Shown: positions 1-64,000 of the stretch, in pieces
How the letters are laid out: each line of letters opens with the position of its first letter
Position numbering within the stretch: the stretch's first letter is position 1
Assembly: GCA_031763025.1 (NCBI GenBank)
Contig: JASSKH010000010.1
Span: forward strand, 8,387,427-8,451,426
DNA from: Macrocystis pyrifera
Taxonomy: Eukaryota; Sar; Phaeophyceae; Laminariales; Laminariaceae
Reading direction: 5' to 3'
Length of the DNA: 64,000 nucleotides
The notes under the pieces: generated by a model
Seen by the model: the letters and a program-made list of their open reading frames with translations, nothing else
Databases searched by the model: none
What the model was told of the DNA's origin: nothing
Made by a program: the position numbers and the translations under genes

Positions 1-148
1 CCTCGGATGCCTCTGTGGATCACGGCCGCGCAGCCAAGTGTTCTCGAGCAGACCCTCTACTACGATAACGGTGCGTGGGGGACCGCGTGCTACGATCGAG
101 GTAGCCTTTTTCTTGCTTTAAAAAAACTTCAGACGACCGGGTTTCTTG

Positions 149-252
149 ACCCTTTCAGGACCGCAGTCCCGATTTGGGGACCAACTGCTTACTGCATGAG
201 TGATTTGTCCCCAAAAAACGGGATTGCAGTACTGTCTGTCTGTCAAGGGTTG
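149..252. repeat. MITE-like family B, copy B1
   Basis: Short non-coding element with inverted ends. The outer ends read ACCCTTTCAGG and CAAGGGTT. Inside are inverted arms around GCAGTCCC..TTTGGGGAC and TTGTCCCCAAA..CGGGATTGC. The same design recurs at 6901, 6979, 10068, 36973 and 43335. There is no ORF, so a transposase would have to act in trans. Family assignment rests on comparison within this window. Confidence 0.65.
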
Positions 253-1524
253 CGCTAATATACATAGTCGGAAAACCAACATACGGTAGTATACGATGGA
301 TTTGGGATTCCTCATCCGGGTTGCATTTTTTTTTTCTTCTCAGAACTAGTTTTTCTGGTGAGAGGTATTAGAGCTCCTCCATTGAGTAGACTCAAAAGAG
401 TTTGGTTTCTGCCGCCCTTCTATCGGAGCACGCGTCGTTCGAACAGACATTCGGAGCCATCTCAGAATAGCGATATATTGAGATGATGGCTTCAGCGGTG
501 TCTGTGATCAATCTGGTACGGCTATATATCTGTGGGGTAGTGTACTAGATGATAGATTCGATCAAAGGCTCGCCGTTTTTGGTGCACCCGGATTTCGCTT
601 GTCGACCGATGTATGAACATATGGGTTTAGTGCCTGAAGTTCGAGCGAGTGACGACCCGTTAATGCTGTTTTCGTCGACGTTTAGGTGCTTCACCGCAAG
701 AGCGTGTGGCGACCCCGTTAATGCTGTCTGTGGACGGTTAGGTGCTTCACATATTTGTTTGGAAATTTGATGACATGCTCCTCATGTTCGACGCATGCCT
801 CCGCTGGTCGCCTACGTATTTCTCTCGTGCTTTGGCGTCTTTTGTCCTATGTTGTTTGCCTGCCTCTGTTGGGTTGCTCCTGCCGGCGACTCTCACGACA
901 CGGACGCATCTCACTGGGGTAACAGTTGTTCTCGTGTGCAGTGGCGCGGGTATCACGCCCGCCGTTTCAGTTGCCGAGAGGTGAGTTCATTTCGGGCACT
1001 CGTAGCAACAGCGACTCCTCTTGTGTTTTTCGATTACTGGCTGTAGTTATTTATTCGTACTGAGCACAATAATATCGTTGCATGTTTGTAAGCGCATTTG
1101 CCTGTCTGTACGCGTGTATGCGCCAAGTTTATCGTTTCTTCAATTGTTGGCATGCGGGCGTTCTTGTTCCTTCACTTATGAACGCCAAACGAGCGTTGCG
1201 TTGTGCTTGTACCCGCGTCTGTTTGTGTATATGCGCGAACTGAACGCTGTTTTGCTTACGTGCGCGAGGGAGGGGGGATCGTTCGTGTTTTCGGCAATAA
1301 GGAAACCCTCGGTCCATTAGGCGCCTTGCGCGTGTTAAACCTCGTTTATATGTGCTGAAAGTGGTGATAATTTGTTAAACGTGGTCATGGTCCGTTTTCC
1401 TGTTTACGGTTTGGGCTGTTTTATGCTCCCCCCCCACCCCATTCCTTAAGCCCCTACGTGTGAGTAACCATGCTCCGTTTAAGCACATTCTACGTTTTCG
1501 GGAACGCGCGCACTGCATACTTAC
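253..1524. other. No gene recognised
   Basis: Only short overlapping ORFs without recognisable motifs are present. This stretch should hold upstream introns or exons of the gene whose exons begin near 1545, but I could not identify FAD-domain or membrane exons here. Confidence 0.4.
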
Positions 1525-1544
1525 GTGTATCTGCGGTTCTCAAG

Positions 1545-1620
1545 GTTCGCCAAAAAGAAGAACGTCCACCTCCTCTGGCTGTCGCGTGAGGCCGGCATGG
1601 TCGCCATGTTCGAGAAACAG
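1545..1620 (+). CDS. Exon of NADPH oxidase/ferric reductase-like gene (nucleotide-binding start)
   Basis: Candidate internal exon. It follows a possible acceptor (ttctcaag) and ends at a good donor (CAG|gtatat at 1621). It encodes a segment with KNVHLLWLSRE followed by a short helix ending FEKQ. This matches the first strand of the NADPH-binding half of NOX/FRE flavocytochromes, where a V-h-L-x-W-x-x-R motif precedes a hydrophobic helix. Exons with the next landmarks follow in the right order (2186, 3276, 6690). The product would be a membrane flavocytochrome passing electrons from NADPH to oxygen or metal ions. The FAD and haem parts are not visible, so the gene probably begins left of the window. 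Identity is inferred from four short motifs. Confidence 0.5.
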
Positions 1621-2185
1621 GTATATAATATACACGGATTGCACGTTGTTCTTGTTCTTCGAAACGGCAGTTTCGCGCTCCAACTTATCCATCCGTCGGA
1701 CAGACCACAATCTTGTTCATCTGCGTCCTGATGACGTGTAGGACCTGTATGGTACAGTTACAGCCCAGGAAACATGTGATACATGACAGCAGATCTTGCA
1801 GCGTATCTAGTGAAGAGGTTCCACCCGGCAACATCAACCATAGAAGATACAGCAGTACAGATCAGGAATGTATCTGCTCCTCAACCATATTCAGATTTCA
1901 CTCAGGGGGGAAATCCGTGAATATATGTGCGACGCGTGAACGAGTCCGGTTGCTCGCTTCCGCGCAAAGTATGCAAAGCATCCCAAACATCGCACCACCG
2001 ACCCCAACACCCGGTGGAAAACGAACACCATCCTCAATTATTTTTCGCCGCGCGTTGCCGGGCGCTGGGCACAGTTGCACGGGGCGAAGGGCGCTGTCTA
2101 CGTTAGCACCGACGCCAACACGCGAAGGACGATTACCTCAAGCTTCCTTTCGTTTTCACCGCGCGTCGCCGCCTGTTGACCGCAG

Positions 2186-2551
2186 TTGCACCGGGTGAAG
2201 AGCACCGTCTACCTCACGGGAAAGCCTACCGCCAAGACGAAGAAAAGGATCATCGATCTCCTGGCGCCGTCCAGGGCGGAGGTGGTGGCGAAAAACGCTT
2301 ACTGCCCCTCCAGCAAGACAGCCTCGAGGGCATCCTCCGCCTCGGACCTGACCGTGCTCGAGGACGGTGCTCTGGCGGACACCGCCAGCTTTTTGGACTA
2401 CAGGGGGACCTTTAGGGACGACGAGGAGGGTAAGACGGAGCGAGCGACGGATGACGGACAGGACGAGTCGATCTTTGGGGAGTCTCTGCTGGGAGGGTCC
2501 TCGTTCCGAGGGAGCTCGTACGGAGGGAGGGACGGCGATCGCGACACTAAG
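2186..2551 (+). CDS. Exon of NOX/ferric reductase-like gene (YLTG strand plus acidic insert)
   Basis: Open segment of 122 codons between an acceptor (gttgaccgcag) and a donor (ACTAAG|gtgatc at 2552), phase 0 at both ends. It begins with a strand STVYLTGKP, the counterpart of the conserved Y-x-T-G strand of the NOX NADPH-binding domain. A lysine-rich helix and a long Ser/Gly/Asp-rich, probably disordered insert follow, as is common between this strand and the GRP motif in the family. If the donor is not used, the frame continues to a stop at 2578. About 113 bp upstream (2041-2100) lies a diverged copy of the acceptor and first codons, a possible decayed exon duplication. Confidence 0.5.
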
Positions 2552-3275
2552 GTGATCGAACGGGAATCGGAAGAGTAACTCATATGGGTTCGTATGCCAA
2601 CGCCGAAATGTGCACCAGGAATATAGATAAATGTAAATAGACACATAGATATATTCAGGTTTGTGTTTACTACTGTGCAGAGCTGAAGATGCACATCGCG
2701 CCAGGCACTTCCAGCACCACTGTACGTACCCGGTACCTGGTATGATATAGTACACTATTAGTATATATTATGTGTATACGTTTCAGTACCAACACGGCTT
2801 CTGGTGTACGAAAAGGTACGTGAGTATACAGCAATCGACACAAATAATTACACTGGAAACGCATAAAATACCGATAATGTGTTGGACACTTTCGCGGTAC
2901 TCACCTGGTGAAAGGATAGATTTTCAGTGCCAGCACGCAGCCGTTAAGTGGTGGAAACCCCTTGAAATGACTATCAGAGGAAACATCAGTACCTATGATG
3001 AGTTGAACTATCGAAAAAACCTGAGGCACGTGGAGAAAGAGTGCGGTTTCTTTTGTTTCAAGATCGTGTGTATTCGATTCTCTCGATGGTTCGCCATCGC
3101 GACCCACCGTCCGTTCGTTGGTGAACAGTAGTGCGGCCTATGCACCGTTTGCAATACAAGCTCGCAGATTTACGTCAGTAGTTTTTTCACATGTTTCAGA
3201 ATGGCGATACCTCACTCCCTGCAGCAACCATGATTGGCTTATGTGTCGCTTCGTGTACCTCTTATCGTTGTGCAG

Positions 3276-3494
3276 GTGACAGGTCACGGCAGACACCGAC
3301 GCCGCCCTTCGATGGGCCAGAACGGCCGTTCGCGCGGGCTGCACCCCGTCTCCCTCAACTTCGGCCGCCCGAAAATCGAAGATTTTATCGCGGAGACAAT
3401 CCAGGGGACGGCCGTTGTGGCCGAATGGGCCGGCCAGCAAGGACCGCTGCTGCCTGCAAACGAACCAAGGGCACCACCTACCAATCTGCGGCAG
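3276..3494 (+). CDS. Exon of NOX/ferric reductase-like gene (GRP motif)
   Basis: Segment of 73 codons, phase 0 to 0, bounded by tgtgcag at 3275 and CGGCAG|gtaaac at 3495. It contains SLNFGRPKIEDFI. In NOX and ferric reductases an F/Y-G-R-P-(N/D) motif follows the Y-x-T-G strand and precedes the C-terminal C-G-P/C-G-G motif. Phase agrees with the exon ending at 2551. The latter half (QQGPLLPANEPRAPP) is proline-rich and has no clear family counterpart. Base composition is GC-rich compared with the flanking introns, supporting coding. Confidence 0.5.
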
Positions 3495-4040
3495 GTAAAC
3501 ACGATTCCAACAGAACACGAGGGCAGGACAATGCGGGGGTGGGGGTACGGACGAATAGACCGACAATGGTTGCGAGCTACAATACGCGGCACTTCTTTCG
3601 GGTAAACTACGCTGCACCTCTGTTGGGGCTACTCGCGTAAAAATTCGACATCGTCATGCTTCGGAAGATGTGAATGGGGTCAATCGTTTGGTCGTTCGGG
3701 TTACTTGCCACCATGGGATACTTTTGAAACCGGCGCGACACGTTTCACTGCAAGGTGTCATATATTCGGGCAGAAAAAAATCGGACAATAGCTGCTGCCT
3801 TCCGATTTCGGTATTTGCGTGATATAGCCCGAACAAGAAATGGTTCGACGCATTCTTCCACCCTAAGTACGTCACGGCGGTCGCCTAGCAGAGAAGAGAG
3901 ATGATGATATCTGGTTGCACCTTCAAACAACCACACGGCCTTTTTACCCGGCCGTCTATCGGCGACCATCCTGCACATCTAAGGTCTGCAAGCTTCCTTT
4001 TGCCCCGCGCCGTACACTCTTATGTGCATCGGCCCCCCAG

Positions 4041-4130
4041 GTGATGTCCCGGCTCAACACGAACCAGCGCATCTCCAAGATGGACCTGATGAGTGCTGAT
4101 CTGTCCATCGTGGAAGCCAAGCCGTCTAAG
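4041..4130 (+). CDS. Candidate exon, helical segment
   Basis: Thirty codons in phase 0 between ccccccag at 4040 and TCTAAG|gtgcgc at 4131. The peptide (NQRISKMDLMSADLSIVEAK within it) looks amphipathic and helical. It lies in line and in phase with the upstream NOX-like exons, so it may be an insert between the GRP and CGG motifs. I do not recognise a domain in it. It could belong to a separate gene. Confidence 0.4.
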
Positions 4131-4428
4131 GTGCGCCTGATACGCCAGATGCGTTGCTTGACCAAACTAAGAATCCATTTTCCGCTGAATATTGCGTAAT
4201 GCGTCTTATTCATAACAAGTTTTTACTCCGCTGTTCGAGGGAGAACTTCTCGGTACTTCCAGTAGGAATGCCGGATACTTTTTGCGGTGCCGTCGAACAC
4301 ATAATGACAGGAGTTGTAACGCATGAAAATAGTGCTGCGGTATATTATCCCCTCCGTTGCTTTTTAGAATCGTTGCTATTCTCCATTGAAATTTAGACGC
4401 ACTCGGCGGCGAAGCACGACGCGAGTAG

Positions 4429-4523
<95 letters not shown>
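4429..4523. repeat. (GA)n microsatellite
   Basis: About 95 bp of almost pure GA dinucleotide with a single interruption near 4452. It lies in the presumed intron between exons at 4130 and 4895. Confidence 0.95.
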
Positions 4524-4524
<1 letters not shown>

Positions 4525-4894
4525 GGTACTATATTGTGCAAGGCGGGTAGTAGGTGGAATATACCCCACGCGTCCGGGAAGCATGCACCTTTTCTTTTTG
4601 GTGTCGGAAACTCATCTCGAGCAGCAAAGCAAGGTAAGAAAAGTGGCAAAAGGGATGACGTCGGGTTGGCTCCCAACAGGTTCACACGTCGGGAAAAAAA
4701 ACAGGCCTTTACTCCGCATTTACAGTATATGTTTCCGGGCGGATAGATTCGTGGTATTGTGGGATCTGCAGCAGCTCATCCATGCTGCCAGATAAGGGAG
4801 TAACATAGTCTGCATGATCTACAGCAGTGGCACATATTTCCTCTGGGTTGGCTCTGTGCCTTGCAAATCCTTGCGTAACGCCTTCTCGCCGCAG

Positions 4895-4985
4895 GTTAGT
4901 TAGCATATTGATGACAGAATATACCATAGGGGCTATTCAGAACATGATCTTCCAGCTAGAACATGACTTGTCCGACTTGCGAAAG
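4895..4985 (+). CDS. Candidate exon, coiled-coil-like segment
   Basis: Bounded by ccttctcgccgcag and CGAAAG|gtttgg. The open frame needs one leading base and then gives 30 codons containing NMIFQLEHDLSDLRK, a likely helix. Its entry phase does not match the phase-0 exit of the exon at 4041-4130. Either an intermediate exon exists, a boundary differs, or this is another gene. Function not recognised. Confidence 0.35.
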
Positions 4986-5208
4986 GTTTGGGCCTCCGCT
5001 GGTCGACGCGTCACCTCACCTACACACTGCCTAGACGCGTTCCCCGGCGGGGAGATTACACCACCTTCACCATGTTTCAATGAATAGGCTCTCGACTCGG
5101 AGAGCTCCGCACCTCATCCACAAAAACAGCTATTTCAGCACATCTGATACGCACACGCTTGTTAACCCGCGACGATGCACTTCGGTCCCGTTTTGGGAAA
5201 AAAAAAAA

Positions 5209-5578
5209 TAGTACGGGGGTCCATAGTAAATAGGACCTACGAGCCATCCCACAGTAGGGATGCACCTGACGTTCCTGAGTCCCTCACATTAGGAACTCAA
5301 TATCTCACCCGATTCAATACTTGGAAGAAATTCGTTTGGGCCATCCGACCGGCACTTGTATGCGCTAGTCCTAAAACGAATATACGAGTATTTTTTTTCA
5401 TCCTACTGTAACTGCTAGTTCCTCACTTAAGGAACTCAATTAGCCAGGAACCTTTCGCCCAAAACGTGCAACCCCTACCGTGGGGTGACCCCTACGGTAC
5501 CTGAAATGGAAAATCTTTATATATATCACTATTTTTACTAACAATATGTGGTCCTATTTACTATGGTCCCCCGTAATA
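5209..5578. repeat. MITE-like family A, copy A1 (interrupted)
   Basis: Left half (tacgggggtccatagtaaa, 5211 on) and right half (ending ctatggtcccccgta) match the family A terminal inverted repeats, but about 250 bp of unrelated sequence separates them. The insertion contains a diverged direct repeat around ggaactcaat. Confidence 0.7.
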
Positions 5579-6689
5579 CTAAAAACAAACGAGCGGTTTG
5601 TGCTTCAAACGGGACTGTAGTTCTAAACACGCTAACCCCTTTCAGGACGGCACTTACTCCCTTTCCGGTACAAAAATGACTCGGAACTACTATACCAGGT
5701 ACTACACACAGGTTTGGTTTGTTTCTGTACAAGTGCACTCGTGAAAGGGGCTATATAAGGGGACGGTGGCTCATTCAGGAATGCGTCGTCGAGTAGACGG
5801 TCTGTCAGCACATTCAAACGGCGTGGAAATAGAGGAAGGGATTCGCAACCAAGACCCGTGTTACGAAGTTGGAGAATGCCTGGTGCTTATAAACAATTAC
5901 CTAGAGGTATTTTAGCCCTGTATTGCCCTTAGTACATGTAGCACTTCGAAGAAAACGAATACTTCGATTGCCGGAACGAGTAAGATTTTCTGAAAGTAGG
6001 AAAAATTCTTGCACCAAAAAGTATCGATACACTTTGAAGAAAAAGCGCAGAACGCAACCCCTTCGCAAAAAAGGGACCCAGCATGGACCAACTTCCCTAT
6101 ATGTTATATTAATAGTGGAAGTTTTTCTGCAGCGGTAGAGGCGTTTTACGTTAGAGGTCCAACCTAAATGTTCTGAGGATCCCATGTCCCCCCAAGGTAT
6201 AGCGAGGAGTTGAACGGGGACAAACATACAAATAAGAGTGATGATGCTACGCGCATCTCGTACGTGTACGGTACACGTTGTGCCGACCAATGTAGAGCAC
6301 AACAAGTTACCTAGTCATCTCTCAACTGGCTCCCGGCAATGACGATATGGTAGCTCAGAGAGGTTTTACCCAAATGTGATACCCCTATGGTAGAATGCCT
6401 CCTTCGTAGTAGGTGTCCTCTTCCGTGCTCTGACGTGTCCCACGATGTCAGACTGGCTACTGTGTCGTACCGTCCCCGGTCGCCTCTCGCTACAAACCTA
6501 CGCATTTCCCAATAAAAACTGTTTCAATGCCATCCGACAACGTGTAGCATGAGTTCATCGTTGACTGCTCATATCATAACGACTCTTGAGAGAAAGAAAC
6601 CACGAAAATAAAAGAGCCCTCATATGCACACAGTCCAACTCCCCTGCCTGTTTTGCCGCTTCTTTCTGATGTTTGGGTTGTTGTCGCAG
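5579..6689. other. No gene recognised
   Basis: Short ORFs only. Presumed intron or intergenic sequence before the exon at 6690. Confidence 0.4.
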
Positions 6690-6862
6690 TCTTCTTCTAT
6701 ATCAGGCGCCACGGGGTTTGCAGCAGGAGGAGGCGGAGGAGGCGTGGGAGGGAAGACGACGCCATGCCCAGTCGAAAAGGGGACGTGGCTGGTTCTCTAC
6801 TGCGGTGGCAACGCAACGATCGAGCAGGTCAAAACCATGTGTGAACGGCATATCTATTACGG
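6690..6862 (+). CDS. Exon of NOX/ferric reductase-like gene (CGG motif)
   Basis: Starts after ttgttgtcgcag at 6689 in phase 0 and can end at a donor (ACGG|gtacct at 6863). After a glycine-rich stretch it encodes GTWLVLYCGGNATIEQVK followed by a Cys-Glu-Arg helix. A hydrophobic strand ending in Y-C-G-G or F-C-G-P, then a short helix, is the final landmark of the NADPH-binding domain of NOX/FRE proteins. The usual closing aromatic motif (F-x-W/F) should be on a further exon, which I could not find. Placing it in the same gene as the exons at 1545-3494 is inference from order and strand. Confidence 0.45.
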
Positions 6863-6900
6863 GTACCTAGGGATTGTAGGATGCAGTGGGCGCGCGCAGT

Positions 6901-6977
6901 TAACCCTTTCGAAACCGCAGTCCGGTCTTGGGGACAAAACCACTGCAAACCTCGAGTATAGCAGTATTTTGTCCCCT
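6901..6977. repeat. MITE-like family B, copy B2 (right end lost)
   Basis: Begins taaccctttc, contains accgcagtccgg..ttggggacaaa and the facing ttttgtcccc, then runs directly into copy B3. Confidence 0.55.
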
Positions 6978-6978
6978 T

Positions 6979-7084
6979 AACCCTTTTAGTACCTCGGTAC
7001 CGTTTTGGGGACAAATCACTTGGAATTAGACTGGTTTGTCCCCAAATCGGGACTGCGCTACTAAACTGCAGCCCTAAAAGGGTT
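6979..7084. repeat. MITE-like family B, copy B3 (complete)
   Basis: Best-preserved copy, 106 bp. Ends AACCCTTTTAG and CTAAAAGGGTT are perfect inverted repeats. Inner arms around GTTTTGGGGACAAA and TTTGTCCCCAAA face each other, so the single strand could form a two-level hairpin. Confidence 0.75.
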
Positions 7085-7563
7085 GAAAAACATTCTTGAG
7101 AAAAATCGGCTCAGATCGGCACGAACCATAGGAAATTGGGCTAGAAACACGTTTCAGCAGTAGTGGAACCACTAAATCCCATATATATCAAGATCGGGAA
7201 AAAAAACACTTTGAGCCTGGACGCCCAATTGAGGTGTCTTGACACCGTGGGCGCCCAACTGATTGTACAGCAGTAGATAACAATGATATGATGTGTAATA
7301 TACGGCATGCGTGGCATATATATACGGAAGCGTTGCGGTATACCCCAAGTATCGAACGCAGGATATATGAGTCCTTGTTATTTCGGTTATACAGCAGTAT
7401 AGGCAAAAACAAATAAACAGAAGAAGCTGTGAACTCGAGTTCCATAAACTTTATTGCACTGTACCACCGCATATAGACATTAATGTAAGACTAAGAACCT
7501 AGGGGATAATATAACAGGAGAACCAAAGCACAGCACAAAAACCAAGCACAAAAAAAAAAAAAA
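7085..7563. other. No gene recognised
   Basis: AT-rich sequence with short ORFs and an A-rich tract just before the next MITE-like element. Confidence 0.4.
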
Positions 7564-7788
7564 TATTACGGGGGTTCATAGTTAATAGGGCCTATGGTAT
7601 ACATAAAAACCTATTTGTTGACCTATTTTACTAACAATGTTTGGTCATGACAAAAAACACCCTCCAGGTACATACGAGTAGCATAGCCGGGTTCTACCTA
7701 ATACGGGGGAACATGGTAAACAGGAAAATATAAAGGCTTTCGTCTTTACCGTAGGTCCTATTTACTATGTATGCCCTCCCGCAATACT
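7564..7788. repeat. MITE-like family A, copy A2 (composite)
   Basis: A left-half copy (tattacgggggttcatagtt) is followed, after about 60 bp, by a second near-complete unit starting taatacggggg and ending ccctcccgcaatac. Looks like two truncated copies in tandem. Confidence 0.6.
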
Positions 7789-8811
7789 AAATAGTCGGTA
7801 CCTTGCTATTTTTTTATCCTCCAGCGGATTGGTAAAAATAAAGCTTAAGCTCACCACACTTCCACGTTCCCAATTTCGTGTCGTGTGTCAATTCAGCCCA
7901 GTTGGGCACGTTGACCCGACCTGACCCCCGAGAGGAGCAGGGGCCGGGTAGTGTGGGACTTGCGGGAGCTCACCCACTAACAAAAACCAAGGCTATGAGG
8001 CCTTCCCGCCCGACCCGGACCAGTTACGGTCCACCCTAACCGTTGGGGCGTTGGTCCTACTCTGTACCTTGTCTGCCCCCTCGGTCCTGATTTCGCCAAC
8101 TATCATGTCTTACACTTGGAGAGGAAGCATCAGCCAACCACCACAGAGTACAACAGCAGTAAGTAGATATACCTGGTACCTCACTTGACAATTTAGAAAT
8201 TGAAAAATGTCATTGTCGCTCTCTAAATAACGGTTGGCCTGTTTGCACACGAAGAGCGAGAGGCGAAATGAGTCGGAGGGTTAAGTTTTCAACCATGACA
8301 GATGATGGAGGGGAAATTAGAAAAAATCGATCATTAGCTCGTGGTGCGTGGGCTGAGTTATGTTATCAATAGTCGCTAGTAGTTATTAATAGCATGCCAA
8401 CGCTTCCGAAAGAATAGCGGCAGCACAGCTGCTTTGTCAAAGATAGCTTGGTAGGATATAACCGTTTAGCGTCAATGCGCATCTCGCACCATACATATAC
8501 CAGGTATACTTGACACGCCACTCTGCCTCTTTGGTCCAACGAAATTCTTCTTCGGTTCGTAAAACATTTTTTCGCCACTCTACGTAACGTTTTCGGCCTC
8601 TTTATCTGTTTATCTGTTTGTATCATATACTTCGCAGGAAGGCAATATTAATAGAACCGCCGCCGAAATTGAGTATATAGATGCAAGGAAGAAGAATAAA
8701 TTGGATGAGATTAATGGTATTTATTTGAAGAAAACTGTCACCTCTTCCCGTTCTGAATGAAAGGTGCCCCCCCGCACATTGTCAGAAGGGCAAATAAAAA
8801 ATATTACGGGG
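7789..8811. other. No gene recognised
   Basis: No supported ORF, RNA or repeat. The minus ORF at 8366-8626 has no recognisable motif and unconvincing composition. Confidence 0.4.
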
Positions 8812-8911
8812 GTCCATAGTTAACGGGACCAAATTTTGTTAGTAAAAATAGGCAACTATATAGGTTTTTATGCACACCATAGGTCCTGTTAACTATGGAC
8901 CCCCGTAAATA
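8812..8911. repeat. MITE-like family A, copy A3 (complete)
   Basis: A 100-bp element with nearly perfect inverted ends: tacgggggtccatagttaac on the left and gttaactatggacccccgta on the right. The core contains ttgttagtaaaaatag and aggtttttatgcacacc, shared with the other copies. Good reference copy for the family. Confidence 0.85.
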
Positions 8912-9246
8912 GTAGACCCGACTACTTGTACACTGACTGGTACAGCAGTATTAAAATAATGTTGACGTATATAATACGACTATTAATAGTTAGTTCGACC
9001 CGAAATGCTTATCATGAATATGGGCATACAAACGTGGCACGAGCACTCTGCTGCTGTAATCTAAACTTGATTTGTCGACATCAAGGTCGGAGCAGCACAA
9101 GCACCAACTATCCTACAACGCTTCCGTGGAGAGGCCGGGTAGTAAGTAGGGACCATGGTTCAGGTGATAGCGGTTTCAGGGTTTGGGTGCTGACCCTAGG
9201 GATGGGGGCTAAAATTCTTTAGTGCCCTTAGTCCACCAGAAGCCGG

Positions 9247-9594
9247 CATCCCCGGTGGCTTGGTAGGTGGTCCGCGAGCCTACCAAGATCAATTTCGTGA
9301 GTTCGAGTCTCACCGAGTGCATGCTCATGGGGACTTTGTCTTGCATAAAATTGATTCGCGGAAAGAGCGAGAGCGTGAATTAGCTGTACATTCGATGAAA
9401 ATCGACGAGCAGTGGGAATGCTGAACCCTATGCGCGATAAAAACTAAAGGCACGTACCGGGGGGGAGAAGGGACGACACCTGTGACCACGGCTTGTCCAG
9501 AAGATCGTCGAGGGTAAAACCTCCTACGAGTGGGCTGGAAAGTAAGAGTGATGATTAAAAAAAAAAAATAGTAAAAAAATAAAAAAGTAAAAAA
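9247..9594 (+). mobile_element. tRNA-derived SINE, copy S1
   Basis: Head of about 75 bp with an A-box-like D arm (TGGCTTGGTAGGTGG) and a B-box (GAGTTCGAGTCTCAC), as in RNA polymerase III promoters of tRNA genes. A body of about 230 bp follows with no ORF (landmarks: cgatgaaaatcgacgagcag, cacgtaccggggggga, cttgtccagaagatcgtcga). The tail is A-rich after gtgatgatta. Nine further full or partial copies occur on both strands in this window. Such elements depend on LINE enzymes for copying. Exact ends are approximate because target duplications were not clear. Confidence 0.85.
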
Positions 9595-9838
9595 TGAGCC
9601 GCATGACTCACAAAACGGGAATAATACGAGGGAGGAAAAAGGCACGCTCCAAGCTGATGAACACAACAATCCCATGCCGTGAGATACAGCAGCAGCAGTA
9701 GTGGTGTACATGAAACGAATGTCACTCTGTTACTCTACGAAAAATCCAATGGCATTGATTTGATGTTTTTTGGACTGCAGTAAGTCCCGTTTTGGTTACA
9801 CACCCCCCGCAATTTCAAAACGTGATGAACAAAATTCC

Positions 9839-9966
9839 TACTACGGGGGACCATACATAGTAAATAGGACCAAATATTGTTGGTAAAAAAGGGTAAATAT
9901 GTACCAGGTAGGTTTTTATTTATACCCATAGATATGTCGTATTATTTATGGACCCCCCGAAAATAG
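9839..9966. repeat. MITE-like family A, copy A4
   Basis: Ends tacgggggaccata and tatggaccccccg. Compared with copy A3 the core holds an extra gtaccag before ggtttttat. Confidence 0.7.
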
Positions 9967-10067
9967 CCGTTTTGATAGATACAAGTAGTAGCAGTACATG
10001 AAACGGATGTTAACTGCTGTAGAAATCCCAATGGGATTGGGTTTCGATTTTTATATATTTTAGCACT

Positions 10068-10172
10068 GCAGTCCTGTCCCGTTTGGAGTACAAACCACTC
10101 GATTTCTAAGTAATTTATCCCCAAAATTTTCCAATAATGAAGTAGTTTGTACTCCAAAACGGGACCGACTGC
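10068..10172. repeat. Family B-like inverted repeat, copy B4
   Basis: Left arm 10068-10095 and right arm 10145-10172 are about 28 bp each and nearly perfect inverted repeats (GCAGTC..GTCCCGTTT.GGAGTACAAAC). Related to family B, but with GGAGTACAAAC instead of GGGGACAAAC. Confidence 0.7.
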
Positions 10173-10947
10173 AGTCTTGATTGACAGCCCTAGAAGGTGT
10201 TTTTAGGAGTCGATCCCGTCAGTCATGATCTGCCTGTCTGTGTTCAAACCCAGTGCTACTCCTATTTAATACCTCTATCGCAACATGCGTACGCCTGCTA
10301 TTACGAGGGAGTACAATCCCTGTTTGATATGTTTCGTTTTCGTTCCTAGGTTTTTGTTTGCTGTGCTGCCTTGGTACTTACTCCCTGTCATGTTGATGGT
10401 ACCCGCTCCCCCCCCCCCCCTCCCTCCGGTATCCTGCCATCCCGCGTCGACTGCCTCACCTTAATGTAAATATATTTATGTGGCCCTTTTTTAGTCTTGC
10501 TTTTAATCCGCGTTTTGTTCAGAAAAATGTTGCCCCCCCTTGGTCCGTCTGTCTCTGTCCTCTTTCTATGTCGGCTGTGTGGCCTTTGACTCATCAAAAA
10601 TCGGACCGCTTTTGTTTTTGGTTTGTCTGTGGTGCTTCTTGTCTTCTTGCCTTCCGTCTGGCCTCCTTGTGACGTCCTTATTTATGTCGACCCATTCAGT
10701 CAGCTGGACATATCATAGGACTGGTCGTACCACCAAACAGCAATATCGTCCTCGTGACTCGGCGTGCGCCCTGAGCGTATGTTTCCTTCGATTTTCTTTC
10801 TTTTGTTTTTTTTTTTTCCTTTTATTCGATTATGATTCTTCTTTCTGTTCCATGTTCGTGGCCTACTGTTTTATTCTTCTTTCTCTGTTTTTCGAGAGTA
10901 CTGGTGTTGTTTGGTTACAAATGGTACGGGATGGTATACTACAGCTG
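10173..10947. other. No gene recognised
   Basis: T- and C-rich sequence with a C run near 10409 and T runs near 10810. The ORF at 10540-11004 is a composition artefact. Confidence 0.4.
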
Positions 10948-11200
10948 AGGCATTCTACGATAGAGGTCCACCCTATTTTTTTAAGGCTCCTCACTCAACC
11001 TTAAGGAGTTCCATACCTCTTCCGAAGCCTGACTTCGGCAAGAATCAGATTGCATCCGGATGGATAATTCGATGCCCCCAATACACCAAAAACGTCATTT
11101 TTCGAAACAAGATTGGCATCCCGACGATTCGGGGTCAAGGAACCCCGTCATTTAGAAACCATTTTAGCGGAAAAGTGCTGCCTCTATTGTACAACGCGTC
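10948..11200 (+). repeat. MITE-like family D, copy D1
   Basis: About 253 bp with inverted ends: AGGCATTCTACGATAGAGG on the left and CCTCTATTGTACAACGCG on the right. Interior has no convincing gene. A second complete copy lies in the opposite orientation at 15430-15685 and a right half at 54691-54798. Confidence 0.75.
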
Positions 11201-12877
11201 ACCGCTGCTAGTAGTACCGCTTCCCTGACGGACTGATGCTGCCGTGCGCGCACTATTTCGTACCACTTGTTTATGTTCCCCCATCGAGATGCAATTTTGT
11301 TGCGGCTTATTTCGTGACCACAGGCAGGAGTTCAGGGAAGTGAGCTAATGTGACAACATCATAGCTAGGGTATACAACAACAGGTTTTAGTTCAACAATT
11401 TCGGCTGGAAGAATAAAACAAAAACATGTGATAATTTACCGCTAAGCATTTGTGCTCCACCCTGAATCCTGCATGATAGCCTTCAAGCTCCGGTGCTCAA
11501 CGTTGACATCGCAGTGATAAGCCGCGAGAGTTGGCCCAAATAGGAGATTTTTCAACTAGCTGCTGTCGCGTGCCGCACGTGGCCGATTTATTTTTTCGGT
11601 CGTTTTTATGTATATCTTCCCGATTTGCTACATCATATATGCTTGAACCCGTGACGTCCAAGGATACCCTTGGCGCGCGGGGATACCGTCTCGCATGTCC
11701 GCGGGATTGCTACTGATGCATGTCAGCCGCTTGTTCTAACGCGAATCGTAACATGTACCCGACGTAGATATATCTTGGGGACGCTACCGACTACGACAAA
11801 AATATTATTGATACACAAGATCAACCAGTTTCTCCTTGGAATGTTTAAGTTGGGATCTGGGCTAGGCGCTGGGCTGTGGGTGATTCGTTTTTTCGAGGCA
11901 CCGAAAGCCACACGCTGGGCAATTCCCTTAATACCGCTGTAAAAATATCCGGTGTACCACAACACCGGATGTTATTATGGGTTCCATAGTATGCGTGTTC
12001 AAATGTTTGCCAGGTAAGACTTACAATGCTTCGGGGTTGTGAAGGAAGACTTGGGTCATTTCGTCGCCTGACACGCGCCAGTTATCGCGGGGCACCCTGA
12101 TCCGTCCACCCCCCAAATTTCAGGCGGTAGCCAGCGCCTGCAACAGACTGAACGTCACGTGGAGGAGGGAGTACTTCTCCGCCTGGTGAATGATCTGGAT
12201 GCTACCACTTGTAAAATCCGCGCTGCACCGCGTCGAAGAGCGCATGAGTCCACGCCATCAGCCACATCACCTCGCAGCTTTCTGCCTCTGCTTCGCGACA
12301 TGCAGCTTTCAAGAGCGCGTACGTAGATAGATAGACACGTTCACGCCCGTGTCGCCGAAGAAACTCGAATTAAAGGATACTGGAGCCAAAACTGCTCCAA
12401 AAAGTCAATACGTGGTAAATAGTTTTCGAACTGTTGTGGGAACGAACTCACTCGTAAGATGTTTTTGACGATAATTTAGCGTCCTGTTAAGACGCGGCCG
12501 CACAAAAATATTGGCGGGGAACTCCCACGAGCATGATGCCCCTACAGTATATAGTACAGGTATGTGGCGCTCAAAAAAAAAATAGTAGTATGTGACCGAA
12601 GAGCCAGACCGATACAATCGATACGTCTGCTGGGCAGGCGATGAGGACAGCCTCTTGTCGGGATAAATGTTGCCATTGGTCATATCGGTTTTTCGTTTAC
12701 GTTGAGACAGAGGGATAAGGGAGCTGGTGTGGGCGATACTTGTTGTTGTTATTATTTTTGGTGTGGTCGTTGTGTTTCCCAGTGTCGGTCGTACGGTCGG
12801 CCCTGTAGACTAGTGGTTCAACTTCGTGGCTACTAAGTAAGGTCGATTGCGACTTTGCGTAAATGCAGGACGGGCTT
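11201..12877. other. No gene recognised
   Basis: Nearly 1.7 kb with short ORFs only. No repeat family from this window matches it. Confidence 0.4.
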
Positions 12878-13099
12878 GCAACTATCTTCCTGACGGCCGT
12901 GCGTGTTACAGGTCGATCTTGCCCGTCCGGCCACACGGTTCAAAACCGATCATCTACCACAGCACGTAGCGGAGCCGCACGACTGCGGACCTCGAGTCAT
13001 TCAAAGGCCTGGGGATAGGGTTAGGTCGGGGATCGGGTTAGTCTTGCCTGACGTACATAGTTCAATTCGACAATACACGCCCGTCAGGAAGACGGTTGC
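12878..13099. repeat. Element with 25-29 bp terminal inverted repeats
   Basis: Left arm 12878-12906 (GCAAC..CTTCCTGACGG..CGTGT) and right arm 13075-13099 are inverted copies with a few mismatches. The 168-bp interior contains a TTAGG-like tract near 13018. Probably a MITE; no second copy in the window. Confidence 0.6.
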
Positions 13100-13865
13100 G
13101 TATCTCGTCTTCCAATTAGGGGGAACCATCGATTGCGGGACACTTCGAACCCCAACAAAAGCCTTCTTGTTATACTTCGAAGTATACAAGAACCCTGACT
13201 ATCAGCTAGACAACTCCTAAAATAGTACCATCTGTGTGCGCGGTTTGAAGCTGGTCGACGAGGGAAGGAAATGCTGAACTAGTATCGCGATAAAAACGAA
13301 GACTCGCAACGAACTGTGGTAGGCGGGGGGGTGGGGGAAGGGAGAGAGAGAAGTGCCTGTTTGGAGTGACCCGGGCATGAGGTAGTAACGAGAGGGAGTT
13401 GGAGAAGTAAGGTGAACATAGTAGATGGGATGCAAAAGCAGATAGTGAAAAAAAAGTCAGAGTTTGGGGCAAATTCCTTTTATCGATAGTTCGTAGTTAT
13501 GTGGTGTTTCGTTTTTTTTTTTGCTGGCAGGATGCCGAGCTGGTCTATATTGCGTTGTTAGGGGGAGGGGGGGGGATGGCGGGGGCAATTCCGAAGTTTG
13601 AATAGTAAGATACAGATGGTGGCAAGCTGGTCAATCTGGGTGAACGTGATCTTGGCTGTCACGGCCTGCATCTTGCGTTGCAGTGCGTCGCACGAGTGCT
13701 GTCTGTTGTTTTTGTTCAAATTTTAGGAAAAAAAAAAAACGAGTACGAAGAGAGCGCACCGAGGAGGGTGGCATCGAAGGGCACACATCACAACGTTCAT
13801 CGTCCGACATAGGTATTGCCGGATTAGCTCCGCGCATCCCTCCAGCATGCGCACAGCAGCCGCCC
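13100..13865. other. No gene recognised
   Basis: Contains a near-palindrome at about 13165-13193 (ttcttgttatacttc / gaagtatacaagaa) and homopolymer runs of T and G. No coding evidence. Confidence 0.4.
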
Positions 13866-13965
13866 CTGCTGTGCGTGACAATGCGAGGTCTGTCAGACCC
13901 CACGTAGCGAGGAAGCTGCTGTGCGTGACAATGCGAGGTCTGTCAGACCCCACGTAGCGAGGAAG
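13866..13965. repeat. Tandem duplication, 2 x 50 bp
   Basis: Two identical adjacent 50-bp units starting ctgctgtgcgtgacaatgcg. Identity implies a recent event. Confidence 0.9.
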
Positions 13966-15068
13966 TGTAGAGTATCAATGTTGTTGTATTGCGGTGCGTC
14001 TGTTTGCGATTTGGGCCCGGCTGCGCGGACGGTTCGGTCAGGTATTACTAACCCCGTCGTTTCCACTTTATTTATAGCACGCCTGCTAGGGTTTCTGAAC
14101 CCTCTCGGGGCTTCCGGTGCAAGAAAATTCTTGTCGACAATAAGCGACGATTTTCAGCCACGGAACCGCGTGGATGGGGGTTAATACAGAGTGGTGTCCG
14201 AGCTACATTGCGGGGATTCGTACGGAAAAGGTGTGTAGCACGATGCTACCTGTGCTTTGGGCCCCCATGGTTGATACAACTAGAGTTGTCAGCCACTGTT
14301 TTGGTCGCTACCTGGAGGTCCCAAAAGAGGTAACCGTGAATTTTAGACCCTCGTGTAGCACTCCAGCTAGGATACAGGACTAGAACATTTCGGGCTAACT
14401 GTTTTGTGACTGACGGTGCTTCCCCCAACTTGAGAGATGAGGCGCGCTAGACAACAACCTCGTTGAAGTCCCGAACTATGTTAAATAAATAGTATCCGTC
14501 CTACGATACCTACGTAGCCCCATGGAGGAGGGGGGGTGGGGGGGGGTGGTCTTCATTTTTTTTTCAACGTCGCGCTCTAGGTGTAGAATAGATAGCTCCT
14601 CTAGTAAATAGGAGCTCTAAACAACTATAGGTGCACCCACCTTGTAACGTCCGTAGCAAGCGTCTGAAAGTATACTTTTGGATGCTTCTAACACGTCCTG
14701 CATCGAGCTACCGCCGTAGCAGGCGCAACTGTAGAATAGCCTAGCCAGCAACCATTACGGGGGGGAGGGGGGGGAGGGGGTACTCGACGGGAGAGATGTA
14801 CTTGATCTCATGCTTGGCCGTAGTCGTATGGCCATAAACCCTCGCATCCCTACAATGCCGGGATGGAGCATGTCGGGTTTTCACCGACCAGGCAGACATT
14901 TCTTGCACCAAGCGCGAAGCACCGTGAGGTGTCCGGCGAGACGCATGAAGGGTGAGCTGCATCCTACTGAGAACCGCTTGTGAGGCGGACTTGCATATGG
15001 ATGACAGCCTCAATGAGTTAGTTTAATTTCCCGTGCAGCCACTTCCAGAGACAGCAATGGGAGTACGG

Positions 15069-15069
<1 letters not shown>
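13966..15069. other. No gene recognised
   Basis: Short ORFs only, with G-rich runs near 14527-14550 and 14758-14780. Confidence 0.4.

Positions 15070-15134
<65 letters not shown>
15070..15134. repeat. 65-base G homopolymer
   Basis: An uninterrupted run of 65 G, followed by A and more G-rich sequence to 15146. Long proline or glycine ORFs across it are artefacts. Confidence 0.95.
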
Positions 15135-15135
<1 letters not shown>

Positions 15136-15429
15136 GGGGGGGGGGAGCAATCCGAACACCCAAGGTGGACCCGAACGCCCCAGGCATCCCCCTAAGAAAA
15201 TGTTCGCACTCTGTATTGTATATCCTGATGACTGCGTTACCCCCCGCACTACCTGCCTCACAAGACGCGCGCTTTGCTTGGTGCTGGAACATGCCGACGT
15301 ACCATCCGGGCAGCAGGGATAGGGGGGCTGGGCAGTATGGACTTGCTGAAAAACAAGAACCATTCACAGTGAATAATCTAAGAAAGACTTGCCAGCCTCG
15401 GGTAACCTTGAGCATAGGCTAATATATGA

Positions 15430-15685
15430 CACGTTCTACGATGATAGAGGGACCAAGTTGCACATTTCAGCTAAAATTATTTCTGAATGAGGGCGCTCTT
15501 TATACCAGAATCGTCGGAATGCCAGTCTTGTTTCGATATAATGACGTTTTTGTCTACTTGGGCCATGGAATTATTCATCGGGAGGCAATTTGATTTTTGC
15601 TGAAGTCAGTTTTTGGGTGGGGTGCGGAGCTCCTCAAGTGAGAAGCCTCAGAAGAATCAGGGTGAACCTCTATCGTAGAACGCCT
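15430..15685 (-). repeat. MITE-like family D, copy D2 (complete)
   Basis: Inverted ends CACGTTCTACGATGATAGAGG and CCTCTATCGTAGAACGCCT. Interior matches D1 in reverse orientation (gaagtcagtttttg, gagaagcctcagaag). Confidence 0.75.
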
Positions 15686-16156
15686 CATATGCTCACCGGT
15701 AGGGTTCCGTGAGCGCAGCGCTCGCCGCTTGATGAGAACCAAGTGTGGTGATCTAACATATGGGGATGTCATGCATTTTGGAGCCATCGTGATTGCTGAT
15801 TGATATGCCTCCCCGCAACCGCACGGTTTCGGAAGCGTTGTTGTTGGGTTACAGTGTTGTTCGTGCGGCTAATCATACGCTGTGGGAGTCCAAGGAGAGG
15901 AGTACAGAAGAGCACGGCGGACTCCGTATACTCTCCGCCGGCTGATGATCATGAGCGAGGCATCATAGGCGAATGCGCTCTCGGTAAATCACGAGGACCC
16001 CTTGCCGAGATTTTGTGGTGGATGAAAGAACCAGAGACGGCAAAAGGAGTCAAAACGCATACTTATACTTATATATACCGTAATGTCCTCTGAGGACGTC
16101 CGGTGGGGCGTATGCAAATGTGTCGAACGACCGGCTTCGAAAAGCGCACGGTCGGT

Positions 16157-16320
16157 ATTTTTCAAAATACCTCTGATCAAAACCAAGTACGGTATTTTTC
16201 CCGGTATTTTTCGGTACTGCACAAAATATTATACCGGTATTTTGTTTCGGTATTTCTCGGTGTTCGAGAGCATCGATACCGGAATGGATACCGAAATTAT
16301 CTCGGTATTATTTCCGTATT
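16157..16320. repeat. Degenerate CGGTATTTTT repeat tract
   Basis: More than eight spaced copies of CGGTATT or its inverse ATACCG within 165 bp (cggtatttttc, ggtatttttccc, ataccggtatttt, gataccgg). Not a simple microsatellite because spacing varies. Confidence 0.7.
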
Positions 16321-16780
16321 CAGGGCAATCGCGTCCGCTTCACCGTTGTTCAGCTGTGTACAGCTGTATGTTCTTCACGTTAAACCCGTTTTTATACTCT
16401 ATGATACCCAGCACCCAGCACACGCCGTGTACTGGCTGCTTCTTTATCCTACCGAGACGAAAAACCAACAAAAAATAGGGATATATACTATAGGTGCATC
16501 AAATTAGCAGCGCGAGCATCACGCCTGGACTAGATCTATTCTAGCCTTCTGCACAACCCCTGCAGGACGTCCGCGTGTATCTGTACATCCTCGGAGTTAC
16601 ACAGCTGTCAGAGTTTGTTCCCCTCGAAACCCGTAGTATTTAATAGGCGCGATCGAAGTAAGTGTCGCACGCAGCTTGAAGAGATGATTTTCGAATAAAA
16701 CCCTCGATCTCGTTTTTTATTTTTCTGAGACTCAGTTTGACAAACTGAGTCTCTGTTTCGGTAATTGCAAATGTGCCTCT

Positions 16781-16880
16781 CGGTCTGTATGTCAGTCTAT
16801 TCTGTCTGTCTATCTGTCTGTACCCCTGTTCTGCCTGTTCTGTATGTCTGTTTAACGGTCTGTTCGTCTGTCCGCATGGC
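16781..16880. repeat. Degenerate (TCTG)n tract
   Basis: Imperfect TCTG/TCTA tetranucleotide repeat with interruptions. Confidence 0.75.
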
Positions 16881-16984
16881 TTATATTTTCGAACACGTTC
16901 CAATGCCCGATATATAAGGTCGTTAAAGATTATAAGTGTACGACGTATTCGACTCTTGTGGACGTTATGTACTGAAACACACCA

Positions 16985-17190
16985 TACACGCCAAGCAATA
17001 TTTAGCCATATAATACATCCACCACACCGTACCATCATAACATACCATATCACATACCGTGATTTTTCCGTGATTTTTCTATGTAGTGTATCCACCAAAG
17101 GAACCGTACCATCATGCCAACATACGATATCACATACCATACCGTGCCACACCAAACACCGTACCGTACCACGTGCCATACCACATACCA
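16985..17190. repeat. Degenerate CCATA/CCGTA repeat tract
   Basis: Many diverged copies of ACCATACC and ACCGTACC. This accounts for the long antisense ORF at 16640-17191, which I do not regard as a gene. Confidence 0.7.
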
Positions 17191-17214
17191 TACAAAACCG
17201 ATACGGAACCTACA

Positions 17215-17305
17215 CCACCCGAGGGGCTCAACCATACGAGGACAGGAGCGGAGCATGCCCAATATTTAGGAGAATGCTGTTGAACCGAGGGGCTCAACCA
17301 TACGA
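17215..17305. repeat. Short duplication around ccgaggggctcaaccatacg
   Basis: Two copies of ccgaggggctcaaccatacg begin near 17219 and 17285, separated by unrelated sequence. Confidence 0.65.
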
Positions 17306-17649
17306 GAACAGCTCTGTAGCAGCATATGCAGCAGGAACACTGCAGCAGGAAATCATATGTGTAGCACCGCCATACAATTTAAGTCGCCTACCCAACCAAG
17401 AACAACTCGCTTGTTGGCGTCCAGTATGAACTCGCGGTCATCACCCTGCAACAGCAGCAAATGGCAATGCCGGCGGCGTTGAGAACAGTAGTCAGACTGC
17501 GCAGGCTGAACAAGAGAGCAGTCACGCGACGAGCGTGTCAGGTCTCTAGGACCGCAGAGTTCACCGGGTGGGTCGCTATCGTGTGAACGCTCACTATCCG
17601 GTAGGCTACGAGAGAGGCTGTCGGTTGAGTCACGAGTGGTGGCTACACG

Positions 17650-18410
17650 TTTCTGTTGCGATCCTCTGTGTGGACCACACCATACCCTTACCGTATCCAA
17701 CACCACCCGGGTGACTGATCGAGTATAGATTTCATCATAGTGCTGTTACATCAAACACCACAAGTAAGTGCACAAGAGCATGCCTTCAGGGCGGCAGAGC
17801 TGGAGCGAGCATAGATATCATACTCCTGTACCAACACCACAAGTACGCAAGAGCATACCATCGCTCGTTAGATATCATACTGACCAACACCGCAAGTACA
17901 CAAGAGCATGCCAGTGCGCGACGAGGGATGGCAGAGCGTCAAGTGCACAAAAGCACATGTCTTCAGGGCCAATATTTTACTTGCGATCCTCTCTGTGGTA
18001 CAGGCATCTTCTGTCTATTGGTATGTTGTTTAATTTTAATTCGTTTTCACGTTGCGATCCTCTGTGTGGTGCAGACATCTTCTTCTCTCTATTCGTTTGG
18101 CGATTATTTAGTGACAGTCATCTTTTTCAGTGCTCTCAATACAACCCCGCTGTTGAAAATACATCGGAAATGCTGCTGTTGTGGAAGTGCTTGTTGGGGA
18201 TCTCTTATATTTCGCCGCTCAGAGGTCTCTTGTCAATCTGTCATTGAACTTGTAGTCGTCAGCTCTCTGACCGCAGAGTGTCGTGCAGACATCTTCTGTC
18301 TATTCGTTTGTCGATTACTTCTTACGTTGCTTTCACTTTGCGATCTTCATTGTATATGTCGGCACTCTAATAACCCCGCTGTTGAACATACATCAGAAAA
18401 GCTGTTGTGA
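17650..18410. repeat. Diverged internal repeats, no gene
   Basis: Words such as ttgcgatcctctgtgtgg (17655, 17990, 18050), caacaccacaagta..caagagcat (three times near 17755-17910) and accccgctgttgaa..acatc (18145, 18375) recur. The region looks like an old, diverged tandem array. No coding signal. Confidence 0.5.
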
Positions 18411-18637
18411 AGCGGTTCCGCAAGGGCCTGTCATACCACCACTCTACCGCAGTCACTCTCACGAGTAAAGCTGGGGGAAATGGTGCAACGTCAATTGTTT
18501 CCTGGAAGGGTGGGGAAGGTTCAAGAACTTCCGTCAACGGGAACCGTGCGCATCTGAAGTTGTACTAGGTTTACAAGGTTTCTGCGCTGTGACGCGCATC
18601 TCTTCAGTTATGTCTTTAACACTGCTAAACCGGTTTC

Positions 18638-18914
18638 TGTTAAGATCTCGGGTTGCGGGACACTTTGTATCCCTGGACAGGTCTGCCTTTTAAGTCGGTG
18701 AACATTGCACTCACATGTGTTGTTTGCTTAGCTATAGAGAAGAGCAGTTTTATTCCTTTCGTGCACGCGGAGACTGAGACCAAGCTCGTGCTCCTCTGGA
18801 AAACCCCCGGTTTTCCATCTAAGATACGCCTTCCAAGTACTACAAATACGTTCCCCGTGACTAAACCCAGGTAGTAACCGGGCTTTCAATCTCATACAAA
18901 ACCATATCTTAACA
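18638..18914 (-). repeat. 3' LTR of the chromovirus
   Basis: 277 bp, on the downstream side for minus-strand transcription. Begins TGTTAAG and ends CTTAACA, a 7-bp perfect inverted repeat. On the minus strand it contains AATAAA (complement near 18748-18753), a plausible polyadenylation signal. Confidence 0.95.
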
Positions 18915-19443
18915 CTAGCCCACTCTGATGAGCCGTATATGCAGAATTATGGGAAATTCGTGGAAACCCCGATTCCACGAACTAGAACATGAGTCGAAGA
19001 TGCGGCTCCTCAAAACCCACTCCCACACCTCTGAACGGCGAGGCAACGAAGCCGGCAAAGTACGTAAAAAATAAATAAATAAAGGGAAGACCTAGCCTTA
19101 AGGGGCAGGAAGAAATCGTCGATGAAAGCCATCGCCATACCGCCCGCACGGGGGGGGGGGGCGAGGAAGATGCACGGAAAAGCGAAAAGTGAGTACGGGA
19201 ACAAAAGAAAAATAGCACGGAGGACGACAAGAACCACCTGTACCCAGTCCACCACTCTGGTACCGCGTCCCAACACCGAGCGGGGGGGGCAGGACAGAAT
19301 ACGCAAAAACACATCCCCGACCCAGTTCAAATATGAAAAAAAAGAAACACCAGAAACATATCGGGCAGACAAAATTTCATCCCCCAAGGCCCAGGAAGAC
19401 GACAAAAAATAACTAAATAACGAGTGCAGTCAAGACGCGAAAT
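18915..19443 (-). other. Element 3' non-coding region
   Basis: About 530 bp between the end of the pol tail and the 3' LTR. A plus-strand ORF of 96 Lys/Arg-rich codons at 19122-19412 is antisense to the element and has no recognisable domain, so it is not called. No strong polypurine tract is visible next to the LTR; the minus strand there reads AGAGTGGGCTAG. Confidence 0.5.
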
Positions 19444-19737
19444 TCAGCTATCCACGGCGGCACCTCGAGATTCATCTACGTTACGCTGGACCCCCCGTGT
19501 AAACGCGCTAGCCAAATGAATTTGCAGACACCAAGAACCTCGTACAGCTCTCGTCGAAGTCGCGTAGCGCGCCGGAGAAAGAGGAAGCTTGATGGGTCCC
19601 GGGTCGTCCAAAACTCGAACCAAATATACTCCATCCGTCAGTGTAGTTGCGCTGATTTTCCCGAGCCACCACAGACCGTCGTCGCCCTTGTACCAAACGT
19701 GGGCCCCGTTGGGAAGTACAGTGTTGCTGTATCGACG
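19444..19737 (-). pseudogene. Pol C-terminal tail, Tudor/SH3-like
   Basis: Minus-strand open segment ending at a stop at 19444-19446. It encodes GAHVWYKGDDGLWWLGKI, then a second strand pair with DGVYLVRVLDDPGPIKLPL. Alternating aromatic strands of this kind resemble a small SH3/Tudor-like barrel that could bind modified histones or protein partners. It lies just beyond the chromodomain but in another frame: an in-frame TGA directly precedes it at about 19738-19740, and the integrase ORF stops at 19776. In an intact element it would be the last pol domain. Assignment to Tudor is inferred from strand pattern only. Confidence 0.5.
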
Positions 19738-19775
19738 GAGTCAATCGGCGTGCGATACGCAACCATAGCCGGGTG

Positions 19776-20879
19776 CTAGAAACCGCTCGCCGTTACTCCG
19801 GGAAAGCTCCGTTGTGCCGCGCCAATTCTCATTCGGCGATACAGGCGGTTGGTTTGGCGGTGTTGGTTCGGAGTGCCGGCCCAGTAGCGCAAAATGGCGT
19901 GGCGAGAAAGCTGAAGGTCCATTTCCCGTTCCCAGGATGGCCGGGAAAGTCCCTTCCAGTGCGTCTCGTACATCACCGCGATGACGCCGCCTCGACCTCT
20001 AACCGATTGATGTCTAGTAATCTTTTCCACTTCGAGTCGTTCAAGAGGGGTCGAAACGTCGTCCTCGGTGACGTGGTACGGAGGGGATTTCTTGGAGAAA
20101 TTGTTGAGCACGTATTGCGTCAACCCCGCCGGCAGATACTTCGGCATGTCGCCACGGTCGTGGGGGTTGGCACAGGGCTTGCAGCGTTGAACAGATACGC
20201 GCCGGCGAGCCTCGGCGCCGGGCATATCGGAAGGAAGATCCAAATACAGGAGCTTTGCTCCGAGAGGAGATCTATCCGGGGTGTCTGCAGAGGAGCAGGG
20301 ACCAACTGCTAGAACTTTGTAGGGGCCCGTCCAGTTTCGGGAGAGTTTGGCCTTGAGGACCTTAGCGTCCGTGTCTGGTTTCGCGCCCTGGCGGATGGTG
20401 GCCGCCGTATTGTACACCCACACCCAACCACCAACGTCAAATTTGGGGACCGGACGCAGAGCGTCGGAGAGGGCGGAGTTGCGGCGGTTCACGCGAGCGA
20501 CAGTGAGGGCGTGGTGTTCTCGAACGATGTCGTACGCGCGCTGCTGACGGTCCGTCGCCAAGTCGCAGTAGGCGAGATGGTCGCGGGCCAAGCTCTGGTG
20601 GCCGGCGACTCCTGCACGTTCGAAAATCGTGAGTGGGAGGCGTGGGAGCCGACCCATGTGTACCTCGTTGGGAGCCAGACCCGTGGCGGCACTGACGGAA
20701 TTGTTGTACGCAAATTCGACGTGGGGGAGCTGTTCATCCCAGGTGTTTTGGAGCTCGTTGACGACCATTGCCAACATCTGGGCCATCGTGTGGTTTACAC
20801 GTTCCACCCCACCGTTGCCGTTTGGGTGGTAGGAATCTGGTGGCAATTTTTCGAACCCCGAGAAGCTGATATACGGCAT
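19776..20879 (-). pseudogene. Integrase C-terminal half plus chromodomain
   Basis: Reading frame of 367 codons whose meaningful part starts near 20832. It begins with YHPNGNGGVERVN, which carries the catalytic Glu of the integrase D,D-35-E triad. The usual gypsy integrase helix and a GPYKVL strand segment follow. Near the end is a chromodomain: LEVEKITRHQ, then a strand ending YETHWKGL, then PSWERE. Chromodomains of chromoviruses read histone marks and steer integration. The upstream integrase core lies in another frame, joined by a one-base indel near 20830-20836. The tail stops at 19776 and a further frame change separates it from the Tudor-like segment. Confidence 0.85.
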
Positions 20880-22242
20880 GCGAAAGCTTGGAGCAGAACT
20901 GGAGGCCGTTGTCCGAGAGGATGCTGCGCGGGCACCCCCAAAGAGGGATATACCGGTTGATGAGAATGTTAGCCGTGCCCTCAGCGGTGAACTCTGCCGC
21001 TGTGACGGCGTACATGTCAGCCCGGCGGCTGTAACGATCAGTGAAAAGCAAGATGTAGGTATTTCCTCGAGGCGTCACCGGGAGGGGGCCGAAGTAGTCG
21101 ATGCTGACGGCGATGCCGGGCCCTTCTGGCAAGGGCAACGTGATGGAGGGCCACCGGACCGTCTGCCGCGACGTTTTTCGTGCCTGGCACTTTAAGCAGT
21201 TGCGTAGCCACCACCGAGTGCAGATGCTCATGCCGATCCACCAGTAGAAACGTTCGAGCATACGTAGGGTGCGCGCGGTTCCTAGGTGGCAGGAAGCCGT
21301 AGAATGACAAGCCTGCATGACCCAGGGGCGCATGAGCAGCGGAACATAAATGCGAATAGGCTCGTCGTTCAATAAGCAGACCGTACGGCCCACCGGGCGT
21401 GGCGTATCCAACGCAGGAGGGGGAGACGGCTGTCGGACAAGTAGAACGATGCCCGCGTCAGTGGTGTGCAAGCGGCCTTTGGCGGCCAGCTCTTGAACTT
21501 CCGAAAGGGGAGGGCGCTGGTGGGAAGGGAAACCTGATAAGAAGTCGTCTGGTAATTCCGGTTGGCCAAGGGCTATGTAGCGCATGGCGGCATTGCACGC
21601 GGGCTCAGCCTGTTGTTCCCGAGCCCAGTCGGCGTGCCAATAGCGCGCTGCGGAATCACCGAACTGAAACTCGGCAGCTGCGCCGAGTGCGTCCAAGTCG
21701 GTCGAGGTGACGGGAGGTGCGTCAGTTGGCGGCGGAAGTCGTAAAAGAGGAGTTCCCACGGGCTCGGTGCGGTCGCGGCCGGACGGAATGGGTACCGTCG
21801 GGACGGACGAGGCGGCAGGAGTCGGGTTCAAAACGACGGGTGCGGGCGGTCGTGGCCGTGGGGCTCGCAGCGGGGTGGTAGCGCGCCGGGCTGATGGTCT
21901 AGGGGTCCCGCCGGGCCCGAAGCCATAATCAACAGCAGGCGACACGGCGCCAGCGGCGGCGGCTGTTCGTCGGCGCGTCCGCGATGAGATGCGGCCTGAA
22001 GACGGCAAAACGTTCGGAGGTGCCGGGTTGCCAGGCGGCGATGGGGTAGACGCGGCCGGATCAGTGATCACGGCGGAATCTTTTCCCTGTAAAGTGCTCG
22101 TCGGGAGAGGAGCATGCTGGGCGACAATCATCGCTGCAGCGGGGGCTTTTGCAGAGCCCTGGCCTGAGAGGGAAGACGCGGCCGGAGCAGTGCTCACGAT
22201 GGAATCTTCGACCTGTAAAGTGCTCGTCGGGGGAGGAGCGCG
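20734..22242 (-). pseudogene. Integrase zinc-binding and catalytic core, with proline-rich linker
   Basis: After a Pro/Ala/Arg-rich linker of roughly 190 codons comes the HHCC zinc finger (HSTASCH and CLKCQARK) and the catalytic core with Asp in VSIDYFGPLP and Asp in SDNGLQF. This enzyme would insert the cDNA into chromosomes. The frame is the same as the RNase H segment upstream, interrupted only by one TAG at 22243-22245. It leaves frame after the second Asp, just before the third catalytic residue, at about 20830. So the triad is complete but split over two frames. Confidence 0.9.
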
Positions 22243-22300
22243 CTAGGCGACAATCGTCGCTGCAGCGGGGGCTTCTGCAGAGCCCCGGTCGCCCCCGAAG
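22049..22300 (-). repeat. 126-bp tandem duplication in pol linker
   Basis: Two diverged units (22049-22174 and 22175-22300), each 42 codons long, so frame is preserved. The upstream unit (in element sense) carries CAG changed to TAG at 22243-22245. Confidence 0.85.
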
Positions 22301-23124
22301 GGTACGACAAAAACCGAAGCGAAAGCGGCGGTGGCGGGGGGTGAAAAATCCCCCAAGCCAGGACGGCGGTCGACGGTGGCGACGGAGGCAGATACACGAG
22401 CGACGAATCTCCCCGAAGGAGCAGAGAGGTCGTCAATCCTCATACGTGGCCCGTGTGTGCGAAAATCGCGAAAATCCGAAGGGGCGAGAGGTAGCCCACC
22501 CAAGACGGCACTTTCACTGCGGGACACCAGCCCACCCAAACCGACACCAGGGGTCGGCGAAGAGCTAGTGTGGAGCCCGCAGGCTCGGATGAGGAAGATA
22601 CCACCGTCCTCGATGGGGTTGAGGCAGCTAGACCCACTGCGGTCGTGTTCTGCGGCGGGCTCTGGCAAGCGGGAGAGGAAGTCAGCATTTCCGTTGGCGC
22701 TGCCCTTGCGGTACTCGAGGGTGTAGTCGAACGCAGTGAGGAACTCGAGCCACCGTTGGACTCGCGCGTTGTGGTCCCCTACTTTGGCGATACTCTCAAG
22801 TGCTTTGTGATCAAAAAATATTCGAAACTTCGTGCCCCACAGGTAACCTCGGAGTCGTTTGATAGCCCAGACAATGCTGCCAGCTTCCAGGTCCAACGGT
22901 GTCCAGTGCCTTTCGGAATCGAGGGTAGCGCGGCTGATATAAGCAATGGGCCGTACCGAGCCGTCCGGTTGTTCTTGTTCGAGCGCGGCACCGAAACCGT
23001 CGATGCAGGCGTCGCAGTACACGTGGAAGGGGCGGGAGCCGTCGGCTACGGCATCCCAGTCAGGGAAGACCAAAATCGGTGGGGCCGCGAGCTCGGCGAG
23101 GATCTGGCGGACGATAACTCCCAT
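22243..23124 (-). pseudogene. RNase H domain of pol
   Basis: Minus-strand segment with the Ty3/gypsy RNase H signatures: HVYCDACIDGFGAAL (first Asp), a Leu-Asp-Leu-Glu-Ala helix (Glu), FRIFFDHKAL (second Asp), then ADFLSRLPE at the end of the domain. It would degrade the RNA strand of the RNA-DNA hybrid. It is in a different frame from RT because of the 68-bp duplication at 23131-23266. It continues in frame into the linker until TAG at 22243. Confidence 0.9.
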
Positions 23125-24302
23125 AGCCGACGTGAAGACATACTTGACCCCCTTTCGGAGAAGGGCGGTGAGAGGACGTATCCGTTTAGACAGGTCGGCG
23201 TGAAGACATACTTGACCCCCTTTCGGAGAAGGGCGGTGAGAGGACGTATCCGTTTAGACAGGTCGGGCAGGAATTTGCGATAATATCCTACGCCACCCAT
23301 CAGGGCACGGACCTGCTTGAGGTTCTTGGGCATGGGCATTTTCAGCAAGGCCAAAACTTTTTCCGCATTAGGGCTTATACCCGCGGGCGAAATAGAGTGG
23401 CCCAGAAAATTGGCGTCCGTGGCGCCGAGGCGAGCCTTCGAGGGGGAGAGCTTGAGGTTGTGTTTGCACAGGCGTTCGAAGAGGGCTCGTATCGTCTTGA
23501 CGTGGGCCGTCGGGTCAGAGTCGAAAACGATCACATCATCAAGGTAGGCCGCCACCTGTACCAGGCCTTTAATGACTTCGTTAATCACTTTGACGAACCA
23601 ACCGGGCGAAGCACTGCTGCCTTGGGGCATGACGAGCCACTCGTAAAGGCCCGTGGGAGTGCAGAACGCCGTAAGAGGGACGATGTCCTTGTGCGCGGTA
23701 ATCTGGTGGAACGAGGAGACCAAATCGAAGAGGGAAAACACCAGTCCCTTCCCCAGGGAGTCGAGGACTTGGTCCACGCGAGGGATAGGCAGCTGGCTGA
23801 GTTTGCTGATCTGGTTGAGTTTTTTGTAGTTCACGGTGATCCGAACGCCACCAGACTTTTTCGGGATGACCACCAGCGGGCTCGAGTACGGAGAAGTCGA
23901 GTGCTGGATCAGGCCAGCCGCTAGGTACTGATCCAAGGTGGCCTCCACTTCCTTGGCCAGGATGGGGTTGATGCGGTGCGGCCTGGATGTGACAGGAGCG
24001 CTTCCTTCCGGGACCGAGATCACGAAAGGCATCAACGAGCAGGAACCAAAATCCGACTTGGACTTCGAGAAAACGTCAGGAAATTCGCAGAGGACGTCCC
24101 CCAGCTGTTCAATGGCCGCAGGGGTCCAGCCTGTGCCGTGGAGACCAAAAGCCACCTCCCGCAGATGTGCCGGCAAGCGTGCCCAGATGCGCAGGAACGA
24201 AGCGCGCTGTTCTGAGGTCAAACGCTCAAGCAGTGCAGGCGAGGGCGAGGCTGGAGCTGCGAGGGGGGGGGGGAGTAACTGCTGAAACCGGACACACCTC
24301 AC
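23046..24302 (-). pseudogene. Reverse transcriptase domain of pol
   Basis: Clear Ty3/gypsy RT: SSPLVVIPKKSGGVRITVNY, FSLFDLVSSFHQI (motif A Asp), PQGSSASPGWF (motif B), AYLDDVIVF (catalytic Y-L-D-D), and the thumb segment LGHSISPAGISPNAEKVLAL with VGYYRKFLPDLSKRIRPL. The frame opens right after a TAG next to GTG at 24302, so there is no real start here; it is an internal piece of a gag-pol polyprotein. The last 50 codons (below 23199) are out of frame because of the 68-bp duplication. Confidence 0.95.
23131..23266 (-). repeat. 68-bp perfect tandem duplication in pol
   Basis: Units 23131-23198 and 23199-23266 are identical, starting cgtgaagacatacttgaccc. Because 68 is not a multiple of three, the second copy shifts RT out of frame with RNase H. 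Confidence 0.97.
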
Positions 24303-24689
24303 CTAGTCCGGAGGGAGGGCTGGGGGGCTCGGTTGTCCTGCTGCAAAACGTCCAGCGGAACGCTCAACAGTGGGGCGTGGGCGACGCCGAGGACATCCCC
24401 CGGCTCGAGAGCCGCCACTCCAACGAGGGGAAGAACCTGCCGTCCGGAGGAGACGAAGTGCTCCTCGACCGAGGGTAGGTCGGGCTGGGGCATCATGTCG
24501 ACCAAGTAGTGTCCAGTGAGGGCCGGGGAGCCATCGCTCCGAACCAAATTGACAGCAAGCAGCTGGGGAGCGTCTGACAGGGTGACGCTTGCTGCGCCCT
24601 CGTAGCGTAGATGGAAGCCTCCACCCGAAGCGGCGGAGTCGATGGCGTACACAGACATGCCCGTCGGGGCGTGGTGAACTAACTCCAGC

Positions 24690-25075
24690 TCGCCAAAAAC
24701 GCGTTGATCAGACGGCCGAGGTGGCAGAGAGCGGTAGGAGCGGCTATTAAAGCGCATCCAGCTGTCACGTCCCAATAATACAGCATGCTGCATCACCGAC
24801 GGGGGAACCACGCAGGCCCAAACTGCGAGGGAGCAAGTAGGCTCATTTTCTCGAAAAAATTGGACGCTCAGGCGCACGCTCGTCGAAGTCTTCAGAGGGG
24901 TCGATTCGCCAAAAAAAAAAAAAACAAGAACGAGGGGCGCCGTTCTGCTCGCACGCGAGGGAGGCCGCACCAACCGAGTGCATGCGATCCAAAACATCTC
25001 GCCGGATGAAAGTCTGCGGGGAGCCAGTGTCGAGAAGCGCCACGCAACCAAAAGGTGCAAGAACGCCAGCTCCGC
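24690..25075 (-). pseudogene. Retropepsin-like protease domain
   Basis: The active-site loop FGCVALLDTGSPQTFI lies at about 25004-25051. The second half with PSVMQHAVLLGRDSWMRF, the LLGRD motif of retropepsins, lies in another frame downstream. The frame change falls within a run of 14 A on the plus strand (24911-24924; U run in element RNA). The enzyme would act as a dimer to cut the gag-pol polyprotein. Either a homopolymer indel killed the gene or transcriptional or ribosomal slippage on the U run could rejoin it. Confidence 0.85.
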
Positions 25076-25382
25076 TGTGAATCGCGATTTTCGTTGTAAA
25101 AGAGGCGTCATCGAGGGTAATGGTACCCCCGACGAGGCAGGGGCCGTGTTCTGGCAGCGCGAGGGAGGGGTCGACACTAGGTGCGACAGCCAAAATCTCC
25201 GGGCTGTGATCAGCCGGCGCGTCAGAAAAATAGGTCGAAACCTCCAAAGGAGGACCTGGGCAAACGCGGGCCACGGCCAAAGGGTGGGGCGGCGCTGGTG
25301 TAATCTCATGAATTCTGTCAGGTCTGGTTGGGGTGCAGAATTGGTGAGAGGAGGCGGGGTTTGCCAACCCGGCCTCACTTGA

Positions 25383-25841
25383 TCGGAGGGTGTCGTGAAC
25401 GGCGGAAAGAGCTTTACCGAGCAAATTTTTTCCACGCCACCGAGAGGGGTCGTGAGCTTCGGGGTCGTCTGCCCGCAAACCGATGCCCCACACGGCATCA
25501 AAAGGGCTGGCTTCAGCCAAAAATTTGGTGCCAGTGCTCAATAGGTGCTGCTTCATGACCGGGTTCTGCGAGAACTTGGCAAAATTACCAGCAAGGACGG
25601 CGTCTTCCCGAACACGGTCCCAGATAGCGCAGTCGAAGTTATGCACGCCTCGACCGAGGCGTTTGTGCTCGCGTGGGTCTGGCGAGGCCATAATCCGCTC
25701 CGCTGAGCCGTGGTCCTGGAAAAGGCGAGCCTTTTCAGCCATCATATACTGCTCCGCGCAGGAAGATGATACATCGTCGACGACAAAAGACGAGGGGGAC
25801 CACTGCGAAAAATAAGAGGGCGGCTGCCAGAACAGTACCAC
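25383..25841 (-). CDS. NADAR (DUF1768/YbiA-like) domain inside pol
   Basis: Lies in a 368-codon open frame (24843-25949); residues about 37-189 form a full-length NADAR domain. Visible family features: FWQPPSYFSQWSPSSF at the start, EQYMMAEKARLF, LGRGVHNFD, an isolated Trp at 110, LAGNFAKFSQNP, LLSTGTKFLAEASP, AVWGIGL, and RWRGKNLLGKAL near the end. NADAR enzymes cleave N-glycosidic bonds: YbiA-type proteins act on early riboflavin intermediates, and the NADAR part of some bacterial DarT/DarG systems removes ADP-ribose from guanine. It sits directly upstream of, and in frame with, the protease active site, so it was made as part of the polyprotein. A run of 11 G at 25918-25928 marks a frame break on its upstream side. 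No stop or frameshift inside the domain. The role in the element is unknown. Confidence 0.93.
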
Positions 25842-25928
25842 CCGCTCCGTTATATACTCGAGAGTAGGGTCAAAAACCGACGGTGCCGAGTCGTCGGTGG
25901 CCGCGGTTGAGGCGTGTGGGGGGGGGGG

Positions 25929-26821
25929 AGTGTGCTTCTCTGAGAACACTGAGCCCCTGGTGCACGAGGCGAGTCCGGTTCCACGTATACTGGCTCTGTG
26001 TCACCATTGCCCGTAGGCAAAAAATCGCCAGAAGGTTCTCTTGCTGCGCCCGATGATCTCTGTCCTGGACCAAAGGGGGCAGGGGGCTCTGAGCCCGTTC
26101 TGCTTGACGAGGGCTGCGATTCTTCCGAATTTAACGGGTATGCTGTCCGGTTGATCTGACCGGAGGCCGTGGAGTCACCACTGGCTCGACGGACAGTGCC
26201 AGGTTTTTTCCTGTTCCACTGGAGCCGAAGGAGCGCTGCGCACATGGAGTGGCGTGCGCGAAGACGAAAGAGGGCCTGCAGACCCTGTAGACGTCTTCAA
26301 GAACGGCGCTCGGGTGGGGGGCAACAAAGGGTCCACCGGAGAGAGCTTCCATCCTGTAGACCTGGTGGGGAAGGGGGACGAGGTAGCTAATCTTGTCGAC
26401 TCCTCCTTAATAGGAAAAAGGGTGGAGCGGCCACCGTTATTGCAAGGAAACGCCGAGTCGAGCTTCAACCGAGATCTCGGAGTTTCGGTGTTTGCCCTCC
26501 CGCACCTCAAACCGACCGCCACCGCATGGCCGGGAGGTGTAGGAGGGGGACACCCTCGCTGAAAAAGACAACGCGACGGCGCGACACCCGTCGTGTGGCG
26601 CGGTGCGTGGTTTGGGAGAGAGGCGTTTATCGCGCCTGCTCTCGTGCCCAGGTTGAGGGGAGCGGCGTTTGAGGCGCGGGCTCCCGACGTCGGGGAAGGC
26701 GCCTGAGGGCTCCCCGGAAAAAGCTGTGGAGCTGAGTCGCTGCGTCGGTCCGAAGTACGGAGTAACGCGCGGGGCGGGAGCGGAGTACTGAGCGAGCCTG
26801 GGACGCGAGCATCTTGTGAAA
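25929..26821 (-). other. Proline/serine-rich linker between gag and NADAR
   Basis: Overlapping minus-strand frames (25850-26245 and 26175-26843) rich in Pro, Ser, Arg and Gly without a recognisable fold. Probably polyprotein linker with frameshifts. The frame at 25850-26245 runs into the NADAR frame across the 11-G run. Confidence 0.5.
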
Positions 26822-27667
26822 TCAAGGTTTTTTCTCCTGACAATGCTGGCGGCGGGCGGTCAGGAGAAGCCGAACCGCCGTCGACCTGTCAGTTACCGGT
26901 ACGGAAGGTGCCTGGCTGGCTTCCATTCGGGTTTCCGCCCGAGGTATGTGAGGCGCCGTAGCGAACCCCCGAGACGGGAGCCGGAGCGGAAGAGGCAGGG
27001 GCGGTCGAACCACCATGATGGCCGGGGTGGGAATGCTGGTGTCCTCGTGCCGCGTGTGTGTTGTAGCCATCACCTTGTCTGTGTTGCTGACCCTGACCGT
27101 GATGTTGCCCACGCGAGGGGCCGGGGCGACGCCTGTGTTTCTGCTGGTTGTTTTTTTTTCGGTCGTGAATTGTTCTCGCGCGCGGTGTCTGATCATGCGT
27201 TCTTGCCAACGACGGAACGCCTCGCCGTCGTCGCCGAGCGTTCCGAGGTCGGGGTTCAAGATACCACTAAGGTTTAAAAAAGGGTGCCTACACTGACGAA
27301 GAGAGTGTGTGTCTTCGTGACAGTTTAAACAGCGTCCTCGGTTTTCGCTGAGGGCGGCTGCGCGAGCGGACGATGAAAGTAGGCCGCTCCAGAGGGGAGG
27401 CTCCTCGGTCTGGATGGACATGCAAACGGCGAGAACTTCGGCATAGTGGTGTTCTTCAAGGGGCCAGCAGTTGGAAGAGGTGTCAAGCCACGGGTCGAGG
27501 CAGTCAGGGATGGATTTGTGGACATTCATCACAAGCGGATTATTGCGCGATCCCGTCTGCCAAGAAGGCGACTGGGGAAGCGTCCGGCCCTGGCCGCGAC
27601 CAATATTGGCGGGCCGGGGCCCCGACGGGGCGGATGACCGCGCACCCGACGACGAAGAAGCAGGCAA
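26822..27667 (-). pseudogene. Gag C-terminal part with CCHC zinc knuckle
   Basis: The frame carries one perfect retroviral-type zinc knuckle, CLNCHEDTHSLRQC (C-x2-C-x4-H-x4-C), at about 27290-27331. This is the nucleocapsid function that binds element RNA. Surrounding sequence is Arg/Pro-rich. The frame differs from the upstream gag segment; at least one indel lies between 27665 and 27775. Confidence 0.85.
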
Positions 27668-27725
27668 AGAAAATATTTTTCGCCGTTGACGGCAGGTGTC
27701 TTATTATTCGCAAGAGTCTCGAAAG

Positions 27726-29006
27726 CTAACCACATGGCGTCCAAAGTGCCGAACGGCCTCGAAACCGTAGCCAAACTCCCGGGTACAGCGTCGGCATCAA
27801 GCTAGGGTGCTGCTCGTTCACTGCCATCCGAACTACCTCCAAAACGACCTCCACCCCCGGTGCCAAAACACGCTCAGTCCCCGTCGCTGCGGACACCACC
27901 CCTCGCAATGCACGACTAAAATCGCAAAAAGGGGTCCCGTTAGCCACGCCAAAATTATGCAACTTGGTGTAGCTGGCCCCCGTGTTGGTGCGGTCAAAGT
28001 GGTGGCTCAGCAACCTCAGGAGGAGCGTGAACGCCTCCGGTCCCGACGATCCTGCTGCGAGGGCGCGCGACACCTGTCCAAAAAAATCATCCATCAAGGT
28101 AGTGAGAGGGGCGGTCGTAGACTTGTCAGGCGTGATGGCGCGCGCGAAGGATTTCTTGAGAGGGTACTCCCAACCGGGGATCCAGTTAGTAGAACTAAGG
28201 CCTTCATGGCTGCCATCGTTGCACATCATGAGAATATCAGAGGCGGAGGCCTTTACCGAACGCATGAGTTGCTGTGCGGCCTCGCAAGGGTCGATCGAGG
28301 AGGGCAAAGGCAAGACAGAAATGCGCGAAATATCCTTCAGTCCCAGGCGTTTGTACGCCCGTTGTACGTCGGCAGCGTGCTGTTTCGCGGCGGCAGCGGC
28401 GGCGGAGTCGATCGCCGAAGTTCGGTCGTGAGCAAGGTTAGATGACACAGGCAAGGCGCGGTCATCGGGCATGGTCAAACGACCAAGACGCACGGCGGAA
28501 GAAGCAACCTCAGTCAGCGAGGGAATCACTTGCCTCTTGCTGATGGCGTGCTTCGCTGGAACGGGGGCTCTGGTGTTGCCATCCGAGGAAGAGCTGGGGG
28601 AAGTAGCTCGACCAGAGTTGTCCCGCGGGCCGTACCGACCGTCACCCGATCGCTCCTTCCCCTTCCACCGGTTTTTTTCTCCGTCCAGTCCCGTTGCGCC
28701 GAGACGAACTGCCACTCGTTTCCCCGCCCGAGCCCCGGCGGAGCCTGCTGTCCGGACCGGTCGGATCCCTTCCAACCCTCGTGCGCTGGCGGGCCTGGTC
28801 GCCAGCGCGGTTGTGAGCGCGGTCTCCGGCCACAGAGCTGTCGCCAGTTCCCCCGTGGCCGCTGGAGGAGGTGGGGCGGTGTCCAGCTTCCGGGATCGAG
28901 TAAGAGAGGGGGGGGGGTCCTGGGGGGCAGCGCGCTCCCCGCCGCCTGCAATGAAGCTGGTACGCGGCCGGTCTCGGCCATTGAACCGTGGCGGAAGACG
29001 CTTCAT
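27726..29006 (-). pseudogene. Gag central part (capsid-like)
   Basis: 426-codon frame. The first half is Pro/Arg/Gly-rich and disordered. From about residue 200 it becomes globular and helical: LMDDFFGQVSRALAAGSSG, EAFTLLLRLLSHHFD, and a conserved-looking GTPFCDFSRALRGVVS, a layout compatible with a Ty3 gag capsid. The position upstream of the zinc knuckle supports this. No firm family motif exists for gag capsids, so the call rests on context. The frame breaks just before the knuckle segment. Confidence 0.6.
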
Positions 29007-29055
29007 GGGCCCTCCGTAGGCTCACCACCAGAGCCATTGTGTAGGCCTGGAGCTG

Positions 29056-29676
29056 TTAGTCCGACCAGGAGACGTCTGACATTCCCAGCCAAGCGTCGTG
29101 GACCGAGAGGCCTTCGGCCGGCAGCTCGCGTCGGAGGCGGCGAGCTGCAGAGACCACCAGAGCCGCCTCCTCGGGGGGGAAGCACGGGTTGGGCTCGGCC
29201 GCCATGCAGGCGACACTCCCCTGTAAAAAATCCAGGTCCCCGGGGCGCTTGGTCCGGGCGTCGATCGCGAGCACAGCGGGGGAACACGGGTCCGTGGGGC
29301 CAAGGCCGGGGGCTGGAGCGGCCTTCGCGGTGGTGGAGGCAAGTGGAAGGTTCTCCGCTGATGCCCTCGCCTGGCCGGCCCGGCTGGTCGCGGAGGAAGC
29401 AGCCGCCCGGGCAGCCCGCAGCGCCTCACTGCCCCGAGATATGGAGTCTCGCGCACAAGAGGCGGAGCGAGCGGCTTCCTCGGAAGCCGTGGCGGCAGCC
29501 GTGGCGATGGCGACGGCGGCCCGTGGAAGCGCGGGCGGCAGCTGCAGCCTCGAGCTCGGCCGATACACGCGTCCGTGCTCGATGGCTAGCCGTTGTCGCC
29601 GAGGCAGCCCCAAGGGCCTCGGCGGAGGCCAAAGCCTGCTGGGCTGCGAGGACGTCGGGGTGGGTGTCTGTTGCAT
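29056..29676 (-). pseudogene. Gag N-terminal region, alanine-rich segment
   Basis: 206-codon minus-strand frame rich in Ala, Arg and Ser (AAAVAIATAAATASEEAARS-like composition), a possible long helix, ending at 29056. Part of the extended gag region; no domain recognised. Strong GC bias makes antisense ORFs here long as well, so confidence is limited. Confidence 0.4.
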
Positions 29677-29901
29677 CAGGAGCCCGTGTGGCCGTGACAG
29701 TGTCGGCCTGGCCGGGCGCGGGGCGATCGGCGGTTGTCCCCGCTTCGAGGCTGGACTGGTTGGCCCAGCGCTGAATGACCGCCGCTTGCTCCTCCGGCGA
29801 GAGGGAGTTCCACGCCCCAGGTAGTTGGGGGGGGGGACTGGGTACTGCCCGGGTCCTAGGCCGCCGGTGCTGCGGCCTTCCCGGTTGCCAGCCGCTCGTC
29901 C

Positions 29902-30939
29902 TCAGAGTCCGGGGGCTCGAAGTCCACGGCGTCGTCCAGAGACGTGGGGCCCGCGGGCTCGGGTGTCCACGCTCCCGAAGAGGGGGAGGAGCCGTAAGTC
30001 CTCAGGCCTCTGGAGGACCTGGCGGGGCTGGGTGATCCCTCCCATGCTTTTGTTGTCCGTGACATGCTGAGGCGGGGCGGGCGGAAAACACCAGGGCAAA
30101 GGGCGACGCCGGGGCAGGGGGGACACCGAGGCGGGGTAGGACGGAAAATGGCGGTTCTCAGGGTCGTGGTGGGTAGGAACAGCGGCGGCAGGAGCTGCAG
30201 CTTGTGCTTCAGCAACTTGTATAGCTGTGATCAAGGCCTGGCGCGCCAGTCGGCGGGCACTACGAGCACTTGGGGAGCGAGCCTCGACCCTAGGTAGTGT
30301 CGTGGTAGGGTGGCGGCTGCCGCGGTTTATATGCGTACTAACAGCAAGTGTAGTTGGTGTTGGCGCGTCTCCGATACTGGAGGGCCTATCAAAAGCCTCG
30401 TCCCCTCTAGCAGCAGTATTAGAACTGGCATCGGAACGAGAATGCACAACCGGATCGCCGCGGGTAGCTACAGCAGTGGGCACGTCGGTAGTGGAGGGCC
30501 TATCAAAAACACCATCCACTCGAGCAGCAGTATTAAAACTCGCATCAGGGCGAGAATTCTCAGCAGCAACGTCACGGGGAGCCACAGTAGCGGGCACTCC
30601 GGTACGGGGGGGCCTATCTAAAGCATCGTCCTCACTAACAGCAGTATTAAAACTCGCATCAGGACGAGAATTCTCAGCAGAAACGTCGCGGGTAGCCACA
30701 GTAGCGGGCACGCCGGTACTGGGGGGCCTATCAAAAACATCGTCCTCACTAACAGCAGTATTAAAACTCGCATCAGTAGTGGAATTTCCAGTGGAATCGG
30801 CGTGGGTGGTTACAGCAGCGGGCGAAAAGGACGCAATACTGAATCCAGTGTGCCATCTTGTGGGCGAGGAGCGGGAAAAAAAATTCGCGAGCGGCCGTGG
30901 TGCTCCCGCTATCAGCAGCATGAAAACTCGAACCAGCAC
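29902..30939 (-). pseudogene. Gag N-terminal region with four 38-residue repeats
   Basis: 345-codon frame. Residues about 35-190 hold four tandem copies of a 38-residue unit (114 bp at DNA level, 30382 to about 30838) with the pattern DASFNTA..DD.FDRP..T.VPA. The unit is polar and probably disordered. A short helical Ala-rich stretch (AIQVAEAQAAAPAAA) follows. No known domain. Such an array is unusual for gag and may act as a multivalent binding or spacer segment. Confidence 0.5.
30382..30838 (-). repeat. Four tandem 114-bp coding repeats
   Basis: Anchor gggcctatc occurs at 30382, 30496, 30610 and 30724, an exact 114-bp period. Units differ by scattered substitutions, mostly keeping the frame. 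Confidence 0.9.
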
Positions 30940-31282
30940 TGTAATTTCCAGGATCTCTGTTTGTAGCTCCTACTATAGCAGCGCGGGAAGCAGGCTCAAC
31001 AACGAAATCCAGCGTGCCATCGTTTGGCCGCGGCACGGAAAAAAACAATCAGGAGCGGCAACATCACGCGTGGTCATCCTACGAGTACGAGCAGAGTCGA
31101 ACAACAATGGAATGCGAGGCGGAAAAACAGTCTCAAATACTCTCTCATCTGGCCCCGAAGCAGGTAGATCCAGCGGCGCAGAGCGCAACTGGGATGCCTC
31201 CAGGTCGCTGCGTCCAAGTTTGTCCGACGTGCTCCGGTCCGGAGCGGACGCAGCTGGCTCCCCGGGTTGGCTGGGTACGCGC

Positions 31283-31732
31283 TCAGCGGAGCGGGGCTTC
31301 CAGGTGGCTTGGACAGCAGAGGTCACGAGTGGGGAGACAATGCTGCAAGACCCAAGGCCTGGCTGGTGGCGCGCGTCGCGCTCTCGAAGGAGCGGGGCGT
31401 CCAGTTGTCTTGGGCGGCAGAGCTCGCTCAGCCGAGCGAGGCACAGAAGGGATCTTGGATGAGGTCCGTCTAGCGGAGGCTGCTCGGGCCCCGTCAGGGG
31501 GCTCCGGTCGAAGCTCTTTCTCCTCATCATGTTTTGTTGTACAAGGCGCTCGATCCACGTCGTTCTGATGGGGCTCCTGCCTAGACTCGTGCTCCACTTG
31601 TTGGTCTGTTGTACAAGGCGCTCGATCCACATCGACGGGCCTTGGGCGGTGGGGCACTGAGGGGCCCGGAGCCTCAGCGGCTCGGCCACCGTGAGGGGAA
31701 GCAGACCCTTCCACCTCTTGAGTCTCCATCAT
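31283..31732 (-). pseudogene. Probable gag start segment
   Basis: The first ATG after the primer-binding site on the minus strand is at 31732, about 95 nt downstream of it, so this is the likely start of gag. The 149-codon frame is polar and contains an internal duplication (DVDRAPCTT twice, about 27 residues apart). It runs out of frame near 31283. No domain recognised. Confidence 0.5.
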
Positions 31733-31827
31733 GCAGTGGCCGGAACAAACTCTTACTCAACAACAATAGGAAAGCAAACAAATAAAAACAGTGACAAACA
31801 ACGCAAACCGACAAAAAAGCGGAAAGT

Positions 31828-31845
31828 CCTAAGCCGAAGACGCCA
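31828..31845 (-). promoter_or_regulatory. Candidate primer-binding site of the chromovirus
   Basis: Two bases beyond the inner edge of the 5' LTR, the minus strand reads TGGCGTCTTCGGCTTAGG. A TGG start is expected for pairing with the CCA end of a tRNA primer. Which tRNA is not determinable here. Confidence 0.6.
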
Positions 31846-31847
31846 CT

Positions 31848-32124
31848 TGTAAAGATCCCGGGTTGCGGGACACTTTGTATCCCTGGACAGGTCTTCCTTT
31901 TAAGTCGGTAAACATTGCACTCACATGTGTTGTTTGCTTAGCTATAGAGAAGAGCAGTTTTATTCCTTTCGTGCACGCGGAGACTGAGACCGAGCTCGTG
32001 CTCCTCTGGAAAACCCCTGGTTTTCCATCTAAGATACGCCTTCCAAGTACTACAAATACGTTCCCCGTGACTAAACCCAGGTAGTTACCGGGCTTTCAAT
32101 CTCATACAAAACCATATCTTAACA
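31848..32124 (-). repeat. 5' LTR of the chromovirus
   Basis: 277 bp, about 7 substitutions from the other LTR and no indels. For minus-strand transcription this copy would carry the promoter. Confidence 0.95.
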
Positions 32125-33162
32125 TTTCCTCTATGCATTCGATCCTAAAGCTATAGTACTCGTGTAGGTGCTCGTGGCGCTGTGTAAATTGCTATTGTTG
32201 TGCTAGGTTTCTTCGCTGTCACGCGCATCGCTCAAGTATTGTATTTAGCCCTGCGAACCCCATTACATCAATGAAATCTATTGTACTGGTGCAGATGCTC
32301 GTGCCGCTGTCGTGCGCTCTGGCTGGGTATCCCCGCCGAGTACGACCACGATTAGTACCAATAATCAACACGCAGACGCTCAGTCTGAGCCGAACCCCGC
32401 CTGCTGGGGTGTCGTCTGTGACTGTCCCGACTGGTCTCTGTCGTCACTCTCACCTAATCCAACTGTGTCGTCACGACAGAAAAGACAAGCAAACTGAGAA
32501 CAGCGCTCGAATGAATTCCATCGAGGGCAATAATAATATATATTATTCGACATTTTTTTAAAGAGAAAAACACAAAAGCTGTGCACGAACTAAATTGAAA
32601 TAACACCAGGATGAAAAAAACAAAAAATCAAGAAGCAGGAGAGAAAAGTCGAAGCACTTTGAGGTAACACGACAACACGACTACACCACAAGGCCGAAAA
32701 GGGCGTACTTCGAGAAAGCAAAATGGGGGCTACTGAACCAAACAAAACAAACTATTTCATGGTGAAAGCTACGGAAAGCAAGGCAGACCGCAAACAGGGC
32801 TCGACATAGGTTTCGATGCAACTGCTTCCATTACCACATTTTCACGCGGTCTGTCGCGTCCTTACATGGCCCAACTTCGAAGCTCCGAGTTCTCCTGTAT
32901 TATCATGGCAAAGGGCCGCGGACCCGGCAACAACCTCGAAAACCGGACGAACGAGGTGAAGACTGCTTTAGTTTTTCCTCGATCTTGAGTGTACTTCATT
33001 CAGGTGTCATTAATGAAGTACAGAGTATAACACTGGCTACTGGCTACGCGAACGGCCAGTTCAGTTCAGTCATTTTCATGTCTCGCGCGTTTTCCACCCT
33101 GCTCCATGGCATTCGTGCAGGAACACCAGGTTGTTCACTGATTTAGGAGACTATCTGTTTTT
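32125..33162. other. No gene recognised
   Basis: Flank of the retroelement. A stretch at about 32196-32263 resembles sequence left of the element (18566-18633): gt.ctaggttt..cgctgt.acgcgcatc. The plus ORF at 32271-32561 has a hydrophobic start but no other support. Confidence 0.4.
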
Positions 33163-33709
<547 letters not shown>

Positions 33710-34290
33710 TCGGTGCTCTAAATCACTCAACAGTGCGATTTCCATGAAGAGGGGGGTTAAAAATATTGGCCAGGACCACGTACAACCTATACTGCTGAAT
33801 ATCTGATCAACGTCCATCGGCACTGCTGTGCAGCTGGGCGCAAAGCACTAGTTACACCCGTATTGCGTTGACATTGTTCCAGTAGCCGAGCACGGCAGCA
33901 ATAGCGCAGCGACGGTAGGCAACAATGTGTTGACATCGCGCAGCACCCAGCGGCGCAGCAAACTCGGGGTGTTTTGTAGAGTTTCGACTACCTTTTGGCG
34001 CAATTACGACCACACGCTTTCGTTTGAACGACCCCGGAGGATTTCCTCAACTATTCACCGGTCACTGCCGTTACGGCAGATAGATGTTTTAGCGAACGAA
34101 TAGCCAAGGGTCAAGTAGCTGACCGAGGATGTGCGCGCCTGCCTCAACATTTCTCACGAATCTCATCATCATCTCCACCACTACTTCTATAGGCTCCGAT
34201 GTCCGTTGTCCTCAAATATTTGCCAAATATATATATAAGCGGCCTTTGCTACACGCCTGTGTAACAACCTGTCACGGGTGCAACAATTAT
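33710..34290. other. No gene recognised
   Basis: Short ORFs only. No repeat shared with the rest of the window. Confidence 0.4.
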
Positions 34291-34358
34291 TGTTATGAGG
34301 CTCGATTGGGTAGGCGATTGGTTAACCTTTCACCTTTAGCCCAACGGACTTTAACAAA

Positions 34359-34376
34359 TGGCGACGACGGCAGAAC
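34359..34376 (+). promoter_or_regulatory. Candidate primer-binding site of the TRIM
   Basis: TGGCGACGACGG begins two bases after the left terminal repeat. It shares TGGCG.C..CGGC with the chromovirus primer site. Confidence 0.5.
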
Positions 34377-34537
34377 ATGGGTCGTTGGTCGTGAGTTCGA
34401 ATTTCACGTCCACCATGAAATCACTTTTTGAAAAGTGAATTTCCTCATGTCAAGAATCTGAAAAAATACTTCTGGATCCCCAGAAATTGGAACCGCGTGT
34501 TGGTGTCACGCGTCGACCCGTATATCCGGTCCGTTCC

Positions 34538-34549
34538 AGGGGGGGAGAG
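34538..34549 (+). promoter_or_regulatory. Polypurine tract of the TRIM
   Basis: agggggggagag directly abuts the TG of the right terminal repeat, the position expected for the plus-strand primer of reverse transcription. Confidence 0.6.
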
Positions 34550-34621
34550 TGTTATGAGGTTCGATTGGGTAGGCGATTGGTTAACCTTTTACCTTTAGCC
34601 CAACGGACGAAGACCTTAACA

Positions 34622-35137
34622 CTACCAGGTAACACACCAGAATACCGTGTGAGATGATGTAGTGTACTGATCTATTAATACCTGGTATATAGGAAATATT
34701 CGCCACGGGGGGGCAAAAAAACACTACGTCCCGAGGAAACACGCCAACCGACACAACGGAAACTGCAGAGGACACACACCAACGAGCCGCTTACCCCCGA
34801 GTGAAACGTTAACGAAAGAGCAGAAACCTCAGCTAGGAGACTCAACCGGACCATCTCCGACGAAAACACGCCTACTGGAATGATGCAAGTCCCGAAACGG
34901 AAACAAACGGTACTTTCCTGAAGGAAAAACGTCTACGTATTGAAAAAGGAGAACTGCGAACAGCGGGACTTACTTAGTCCTAGATGCAAGACGCGACGAT
35001 TTGTTTCGTAACCGAAGTCTGTGCCATTGGTCGAGGCTGGCCTTTCGGCCGCCCAGGGGCGTTGGGAAGAACGCCACCAAAACACGCGGCGTGGCCGCGC
35101 GCCCGTTCTTACCGTCCCCGATCCCCCGTTCAAAGGC
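34622..35137. other. No gene recognised
   Basis: No supported ORF or repeat. Confidence 0.35.
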
Positions 35138-35190
35138 TTGGGATTAGGGTTAGGGTTTGGATGAGGGTTAGGGCTGGGGTCGGGCTGGTG
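35138..35190. repeat. Interstitial telomere-like tract
   Basis: Contains ggattagggttagggttt followed by gagggttagggctgggg, diverged TTAGGG-type repeats. Confidence 0.7.
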
Positions 35191-35229
35191 TGTGTTCCCC
35201 GTGCAAAATGAAATTTACCACAACATAAC

Positions 35230-35450
35230 AGACGTCCGTGACGAAATTCGTTGCATCCCCATCCCGCATTCAGGCATTAGCCGACCAGGGAACACAAAAC
35301 GGTGCATCCCCGGAGAAAAGCATCCCCCGGACTAATGTACACCCCAACCAGGAGACACAACAAACGACGAATCTCGTCAGGAAGAGGGCCTGCATAATTA
35401 AAGGGATCCACCCGACCAGGAGCCACAAACGGTTAATCCCTGGAGGTACG
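35230..35450. repeat. Diverged tandem repeats of about 70 bp
   Basis: Three related segments share gaccagg.a.cacaaa followed by cgg(t)..atcccc/ccctgg.g. Too diverged for exact borders. Confidence 0.5.
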
Positions 35451-35892
35451 TATGGCGCGTGACTCAGCGAAACTGACTGGTCGTTTGTTTTGCTTACGTA
35501 CTACAATTGAAGTCGAAACCGGCGTATTGGTTTCGGAGGTCGCCACATAGCTCGATAACGCCGATTTGAAACCGGCGATATTGAAACGTCAACCACCGTC
35601 GTTTTCAGAACGATCTCCGTAGATACGAGTACAAGTATATCGCCGAGTTTATGTGAGCGGTCAAAAGATCGATCGGCTCCGTTCTCAGAACGATCTCCAT
35701 CACTGGCATTGCCGCGGTACAACGTCTGAAACTCTAGAATAGACCCAAACCCATCAAGCCGTTGAGGTCCCTCGCGGTACGAGGTATGCTCACGTTTTCA
35801 ATGAGACGGTGTAGTGTGCGGGCGCGGATAAAAAAAACGCAAATGAATAAATACAACCGCTAATACCATTGACGACGACACTGCCTGCTCAT

Positions 35893-36145
35893 TGATGCGA
35901 TCCCTGGACAGGTTTGCCTATTAAGTCGGTACCTGTTGGTACTCATGTGGGACGCTTGCTTAGAGATAGAAGAGGAGCAGTTTTATTCCTTTCGTGCACG
36001 CAGAGACTGAGACCAACCTTGCGCCCCTCTGGAAAACCCCTGGTTTTCCCTCAGAAACGCCTTCCATGTATTTCAAATACGATCCCAGTGCCTGAATCCA
36101 GGTAATTTCCGTGCTTTCAACCTCATTCAGAGCAGTATCATAACA
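35893..36145 (-). repeat. Diverged solo LTR related to the chromovirus LTR
   Basis: From tccctggacaggt to cataaca this 253-bp stretch aligns with the chromovirus LTR (shared: agcagttttattcctttcgt, gcgcccctctggaaaacccc-type segment), with a deletion near its start and many substitutions. No internal sequence and no second LTR, so a solo LTR of a related older element. Confidence 0.85.
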
Positions 36146-36972
36146 CAGCGTCGAGGTGGTCTCACGATCGTTACTAAGGAAAAATAAACTCGTGTCGAGC
36201 AGGCGGTTTCGCGAGGATGGTCGAGAGGTTTTTTAAAGCTACCAACAACAACGGCGGGGGGGGCGGGCAGAATAAGTACTCTTGTGGCGCTCCGGCCGTG
36301 GCGAAATTTAACGGAGCCCAATGGGACTCTGCAACTTACTGCAGCAGGTCCGAGTGGAGTCCGCGGTACCTACGGTACGAGCAGCCTGGTATATCCTACA
36401 GAAGAATATATATACATATATTTGAAGACCGCACGCTCAATGTTCAGGCTCCAAATAAAAAACGTTCACAGATTTTCGTGGACAAAACACCGCTTGGGGC
36501 GCGCGTTTTTTACTTGGTTCTAGTATTACATTATTTTGGCCCAAATGGATCAGGCATTATACCTGATTTCGGCCACAGGCCCCCAAACTAAAAGCACCCA
36601 TTCCTTGGTTGATTGGTGGATTGATTGTGCAGCAGTATTGCAATCCGGACGTAATATAAAAAGACTAACAATAAGAAAGGAAGGCTGAGATATACCCAGA
36701 CATTAATGATTGTTGATGTGATTTACGTTTGGGATTTGGTTGTAATTTCTCGAGTTTTCCCGTAGTGTACCGCACCCATTCTCAACAAACAAACCCAAAA
36801 AGAGTTACACTGCTTGCTGTTGAACATGATACATGTTGTCAATGGCAGGCGATGAAGTACACGGTTAGTACCAGGTAGATGGAGATACGTTGAGGCAATG
36901 TACGCGATATTTTTTACCTGCTGGTACAGCAGTAGCAGTACTGGTACATTCGATTAATATCATCATGCGCTG
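36146..36972. other. No gene recognised
   Basis: Short ORFs only. Includes an ATATAT-rich stretch near 36405-36420. Confidence 0.35.
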
Positions 36973-37080
36973 ACCCTTTTACTATGACAGTCTCGTTTAG
37001 GGGACAAACTGCTTGTTTTGTGATTTGACTGGTTTGTCCTGATTAAAGCGGCGGGAACAGTACTAAAAATTTAAAGGGTT
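36973..37080. repeat. MITE-like family B, copy B5
   Basis: Ends acccttttactatgacagtc and actaaaaatttaaagggtt with the inner ggggacaaac / ggtttgtcc arms. Confidence 0.65.
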
Positions 37081-37085
37081 AGGGG

Positions 37086-37116
<31 letters not shown>
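37086..37116. repeat. (TCTG)n microsatellite
   Basis: Seven to eight perfect TCTG units between MITE copy B5 and SINE copy S2. Confidence 0.9.
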
Positions 37117-37135
37117 CGAAGAGAGTCGAAGGTGA

Positions 37136-37413
37136 GTCCCCGGTGGCTTAGCATGTGGTCTGCATGCCTACCAAGGTTAATTTCGTGGGTTCAAGTCTCA
37201 CCGCGTGTATACAAACAGTACTCGTGAGGACTTTTTCGTGCATACAACTCGACTATTGAGAGCGGAAAGCACGAAAGCGTGAATTAGCTACATTCGATGC
37301 AAATCGACGAGCAGTGGGAATACTGAACCCTGTCTATGCGTGACAAAAAACAAAGGCACGTGCCGGGGGGAAGAAGGGACGACATCTGGGACCACTGCTT
37401 GTCCAGAAGAAGA
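37136..37413 (+). mobile_element. SINE copy S2
   Basis: Head gtccccggtggcttagcatg, B-box gggttcaagtctcacc, body to cttgtccagaag. The normal end is missing; it joins an oppositely oriented copy through a T/A tract. Confidence 0.85.
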
Positions 37414-37415
37414 CT

Positions 37416-37737
37416 TTTTTTTTTTTTTTTTTTTTTTTTTCATCATCACTTTTACTTTCCAGCCCACTCGTAGGAGGTTTTACCCTCGACGATCTTCTGG
37501 ACAAGGCGTGGTCACAGGGGGTCGTCCCTTCTCCCCCCCGGTACGTGCCTTTATTTTTTATCGCGCATAGGGTTCAGCATTCCCACTGCTCGTCGATTTT
37601 CATCGAATGTACAGCTAACTCACGCTCTCGCGCTTTCCGCTAATCAAATTTTATGCAAGAAAAAGTCCCTATCACTCGGTGAGACTCGAACTCACGAAAT
37701 TGATCTTGATAGGACCACCTACCAAGCCACCGGGGAC
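37416..37737 (-). mobile_element. SINE copy S3
   Basis: Complete copy in reverse: T run of about 24, then catcatcacttttactttcc, ending in the tRNA-like head (accaagccaccggggacg). Forms a tail-to-tail inverted pair with S2. Confidence 0.9.
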
Positions 37738-39310
37738 GCTGCCGAGGGTTAAAGAAAGTGAAAGCGATGATTATAAAAACAAAACAAAACAAAACAAAAA
37801 CAGCAGCAGCAGTACAAAAAAACAAAACACAAATTTTAACCCAAGGATGGGAAACGTGGCTGTGCACGAACCTCGGAACGAATGTGGCCACGCATGAGAG
37901 ATCACACTGGTCGTGCAGGCATCGTCCCAACGCCTCTCGACCCAAAGAACAGTCTCGGAACGTGCCGTGAATGATGAATGGCGGAACGAATGTCGCGGGT
38001 TGGACTCCACGATCCAGCCGGGGATCCCAGCATTGATCGGGAGTGATACCTCCGTCAACAGAAAATTATTAATATTTTCTTCAGAATATAGCGATGCCCG
38101 CTGTCCATAAATACGCCTCCTCCACGGCTCTATTCACGGGTGATGGATATTGTTGTGCGAGCGATGGATGGCATGGATGCATCATATTTCAGCCGTTTAC
38201 TTTGTTTATTTGTCCCACCGATCTACCCAGAACCACACCAACCACCGGTACTCGAAAGTTATAGATTCAAGGAGTCACGGATAGCAGTATAGCAGTTTTG
38301 ACGTCTGGCACCCCGTAGGACCGATATATGTCAGAAACCGCACGAAACAAAAGCACCAGCTGGGCCATATGAAACCCACCCATCGAACATCCAGTCGTCT
38401 ACAATTTCGAAAAGTGTAATTGCCTATCTCCAAACAACAGAAAGCAAGCAGTGTCCGCTGCTGCTGTGCCGCGGACAGTCAAGAGAGAGGTAGTTACAAG
38501 TAAGGGCATTTGACTGATACGTGCGGCGACTTACTACTACTACTGCTGCTGCTGCGGTGCTGTGCGTGTTGGCCATGCACCCGACAAGCCATGGACCACA
38601 GGTAGCAGGATTCATAGCCGCGGAGCTTCCTCGCGACAAAGGTATGCTCACAATGATTTGGTACGTCACACGTTTCGCGGATACGGCTGCCTAATACTCA
38701 CGCACGAGTCGGGCGCTCAGATTTTCTCTTGTAGCTGGAGCGGCGGGGGGGGTCGTTCGTATCTCCAAAGAAGAGCGAACAGAACGATAGATTGAAGGGG
38801 CTTCAAACCTTGTCGTGAGTACGTACGTACGTACGTGAGTGTGTGCGGTGGTTGTGTTGCTATGTTTCTACTCGTCGACATCCAGCGGGGCTTGGTTGAC
38901 GAATGCAGAAGGAGACGGCAGACGACAAGGTAGCAAGTAGGTACCAGACCGACTATTATTAGGATAGCAGGTAAGCAGGTAGTGTCTTATCTGTGAGATT
39001 GTGCTATACGTATCACAAACTGCTGCGGCTACCTGAAGGGTGTTCTTTTCTTTTTTAATTAACAAACAGCTGAGAGGTGAGGTCGAAGAATACGATCGAA
39101 GCTCGTCTTTGCAAGCTGTGTGTCTTTTACTACAGCAGTAGTGATACTTCGATCGCGCGTACTATATAATATTATTAATGTGGGATTTGTATGGCCTCGT
39201 GCAGAAAATAGAGCAGTCCGTATCGTATAAGTTAATTGAGACAAAAAATTGAAGCTGCAGATTTCAACGAGTGGGTGTGTCTATAGGAATTTGGAAACGA
39301 CAAGAAGAGA
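37738..39310. other. No gene recognised
   Basis: Includes an A-rich tract with CAG units near 37785-37820 and a short (GTAC)n near 38818. No supported gene. Confidence 0.35.
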
Positions 39311-39415
39311 AATGCATGAGGGATACTACTGATTTAAGTAAGGATATTTGGTTTATATAGAAACGGCATCATGTGTGTACGCTATTTTGTCGGAAGGCAA
39401 AGCATAATAATAATG
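39311..39415. repeat. Repeat module M, copy 1
   Basis: Starts atgagggatactactgattt and contains aaggatatttggtttatata and gtcggaaggcaaagcataat. A second copy interrupts SINE S9 at 49229-49325. Confidence 0.7.
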
Positions 39416-39594
39416 TTTTGTTTGTATGTTTATTTCCGAAAATGAAAAAAAAGAAAATATCCGGAGTATAGGTTGTGTACGTACGTAGCTTGTCACGAGT
39501 GAGAAACGCCCCCCTCTCCCTCTCTCCCTACCTCTACCCCTACCCCCCCCTTTTCTTTTTTTTGGCTGGTGCTTATTTCATACCTGGTACCACA

Positions 39595-40687
39595 GGTGTG
39601 TGTGTGTGTGTTCTTCACATGAACCGTTCTTCTACTCGTCGACATCCAGCAAGCCCAGTGTCCGTGCTGATTCTTCACCCTAGAAAGATACGAGCTCTGT
39701 GGTCACAGACTACGACACAGAGATAACACACCGTAATGCATTAATAGCCTACGCAATACCATGCCTTCGCACTAGGTGCGGCCGACACAACATACATACA
39801 TACGCCAGCAACCAAAATGCACCATAAAGAAAGAGAAGCAACGAAGAAAAACCAAACAGAAAAAGAACAAGAAAAAGAAAAAGAAAAGGAGAAGAATCCC
39901 AAATAAATAAATAAAATGGGAAGCCAAAGCTGAGACACATACATACTTACCCCGAGCATGAGCCAAAAGGGACGTGCAAGGGGAAAGATACGAGAAGGAA
40001 ACAGGGGACTATGCATCCCGGTGAACACTTAACTACGTAACAAGAGCAATAGTGAGTGGGCCAGAATACGCTCGTCACCCACCCACTATGTAGTACTTCT
40101 TTCATAAATAAGGACAAGAAGGGAAACAAATCAAAATGCATACGTGGCTTGGTAGGTGGTCCGCGTGCCTGTCAAGATCAATTTCGTGGGTTCAAGTCCC
40201 ACCGAGTGCATGCTCATAGGGACTTTTTCTTGCATAAAAAAATTGATAAGCGGAAAGCGCGAAAGCGTGAGTTGGCTACATTCGATGAAAATCGACGAGC
40301 AGTGGGAATGCTGAACCCTATGCGCGACAAAAAATAAAGGCACGTACCGGGGGGGAGAAGGGACGACACATGTGACACGGCTTGTCCAGAAGATCGTCGA
40401 GGGCAAAACCTCCTACGAGTGGGCTGGGAAGTAAAAGTGATGGATAAAAAAAAAAAAAAAAAAATACCGAACGGCCGCAGCAGTTGGCGGTACGAGTAGC
40501 AAAGAAAAGTCCAACCTATTAGTCGGCCTGGTACCTTGCTACCCTAACTGCGGTCTCTCTGCTACTCTCTTCTACCGCGGTTTCCCTTCTACTCCTCCTG
40601 TTCCCCCCCCTGCCCCCATACACTTGTACGGTGTTCCTTCTACCCCTCCTGCTGTTACCCCTCCCCCCGTTCCCTCTAACACTACCT
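39595..40687 (-). mobile_element. LINE 3' end, copy L1 (5'-truncated, holds SINE S4)
   Basis: On the minus strand it runs from the 3' coding tail (40687) to an (AC)n tail (39595-39611 as GT on plus). Landmarks on plus: gttcttcacatgaaccgttc, gctgattcttcaccctagaa, aggtgcggccgacacaac, ggccgcagcagttggcggta. SINE S4 sits at 40144-40464 inside it. No intact ORF. Confidence 0.8.
40144..40464 (+). mobile_element. SINE copy S4, nested in LINE L1
   Basis: From gtggcttggtaggtggtccg to an A run of about 21. LINE copies L2 and L4 show the uninterrupted site (cataccgaacggccgc), so the insertion borders are visible. The usual first bases (tcccc) of the head are absent. Confidence 0.9.
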
Positions 40688-40747
40688 ACCTTGATCAGTA
40701 ACTACTGCTGTTTTATAATGTATTTTTTCGGTTTGCCTATGATTTCC

Positions 40748-41100
40748 CTTTATTTTATTTTTTTATTTATTTAATCATCACTTTCCACTTTCTTCCAGCT
40801 TAACTCGTGGGAGGTTTTACCCTCAGCGGTCTTCTTCTGGACAAGCCGTGATTACAGGTGTCGTCCCTTCTCCCCCCCGGTACGTGCCTTTATTTTTGGT
40901 CGGGCATAGAGTTCGGCATTCCCACTCTTCATCATGTTCATCGAATGTAGCCAACTCACGCTTTCTTTGCGCTCTCCGCCAAAAATCATTTTCTATGCAA
41001 GAAAAAGTCCTTACGAGTATGCACTCGGTGAGACTTGAACCCACGAAATTGATCTTATTAATAGTAGGCACGTGGACCACCTACTACGAAGCCACCGTGC
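40748..41100 (-). mobile_element. SINE copy S5
   Basis: Reverse copy: T-rich start, body, then the tRNA-like head ending gaagccacc. Carries extra attaat and tacg relative to other copies. Confidence 0.85.
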
Positions 41101-41172
41101 ACGGCGTACACATGCCGATTGGCTATCACTCTACTATTATTACTATTATTAGTCATTTATCTTTTATAATAT

Positions 41173-41488
41173 GTTTTTTTTTTCCAACATCCCTTTTACT
41201 TTCCAGCTTATACTATCTCGTAGATGTTTTTTTCCCTCAGCGATCTGATTCTCGACAAGCTGCGGTCACAGGTGTCACACGTCGCGCAAAGAGTTCAGCA
41301 TCCTCACCGCTCGTCGATTTTCATCGAGTGGCGCTAACTCACGCTCTCGCGCTTTCCGCAAAACACTTTTTTTCCAAGAGAAAGTAGTCCTTACGAGTAC
41401 TCGTATGCACCATGTGAGACTCGAACCTACGAAATTAGTCTTAACAGGCACGCGGACCACTTGCCAAGCCACTGCTGTGGGGACGCAG
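41173..41488 (-). mobile_element. SINE copy S6
   Basis: Reverse, with an internal deletion of the cacgtaccggggggga block and an extra actcgt next to ttacgagt. Confidence 0.8.
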
Positions 41489-41578
41489 TCTTACTCGGCT
41501 TATATTCAGACACCTAGCATTATTTTGATGATACCCCAAGACGTAAAAAAAAAGAAGAAAAAAAAAATGTACTGGTGG

Positions 41579-41643
41579 TATTTTTTTTTTTTTTTTTTAA
41601 TCATCACTTTTACTTTCCAGCCCACTCGTAGGAGGTTTTACCC
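41579..41643 (-). mobile_element. SINE copy S7 (3' fragment)
   Basis: Only the tail region: T run, aatcatcacttttactttcc, to ggaggttttaccct. Confidence 0.8.
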
Positions 41644-41944
41644 TACAACTGCTGTGTTACCAGTTATATCATAGTTATAGAATCCACCCCGGAAAATTCT
41701 CCACTCGTGGCTGTATACATCCTCGACTTTTTTTATTTATTCGTCGATTTGTGTACCAGGTATGTGTTTATATATTTACCTGGTATACGCATGGTTTGCT
41801 TATTTATTTACCCTCAGCAGGGAAAGAACCCGGCTGTGGCTATGCTACTCGTATCACAAACTGCTGCGGCTACCTCGAAGATGTTGAGTTATTTGCCTTG
41901 CTTGTTAATTCCTTTGGTTCTTAGTCTTGACCTGTTCGCATGCA

Positions 41945-43300
41945 GTGTGTGTGTGTTCTTCACATGAACCGTTCTTCTACTCGTCGACATCCAGCAAGCC
42001 CAGTGTCCGTGCTGATTCTTCACCCTAGAAAGATACGAGCTCTGTGGTCACAGACTACGACACAGAGAGAACACACCGTAATGCATTAATAGCCTACGCA
42101 ATACCATGCCTTCGCACTAGGTGCGGCCGACACAACATACATACATACGCCAGCAACCAAAATACCACCATAAAGAAAGAAGCAGCGAAGAAACCAAACC
42201 GAAAAAGAAAAGGAGAAGAATCCCAAAAAAATAAATAAAAAGGGAAGCCAAAGCTCAGACATATACTTACCCCGAGCATTAGCCAAAAGGGACGTGCAAG
42301 GGGGAAGAAACGAGAAGGAAAAAGGGGACTATGCATCCCGGTGAACACTTAACAACGTAAAAAGAGAAATAATGAGTGGGCCAAAATACGCTCGTCACCC
42401 ACCCACTATGTAGTACTTCTTTCATAAGGAAGGATAAGAAGGGGCAAATATATAGGAAACAGTTTAGTCATGGAACAAAAATCAAAGCACCAAGCCAATA
42501 CATACCGAACGGCCGCAGCAGTTGGTGGTACGAGTAGCAAAGAAAAGTCCAACCTATTATTAATAGTCGGCCTGGTACCTTGCTACCCTATCTGCGGTCT
42601 CTCTGCTACTCTCTTCTACCGCGGTTTCCCTTCTACTCCTCCTGTTCCCCCCCCTGCCCCCATACACTTGTACGGTGTTCCTTCTACCCCTCCTGCTGTT
42701 ACCCCTCCCCCCATTCCCTCTAACACTACCTGCAGCGGATGCACGGCGCTGTCTACTCAGCTTTGCCTCAGCCTCGTGCCACCTGCCCATGAACTGTTCA
42801 GCTGATTCGAGGATTCCCCGGTACCACTTTCCCGTCTGTTTTGCTGCAGTGGGCCACAGCAGTGCGGTCCCAACTCCAAAGACTAAAGGGGAGTCTTCCG
42901 TTGATCCCTCGGTGGCTTTGAACACTCTAAGGTCCTCAGCAATGGCCCTAGGCCAAGTCTTGGGCTGCCCGCCTGGTTTCGGGCTCCCCCCACCAGCGAT
43001 CGTCCCGAACATCAACCGACTGGGCAATCGCCCCTCGTGTTGCCACCAGAGCCCCCGCAAAGATGAGTCGCCGTTTACGGATGGTCGTTTCGATACTTTC
43101 GCATCGTGTTATCCTGAGCGCCTTCGCATACGAGAGGGTGGTGTGGTCGGTGCGTAGTCGGCGCTGGAAGCCAATGACTCGCAGAAGGACTTCGTGGTGG
43201 GCTGATCGAAGCTTGGCGAAGTGGTCCGCATTGGAGGTCCACGTCACGCAAAACCGTACAGCAATCACCTCGGCCTTCAGCATCCGGACTTTCAGACTAT
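41945..43300 (-). mobile_element. LINE 3' end, copy L2 with RT-tail remnant
   Basis: Same 3' non-coding region and (AC)n tail as L1, extended upstream into coding sequence to about 43300. Truncated there next to MITE-like copy B6. Confidence 0.85.
42560..43283 (-). pseudogene. C-terminal end of a non-LTR retrotransposon RT protein
   Basis: Two overlapping minus frames. The first (43283-42948) begins MLKAEVIAVRFCVTW, then KLRSAHHEVLLRVIGFQRR and IETTIRKRRLIFAGAL, the post-RT helical region common to LINE proteins. The second (from about 43060) continues with RLPSRLMFGTIAGG, TEDSPLVFGVGTALLWPTA and KWYRGILESAEQFM. The frame change near 43040-43060 shows decay. The same protein tail recurs in copy L7. 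Class identity is inferred from the typical LINE order. Confidence 0.7.
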
Positions 43301-43334
43301 ATGTATTAATAGTATGTAGTACTGCTGTTCCTCA

Positions 43335-43421
43335 GGACCTTTTTAGTATCACAGCAGTAGTCCCGTTTTGGGGACAAACTACTTGGAATTTGACTAGTTT
43401 GTCCCCAAACCAGGACTAAGC
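43335..43421. repeat. MITE-like family B, copy B6 (partial)
   Basis: agtcccgttttggggacaaac and gtttgtccccaaa face each other. Outer ends are worn. Confidence 0.6.
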
Positions 43422-43423
43422 CG

Positions 43424-43742
43424 GCGTCCCCGGTGGCTTGGTAGGTGGTCCGCGAGCCTATCAAGATCAATTTCGTGAGTTCGATTCTCACCGAGTGCAT
43501 GCTCGTAGGGACTTTTTCTTGCATAAAATTGATTAGCGGAAAGCGCGAGAGCGTGAGTTAGCTGTACATTCGATGAAAATCGACGAGCAGTGGGAATGCT
43601 GAACCCTATGCGCGATAAAAAATAAAGGCACGTACCGGGGGGGAGAAGGGACGACACCTGTGACCACGGCTTGTCCAGAAGATCGTCGAGGGTAAAACCT
43701 CCTACGAGTACGAGTGGGCTGGAAAGTAAAAGTGATGATTAA
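43424..43742 (+). mobile_element. SINE copy S8
   Basis: Complete from gcgtccccggtggcttgg to gtgatgatta. Instead of poly(A) it ends in ttaagggttaagggttaag. Confidence 0.9.
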
Positions 43743-43904
43743 GGGTTAAGGGTTAAGTGTCTTCCACATCTGCATCTATCATCTCCTGACTGAGGGATGC
43801 ACGACACGTTTTCTTCTATATTTCCTGTCTTCTTTCTCTTTTTTCTCTTTGATTTGTTTCTTTGCTTTCTGTTATTTTTTGTTTTGTTCGTTCCCTTTTG
43901 TTAT

Positions 43905-44130
43905 CTCTAATTTATAGAATGCGTATATCGTGCCTGTCGTATCCAGTATGATACGGCATTGCGTTGTTTACTCTGCTTACTGCGTAACAATGTAGTACCT
44001 CTGCTGTGGCATAGTTTTGTGACCACAGAACTTGTAACTCTTCAATTTCTCCAGGATTGAAGAATCGGCACGGGGCGGACACTCGTTTTGTGCTGGATGT
44101 CGACGGGTAGAAAGAACGGTTTAGGGTCAT
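43905..44130 (+). mobile_element. LINE 3' end fragment, copy L5 (opposite orientation)
   Basis: Reverse of the L6-type sequence: ccaggattgaagaatcggca..gtgctggatgtcgacgggta. Diverged. Confidence 0.6.
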
Positions 44131-45324
44131 TCTTGTCGAAGAGCTTTTATTTTCCATGTTTTTTTCGCGCAATTGTTTTAATCTTGCAGATTTTTCTGCT
44201 TTTTTTTTGTAAGGCCAGATCAGATGCATTTTTTTTCGGGGGAAGATATGACTGTTCACTGAGGCTTCTCGGGTATCGGGCCCCATTTCTGATCAGATTT
44301 TATCAAAATCACGTCTTATGGGGCCTGTTTGGTGGAAAAAATGTTCATCCGAGATTTTTCCACTCATCATGAAATTCGATGAAATGATTTTTTTTTACAG
44401 CCCTTTCTGATCAACTCTGAAAGTGACGGAATTTGCTTTTGTGCACAAGACCTCGGAGGCATAGTACAATTTTGTATAGGTTATAGACTGGGCTCATGAT
44501 GGGTCACGACGCTACATGCTTAGTTATTCTTGTACACAGCTGGGCTGCAGCACTTGTGCATCGGCCACCACGGAGAGGGAGGGCACCAACACCTTGGCCA
44601 CCACCGCGTCCCTTGCGGCCGCCCAACTGCAGCCAGCTGCTGTAGGCAAAACAACATTGGAGACGAATATAGGACGAGACTACAGCAGCAGTATCAAAAC
44701 AATCTAACGTTTTTTTTCCGACTACGACGGGTCCCAAGCAGCTTATGCTCCGCGAGAGCGAGAGCTGCTTGCTGGTCCAGCGACTAGCAAAAACCCCTTA
44801 CACAGCTCCCCAGGAGGTTCCACATGCCGTTCCTTCCTTCCTTCGAGGAGATGGTGGTGAAGGTTGATCGCCTAACCCGGCGTGGTGAATGACTCGTTCG
44901 TGTCGTGGTCCACGTAGAGTTCAAAGTCTTGGTTATGTTCTGTTTTTTTTTTATTCTCCCATGAAATAAAACCAAAAACATGATAAGACGGCACATGGCG
45001 CACTGATCTGGTGTGGCTTTTTGCCGGTGGAAAAATCGACTTCCTGCCTTTTTCAATCACTCAAAAAAATGCATAAGATTCGGCCTAAGTTTGTGAAATT
45101 TAGCAAACATTATCTTTGCTTCTGGAAAATGTCACGAATATAGTGACAGAACCCCTCCTTTTTTTGGTACATATCTCGAATTATTTCCAAACTTTGGAAA
45201 TTCTGGATAAAAAGCTCTCCGATAAGAATGAACCTTAATGTGCAGAACACACAAACATATTTCCCAAAGATGGACACACCCACTCCTTGAATACAGCAGC
45301 TGCATTTCTTTCATAAAGCCAAAT
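44131..45324. other. No gene recognised
   Basis: Short ORFs only, with T runs. No repeat from the window matches. Confidence 0.35.
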
Positions 45325-45990
45325 AGAACCCATTACGGTTGTGTGTGCTCGGTTCTCTACCCGTCGACATCCAGCACCCAGCACCACCAGTGTCCGTGCC
45401 GATTCTTCAATCCTATTTAATAGGAGAGATACAATAAGTTCTGTGGCCACGCCACAGCAGATATACTACATTGTGTATGCAGTACGCAGAGTAAACTGGA
45501 TACGACAGGCACGACACACATATTCTATGAAATAGAGAAACGAAAGGAAGCGAAGAAAAAAACAAAAACAAAGAAAACAAATCGAAAGGGAAAAAGAAAG
45601 AAGATTAAAAAAAAAAAAAAAACTGTCGTGCCCCCCCCGTAGGGGATGCGGCAGACACTTGAAAAGAACGAGCTGGAAAAAAAGGAAAACGAAGGAAAAC
45701 ACCACTACTTGTCGTACATAGATTAAGGCTAAGAACCAAGGGAAAATAATAGGCAAATCAAAGCACAAAGCATCCTCCAGGTAGCGGCAGCAGTTTGCGG
45801 TTCGAGTAGCATAGCCAGGTTCTCCCTGCTAGTCCGCCTGGTACCTTGCTACCCTGTCTGCCGGTCTGCCGCCTCCGTCCCGCGTTCGTCAACAATACCC
45901 GGCCCCTCGGCGTCAGACAATACCAAACAAGCAAAACAAGCTTGCCATCCACCCACGCCACACGACTCTTTCAATAAGGTTTATCGATCG
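45325..45990 (-). mobile_element. LINE 3' end, copy L6 (diverged subfamily)
   Basis: gtcgacatccagcacccagc and gtccgtgccgattcttcaat match the L-family tail; further on ggcagcagtttgcggttcga and cgcctggtaccttgctaccc match the distal part. Confidence 0.65.
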
Positions 45991-46419
45991 AAGAAAGGGA
46001 GAGAAAGAAAGAAAATGAAAATCATAAAGAATCAGCGCAAGGCATTGAATATAAAAATGAAAGGAAGACAAGGAAGACCACGTTCGAACCAGCTGCACCA
46101 GTTGGCGGCACGAGTATAATAGTATATCGGCATGCTCTACTTCCTAGTCTGCCCAGTACGCGCGATCGGTTTATTACACAAAGCTTGCAAAGAAGGTGAA
46201 TTTCGACCTCGGTCTCAGAGCTGTTTGTTTTCATGTTGTAAATATCGAGTGGTATTGTTCCTTTGTCCCGTTCCGTTTGGCATAGTTCTGTAGTTTGGCA
46301 CATCCCATACGTACGTGGAGGCACGACACGTCTTATTTCCTTTTTTTATTTTCTCTCTCAATTTCCTATATATTTTTTGGTTACTTTTGTTTTCACCCTT
46401 TGATGAACAATTGTGTGTG

Positions 46420-48222
46420 TGTCGTGCCTGTCGTATCAAGAGTGGTGTTTTCTTGACAATAAACCGTTATTTCTACCCGTGGACATCCAGCACAACCAGT
46501 CAGTGTCCGCGCCGATTCTTCAATCGTAGATATTATGTATTCAAGTTATGTGGTCACCAAACTACGCACAGAGAGACCACATTGCTATCTACCTGCAGTA
46601 AGCAGAACAGACAATGCAATGCCAAGCACAAACAAAAGCAAAGAAAACACAAATCGCAAGAGAAAGGGAAAAATAAAAGACAGCGACAGTAGTGGACGTG
46701 GCAGACAAAACCGAAAAAGAATGAGCTAATGGAACAACACCGCCAACCACATCTAAACATGAAGTCCTAAGAAACAAAGGGAGCAACAGGCGAACCGAAA
46801 CACAAAAATGAACCTTCCATGTAGCAGAGATTGTGGTTGTACGAACAGCATAGCCACGTTCTACCTACTATTGATAATCGCTCTGGTACATTGCTACCGC
46901 CGTGTCTGCCGTCTCTGTCCTGCTTTCGTCAACCATGTTCAACCTCCGGAGAGAATGCGTCTGAATACGAAACGAGCCAAAAGCAGGTTCGTCATCCACC
47001 CACGCCACAAGACTATTTTCATCAGGACAAAAGAAAGAAAAAGAAGAGCACTATTATATTAATGATAAGAAAATCGCGGAAAGGCCAAGCGCAGAAAGAA
47101 AATAGACGGCACAGGAAGACCACGTTCGAACCAGCAGCAGCGGTTGGCTGCACGAGTAGCATAGACATGTTCCACATACTAGTTGGCCTGGTACCTTGCT
47201 ACCCTGATTGCCGTCAACTTCCAAAGATCGTCCACCGCGGTTTCCCCTCTACTCCTGTTGTCCCCCCTCCCCGCGCTCCCTTGGTTGGCTTTCCTTCCAA
47301 GCCTCCTGTTGCCCCCCCTCCCCCCATTCCCTTGGGCACCACCCATGGCGGGTACGCAGCGCTACCTGCTCTGCTGCACCTCATTCTCGTGCCACCTCGC
47401 CATGCCTCGTTCGGCTGCTTCAAGGACCCCCCGGTACCGATTGCCCGCCTTCCGTGCTGAAGCGGACCAGGGCGCGGTCTCAACTCCAAACACCAAGGGG
47501 GGATGTTCCGGTGACCTTTCGGTGGCCCGGAAATCCAAGGCATTCGACAATGAATCTATGCTGAGTCCTATCTATGCTGTCCATCAGGTCTGGAGTTCTT
47601 TCCTCCAGTCATCGGCCCGAACATCACCCGACAAGGTAATCGCTCCTTGCTTTGCCGTGCTACGGCCCCCACGAAAGAAAAGAGCCGCCGTTTTCGACTG
47701 GTCGTTTCGATGCTCTCGCAACGTGTCATCTTGAGGGCCTTCGAGTACGAGAGGGTGGCGTAGTCAGTAAAAAGTCAGCGCTCAAAGCCAAAGACTCGCA
47801 AGAAGAGGACTTGGTGAGCCGTTCGAAGCTTGGCAAGTGTCCCGCTCTATTTAGGGGTCCACGTCACACCCGTACAGCAGGGTCTCAATCACCTCGGCCT
47901 TCAGCATGTGTCTGGACTTTCAGACTAAGCGGGGGGCTCGTCCTATCATAGGACCTCGGGACGAACGATTTGAGGCATACTCGCATGAGACGGATCCATC
48001 GATCGATTTCGAGCACAAGGTCAGCGTTTTCGTGCAGAATGCCGCCTAGCTAGGTTTATGAACTGGGCCGTCTGTTCATACCTCTGGGCTGCTGCTTCGA
48101 TGACGAGCGATGGGGTCAGGGTTGTCCGGTCTGGTGTTCGCGCGTTCGAAGAAGCAGTGTACCCATCTTCTTTTCCGATACCGCGAGGCCTGTTGCTTCA
48201 AAGAGAGCCACGATGACTACCG
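46420..48222 (-). mobile_element. LINE copy L7, longest remnant
   Basis: Diverged L-family tail with (GT)n at 46411-46422, followed upstream by degenerate 3' region and about 860 bp of RT-derived coding remnant. Truncated near 48222. Confidence 0.7.
47362..48222 (-). pseudogene. Non-LTR RT remnant (RT end plus tail)
   Basis: On the minus strand, fragments in several frames read in the expected order: ALFEATGLAVSEKK, then a block ending LGGILHENADLVLEIDR, then MLKAEVIETLLYGCDVD, and finally SPEHPPLVFGVETAPW with NRYRGVLEAAERGMARWH. These correspond to the end of a non-LTR RT domain and its C-terminal region, parallel to L2. Stops and frame changes throughout. Confidence 0.7.
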
Positions 48223-48237
48223 TCACATGGTATTGCA

Positions 48238-48440
48238 GTCACATGGTATTGCATCGTCTGCTCCGCTTACTGCATAACAATGTAGTATATCTATCTTTAT
48301 TGCTATTATTTTGTGACCACAAAGCTTGTATCTCTGTAGGATTGAAGAATCGGCACGGACACTGGTTTTGCTATTAATTGCTGGATGTCGACGGCCCGTG
48401 TTGAAAAAACAGTTTAATGTGAAAAACACACAAACACGTC
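48238..48440 (+). mobile_element. LINE 3' end fragment, copy L8
   Basis: Same orientation as L5: aggattgaagaatcggcacg..gctggatgtcgacggc, ending in aaaaacacacaaacac. Contains an extra ctattaat compared with L5. Confidence 0.6.
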
Positions 48441-48454
48441 TACCACAACCAGTC

Positions 48455-48760
48455 TCCCTATCTATTCTTCAATCCTGGAGACACAAGCTCTGTAGCGTAT
48501 TACGGGCGACCGTAGAAAATAGGACCTGTGGTACACACAAAACCCTATATATTTCGCTGTTTTTGGTAACAATATTTGGTCCTATTTGCTCTAGTCTCCC
48601 GTAATAGTCGCAAAACTACTACAGAGAGATACTATTAATACCAACAGCAGTTATTCGTTAGGCAGTACGCAGAGTAGACAACGTAATGCTATTATTATGT
48701 CATACTACTGGATGCGACAGGCACGACGGCACGACATGCACATTATATATAAAGTGGAGG
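48455..48760 (-). mobile_element. LINE 3' end fragment, copy L9, split by MITE A6
   Basis: ttcttcaatcctggagac and gcagtacgcagagtagacaa match L6. MITE-like copy A6 (48498-48607) lies within it. Confidence 0.55.
48498..48607. repeat. MITE-like family A, copy A6
   Basis: Ends tattacgggcgaccgtagaa and ctctagtctcccgtaata; core acaatatttggtcctattt. Confidence 0.8.
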
Positions 48761-48881
48761 GAACTTGACAAAGTACAGAGACGAAATCGGAAAACTTGGG
48801 GAAAAAAGAAATGTCCAGCGTTCATTTCCAAGACGCACATATTTCAATCAAAGCGACATTGATGAGGGCGTGTCCCCCCGA

Positions 48882-48975
48882 AGGGCGTGTCTTAACCCCC
48901 CCCAGAGACCAACAGCAGTCTCTCGTTCCGTTCCGCTCGTTCCCATGCTCTGTGGGTGGAGTAAAGACACGCCCT
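48882..48975. repeat. 94-bp element with inverted ends AGGGCGTGTCTT
   Basis: Left AGGGCGTGTCTTAACCCC and right GGAGTAAAGACACGCCCT face each other. Single copy in the window; MITE-like. Confidence 0.65.
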
Positions 48976-48999
48976 GAGTAATTTTTTCTTTAGTTTTTT

Positions 49000-49443
49000 T
49001 TCTATCATCGATCGCTTTAAATATTTCTCTTCATAGAAGGTTATACCCTATAGCGAAATTCTGCTGTAGACAAGCCGTGGTCACATGCGTCGTCCCTTTT
49101 CCCCCCGGTATGTGCCTCATTCATATCGCGCCGAGGATGGGTTCCAGCATTCCCACTGCTCGTCGGTTTTCATCAAAAGAAAATGTTGCTAACTCACACA
49201 CGCTCTCGCGCTTTCCGCTAATCAATATGTATGAGGGATACTACTAATTTACGGAAGGATATTTGGTTTATATAGGAACGGAATCTATACTCCATTTTGT
49301 CAGAAGGCAAGCATAATAAAAAAGAATCATATTTGTGCGAAAAAAATTCCCGTCGAGTATACACTCGGGGAGACTCGAAAACCCACGAAATTGGTCTTAG
49401 AACGCACGCGGACCACCGCCCAAGACACCGCGGACGTCGCCCT
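49000..49443 (-). mobile_element. SINE copy S9, interrupted by repeat module M
   Basis: Diverged reverse copy from a T-rich start to a head ending gacaccgcggacg. A stretch of about 97 bp at 49229-49325 is foreign and matches 39311-39415. Confidence 0.75.
49229..49325. repeat. Repeat module M, copy 2 (inside SINE S9)
   Basis: atgagggatactactaattt and aaggatatttggtttatata match module M copy 1. Confidence 0.7.
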
Positions 49444-50698
49444 TGAGTGTATGTTCGGCCAAACGCTTCGTCTACGATCAGTACGAGCAGTGTTTCCATT
49501 GGTGTTGGACATCGGGTATCGATATCAGAATCGAGTTCCACAAATTTTCGACAAAGGAAATAACTATTGGCAATAGTGTGATATGCTTTACATCGAAGTC
49601 TTCGTTCAGTGTCAACATGGAAAGTATTGGGATGCCAGGAGATAGTTGGCAAAACGGGTTCGGTACGATATTTAAGTTCAAGTTCGGTACAAGCAGCAGT
49701 ACTACTACAAACATTATATCGAAAGGTCGACATAGGTAGATAGATGGTCTCCCTCTGTCGTAAAAATAAAACTAATATATACTACTGCTGTATGTAGTAG
49801 CTCAATCGAGTAATATATAATTTGGTGTAATCAACTATTTACCCCTAATATCAGCGCACAGATAACGCCCACATTGAAATCCCGTTGCAAAAATCCCGTC
49901 GTCATGCCGCGCTTTCTACTTGGAAAAAAAAAACAACTCCGTCATTCGATTCGCCGTGATGTTGTCTCTGTTGCGCGGCGCTTTGCTATTGTTTGCTCCT
50001 CGTTCGTCAATATGTTGTGTGGTTGATTCACCGCGATTCAACGGTCCGCGGGATCCATCCCTAAGAAGACCCTGAAAAAAACGATGCCGTTTTCGTAACC
50101 AAAACAATAATGATTATTTTAACACAGCAGCAGTAGCAGTAAGCACGAGCTGGTTCCGGCGACAGCCGAGGCTTAACAGCTTCGCACTTTTGCACCTTTT
50201 TTGCTTTAGGTGTTTGAGAGTTGGAAAACGAAATTTGGCATGGTTGTGCGTCATGGCAAGATAAAAAAACTGGCTATTGGTTTATTGTGGTTTTCGTTTT
50301 TCAGGTTCTTGAGATGCAATTTTCTGATTTTTTTCCGAATTTTTCGGCAACTTTAACCCTCCCTCATTCACGAAAAAAAAAAAGTTATAAAAAGACCCGT
50401 GGTCAGTTGTTTTCATGTTGTCGTGACGCACAACCACGCGAAATTTAAATTCCCAACTCTCAAAAACCAACGTGCAAAAGTTAATTCCCATGAAAGAAAA
50501 AAAAAATGTTCCTACGTACGGTTGTTAAAAAACTCGGAAAAAAAACAATATATATTGTTCAAGTACGTTGGCAGGAGTTCAGTATAGATAAAACGGCATT
50601 GATTGCATGTTTCGCAGACAGAACCAAACAAGTGTAACCGACGTTTTCCCCCTTGTTGATACGATCATATGACATGTAGACACCTCTATTATTAATAA
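49444..50698. other. No gene recognised
   Basis: The plus ORF at 49443-49739 has even composition but no motif. Otherwise A/T-rich sequence. Confidence 0.35.
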
Positions 50699-50933
50699 TG
50701 TGTGTGTGTTCTTCACATTAAACCGTTCTTCTACTCGTCGACATGCAGCAAGCCCAGTGTCCGTGCTGATTCTTCACCCTAGAAAGATACGAGCTCTGTG
50801 GTCACAGACTACGACACAGAGATAACACACCGTAATGCATTAATAGCCTACGTAATACCATGCCTTCGCACTAGGTGCGGCCGACACAACATACATACAT
50901 ACGCCAGCAACCAAAATACACCATAATAGTGTC
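50699..50933 (-). mobile_element. LINE 3' end, copy L3 (235 bp)
   Basis: Shortest copy: (GT)n, gttcttcacattaaaccgtt, through ccgacacaacatacatacat to accaaaatacaccataa. Strong 5' truncation. Confidence 0.85.
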
Positions 50934-51692
50934 GAATTATTGGACGTACTAGTAATAGCAACTACTCACTACTACTGTCGTGTTGTTGTGGGGGCCGATT
51001 TATGGCCTAAACTACAATTTATATGATTTCTGCTATGTATAGGCAGTTTAAATTCATATGCAACAACGACTCCCGCAAGTAATACAAACAATGTCCATAT
51101 CTCGCAAACTGCAACTTGCACGCCAAAAATCTATTTCGTAAGCGATGCGATGTGTTCCCGTTGCTCATGCGGGCATGTGGATATCTTAGTGTTGAAAATT
51201 TCGACGTATTCCGGTTTTTATTGCCCGAAGGTAGAATTTGATGTATGTTGCTGAAACCGGCTAGTAGCTTTTCCATGTTGCGATGTTGTGTTCCCATCTC
51301 GGCCCAGGGATGTTCATCCTTGATTTTCCCTCCGTGTGCAGGGTGCTGCTTTTCCCTCCGGGTGCAGGGTGCTGTTCGCTATTTTGTTATCCTGGTCGTT
51401 AACTTCCTGTTACTTCTAGGTGCAGCTCAGATCAGGGGTCACATCATAGGCTCTGCTGTTCCCCCCTCCCCGCTGCGGTACACGTGCCGTGATTTAATAT
51501 CGCGAAAAGGGTTCCGTACTTCCCTCGTCGACTCGCGTCGAATCGTGCCTACCCACGCTATATCAGGCGCCCTCGACCCTCGACAGCAGTACAGCAGTTG
51601 ATGCCGTTTGAGAGTTACGGCATACATGTAGTCCAGGCAGAACATTTTTTCCAGAAGTTCGACATTCACCCATTGAAATAAATGTTGTGTTG

Positions 51693-52533
51693 AGGTGTGT
51701 GTGTGTGTGTGTGTGTGCTCTTCACATTAAACCGTTCTTCTACTCGTCGACATCCAGCAAGCCCAGTGTCCGTGCTGATTCTTCACCCTAGAAAGATACG
51801 AGCTCTGTGGTCACAGACTACGACACAGAGATAACACACCGTAATGCATTAATAGCCTACGTAATACCATGCCTTCGCACTAGGTGCGGCCGACACAACA
51901 TACATACATACGCCAGCAACCAAAATACACCATAAAGAAAGAGAAGCAACGAAAAAACCAAACCGAAAAAGAACAAGAAAAAGAAAAAGAAAAGGAGAAG
52001 AATCCCAAATAAATAAATAAAATGGGAAGCCAAAGCTCAGACACATACATACTTACCCCGAGCATGAGCCAAAAGGGACGTGCAAGGGGAAAGATACGAG
52101 AAGGAAAAAGGGGACTATGCATCCCGGTGAACACTTAACTAAGTAAAAAGAGCAATAGTGAGTGGGCCAAAATACGCTCGTCACCCACCCACTATGTAGT
52201 ACTTCTTTCATAAGGATAAGAAGGGAAAAAAATCAAAATGCATACCGAACGGCCGCAGCAGTTGGCGGTACGAGTAGCAAAGAAACGTCCAACCTATTAG
52301 TCGGCCTGGTACCTTGCTACCCTATCTGCGGTCTCTCTGCTACTCTCTTCTACCGCGGTTTCCCTTCTACTCCTCCTGTTCCCCCCCCTGCCCCTATACA
52401 CTTGTACGGTGTTCCCTCTACCCCTCCTGCTGTTACCCCTCCCCCCCCCATTCCCTCTAACACTACCTGCAGCGGATGCACGGCGCTGTCTACTCAGCTT
52501 TGCCTCAGCCTCGTGCCACCTGCCCATGAACTG
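51693..52533 (-). mobile_element. LINE 3' end, copy L4
   Basis: Starts with a (GT)n run of about 24 bp and covers the whole L1/L2 tail, ending in the RT-tail coding (GRWHEAEAKLSRQRR on minus). Provides the empty site for SINE S4. Confidence 0.85.
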
Positions 52534-53061
52534 GTGACTTATTTCAGAAGACAGTAATTATAAATATATTGTAAAATTCGGTTAAAAATGGAATTTAGAC
52601 AAGACGTATTACGCAGCTTGCAAAGTTGAGTATCAACTATTTAATCAGTCGAACTCACAGCTGACGTATTTCAAAATTTATAAAATATAGTTGCCGGAAA
52701 ATTCTGTTTCAGACGGGTCGGATAATCACGATTGTGACAAGAGTTTTTTGTTTTCGTCGTTGCGTCGGAGTAATTCGTTTTTCCGACAAAGCTTTGTTAA
52801 GATTATATGGAAGTCGACACAGATAGTTGTTAATGAATTTTATTATACCCCGGTTTTGAACGTATCTCGTCCAGGGGATTCCTGTCGAAGCATATTTTGC
52901 TTCCATCTATTTTGAAGCGAGATATAGGCGAAAACCCACTTCTTCCGCGGATTTTTATTTATATTATTATTTTACCTACTACTTCTTGCTGCATATATTC
53001 ATTGGTATGTGTTGGCTATTCATAGCTGTGAGATGGAGGGTTCGGATGAAACTCATCTGTT
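52534..53061. other. No gene recognised
   Basis: AT-rich, short ORFs only. Confidence 0.35.
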
Positions 53062-53071
53062 GCAAGCCAAG

Positions 53072-53421
53072 CTGTGTATTTTTTTATTTTATTTTTTTTT
53101 TTTAATCATCACTTTTACTTTCCAGCCCAACTCGTAGGAAGTTTTACCCTCGACGATCTTCTGGACAAGCCGTGGTCACAGGTGTCGTCCCTTCTCCCCC
53201 CCCCGGTACGTGCCTTTATTTTTGTCGCGCATAGGGTTCAGCATTCCCACTGCTCGTCGATTTTCATCGAATGTAGCTAACTCACGCTCTCGCGCTTTCC
53301 GCTAATCAATTTTATGCAAGAAAAAGTCCCTACGAGCATGGTGCGCTCGGTGAGATTTGAACCCACGAAATTGATCTTGATAGGAACGCGGACCACCTAC
53401 CAAGCCACCGGAGACGCCGGC
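53072..53421 (-). mobile_element. SINE copy S10
   Basis: Complete reverse copy: T run, aatcatcacttttactttcc, body, B-box as gagatttgaaccca, head ending accaagccaccggagacgcc. Confidence 0.9.
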
Positions 53422-54690
53422 ACATGTATAGCTGTGTGTAATATTTCCGTCGCGCGTACTGCGTGTTTCATATGGCCTTAAGGATACACACGCCGTATAT
53501 GTACTATCTGCAGCAAACAGCAGTAAACGCCATAAAATATGAAGTGTATGGGTAATAGAATGATCATCATGATATATATATGAATTGTAGTGAACAGTTA
53601 TGTCGCATCAGGTAGTAGTTAAAGTATCATGCCAAAATTCCATGAAAAAAATGCGGATAGCTGGTAGGTTTTAGCCTGCGATCTACAACGCCACACACCC
53701 CAAACAATCGACCAACAAACATAAATTATTGATCACCGAAACCGAGAAAAAAAACAATAACCGAACCTCAACACATTTGTCGGGTTGATTGCCAACAGTA
53801 CTACGACCCCACCTGCCATCTGAGAACGTGCAGCGTGTACTCCGATCATACCGTGCACACATGTAGAAAGGAAACTAGAACGTGCATTGGCTTCATGAAA
53901 ACAGGGAAGGGGATGTCAATCAGATCTGAATACTTGACATAATTACGCCGAAAAATACAGTCCCCCTTATGAATGACTCTACTGATCCTTAAAACTACGT
54001 TTTTCACAGATCAAATCTGAAAAATAGTCCCATTTACTTAGGCCCTGCCAATCAAAAGTCTAGCCAAAAGTGACGAATGCATGCTGACTGTGTTCCCCCT
54101 CGTGAAAATATCGATACGCTCACTGCAACAAAGATCTTCGCAGCGCCCGGCCTAACAGACACTCCAAGCAACAAATTATCGAACACTTTTTCCTTCCCCA
54201 TTATAGGCAGCATACGTAGCCTTCTTCTTTACAACTACTTAATAGTTACTGCTATAACTCCGTACTCAGCATACATGCGCCAACCCCACGTCAAAGGCAT
54301 GAGCCCCTCCTCCTCCTTTTTGTCCTCCCTCTCATCTCTTCTAGAAGGCCCCTCAAAATCCGATTTGTGCCGATGAGCTCGGCGCGAGATCGCAACCCCA
54401 GAGGGCACTGCGACCATCTGAAAAAGGCGTTCCTTTGCGGATCATTTGCTTGTCCATTATTCCCCATCCCTTCCTCCGGCCACATTCGTCGCCAGCTGAT
54501 GGAATAATCCGCTTCCTTCCCTTCCGAGGCGCCCCACGCTCTCCGCCGCAAGGGTGAACAAGCCTGGCTGCGCTCGTCGAAGGACACGTCTCCAACGCGG
54601 GCGTAGTGACTAAGCTCTCGCGCCTCAGAAGTTGAAGAGGCTGAGGCGTTAGAATCAAATTGTATCCCGATGAATAATCCCATGTCCCAG
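53422..54690. other. No gene recognised
   Basis: Short ORFs only. The minus ORF at 54291-54698 might be a worn C-terminal part of the RT element to its right, but I see no motif to confirm it. Confidence 0.35.
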
Positions 54691-54798
54691 GTATACAAAC
54701 GTCATATTTCGAAATAAGATTGGCGTTCCGACGAGAAACCCCACATCATTCACAAAACAAATCGACAGAAACGTGCTGCGTCTATCGTGGAACGCGTC
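54691..54798 (+). repeat. MITE-like family D, copy D3 (right half)
   Basis: gtcatatttcgaaataagattggc through ctatcgtggaacgcgtca matches the right half of D1. Confidence 0.65.
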
Positions 54799-54839
54799 AG
54801 CTGATCCATCTTGGGCAGCACCTCCGCCACGCAGGTGAA

Positions 54840-56240
54840 CCCTCGCTTGGGTGTCCGCGCAGGTGACGTCGATGGGTATACTTCATTGTCGGAAAATCGA
54901 AGCCGGCGCGCCTCGAAGGCCTTCCCTCTCGATAACGATGTTCAATACGTGGGTCCCTGAAGGCGCTGAAGGGCGTGTCGCTTTCCACTTGGTGGCGGAC
55001 GGACAGAGAGGTCAGGCAGGACGAAATTCGGATCCCCCCGGCCCCCGTGGACTAGCTATCCTGCGCACGTTGACGGGGTAGCAGTGTAAGCCGCTCCGCC
55101 ATGCACCCGTCCTCGAAGAAAGGCAATTCCTCCGCCGTTCAAGGACCCTCGACAGTGTTTTCGAGCATTCACATTGCGCCATTTTCTGCACGTTGACAAG
55201 CTGGCAGGGGATAGCTTTGGGCCCGTCGCCCACTCGATATACGCCGTTCGCTGCATCATAAATCCGGTGGCTATGAGGTTGACCGCTTGTTCAACCCGCA
55301 TGCGAGGCAGCATCCGCACGAGCTATTTCGCCCCCCCATGTCGCACGACCGCTATGGCGCTCTCTGGCTCAAACTCGGCAGTGCCGACGGATACCCTAAC
55401 CACATGTATTTCTCTCACGTTCGCGATGCGCACACCCACTCTTGATAAAAGTAATAGATCATCCGGTGTGGACAAGTCTTCCTTCGGCGCCGAAGAAACC
55501 GTCCGGCTCGAGTTGAGATGTGTCGTAGGTGTCCCTGTCTTCCAACTCTCGCTCGAGGAAGGGCACCACTCGCACTGTCCCGGGTGATTCCTAGTCGGCC
55601 GCGACAGTGATGTTGTTGAGGTATGCATACGCATCTACCCCCTGCGACTCGTATGCCTCCCTAACCTTGATAAACACCAGCCGAAGCGGTAGGCAGAACA
55701 GGGCCGGTCCCATAGTGTCTCTTTGTCGCACCCCACGCGAGTATTCGAGCTTGACCCCTTCTCGCGAACCCATCTGGAAGAACAGCGGGCCTCTCACCAC
55801 AGCACTTGGCAACCAACCCCGCAAGCGCTGGCGTGCAAAGGGCCACCAGCTTGTCATAGGCCTCCGGAGGACCGAATTGAACGCGTGGGTCTAGTTGCCA
55901 GCCTCATGGTGTATAGTAACGTATCGCTGCATGATCCCCCTTCCCCACCCCCCCAAACACCCCAACCCCGTACCGCCTTGCTTCGAGATTAAGATCCTCC
56001 ATAGGCGGTTTCCACTCCCTCGGATTCCCTGCTGCCAAAAGGCGCCTCCACGTCATCCCCACCCAGCCCGAGAGGCATTTTTCTCCCAGGGCCGTGAGGT
56101 TCGACGGCAGGAAAAGCTACGAAACCTCCGGCGGCAAAGCGTCGGGTTCATCCACCATCCTCCTCCAGAAGGCTTTGATGCCGGCGCCGAGGTGGGTTTA
56201 GCCCCACTGGGTCCTGATAATGGACTGTGCGTGCAAACAC
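54840..56240 (-). pseudogene. Decayed non-LTR-type reverse transcriptase
   Basis: Read on the minus strand in several frames: an N-terminal block with CLSGWVGMTWRRLLAAG (about 56060), the RT motif B region GVRQRDTMGPALFCLPL (about 55740), the catalytic position as AYLNN instead of Y-x-D-D (about 55620), FLERELEDRDTYD, GVRIANVREIHVVRV, and ARMLPRMRVEQAVNLIATGF with QRTAYIE (about 55300). The GVRQGD-type motif B points to a non-LTR RT, distinct from the LINE family of 39-53 kb. Frame changes, stops and the Asp-to-Asn changes make it inactive. Upstream limits are uncertain. Confidence 0.7.
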
Positions 56241-57513
56241 CGCAGACCGTCGCTCACTCCCCGCTCCTGATAGTGCGTTGCGAGAGTAAGTGATCTCGAA
56301 CGCCACCTGCCGTTTTCACTCTCTGTTCCGGGCGCTACGTGAGACCACTCCCTACCTCTGGTTCGGTCACACTTGCCACCCCAGCTACCACCGCTGGTTG
56401 CTGGACGGACGTTCGATCTTCTTCCGGAAGTTTCGCCTAAACTGTTGTCCATGTAGTCTCCCATTGCCGGGCGCACGCGGTTTCCCAGAAAGGCCTCGCG
56501 CTGCTACTGTTACCCCACCTTGGTGCCGGCACGCTGATGCGGCCCTCTCGAATTTGACCACGTCCGTTGCTTCGCCTACCGGCCATGTGTTCGGTACACT
56601 TTATAATCCATGGGAGAATCGTGGTCAGGTCCCCGCATTCGGCAGACGTGAACCTCGCTTTCGGAGTCATTCGTCAGTCCTGAGATTGTTGCTCGGCTAG
56701 GAGGGTGTATCACAGATTGAGCGCACGAAAAAGGCAGTTTGGGGTGTAGGGCTCCCGCCCAGTCGGGGTGCGCCCCCCAAAGCGCGGTTGACACGACCGA
56801 GCGAACGGGCGACAAGCGTAGCGTGAGTAGTTGCCAGTTTTTGGCTACACTTTGACGATCGTGTTGAACCGCATCCCGAGGTCATTCAAGGACACTCTGC
56901 CTCAGGGATCTGCCACCCCCGACACACCTATTATTGACTTTGGGCGGTCGTGTCATCCTATTGAGTTTCTGTTTGTGGTGCAACAAATCTGGTTTGTTAT
57001 GCCAGGGACGTACGTCACCGGTTAAGGTGTGACGCAGGAAATTGAAGTGGGCGGCGGGGAACACTTTTTCTTTTTACGGTAACAGAGCTTGGCAAAGCGT
57101 TCCCGGTAAGGAAACGCCTACTTAAAATAGCATATATTGTTCCATGTATCTTGGACATCCAACCCAACGGTATCGTTCCTCTGGTGGGAATTAATCGGTC
57201 ATTATTTCCTCGCTGTAACAGCCGCAACTGAACCGTGTGGTTTCCGCGAGCTGCCGGGGTGGCCTTTGTCTCAGATTTGGGGAAACATCTCTGTTACGGG
57301 CCAGGTACCATATATCATCTACCAGGTGTATATTAAACATGAATGAAAGTATCTGGCTTCGGCCATCGTGAAAGGGCCTCTCGTTCTTCGGGGGGAGGCT
57401 CGCACCTATATCGCGCAAAGACTCAATACTATCTGAATAGAGGTGTAGCGCTTGCTGGCCAAAGCAGTGATGACTGGTCGGGCTCCATATGAGTCCAATG
57501 TCGCTGGAATATC
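56241..57513. other. No gene recognised
   Basis: Minus ORFs between 56241 and 56885 may be the N-terminal part of the same RT element, but no motif supports this. The rest is empty. Confidence 0.35.
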
Positions 57514-57625
57514 ATTATTGCGGGGGGGCATAGTAAATAGAATCTACGGTATACATAAAAACATACAAATTTCCCTATTTTTACTCACAATATTTGGTCC
57601 TAATTACTATGGTCCCCCATAATAG
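57514..57625. repeat. MITE-like family A, copy A7
   Basis: Ends attgcgggggggcatagtaa and ttactatggtcccccataat; core acaatatttggtcctaatt. Confidence 0.8.
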
Positions 57626-57899
57626 TGGTTTACTGCATGAACCGCAATGAACCACTCACGAATGCGTAGGCTTTGAACTTGTTCATGGGGTTTCACGTTT
57701 GTTATGGTAGTTTTTCTTGCAATACGTTTATTTGCTTGGTGTGTTACAGAGCGCTTCAAGCGAGAAGCCTCAAAACAATTACTGTACCTGTTGGGTACTA
57801 CTCCCACTGCAGCACAGTCGTCTGAGCACTCGTAAAAAAACGAAATCAGTTATTTGTTTCCGCTGATGTCACTCGCTTAACCGGCCACAGTAAGGTCCT

Positions 57900-58010
57900 A
57901 TTATTACGGGGGGCATAGTAAATAGGACCATATATTGTAGGTAAAAATAGCGAAATACATAGATTTTTGTGTGCACCGTAGGTCCTATTTACTATGGCCC
58001 CCCGTAGTAT
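57900..58010. repeat. MITE-like family A, copy A8 (complete)
   Basis: Ends attacggggggcatagtaaa and tttactatggccccccgtag; long, near-perfect inverted repeats. Confidence 0.85.
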
Positions 58011-58032
58011 TAGTACATGATGATGAGGTGAG

Positions 58033-58692
58033 GTGTGCGATGCACACCCCCACCGCCGCATCCGCTCTCGCCTTCGAAAAAAATCCCTCTTTTGCGTTCG
58101 CCTGTGTGTCCGCCCACCCAATCCCTCCCCCCCCCCCCCCTCTCGGCATGAAGTGCGTCCAATGGCGGTAGCGATACCGTGGCCTACGGTTCACATGCGT
58201 GCGGAAACGGTAAACGTCGAGCGCCATCGCCAGGCTGCGAGTGTGGGGGGTGTCTCCTTGGTTGAAGCGACCCCGGTGTATGACATGGAGGGCCAGGTTG
58301 TTGCCAGTGGTGGCGGTGGACGTGGTGCTACTCACACCCTCAGGATTGCGGGATCGGCTCCAAATGTCGTCGTTGCGGACGGCTCAGACCAGGAGGAGGA
58401 AGACCTCAAGCCGTCGCCGCCTGTGGCTGCGAGGCTCCTGAAAATCGTTGAGTGTGTAACTGATCATGGGAGTGCATGCCCAGCTAGAGCTATGTGTTTT
58501 GCTTGCCACGAACTGTTCCTTGCTATTGATATTGTTGCCATTGTGGTTGTGTTCGGATTATGCTGCAGAGTGCCATCGTTTGTTACTTCTACCCACCTAA
58601 GGAGATCCAGCATACCCTGTGTCCGTTGTGGTCAATCATTCTACAGAAAAAATGCCAGGCATGTAAATACACAAGTGCCCATATACGCATGA
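58033..58692 (+). CDS. Hypothetical open frame, partly coding-like
   Basis: 219 codons. From about 58162 to 58450 composition is GC-rich and coding-like, with an acidic patch (DGSDQEEEDLKPSPP). After that it enters sequence resembling the LINE tail (ctacccacctaaggagatcc..gtgtccgttg), so the last third is probably not genuine. No domain recognised. Could be one exon of an unknown gene or a chance ORF. Confidence 0.25.
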   Translation: MCDAHPHRRIRSRLRKKSLFCVRLCVRPPNPSPPPPSRHEVRPMAVAIPWPTVHMRAETVNVERHRQAASVGGVSLVEATPVYDMEGQVVASGGGGRGATHTLRIAGSAPNVVVADGSDQEEEDLKPSPPVAARLLKIVECVTDHGSACPARAMCFACHELFLAIDIVAIVVVFGLCCRVPSFVTSTHLRRSSIPCVRCGQSFYRKNARHVNTQVPIYA

Positions 58693-58749
58693 TCGTCACG
58701 AAGGCACTCATATATGCACTTCGAAATACACGTAGGTTGTTTATATAAA

Positions 58750-59398
58750 TATCTAACGTAATATATACATGTGAACAAGATTTCCCTGAGGAGTGGTGAG
58801 TATCGATTAGACGAAAGAAGACAATGTAAGGTGTCACATTCAAACGATATTCAACAGGCATGAAAGTGTCCAAACCCAGCTGCACAAAGGAAGGTACGGT
58901 TCTACTGTAAGTCTAACGGATATAAAGGCCCTCAGAGGATGGATGACCCAAGACGCATGCCACAGTCACAAAAAATAGTGGTTTACTTGTATACTACTCG
59001 TGCTTCGAGGTTCCAGATATGTATGTAACGGGTAAAACTATGTACTAAGAAGGGTATTGTACGTGCGGTAGCGAGGAAACTGTTTAGAGTGGTTCAAGGA
59101 AAGATGCTACTCATAGCATACGAAGTAGTCACAGCAAGAACATCATAGGCACGCGAAGGGCACGAGTACAACTCAGGGGGGAAGGGCGGGAGGCATTGAG
59201 ACCTTGGAGTAAATGCGCCCACGTTTGAAAATCTAGCTCCCTCCCCCCCCCCGCCAATCCCAAGATGGCCTGATTCTAGCCGGAGCTGAAGAGTCCTCTC
59301 TAAACTGACTCCGGCTTCAGACTTCTGCCGGCAGGGCTGAGGGCGAAGCGACTGCCCGTCAGCAGGGTCGACGGCCTAGCACATTGTTCGTTTATAAA
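58750..59398. other. No gene recognised
   Basis: No supported feature apart from a C run near 59245. Confidence 0.35.
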
Positions 59399-59405
59399 GG
59401 ATAAA

Positions 59406-59494
59406 CCACTGAGCTACTCAGTCAGAGTAGCTCAGTGGCCTATGCTTTATATTCGAACTAAAGAAGTCCGGGGTTCGAGTCCCGCCAGACGTCG
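59406..59494 (+). other. tRNA-like sequence fused to a hairpin, unit 1
   Basis: CCACTGAGCTACT (59406-59418) and AGTAGCTCAGTGG (59426-59438) form a perfect 13-bp hairpin. From 59428 the sequence holds a canonical A-box (TAGCTCAGTGG) and, 44 bp on, a canonical B-box (GGTTCGAGTCC at 59472), the spacing of a real tRNA gene. An ATTCGAA loop would give anticodon TCG (Arg). Acceptor and D stems do not pair, so this is a tRNA-derived relic or SINE head, not a working tRNA. Confidence 0.55.
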
Positions 59495-59690
59495 TATTTC
59501 CGCTTTTTCCGCCGCGGGTAGAAAAAGGGAAATCAAGTGGAGTGAACCACTATATTTAAAGAACGCACGACTAGGGAGGGGGACAATAGGAAGGAAAAAC
59601 CAGGCGCTGATTAGGGGCTTGATCAACCCCGGAAGATGCTATCGGCGGGAGGCCGTATCGAGCCCAAAGGTACTTCTTTGTTCGTAGTAT

Positions 59691-59752
59691 AAAGGATAAA
59701 CCACTGAGCTACTCAGTCAGCGATGACTAAGTAGCTCAGTGGTTTATCCTTT
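59691..59752. repeat. tRNA-like hairpin, unit 2 (23-bp perfect arms)
   Basis: Arms 59691-59713 and 59730-59752 are perfect inverted repeats around a 16-base loop and contain the same A-box word TAGCTCAGTGG. No B-box follows. Confidence 0.9.
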
Positions 59753-59780
59753 GAAAACGAGCAAAAGCAGTCAGCGCTGA

Positions 59781-59808
59781 CTGAGTCGCTCAGTGGACTA
59801 TCCTTTAT
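59781..59808 (+). repeat. tRNA-like fragment, unit 3
   Basis: GAGTCGCTCAGTGGACTATCC, a diverged third copy of the A-box side of units 1 and 2. Confidence 0.6.
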
Positions 59809-60683
59809 CTTTCGAACACCCACGACCACCCCTGCAGACTACCTGCGCTACAGGTGACGTCCGCTGCTGTAGTAAGAAAGGTCAAATATCGCGTCGACGC
59901 TCAATTTCGTAAAGGTTGCCATCAGGCTACTTGTCATGTTACGTGATCAGATACGGCCAACCGGGCCCACACACACCCATCCACCCACCGACCCACCCAC
60001 CAACCCATCCACTTACCAACCCACCCACCCGCCTTGCGGTTAGCGTTCTGCGTGTATGCCGTCGTTCGTGAAGCCTTGCGGGTGCTTGAAACTCACGAAC
60101 AACGCACATACTACTGTGCCCATGCAGCCGACAAAAGTGCACATATACATGGTGCGGAATGGATGCCGTGATGCTGTCTCCTGGCAGTGCTGCTGAAATC
60201 TCAAGCGATCCCAGACAAGCAGCACGTTGCACTGTTCGTCAGCCCCAAGCACAGGTAGTCAAGATACCCAGACAATCGATGAGTTGATGATTCAGGTCGT
60301 TTGTATTATCTCCCAGCAATGGGTAGGGACAGCAGAAGTGACATTGTGCGTCATCCCATAACACCCAGATGTCAAGAATCACATAATACACAATATGCCA
60401 ATATCCCGAACCGGCACGTAACTGTCAAGCTCAAGAGGCACAACGAACACCCTCCCTGACTCTTTACGTAACATTGACGGACCAAGACAACAACACGCAA
60501 CTCCATGACCTAAACCCACCACAAACAAAAAAAAAAAAAATGAAAAGAAAGAGGAAACCCACCCCTGTGAGCAAAAACCTCTCACTCCCCACAGAGAAAT
60601 ATTGCAATCGTAGACGAAATTACAAAATTTATAAAAATATATATATATATAAAAGGCTTTCCTTCGGAGTGGGTATTCCGTCG
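59809..60683. other. No gene recognised; (CCCA)n tract inside
   Basis: Degenerate CCCA/CCAC repeats at about 59970-60030 and a G/A-rich to A-run stretch near 60528. No gene. Confidence 0.4.
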
Positions 60684-60834
60684 TTTCTTGTACAAATACA
60701 TTTAGTTTGGTTGGCTTTGGGCTATGACGCCAATTGCAGTTTTGGTTTGCTTTGGGCTTTGACGCCAATTGCAGTTATATTGCAATTGGGGCAATACCTA
60801 AAGCCAACCAAACTAAATGTATTTGTGTAAGAAA
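60684..60834. repeat. 151-bp element with about 38-bp inverted ends
   Basis: Left arm begins TTTCTTGTACAAATACATTT and the right arm ends AAATGTATTTGTGTAAGAAA. Inside, tgacgccaattgcagtt occurs twice (one with tat). MITE-like. Confidence 0.8.
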
Positions 60835-61278
60835 TGGTGAAGGATGTAATAATCGCGTTTATTTGTGAATGTAATGTGAAACGTAAGATCGGGTGACGCA
60901 AGAGTAAGAATGACATTCGTCTAACAATAAGGATAACATCTTTCATCAGTGCGGGGAGAGAGTGGAGTAGTGCATGGCATGTGGATGATATACAACATAC
61001 ATGCTGCTGTTTCAAGGAAGGTTCGGGATAGAGGGGAAAGCAGCAGTGCCGGCGACGACAATTGTTATGGAAATGTTGTATAGTTGCTGGGCGGCCGCGA
61101 TTTCGATTTAGCCAGCATAGGAGTTTGGATGAGACATGATACGTAAATAGTCTTCCAGGCTGCTGTAGTAACGAGGCGGGAGGCCCAGAATGTGGATCTG
61201 TCCGCTGTTGAACCCGTTGGGTATGTGTAGGGAGAAATAATCGTGATTTTGGGAAATGTGGGAACAATTTGTTGCCTC

Positions 61279-61441
61279 TCATTCGTCCTGGATGGAGACA
61301 ATCTGCTTGGCGTACTGCTTCGGAATTCCGCGAAGCCCTGGAGCAGGCGAAATGGAAGGGAGTCTTTTTGCGCTTGATGATGATGTCTCCGTCTTTGATG
61401 GTGGAGTCCGTCAGGCGGCAGTTGTAGCACTTGCCACCGAC
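61279..61441 (-). CDS. Candidate terminal exon, C2HC zinc finger (possible frameshift)
   Basis: On the minus strand a long pyrimidine tract and TTCGATCAG acceptor precede an open segment starting at 61441. It encodes GGKCYNCRLTDSTIKDGDII, then a basic patch and TPFHFAC. C-x2-C, a G-D-x-I strand and H-x2-C resemble small DNA-binding zinc fingers such as the PARP type. After HFAC the convincing continuation (LRGIPKQYAKQIVSIQDE, then stop at 61279-61281) is in the next frame, so there is a one-base discrepancy near 61330-61345: either a mutation or a sequence error. Upstream exons not found. Family is tentative. Confidence 0.4.
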
Positions 61442-61559
61442 CTGATCGAAGTAAACAGGGTGCGCGGGGCGGGAGTGGCGTGCAGGGAATGGCGGGGGAG
61501 GGGGAAGGGGGGCAGAGTTCATTATTTATACTGCTCTACAGCGGCACAACAGCAGTACG

Positions 61560-62730
61560 TAATCGCTTGCTATACGACGGCAGCAGCAGCAGCAGAAGCT
61601 GCAAGTACATGCGTAAAACGCAGCAGGAAAACGGCCAAAATATTTTTTTAACGTACCAAAACGACCATTTGGGTGCAAAAACGACCAAGAAAAACAGTAA
61701 TCCGAATACATAAGAACAATCAGTGGATATTGAGCCAGCATTAGCAGTATCAGCCGCAGCAGCAGCAGCAGCAGCAGTAGCAACGGCTTCGAGCAGTGGT
61801 TGCGGCAGCATTAGCAACATTAGCAGCAGCAGAAGCAGCAATGGATCGCCGCAGCGTTGGCAGCAGTAGCGGCATAGCAAATATATGATAAAAAAGAGGA
61901 AACAAAGTATGTACCCTGGTATGCCGCGTCCGCAAAAACTACGGAATTTCATTGGCGAAACAAAAATATGTACACACAAATGACCAACATGATGTACAAC
62001 GCAGCAGTAGCACCACAGCAGCGTAGCAGCGATATGGAAAGAACGAAGCCCAAAACGAGAAAAAAGCAGTACGTACGCAAAATGCAGCTGCAAAATGACC
62101 AAAATATTTTTTACAGGTACTCAAACGACCATTTAGGTACAAAAACGATCAAGAAAAACAATAATCCGAGTACATGCGAACATCCAGTGAATATTGCGGC
62201 AGCATTATTATTAGCATTAGCAGCAGCAGCAGCAGCAGCAGCACAGCAAACGGATCGCCGCAACGTTGGCTGCAGCAGCAGCATAGCAACGATGTGAAAA
62301 GAAGGAAGAAAAAAACTACGGTACGAACATTCAGCAGTCAGTGGATATTGCGGCAGCATTAGCAGCAGCAGAAGCAGCTACCTGGTACCGCATTAGCAGC
62401 AGCAGAAGCTGCAATGAATCGCCGCAGCGTTGGCGGCAGCAGCGTTGGCAGCAGCAGCAGCAGCAGCAGCATAGCAACGATATGAAAATATGGAAGAAAA
62501 AAAGCATGATGTACCCTAGTATGCCGCCATCGCGAAACCTACGGAATTTTATTGACGATCCGAAAATATGTACACTTCCAGCATGATGCACGGCGACAAC
62601 GCAGCAGCACTACAGCAGCAGCTAGTGCACAGCAGCAGCAAGTGCACAGGAGCAGCAGGTGCACAGCAGCAGCACTCATGGCGTGGCGCTGACAGCAGCA
62701 GCAGCAGCAGCAGCAGCAGCCGAAAACGAG
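61560..62730. repeat. CAG-rich array with about 462-bp diverged higher-order unit
   Basis: Many (CAG)n stretches embedded in longer repeats: the block accaaaatatttttt..aaacgaccattt..gtacaaaaacga.caagaaaaac occurs at about 61637 and 62099; ggatcgccgcagcgttggc-type blocks recur at 61843, 62251 and 62410. Antisense ORFs of Leu/Cys/Ala are artefacts. Confidence 0.75.
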
Positions 62731-62809
62731 CAAAGGGGGTACGTAGGGTCACCAAAACATGTACACATAGAAATCGTGTGCACCGAAAATGCCAGGGTTC
62801 TACACTATT

Positions 62810-63165
62810 TGACCTTGTCGTGGGCATGCCGTGGCATTGCCATGGTACCGCCCATGGCATACCATGGCATCACCACGGCATACCATGGTGTGGCAATAGA
62901 TTCCATGGCACGCCGTGGGGGTTGCCATGACATGCCATGGGTAGTACCATGGCAACCCCCGCAGCTACCGCCACGGCGCTCCATGGCAACCCCACGGAAT
63001 GTCATGGCAACCCCAACGGTACCCCAATGTCCTCGGCACCTAGGTTAGGGTTAGGGGTTGGGGTTAGGGTCAAGGTCCCATGGTATGCCGTGGAGGTCCG
63101 TGGAGAGTTCCGTGGTATGCCGTGGAAGATTTTGCCGCAGGTGGTGCCACGGCATGCCACGGCAT
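62810..63165. repeat. CCATGG/CCACGG palindrome-rich array
   Basis: Dozens of spaced CCATGG, CCACGG and GGCATGCC-like words in 350 bp. A TTAGGG-like tract interrupts it at 63044-63071. Confidence 0.8.
63044..63071. repeat. Interstitial telomere-like tract
   Basis: ggttagggttaggggttggg, diverged TTAGGG repeats within the CCATGG array. Confidence 0.7.
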
Positions 63166-63774
63166 TATTGCGAAAAAAAAAAGACAATAATGTACATACC
63201 TCGGCGAGACGCCTCTTCTAGGCGTTGTGCGAAGAGCTGTCTATTGGTTGCAGTTTGCGAAGAAGAAAGAAGAAAGGTTGTTTGGCTGTTTGGCTGTTTG
63301 GCTGTTCGGCTGTTTCAAAGAAGAAGGGCCGTTCGCGAAGAGCTGTCTATCAGTCGGTCTGTCTGCCAAGAGCTAGCAAGTGACAACGACCTCAAAAATC
63401 GTAATTATAGGTGTATCTATATATATATCTACGCCAAAATGATCAAACCTAAGGTGAAAAGAACAATGCCAGAGATCGTGGAGAACCCCGTTCCCCCGGA
63501 CAAAAGTCTCCTTTTGCCCCCTACTCCCGTCATTAATTCTCAGATCGTAACGGTAACGCGAGATAGCGTACGTCATTTTTCACTTGTAAAATTAGAATTT
63601 ATCTGGCGCTAAAGTGACCCGAAAAATAATAGTCGCTACCCAGTAGCTCCTAATAGACACATATAAAACTCGAGAATATCGCGATATTTGACCTTTAGAG
63701 CCAAATTATGTGCCTGACGAGTTTTATACGGACGTCGGGTGTAGGTGATATTTTCGCTATACGTGGTCCGCAAC
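63166..63774. other. No gene recognised
   Basis: Includes a (GGCTGTTT)n-like short repeat near 63280-63310. No supported ORF. Confidence 0.35.
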
Positions 63775-63822
63775 ACACAAATATATGCTTGGGGTATTTT
63801 TACCCCAAGCATATATTTGTGT
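63775..63822. repeat. Perfect hairpin, 22-bp arms, 4-base loop
   Basis: Arms 63775-63796 and 63801-63822 are perfect inverted repeats around tttt. Located about 100 bp upstream of a candidate gene start. Could be a transposon footprint or an RNA hairpin. Confidence 0.95.
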
Positions 63823-63924
63823 TCTCTTTTTTGTTGGTAGAGCCGAATTTTGTAGACAAGATTGGACACACCTCAGACATAGCCTGTCTCCTGTACTCGG
63901 TCATCCGATCATCACGACGCCGCC

Positions 63925-64000
63925 ATGAGCAACAACAGCGGCGGTGGACGCGACGACTTGGTTGAATGCATAGGGCAGATAGGTTCTCCCGTGGTCGGGG
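63925..64000 (+). CDS. Candidate gene start, runs off the window
   Basis: ATG at 63925 lies in an ideal context (gccgccATGA). The frame stays open to the window end: 25 codons beginning MSNNSGGGRDDLVECIG. A Ser/Asn/Gly-rich start followed by a helix-like segment. Too short to name. Confidence 0.4.
   Translation, partial: MSNNSGGGRDDLVECIGQIGSPVVG

Follow-up and report, generated by a model that had tools for sequence, protein, structure and literature searches.

A NADAR domain is a recurrent part of an LTR retrotransposon family in the genome of the kelp Macrocystis pyrifera, in which it forms the N-terminal part of Pol and directly precedes the protease. The NADAR-bearing element is real, abundant and probably selected. 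We analyzed a stretch of 64,000 nucleotides of contig JASSKH010000010.1 (henceforth the window), and the host of the NADAR domain was found to be a 13.5-kb LTR retrotransposon on the minus strand, running from 32124 down to 18638, with the following features.

18634 to 18637, no strand assigned: TTTC, probable target-site duplication adjoining the left LTR
18638 to 18914, minus strand: 3' LTR of 277 bp, plus-strand ends TGTTAAGAT...ATCTTAACA, located by eye in the flanking sequence
19881 to 20033, minus strand: putative chromodomain at the integrase C-terminus (PF00385, E 0.0036, 17.6 bits, below the cut-off of 25.1)
20848 to 21342, minus strand: integrase H2C2 and core (PF17921, E 9.7e-13; rve, E 3.9e-07, slightly below its cut-off)
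22729 to 23037, minus strand: RNase H domain (PF17917, E 6.1e-31)
23391 to 23867, minus strand: reverse transcriptase (RT; RVT_1, E 5.8e-27)
24846 to 25949, minus strand: open frame with NADAR and the protease active site (ORF listing and Pfam scan)
25020 to 25031, minus strand: protease active site DTGS (motif LLDTGSPQTF), in frame with NADAR
25383 to 25832, minus strand: NADAR domain, YbiA subfamily (PF08719, E 4.7e-49)
27290 to 27331, minus strand: gag-type zinc knuckle CLNCHEDTHSLRQC, CX2CX4HX4C, within ORF 26822-27667 (hand-counted coordinates)
31848 to 32124, minus strand: 5' LTR of 277 bp, first plus-strand bases TGTAAAGAT, 1 change from the other LTR
32125 to 32128, no strand assigned: TTTC, probable target-site duplication adjoining the right LTR

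The two LTRs are 97.47% identical with 7 mismatches in the direct-repeat comparison (a divergence of ~2.5%), and the TTTC duplication, being of four bases only, may be due to chance. As the domains are spread over several frames and the LTRs are present, we regard the window copy as a broken insertion with both ends. The order of the parts is the CX2CX4HX4C knuckle, NADAR, protease, RT, RNase H, integrase, and the weak chromodomain. The element was assigned to Ty3/gypsy by the presence of LTRs and the protease-RT-RNase H-integrase order. A sequence-only reading of the window had located NADAR between gag and the protease, in frame with the latter and uninterrupted in an otherwise broken pol, and this agrees with the knuckle-bearing ORF upstream, DTGS in the same frame, and the RT, RNase H, and integrase domains in separate ORFs. 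The same reading had called the element a chromovirus, and we do not retain that name: the chromodomain match is below the cut-off, none was found in the scanned pieces of two other copies (L037 and L038), and the available text of PMC12477816 states that the Ectocarpus Gypsy lineages with a chromodomain are unrelated to chromoviruses, with which the kelp element shares the domain order and perhaps the chromodomain. The sequence-only reading had given no strand. All of these parts lie on the minus strand; when 24843-25949 is translated on the plus strand, 6 stops appear.

Other repeats were seen in and around the element. A tandem repeat of three overlapping copies (114-nt spacing, 78-81% alike) lies at 30369-30823, in the element's 5' portion upstream of the knuckle. 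The region that separates RNase H from integrase holds, at 22044-22288, two direct copies of 119 nt that are 87% alike and 126 nt apart. Outside the element, a third partial LTR copy at 35971-36052 (90% over 82 nt) is likely an LTR fragment or another insertion, and simple repeats of 9-nt spacing, in which an ORF reads as T, L, and Y runs, occupy 33127-33670, ~1 kb outside the 5' LTR.

The NADAR domain is full-length, as had been claimed from the letters of the window. Residues 40-189 of the minus-strand ORF 24846-25949 match PF08719 over profile positions 2-163 of 163 with 167.2 bits against a cut-off of 35.1. The lack of a significant NADAR profile match, one of the two outcomes that the sequence-only reading had named as refuting its proposal, was thus not observed. 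The AlphaFold model of the element NADAR had a pLDDT of 96.5, and among the 38 matches listed by Foldseek against PDB, E was below 0.001 only for 8bau, the NADAR of Phytophthora nicotianae (TM 0.80), and 2b3w, E. coli YbiA (TM 0.73). In the numbering of 8bau after PMC11543638, the window copy keeps E43, K50, K75, G78, R79, V81, W89, R93, E125, D130, and W133, and bears F at Y84 and C at D86. Thus, 11 of the 13 named contact or catalytic residues are identical to those of 8bau, with which the element NADAR shares the predicted fold and the YbiA subfamily, whereas 8bau is a PDB chain of 189 residues outside any Pol and only 31% identical. According to PMC11543638, as far as its text was available, the position of E125 is occupied by glutamate in YbiA, aspartate in BC4488, and histidine in the phage types. 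The full-length profile match, the glutamate at this position, and the predicted YbiA fold place the element NADAR in the YbiA subfamily.

The active site was then compared across 25 rows of a kelp family termed A (the window included), 6 rows of a second family termed B, and 15 protease-bearing homologues from other sources. E43 and E125 were kept in all 25 family A and all 6 family B rows, as was K50 except for M in a single family A row. Among the 15 homologues, E43 was kept in 14, K50 in 13, and E125 in 14, while W133 was lost in three. The contact D86 is not kept, and the residue at R93 is R in 31 of 31 kelp rows but in 9 of the 15 homologues. These kelp rows were the best NADAR scorers, and thus the active-site conservation in kelp is biased to conserved copies. 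The element NADAR is a plausible ADP-ribosyl-guanine hydrolase. The conservation cannot separate hydrolysis from binding, because the conserved residues are ligand contacts as well (PMC11543638, in the part available). The domain might accordingly be a binding module that anchors Pol or the particle on RNA, chromatin, or proteins carrying ADP-ribose, in which case hydrolysis would be secondary, and a chromatin reader is perhaps present at the other end of Pol (a weak match here; see also the available text of PMC12477816). We consider such a role quite unlikely. E125 is invariant in the kelp rows, albeit in a best-scoring sample, and a substitution at its structural equivalent, D171 of the E. 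coli C7 NADAR, is reported to abolish efficient activity (PMC11543638, from the same partial text).

The NADAR search of the M. pyrifera genome (537,376,219 bases in 223 contigs) found the domain above the cut-off in 150 of 150 scored places, out of 1264 first-look candidates, and 126 of the 150 had no internal stop by hand count. The domain in the window is therefore no single chance capture, the case that the sequence-only reading had named as speaking against its proposal. The same search was positive in 3 of 14 control genomes. We fetched the 30 best-scoring loci, of which 28 were parsed (L011 and L023 were left out). A protease motif was found downstream of NADAR in 26 of the 28 (absent in L005 and L024), 458-498 nt after the WGIG motif, and in 16 of them NADAR and the protease share a single unbroken frame. 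The CX2CX4HX4C knuckle was seen upstream in 15 of the 28 loci, ~1.8 kb before WGIG in 14 and 0.9 kb in one; the fetched flanks end near the usual place of the knuckle. Of six longer regions, four (L031, L032, L035, and L036) have RT downstream of NADAR, and no RT match was found in the scanned pieces of L033 and L034. At least two element families were recognized, namely family A, which includes the window copy and its knuckle CLNCHEDTHSLRQC, and family B with six loci, two of which have a flank showing the knuckle CLNCNGTDHSMKTC.

The amino-acid constraint on NADAR is of the same order as that on the protease. Between families A and B, the identity is 51% in NADAR, 52% in the protease region, and 78% in RT, with the corresponding dN of 0.44-0.45, 0.44, and 0.16; dS has reached saturation, at 2.1 or above for every region and infinite for one NADAR pair. 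The divergences of the two domains are not always parallel, as P0047 and P0114 are 53% identical in NADAR but 81% in the protease region, and family A and P0042 are 57% and 44% identical, respectively. In the pairs used for a spacer control, NADAR is 47-63% identical against 26-31% in shuffled sequences. The 70 residues preceding it, by contrast, do not rise above the shuffle level in six of seven pairs, the exception being family A-P0047 (39% vs. 25%). The linker between NADAR and the protease is above the shuffle level in three family B pairs (38-46% vs. 27-37%). Within-family dN/dS is 0.40 in A and 0.44 in B, values biased to conserved copies since the loci were picked by NADAR score. Among the 24 family A loci and the window, variants common to at least two copies comprise 12 synonymous and 12 nonsynonymous changes, and singletons 33 and 60, against a neutral expectation of 2.91 nonsynonymous changes per synonymous one. 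The direction fits purifying selection, but we place little weight on these counts, which are few and come from copies selected for a high NADAR score. A functionless domain carried along by chance in a dead family would agree with the broken frames in the window copy and many others, and with the active-site residues lost in some homologues. We find this barely credible for a domain that holds a fixed position, a conserved active site, and protease-like constraint in two families.

NADAR is not a standard domain of LTR retrotransposons, as the sequence-only reading had put it, but its presence in one is not new. One of four Gypsy lineages of Ectocarpus, Gypsy-12_Ec32, was reported to begin its Pol with a conserved NADAR of the YbiA family (PMC12477816, Genome Biol 2025), and the available part of that paper suggests that the domain processes the RNA intermediate and came by bacterial transfer. 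The placement at the Pol N-terminus and the recurrence in the lineage are both seen in kelp, the likeness being one of description, and the kelp genome differs in having at least two families. The same partial text describes a NADAR-like ORF1 in Tx1 LINEs of Crassostrea gigas; here the domain is likewise in a retrotransposon protein, but the element is a non-LTR one, the domain is divergent, and it resides in ORF1 instead of Pol. A literature search, outside which lay most subscription papers and all bioRxiv preprints, yielded among the matches listed no further report of NADAR in a Gypsy Pol, and no literature on NADAR in Macrocystis was found in it. Thus, the kind of element is already published, and what is new here is the kelp families, the active-site and divergence evidence, and the brown-algal cellular NADARs as possible nearest kin of the element NADAR.

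The protein search gave 750 matches, and the homologues discussed here come from the 120 listed and a second search. Among those with a full-length domain, 15 have a protease motif, which follows NADAR by 114-124 residues. A NADAR search restricted to long proteins gave none at 1e-5 among 497 candidates. Nine proteins (P0031, P0040, P0042, P0053, P0054, P0061, P0065, P0066, and P0069) form a NADAR-protease lineage of their own, the third, which shares 41-45% identity with the window ORF and is encoded on large contigs of up to 2.2 Mb. Two abalone proteins, P0074 of Haliotis cracherodii and P0082 of H. rubra, have two NADAR domains (46% and 44% identical to the kelp domain, respectively) and were far from the element group in trees 1 and 2. 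Other fusions join NADAR with PF01661 or with PF05773 (P0212 and P0224), which we take to be the macrodomain and RWD, respectively.

Five proteins consist of NADAR and a short tail without a protease and are termed cellular-type here: two of Ectocarpus, one each of Pylaiella and Scytosiphon, and one further. A C..C..C..TH pattern was found upstream of NADAR in three of the five, and a sixth, partial protein of Ectocarpus (P0181) was left out. We inferred tree 1, tree 2 (without PDB2b3w, P0026, P0114, and P0085), and trees 3 and 4 on chosen subsets, the last taking in 18 of 80 bacterial loci and 11 of 27 viral loci. The cellular NADARs grouped together with supports of 100/100 (tree 3) and 100/99 (tree 4). 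This group was placed beside the family A NADARs with supports of 78/83 (tree 3) and 89/93 (tree 4) and an SH-aLRT of 93 (tree 2), albeit the branch joining the two was never starred. Holding A, B, and the cellular NADARs together gave a tree 2.8 log units better than the free search in tree 4 (p-AU 0.55) and 3.9 log units worse in tree 3 (p-AU 0.11). The nearest bacterial NADARs were those of Nannocystis, other Myxococcota, and Planctomycetota. With regard to a viral donor, NADARs 39-56% identical are encoded in 27 viral contigs, and no viral row was among the five nearest rows of the three focus rows in tree 4.

Judging from these trees, the evidence leans to a single brown-algal NADAR stock, contrary to the plain bacterial transfer suggested in the accessible text of PMC12477816, since the brown-algal cellular NADARs are put beside family A with modest support. 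A single acquisition shared with the brown-algal cellular NADAR, ultimately from the bacterial YbiA pool, is likely but unproven. The cellular NADARs could instead be domesticated pieces of the element, neither its source nor its sister, which is compatible with the function proposed below and which we regard as somewhat unlikely. Four of the five cellular-type proteins come from just three named genera, as such domestication would have it. In kelp, where 150 of 1351 candidates were scored, identity to the Scytosiphon cellular protein stayed at 56% or below, and many of the matches were the element places of the NADAR search; none of 50 kelp loci, all of which were fetched as NADAR places or their neighbours, showed the N-terminal cysteine motif. 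Both observations are in line with domestication, but the genome search reads no introns and intron-split genes would escape it. In addition, the cellular group lies beside, not inside, the element A group, though with modest support.

The family B NADAR had no stable grouping. Together with P0078, it grouped with four other rows, one of which is named Planctomycetaceae, in tree 1 (99/96), and it was beside P0212 and P0200 in tree 2 (SH-aLRT 90), while neither placement was recovered in tree 4. The NADAR and protease trees with the A and B regions were poorly resolved. The AU test did not reject a tree uniting A and B (p 0.335 in tree 3; p 0.514 in tree 4, in which the held tree was 1.5 log units better), and NADAR and the protease diverge alike between the two families. 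We thus dropped the idea of a domain swap between families A and B as the less probable reading.

In regard to function, NADARs including a YbiA-type enzyme of Phytophthora are reported to hydrolyse guanine-linked ADP-ribose in single-stranded DNA (PMC11543638, in its accessible part). According to the part of PMC11833690 at hand, NADARs were the sole ones among three hydrolase families tested to remove ADP-ribose from guanine in RNA, and were inactive on ADP-ribose at phosphate ends or uracil. We propose that the kelp NADAR would be made as part of Pol and enter the particle together with RT, where it would strip ADP-ribose from guanines of the element RNA or single-stranded cDNA and thereby allow ADP-ribosylated templates to be copied. 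Erasing host ADP-ribosylation is also one of the roles that the sequence-only reading had suggested. A retroelement exposes both RNA and single-stranded DNA, and therefore an eraser delivered with RT would fit. For this proposal as a whole, a YbiA-type NADAR that looks catalytically competent and is made with Pol, packaged with RT, and directed to guanine ADP-ribose on RNA or cDNA, we tentatively put the chance of its being correct a little below even. The domain may otherwise act on small molecules, either the NAD/ADP-ribose pool or reactive riboflavin intermediates, and help the particle or the host cell instead of repairing nucleic acid. Reactive intermediates of the riboflavin pathway are reported to be removed by NADARs of bacteria and plants (PMC11543638, in the text available), and several relatives in our search are named ribA/ribD-fused protein. 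We judge this very unlikely, as it offers no clear reason to keep NADAR in Pol by the protease at the near-constant spacing seen in the 15 homologues.

An eraser of this kind calls for an opponent. The element NADAR shares the fold and the class of chemistry with the NADARs of DarT1-NADAR toxin-antitoxin pairs (BC4488 subfamily), but differs from them in the YbiA-type E125 and in its surroundings: the element pieces scanned, to which the far 5' part does not belong, contain no ADP-ribosyltransferase match, and a search with PF14487, which reads no introns, gave 0 candidates for a DarT-family transferase in the kelp genome. That search thus yielded no guanine transferase as a candidate opponent, which counts against the eraser proposal. 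NADARs outside DarT operons were reported to protect cells poorly against DarT1 (PMC11125620, in the portion available), and this likewise counts against it. Brown algae may defend themselves against retroelements in an antiviral-like way, by ADP-ribosylating guanine in RNA or cDNA, and the element may encode the countermeasure; we regard this extension of the eraser proposal as unlikely on present grounds. There is room for such an undescribed defence, because Ectocarpus is described, in the part of PMC12477816 consulted, as being without H3K9 and H3K27 methylation and with negligible 5mC. The same text ties small RNAs and H3K79me2 to the silencing of intact elements in Ectocarpus.

The NADAR-bearing Gypsy elements are not confined to Ectocarpus, and for the origin of their domain a brown-algal cellular gene is to be weighed, not bacteria alone. 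The main interest of the kelp families lies in a testable link between nucleic-acid ADP-ribosylation and retroelements: does any eukaryote ADP-ribosylate guanines in the RNA or cDNA of retroelements? Such a modification is what one would naturally look for on seeing an abundant family whose NADAR active site persists as the spacer before it drifts. If the defence reading were true, brown algae would possess an undescribed eukaryotic defence, the countermeasure to which is encoded by an LTR retrotransposon.
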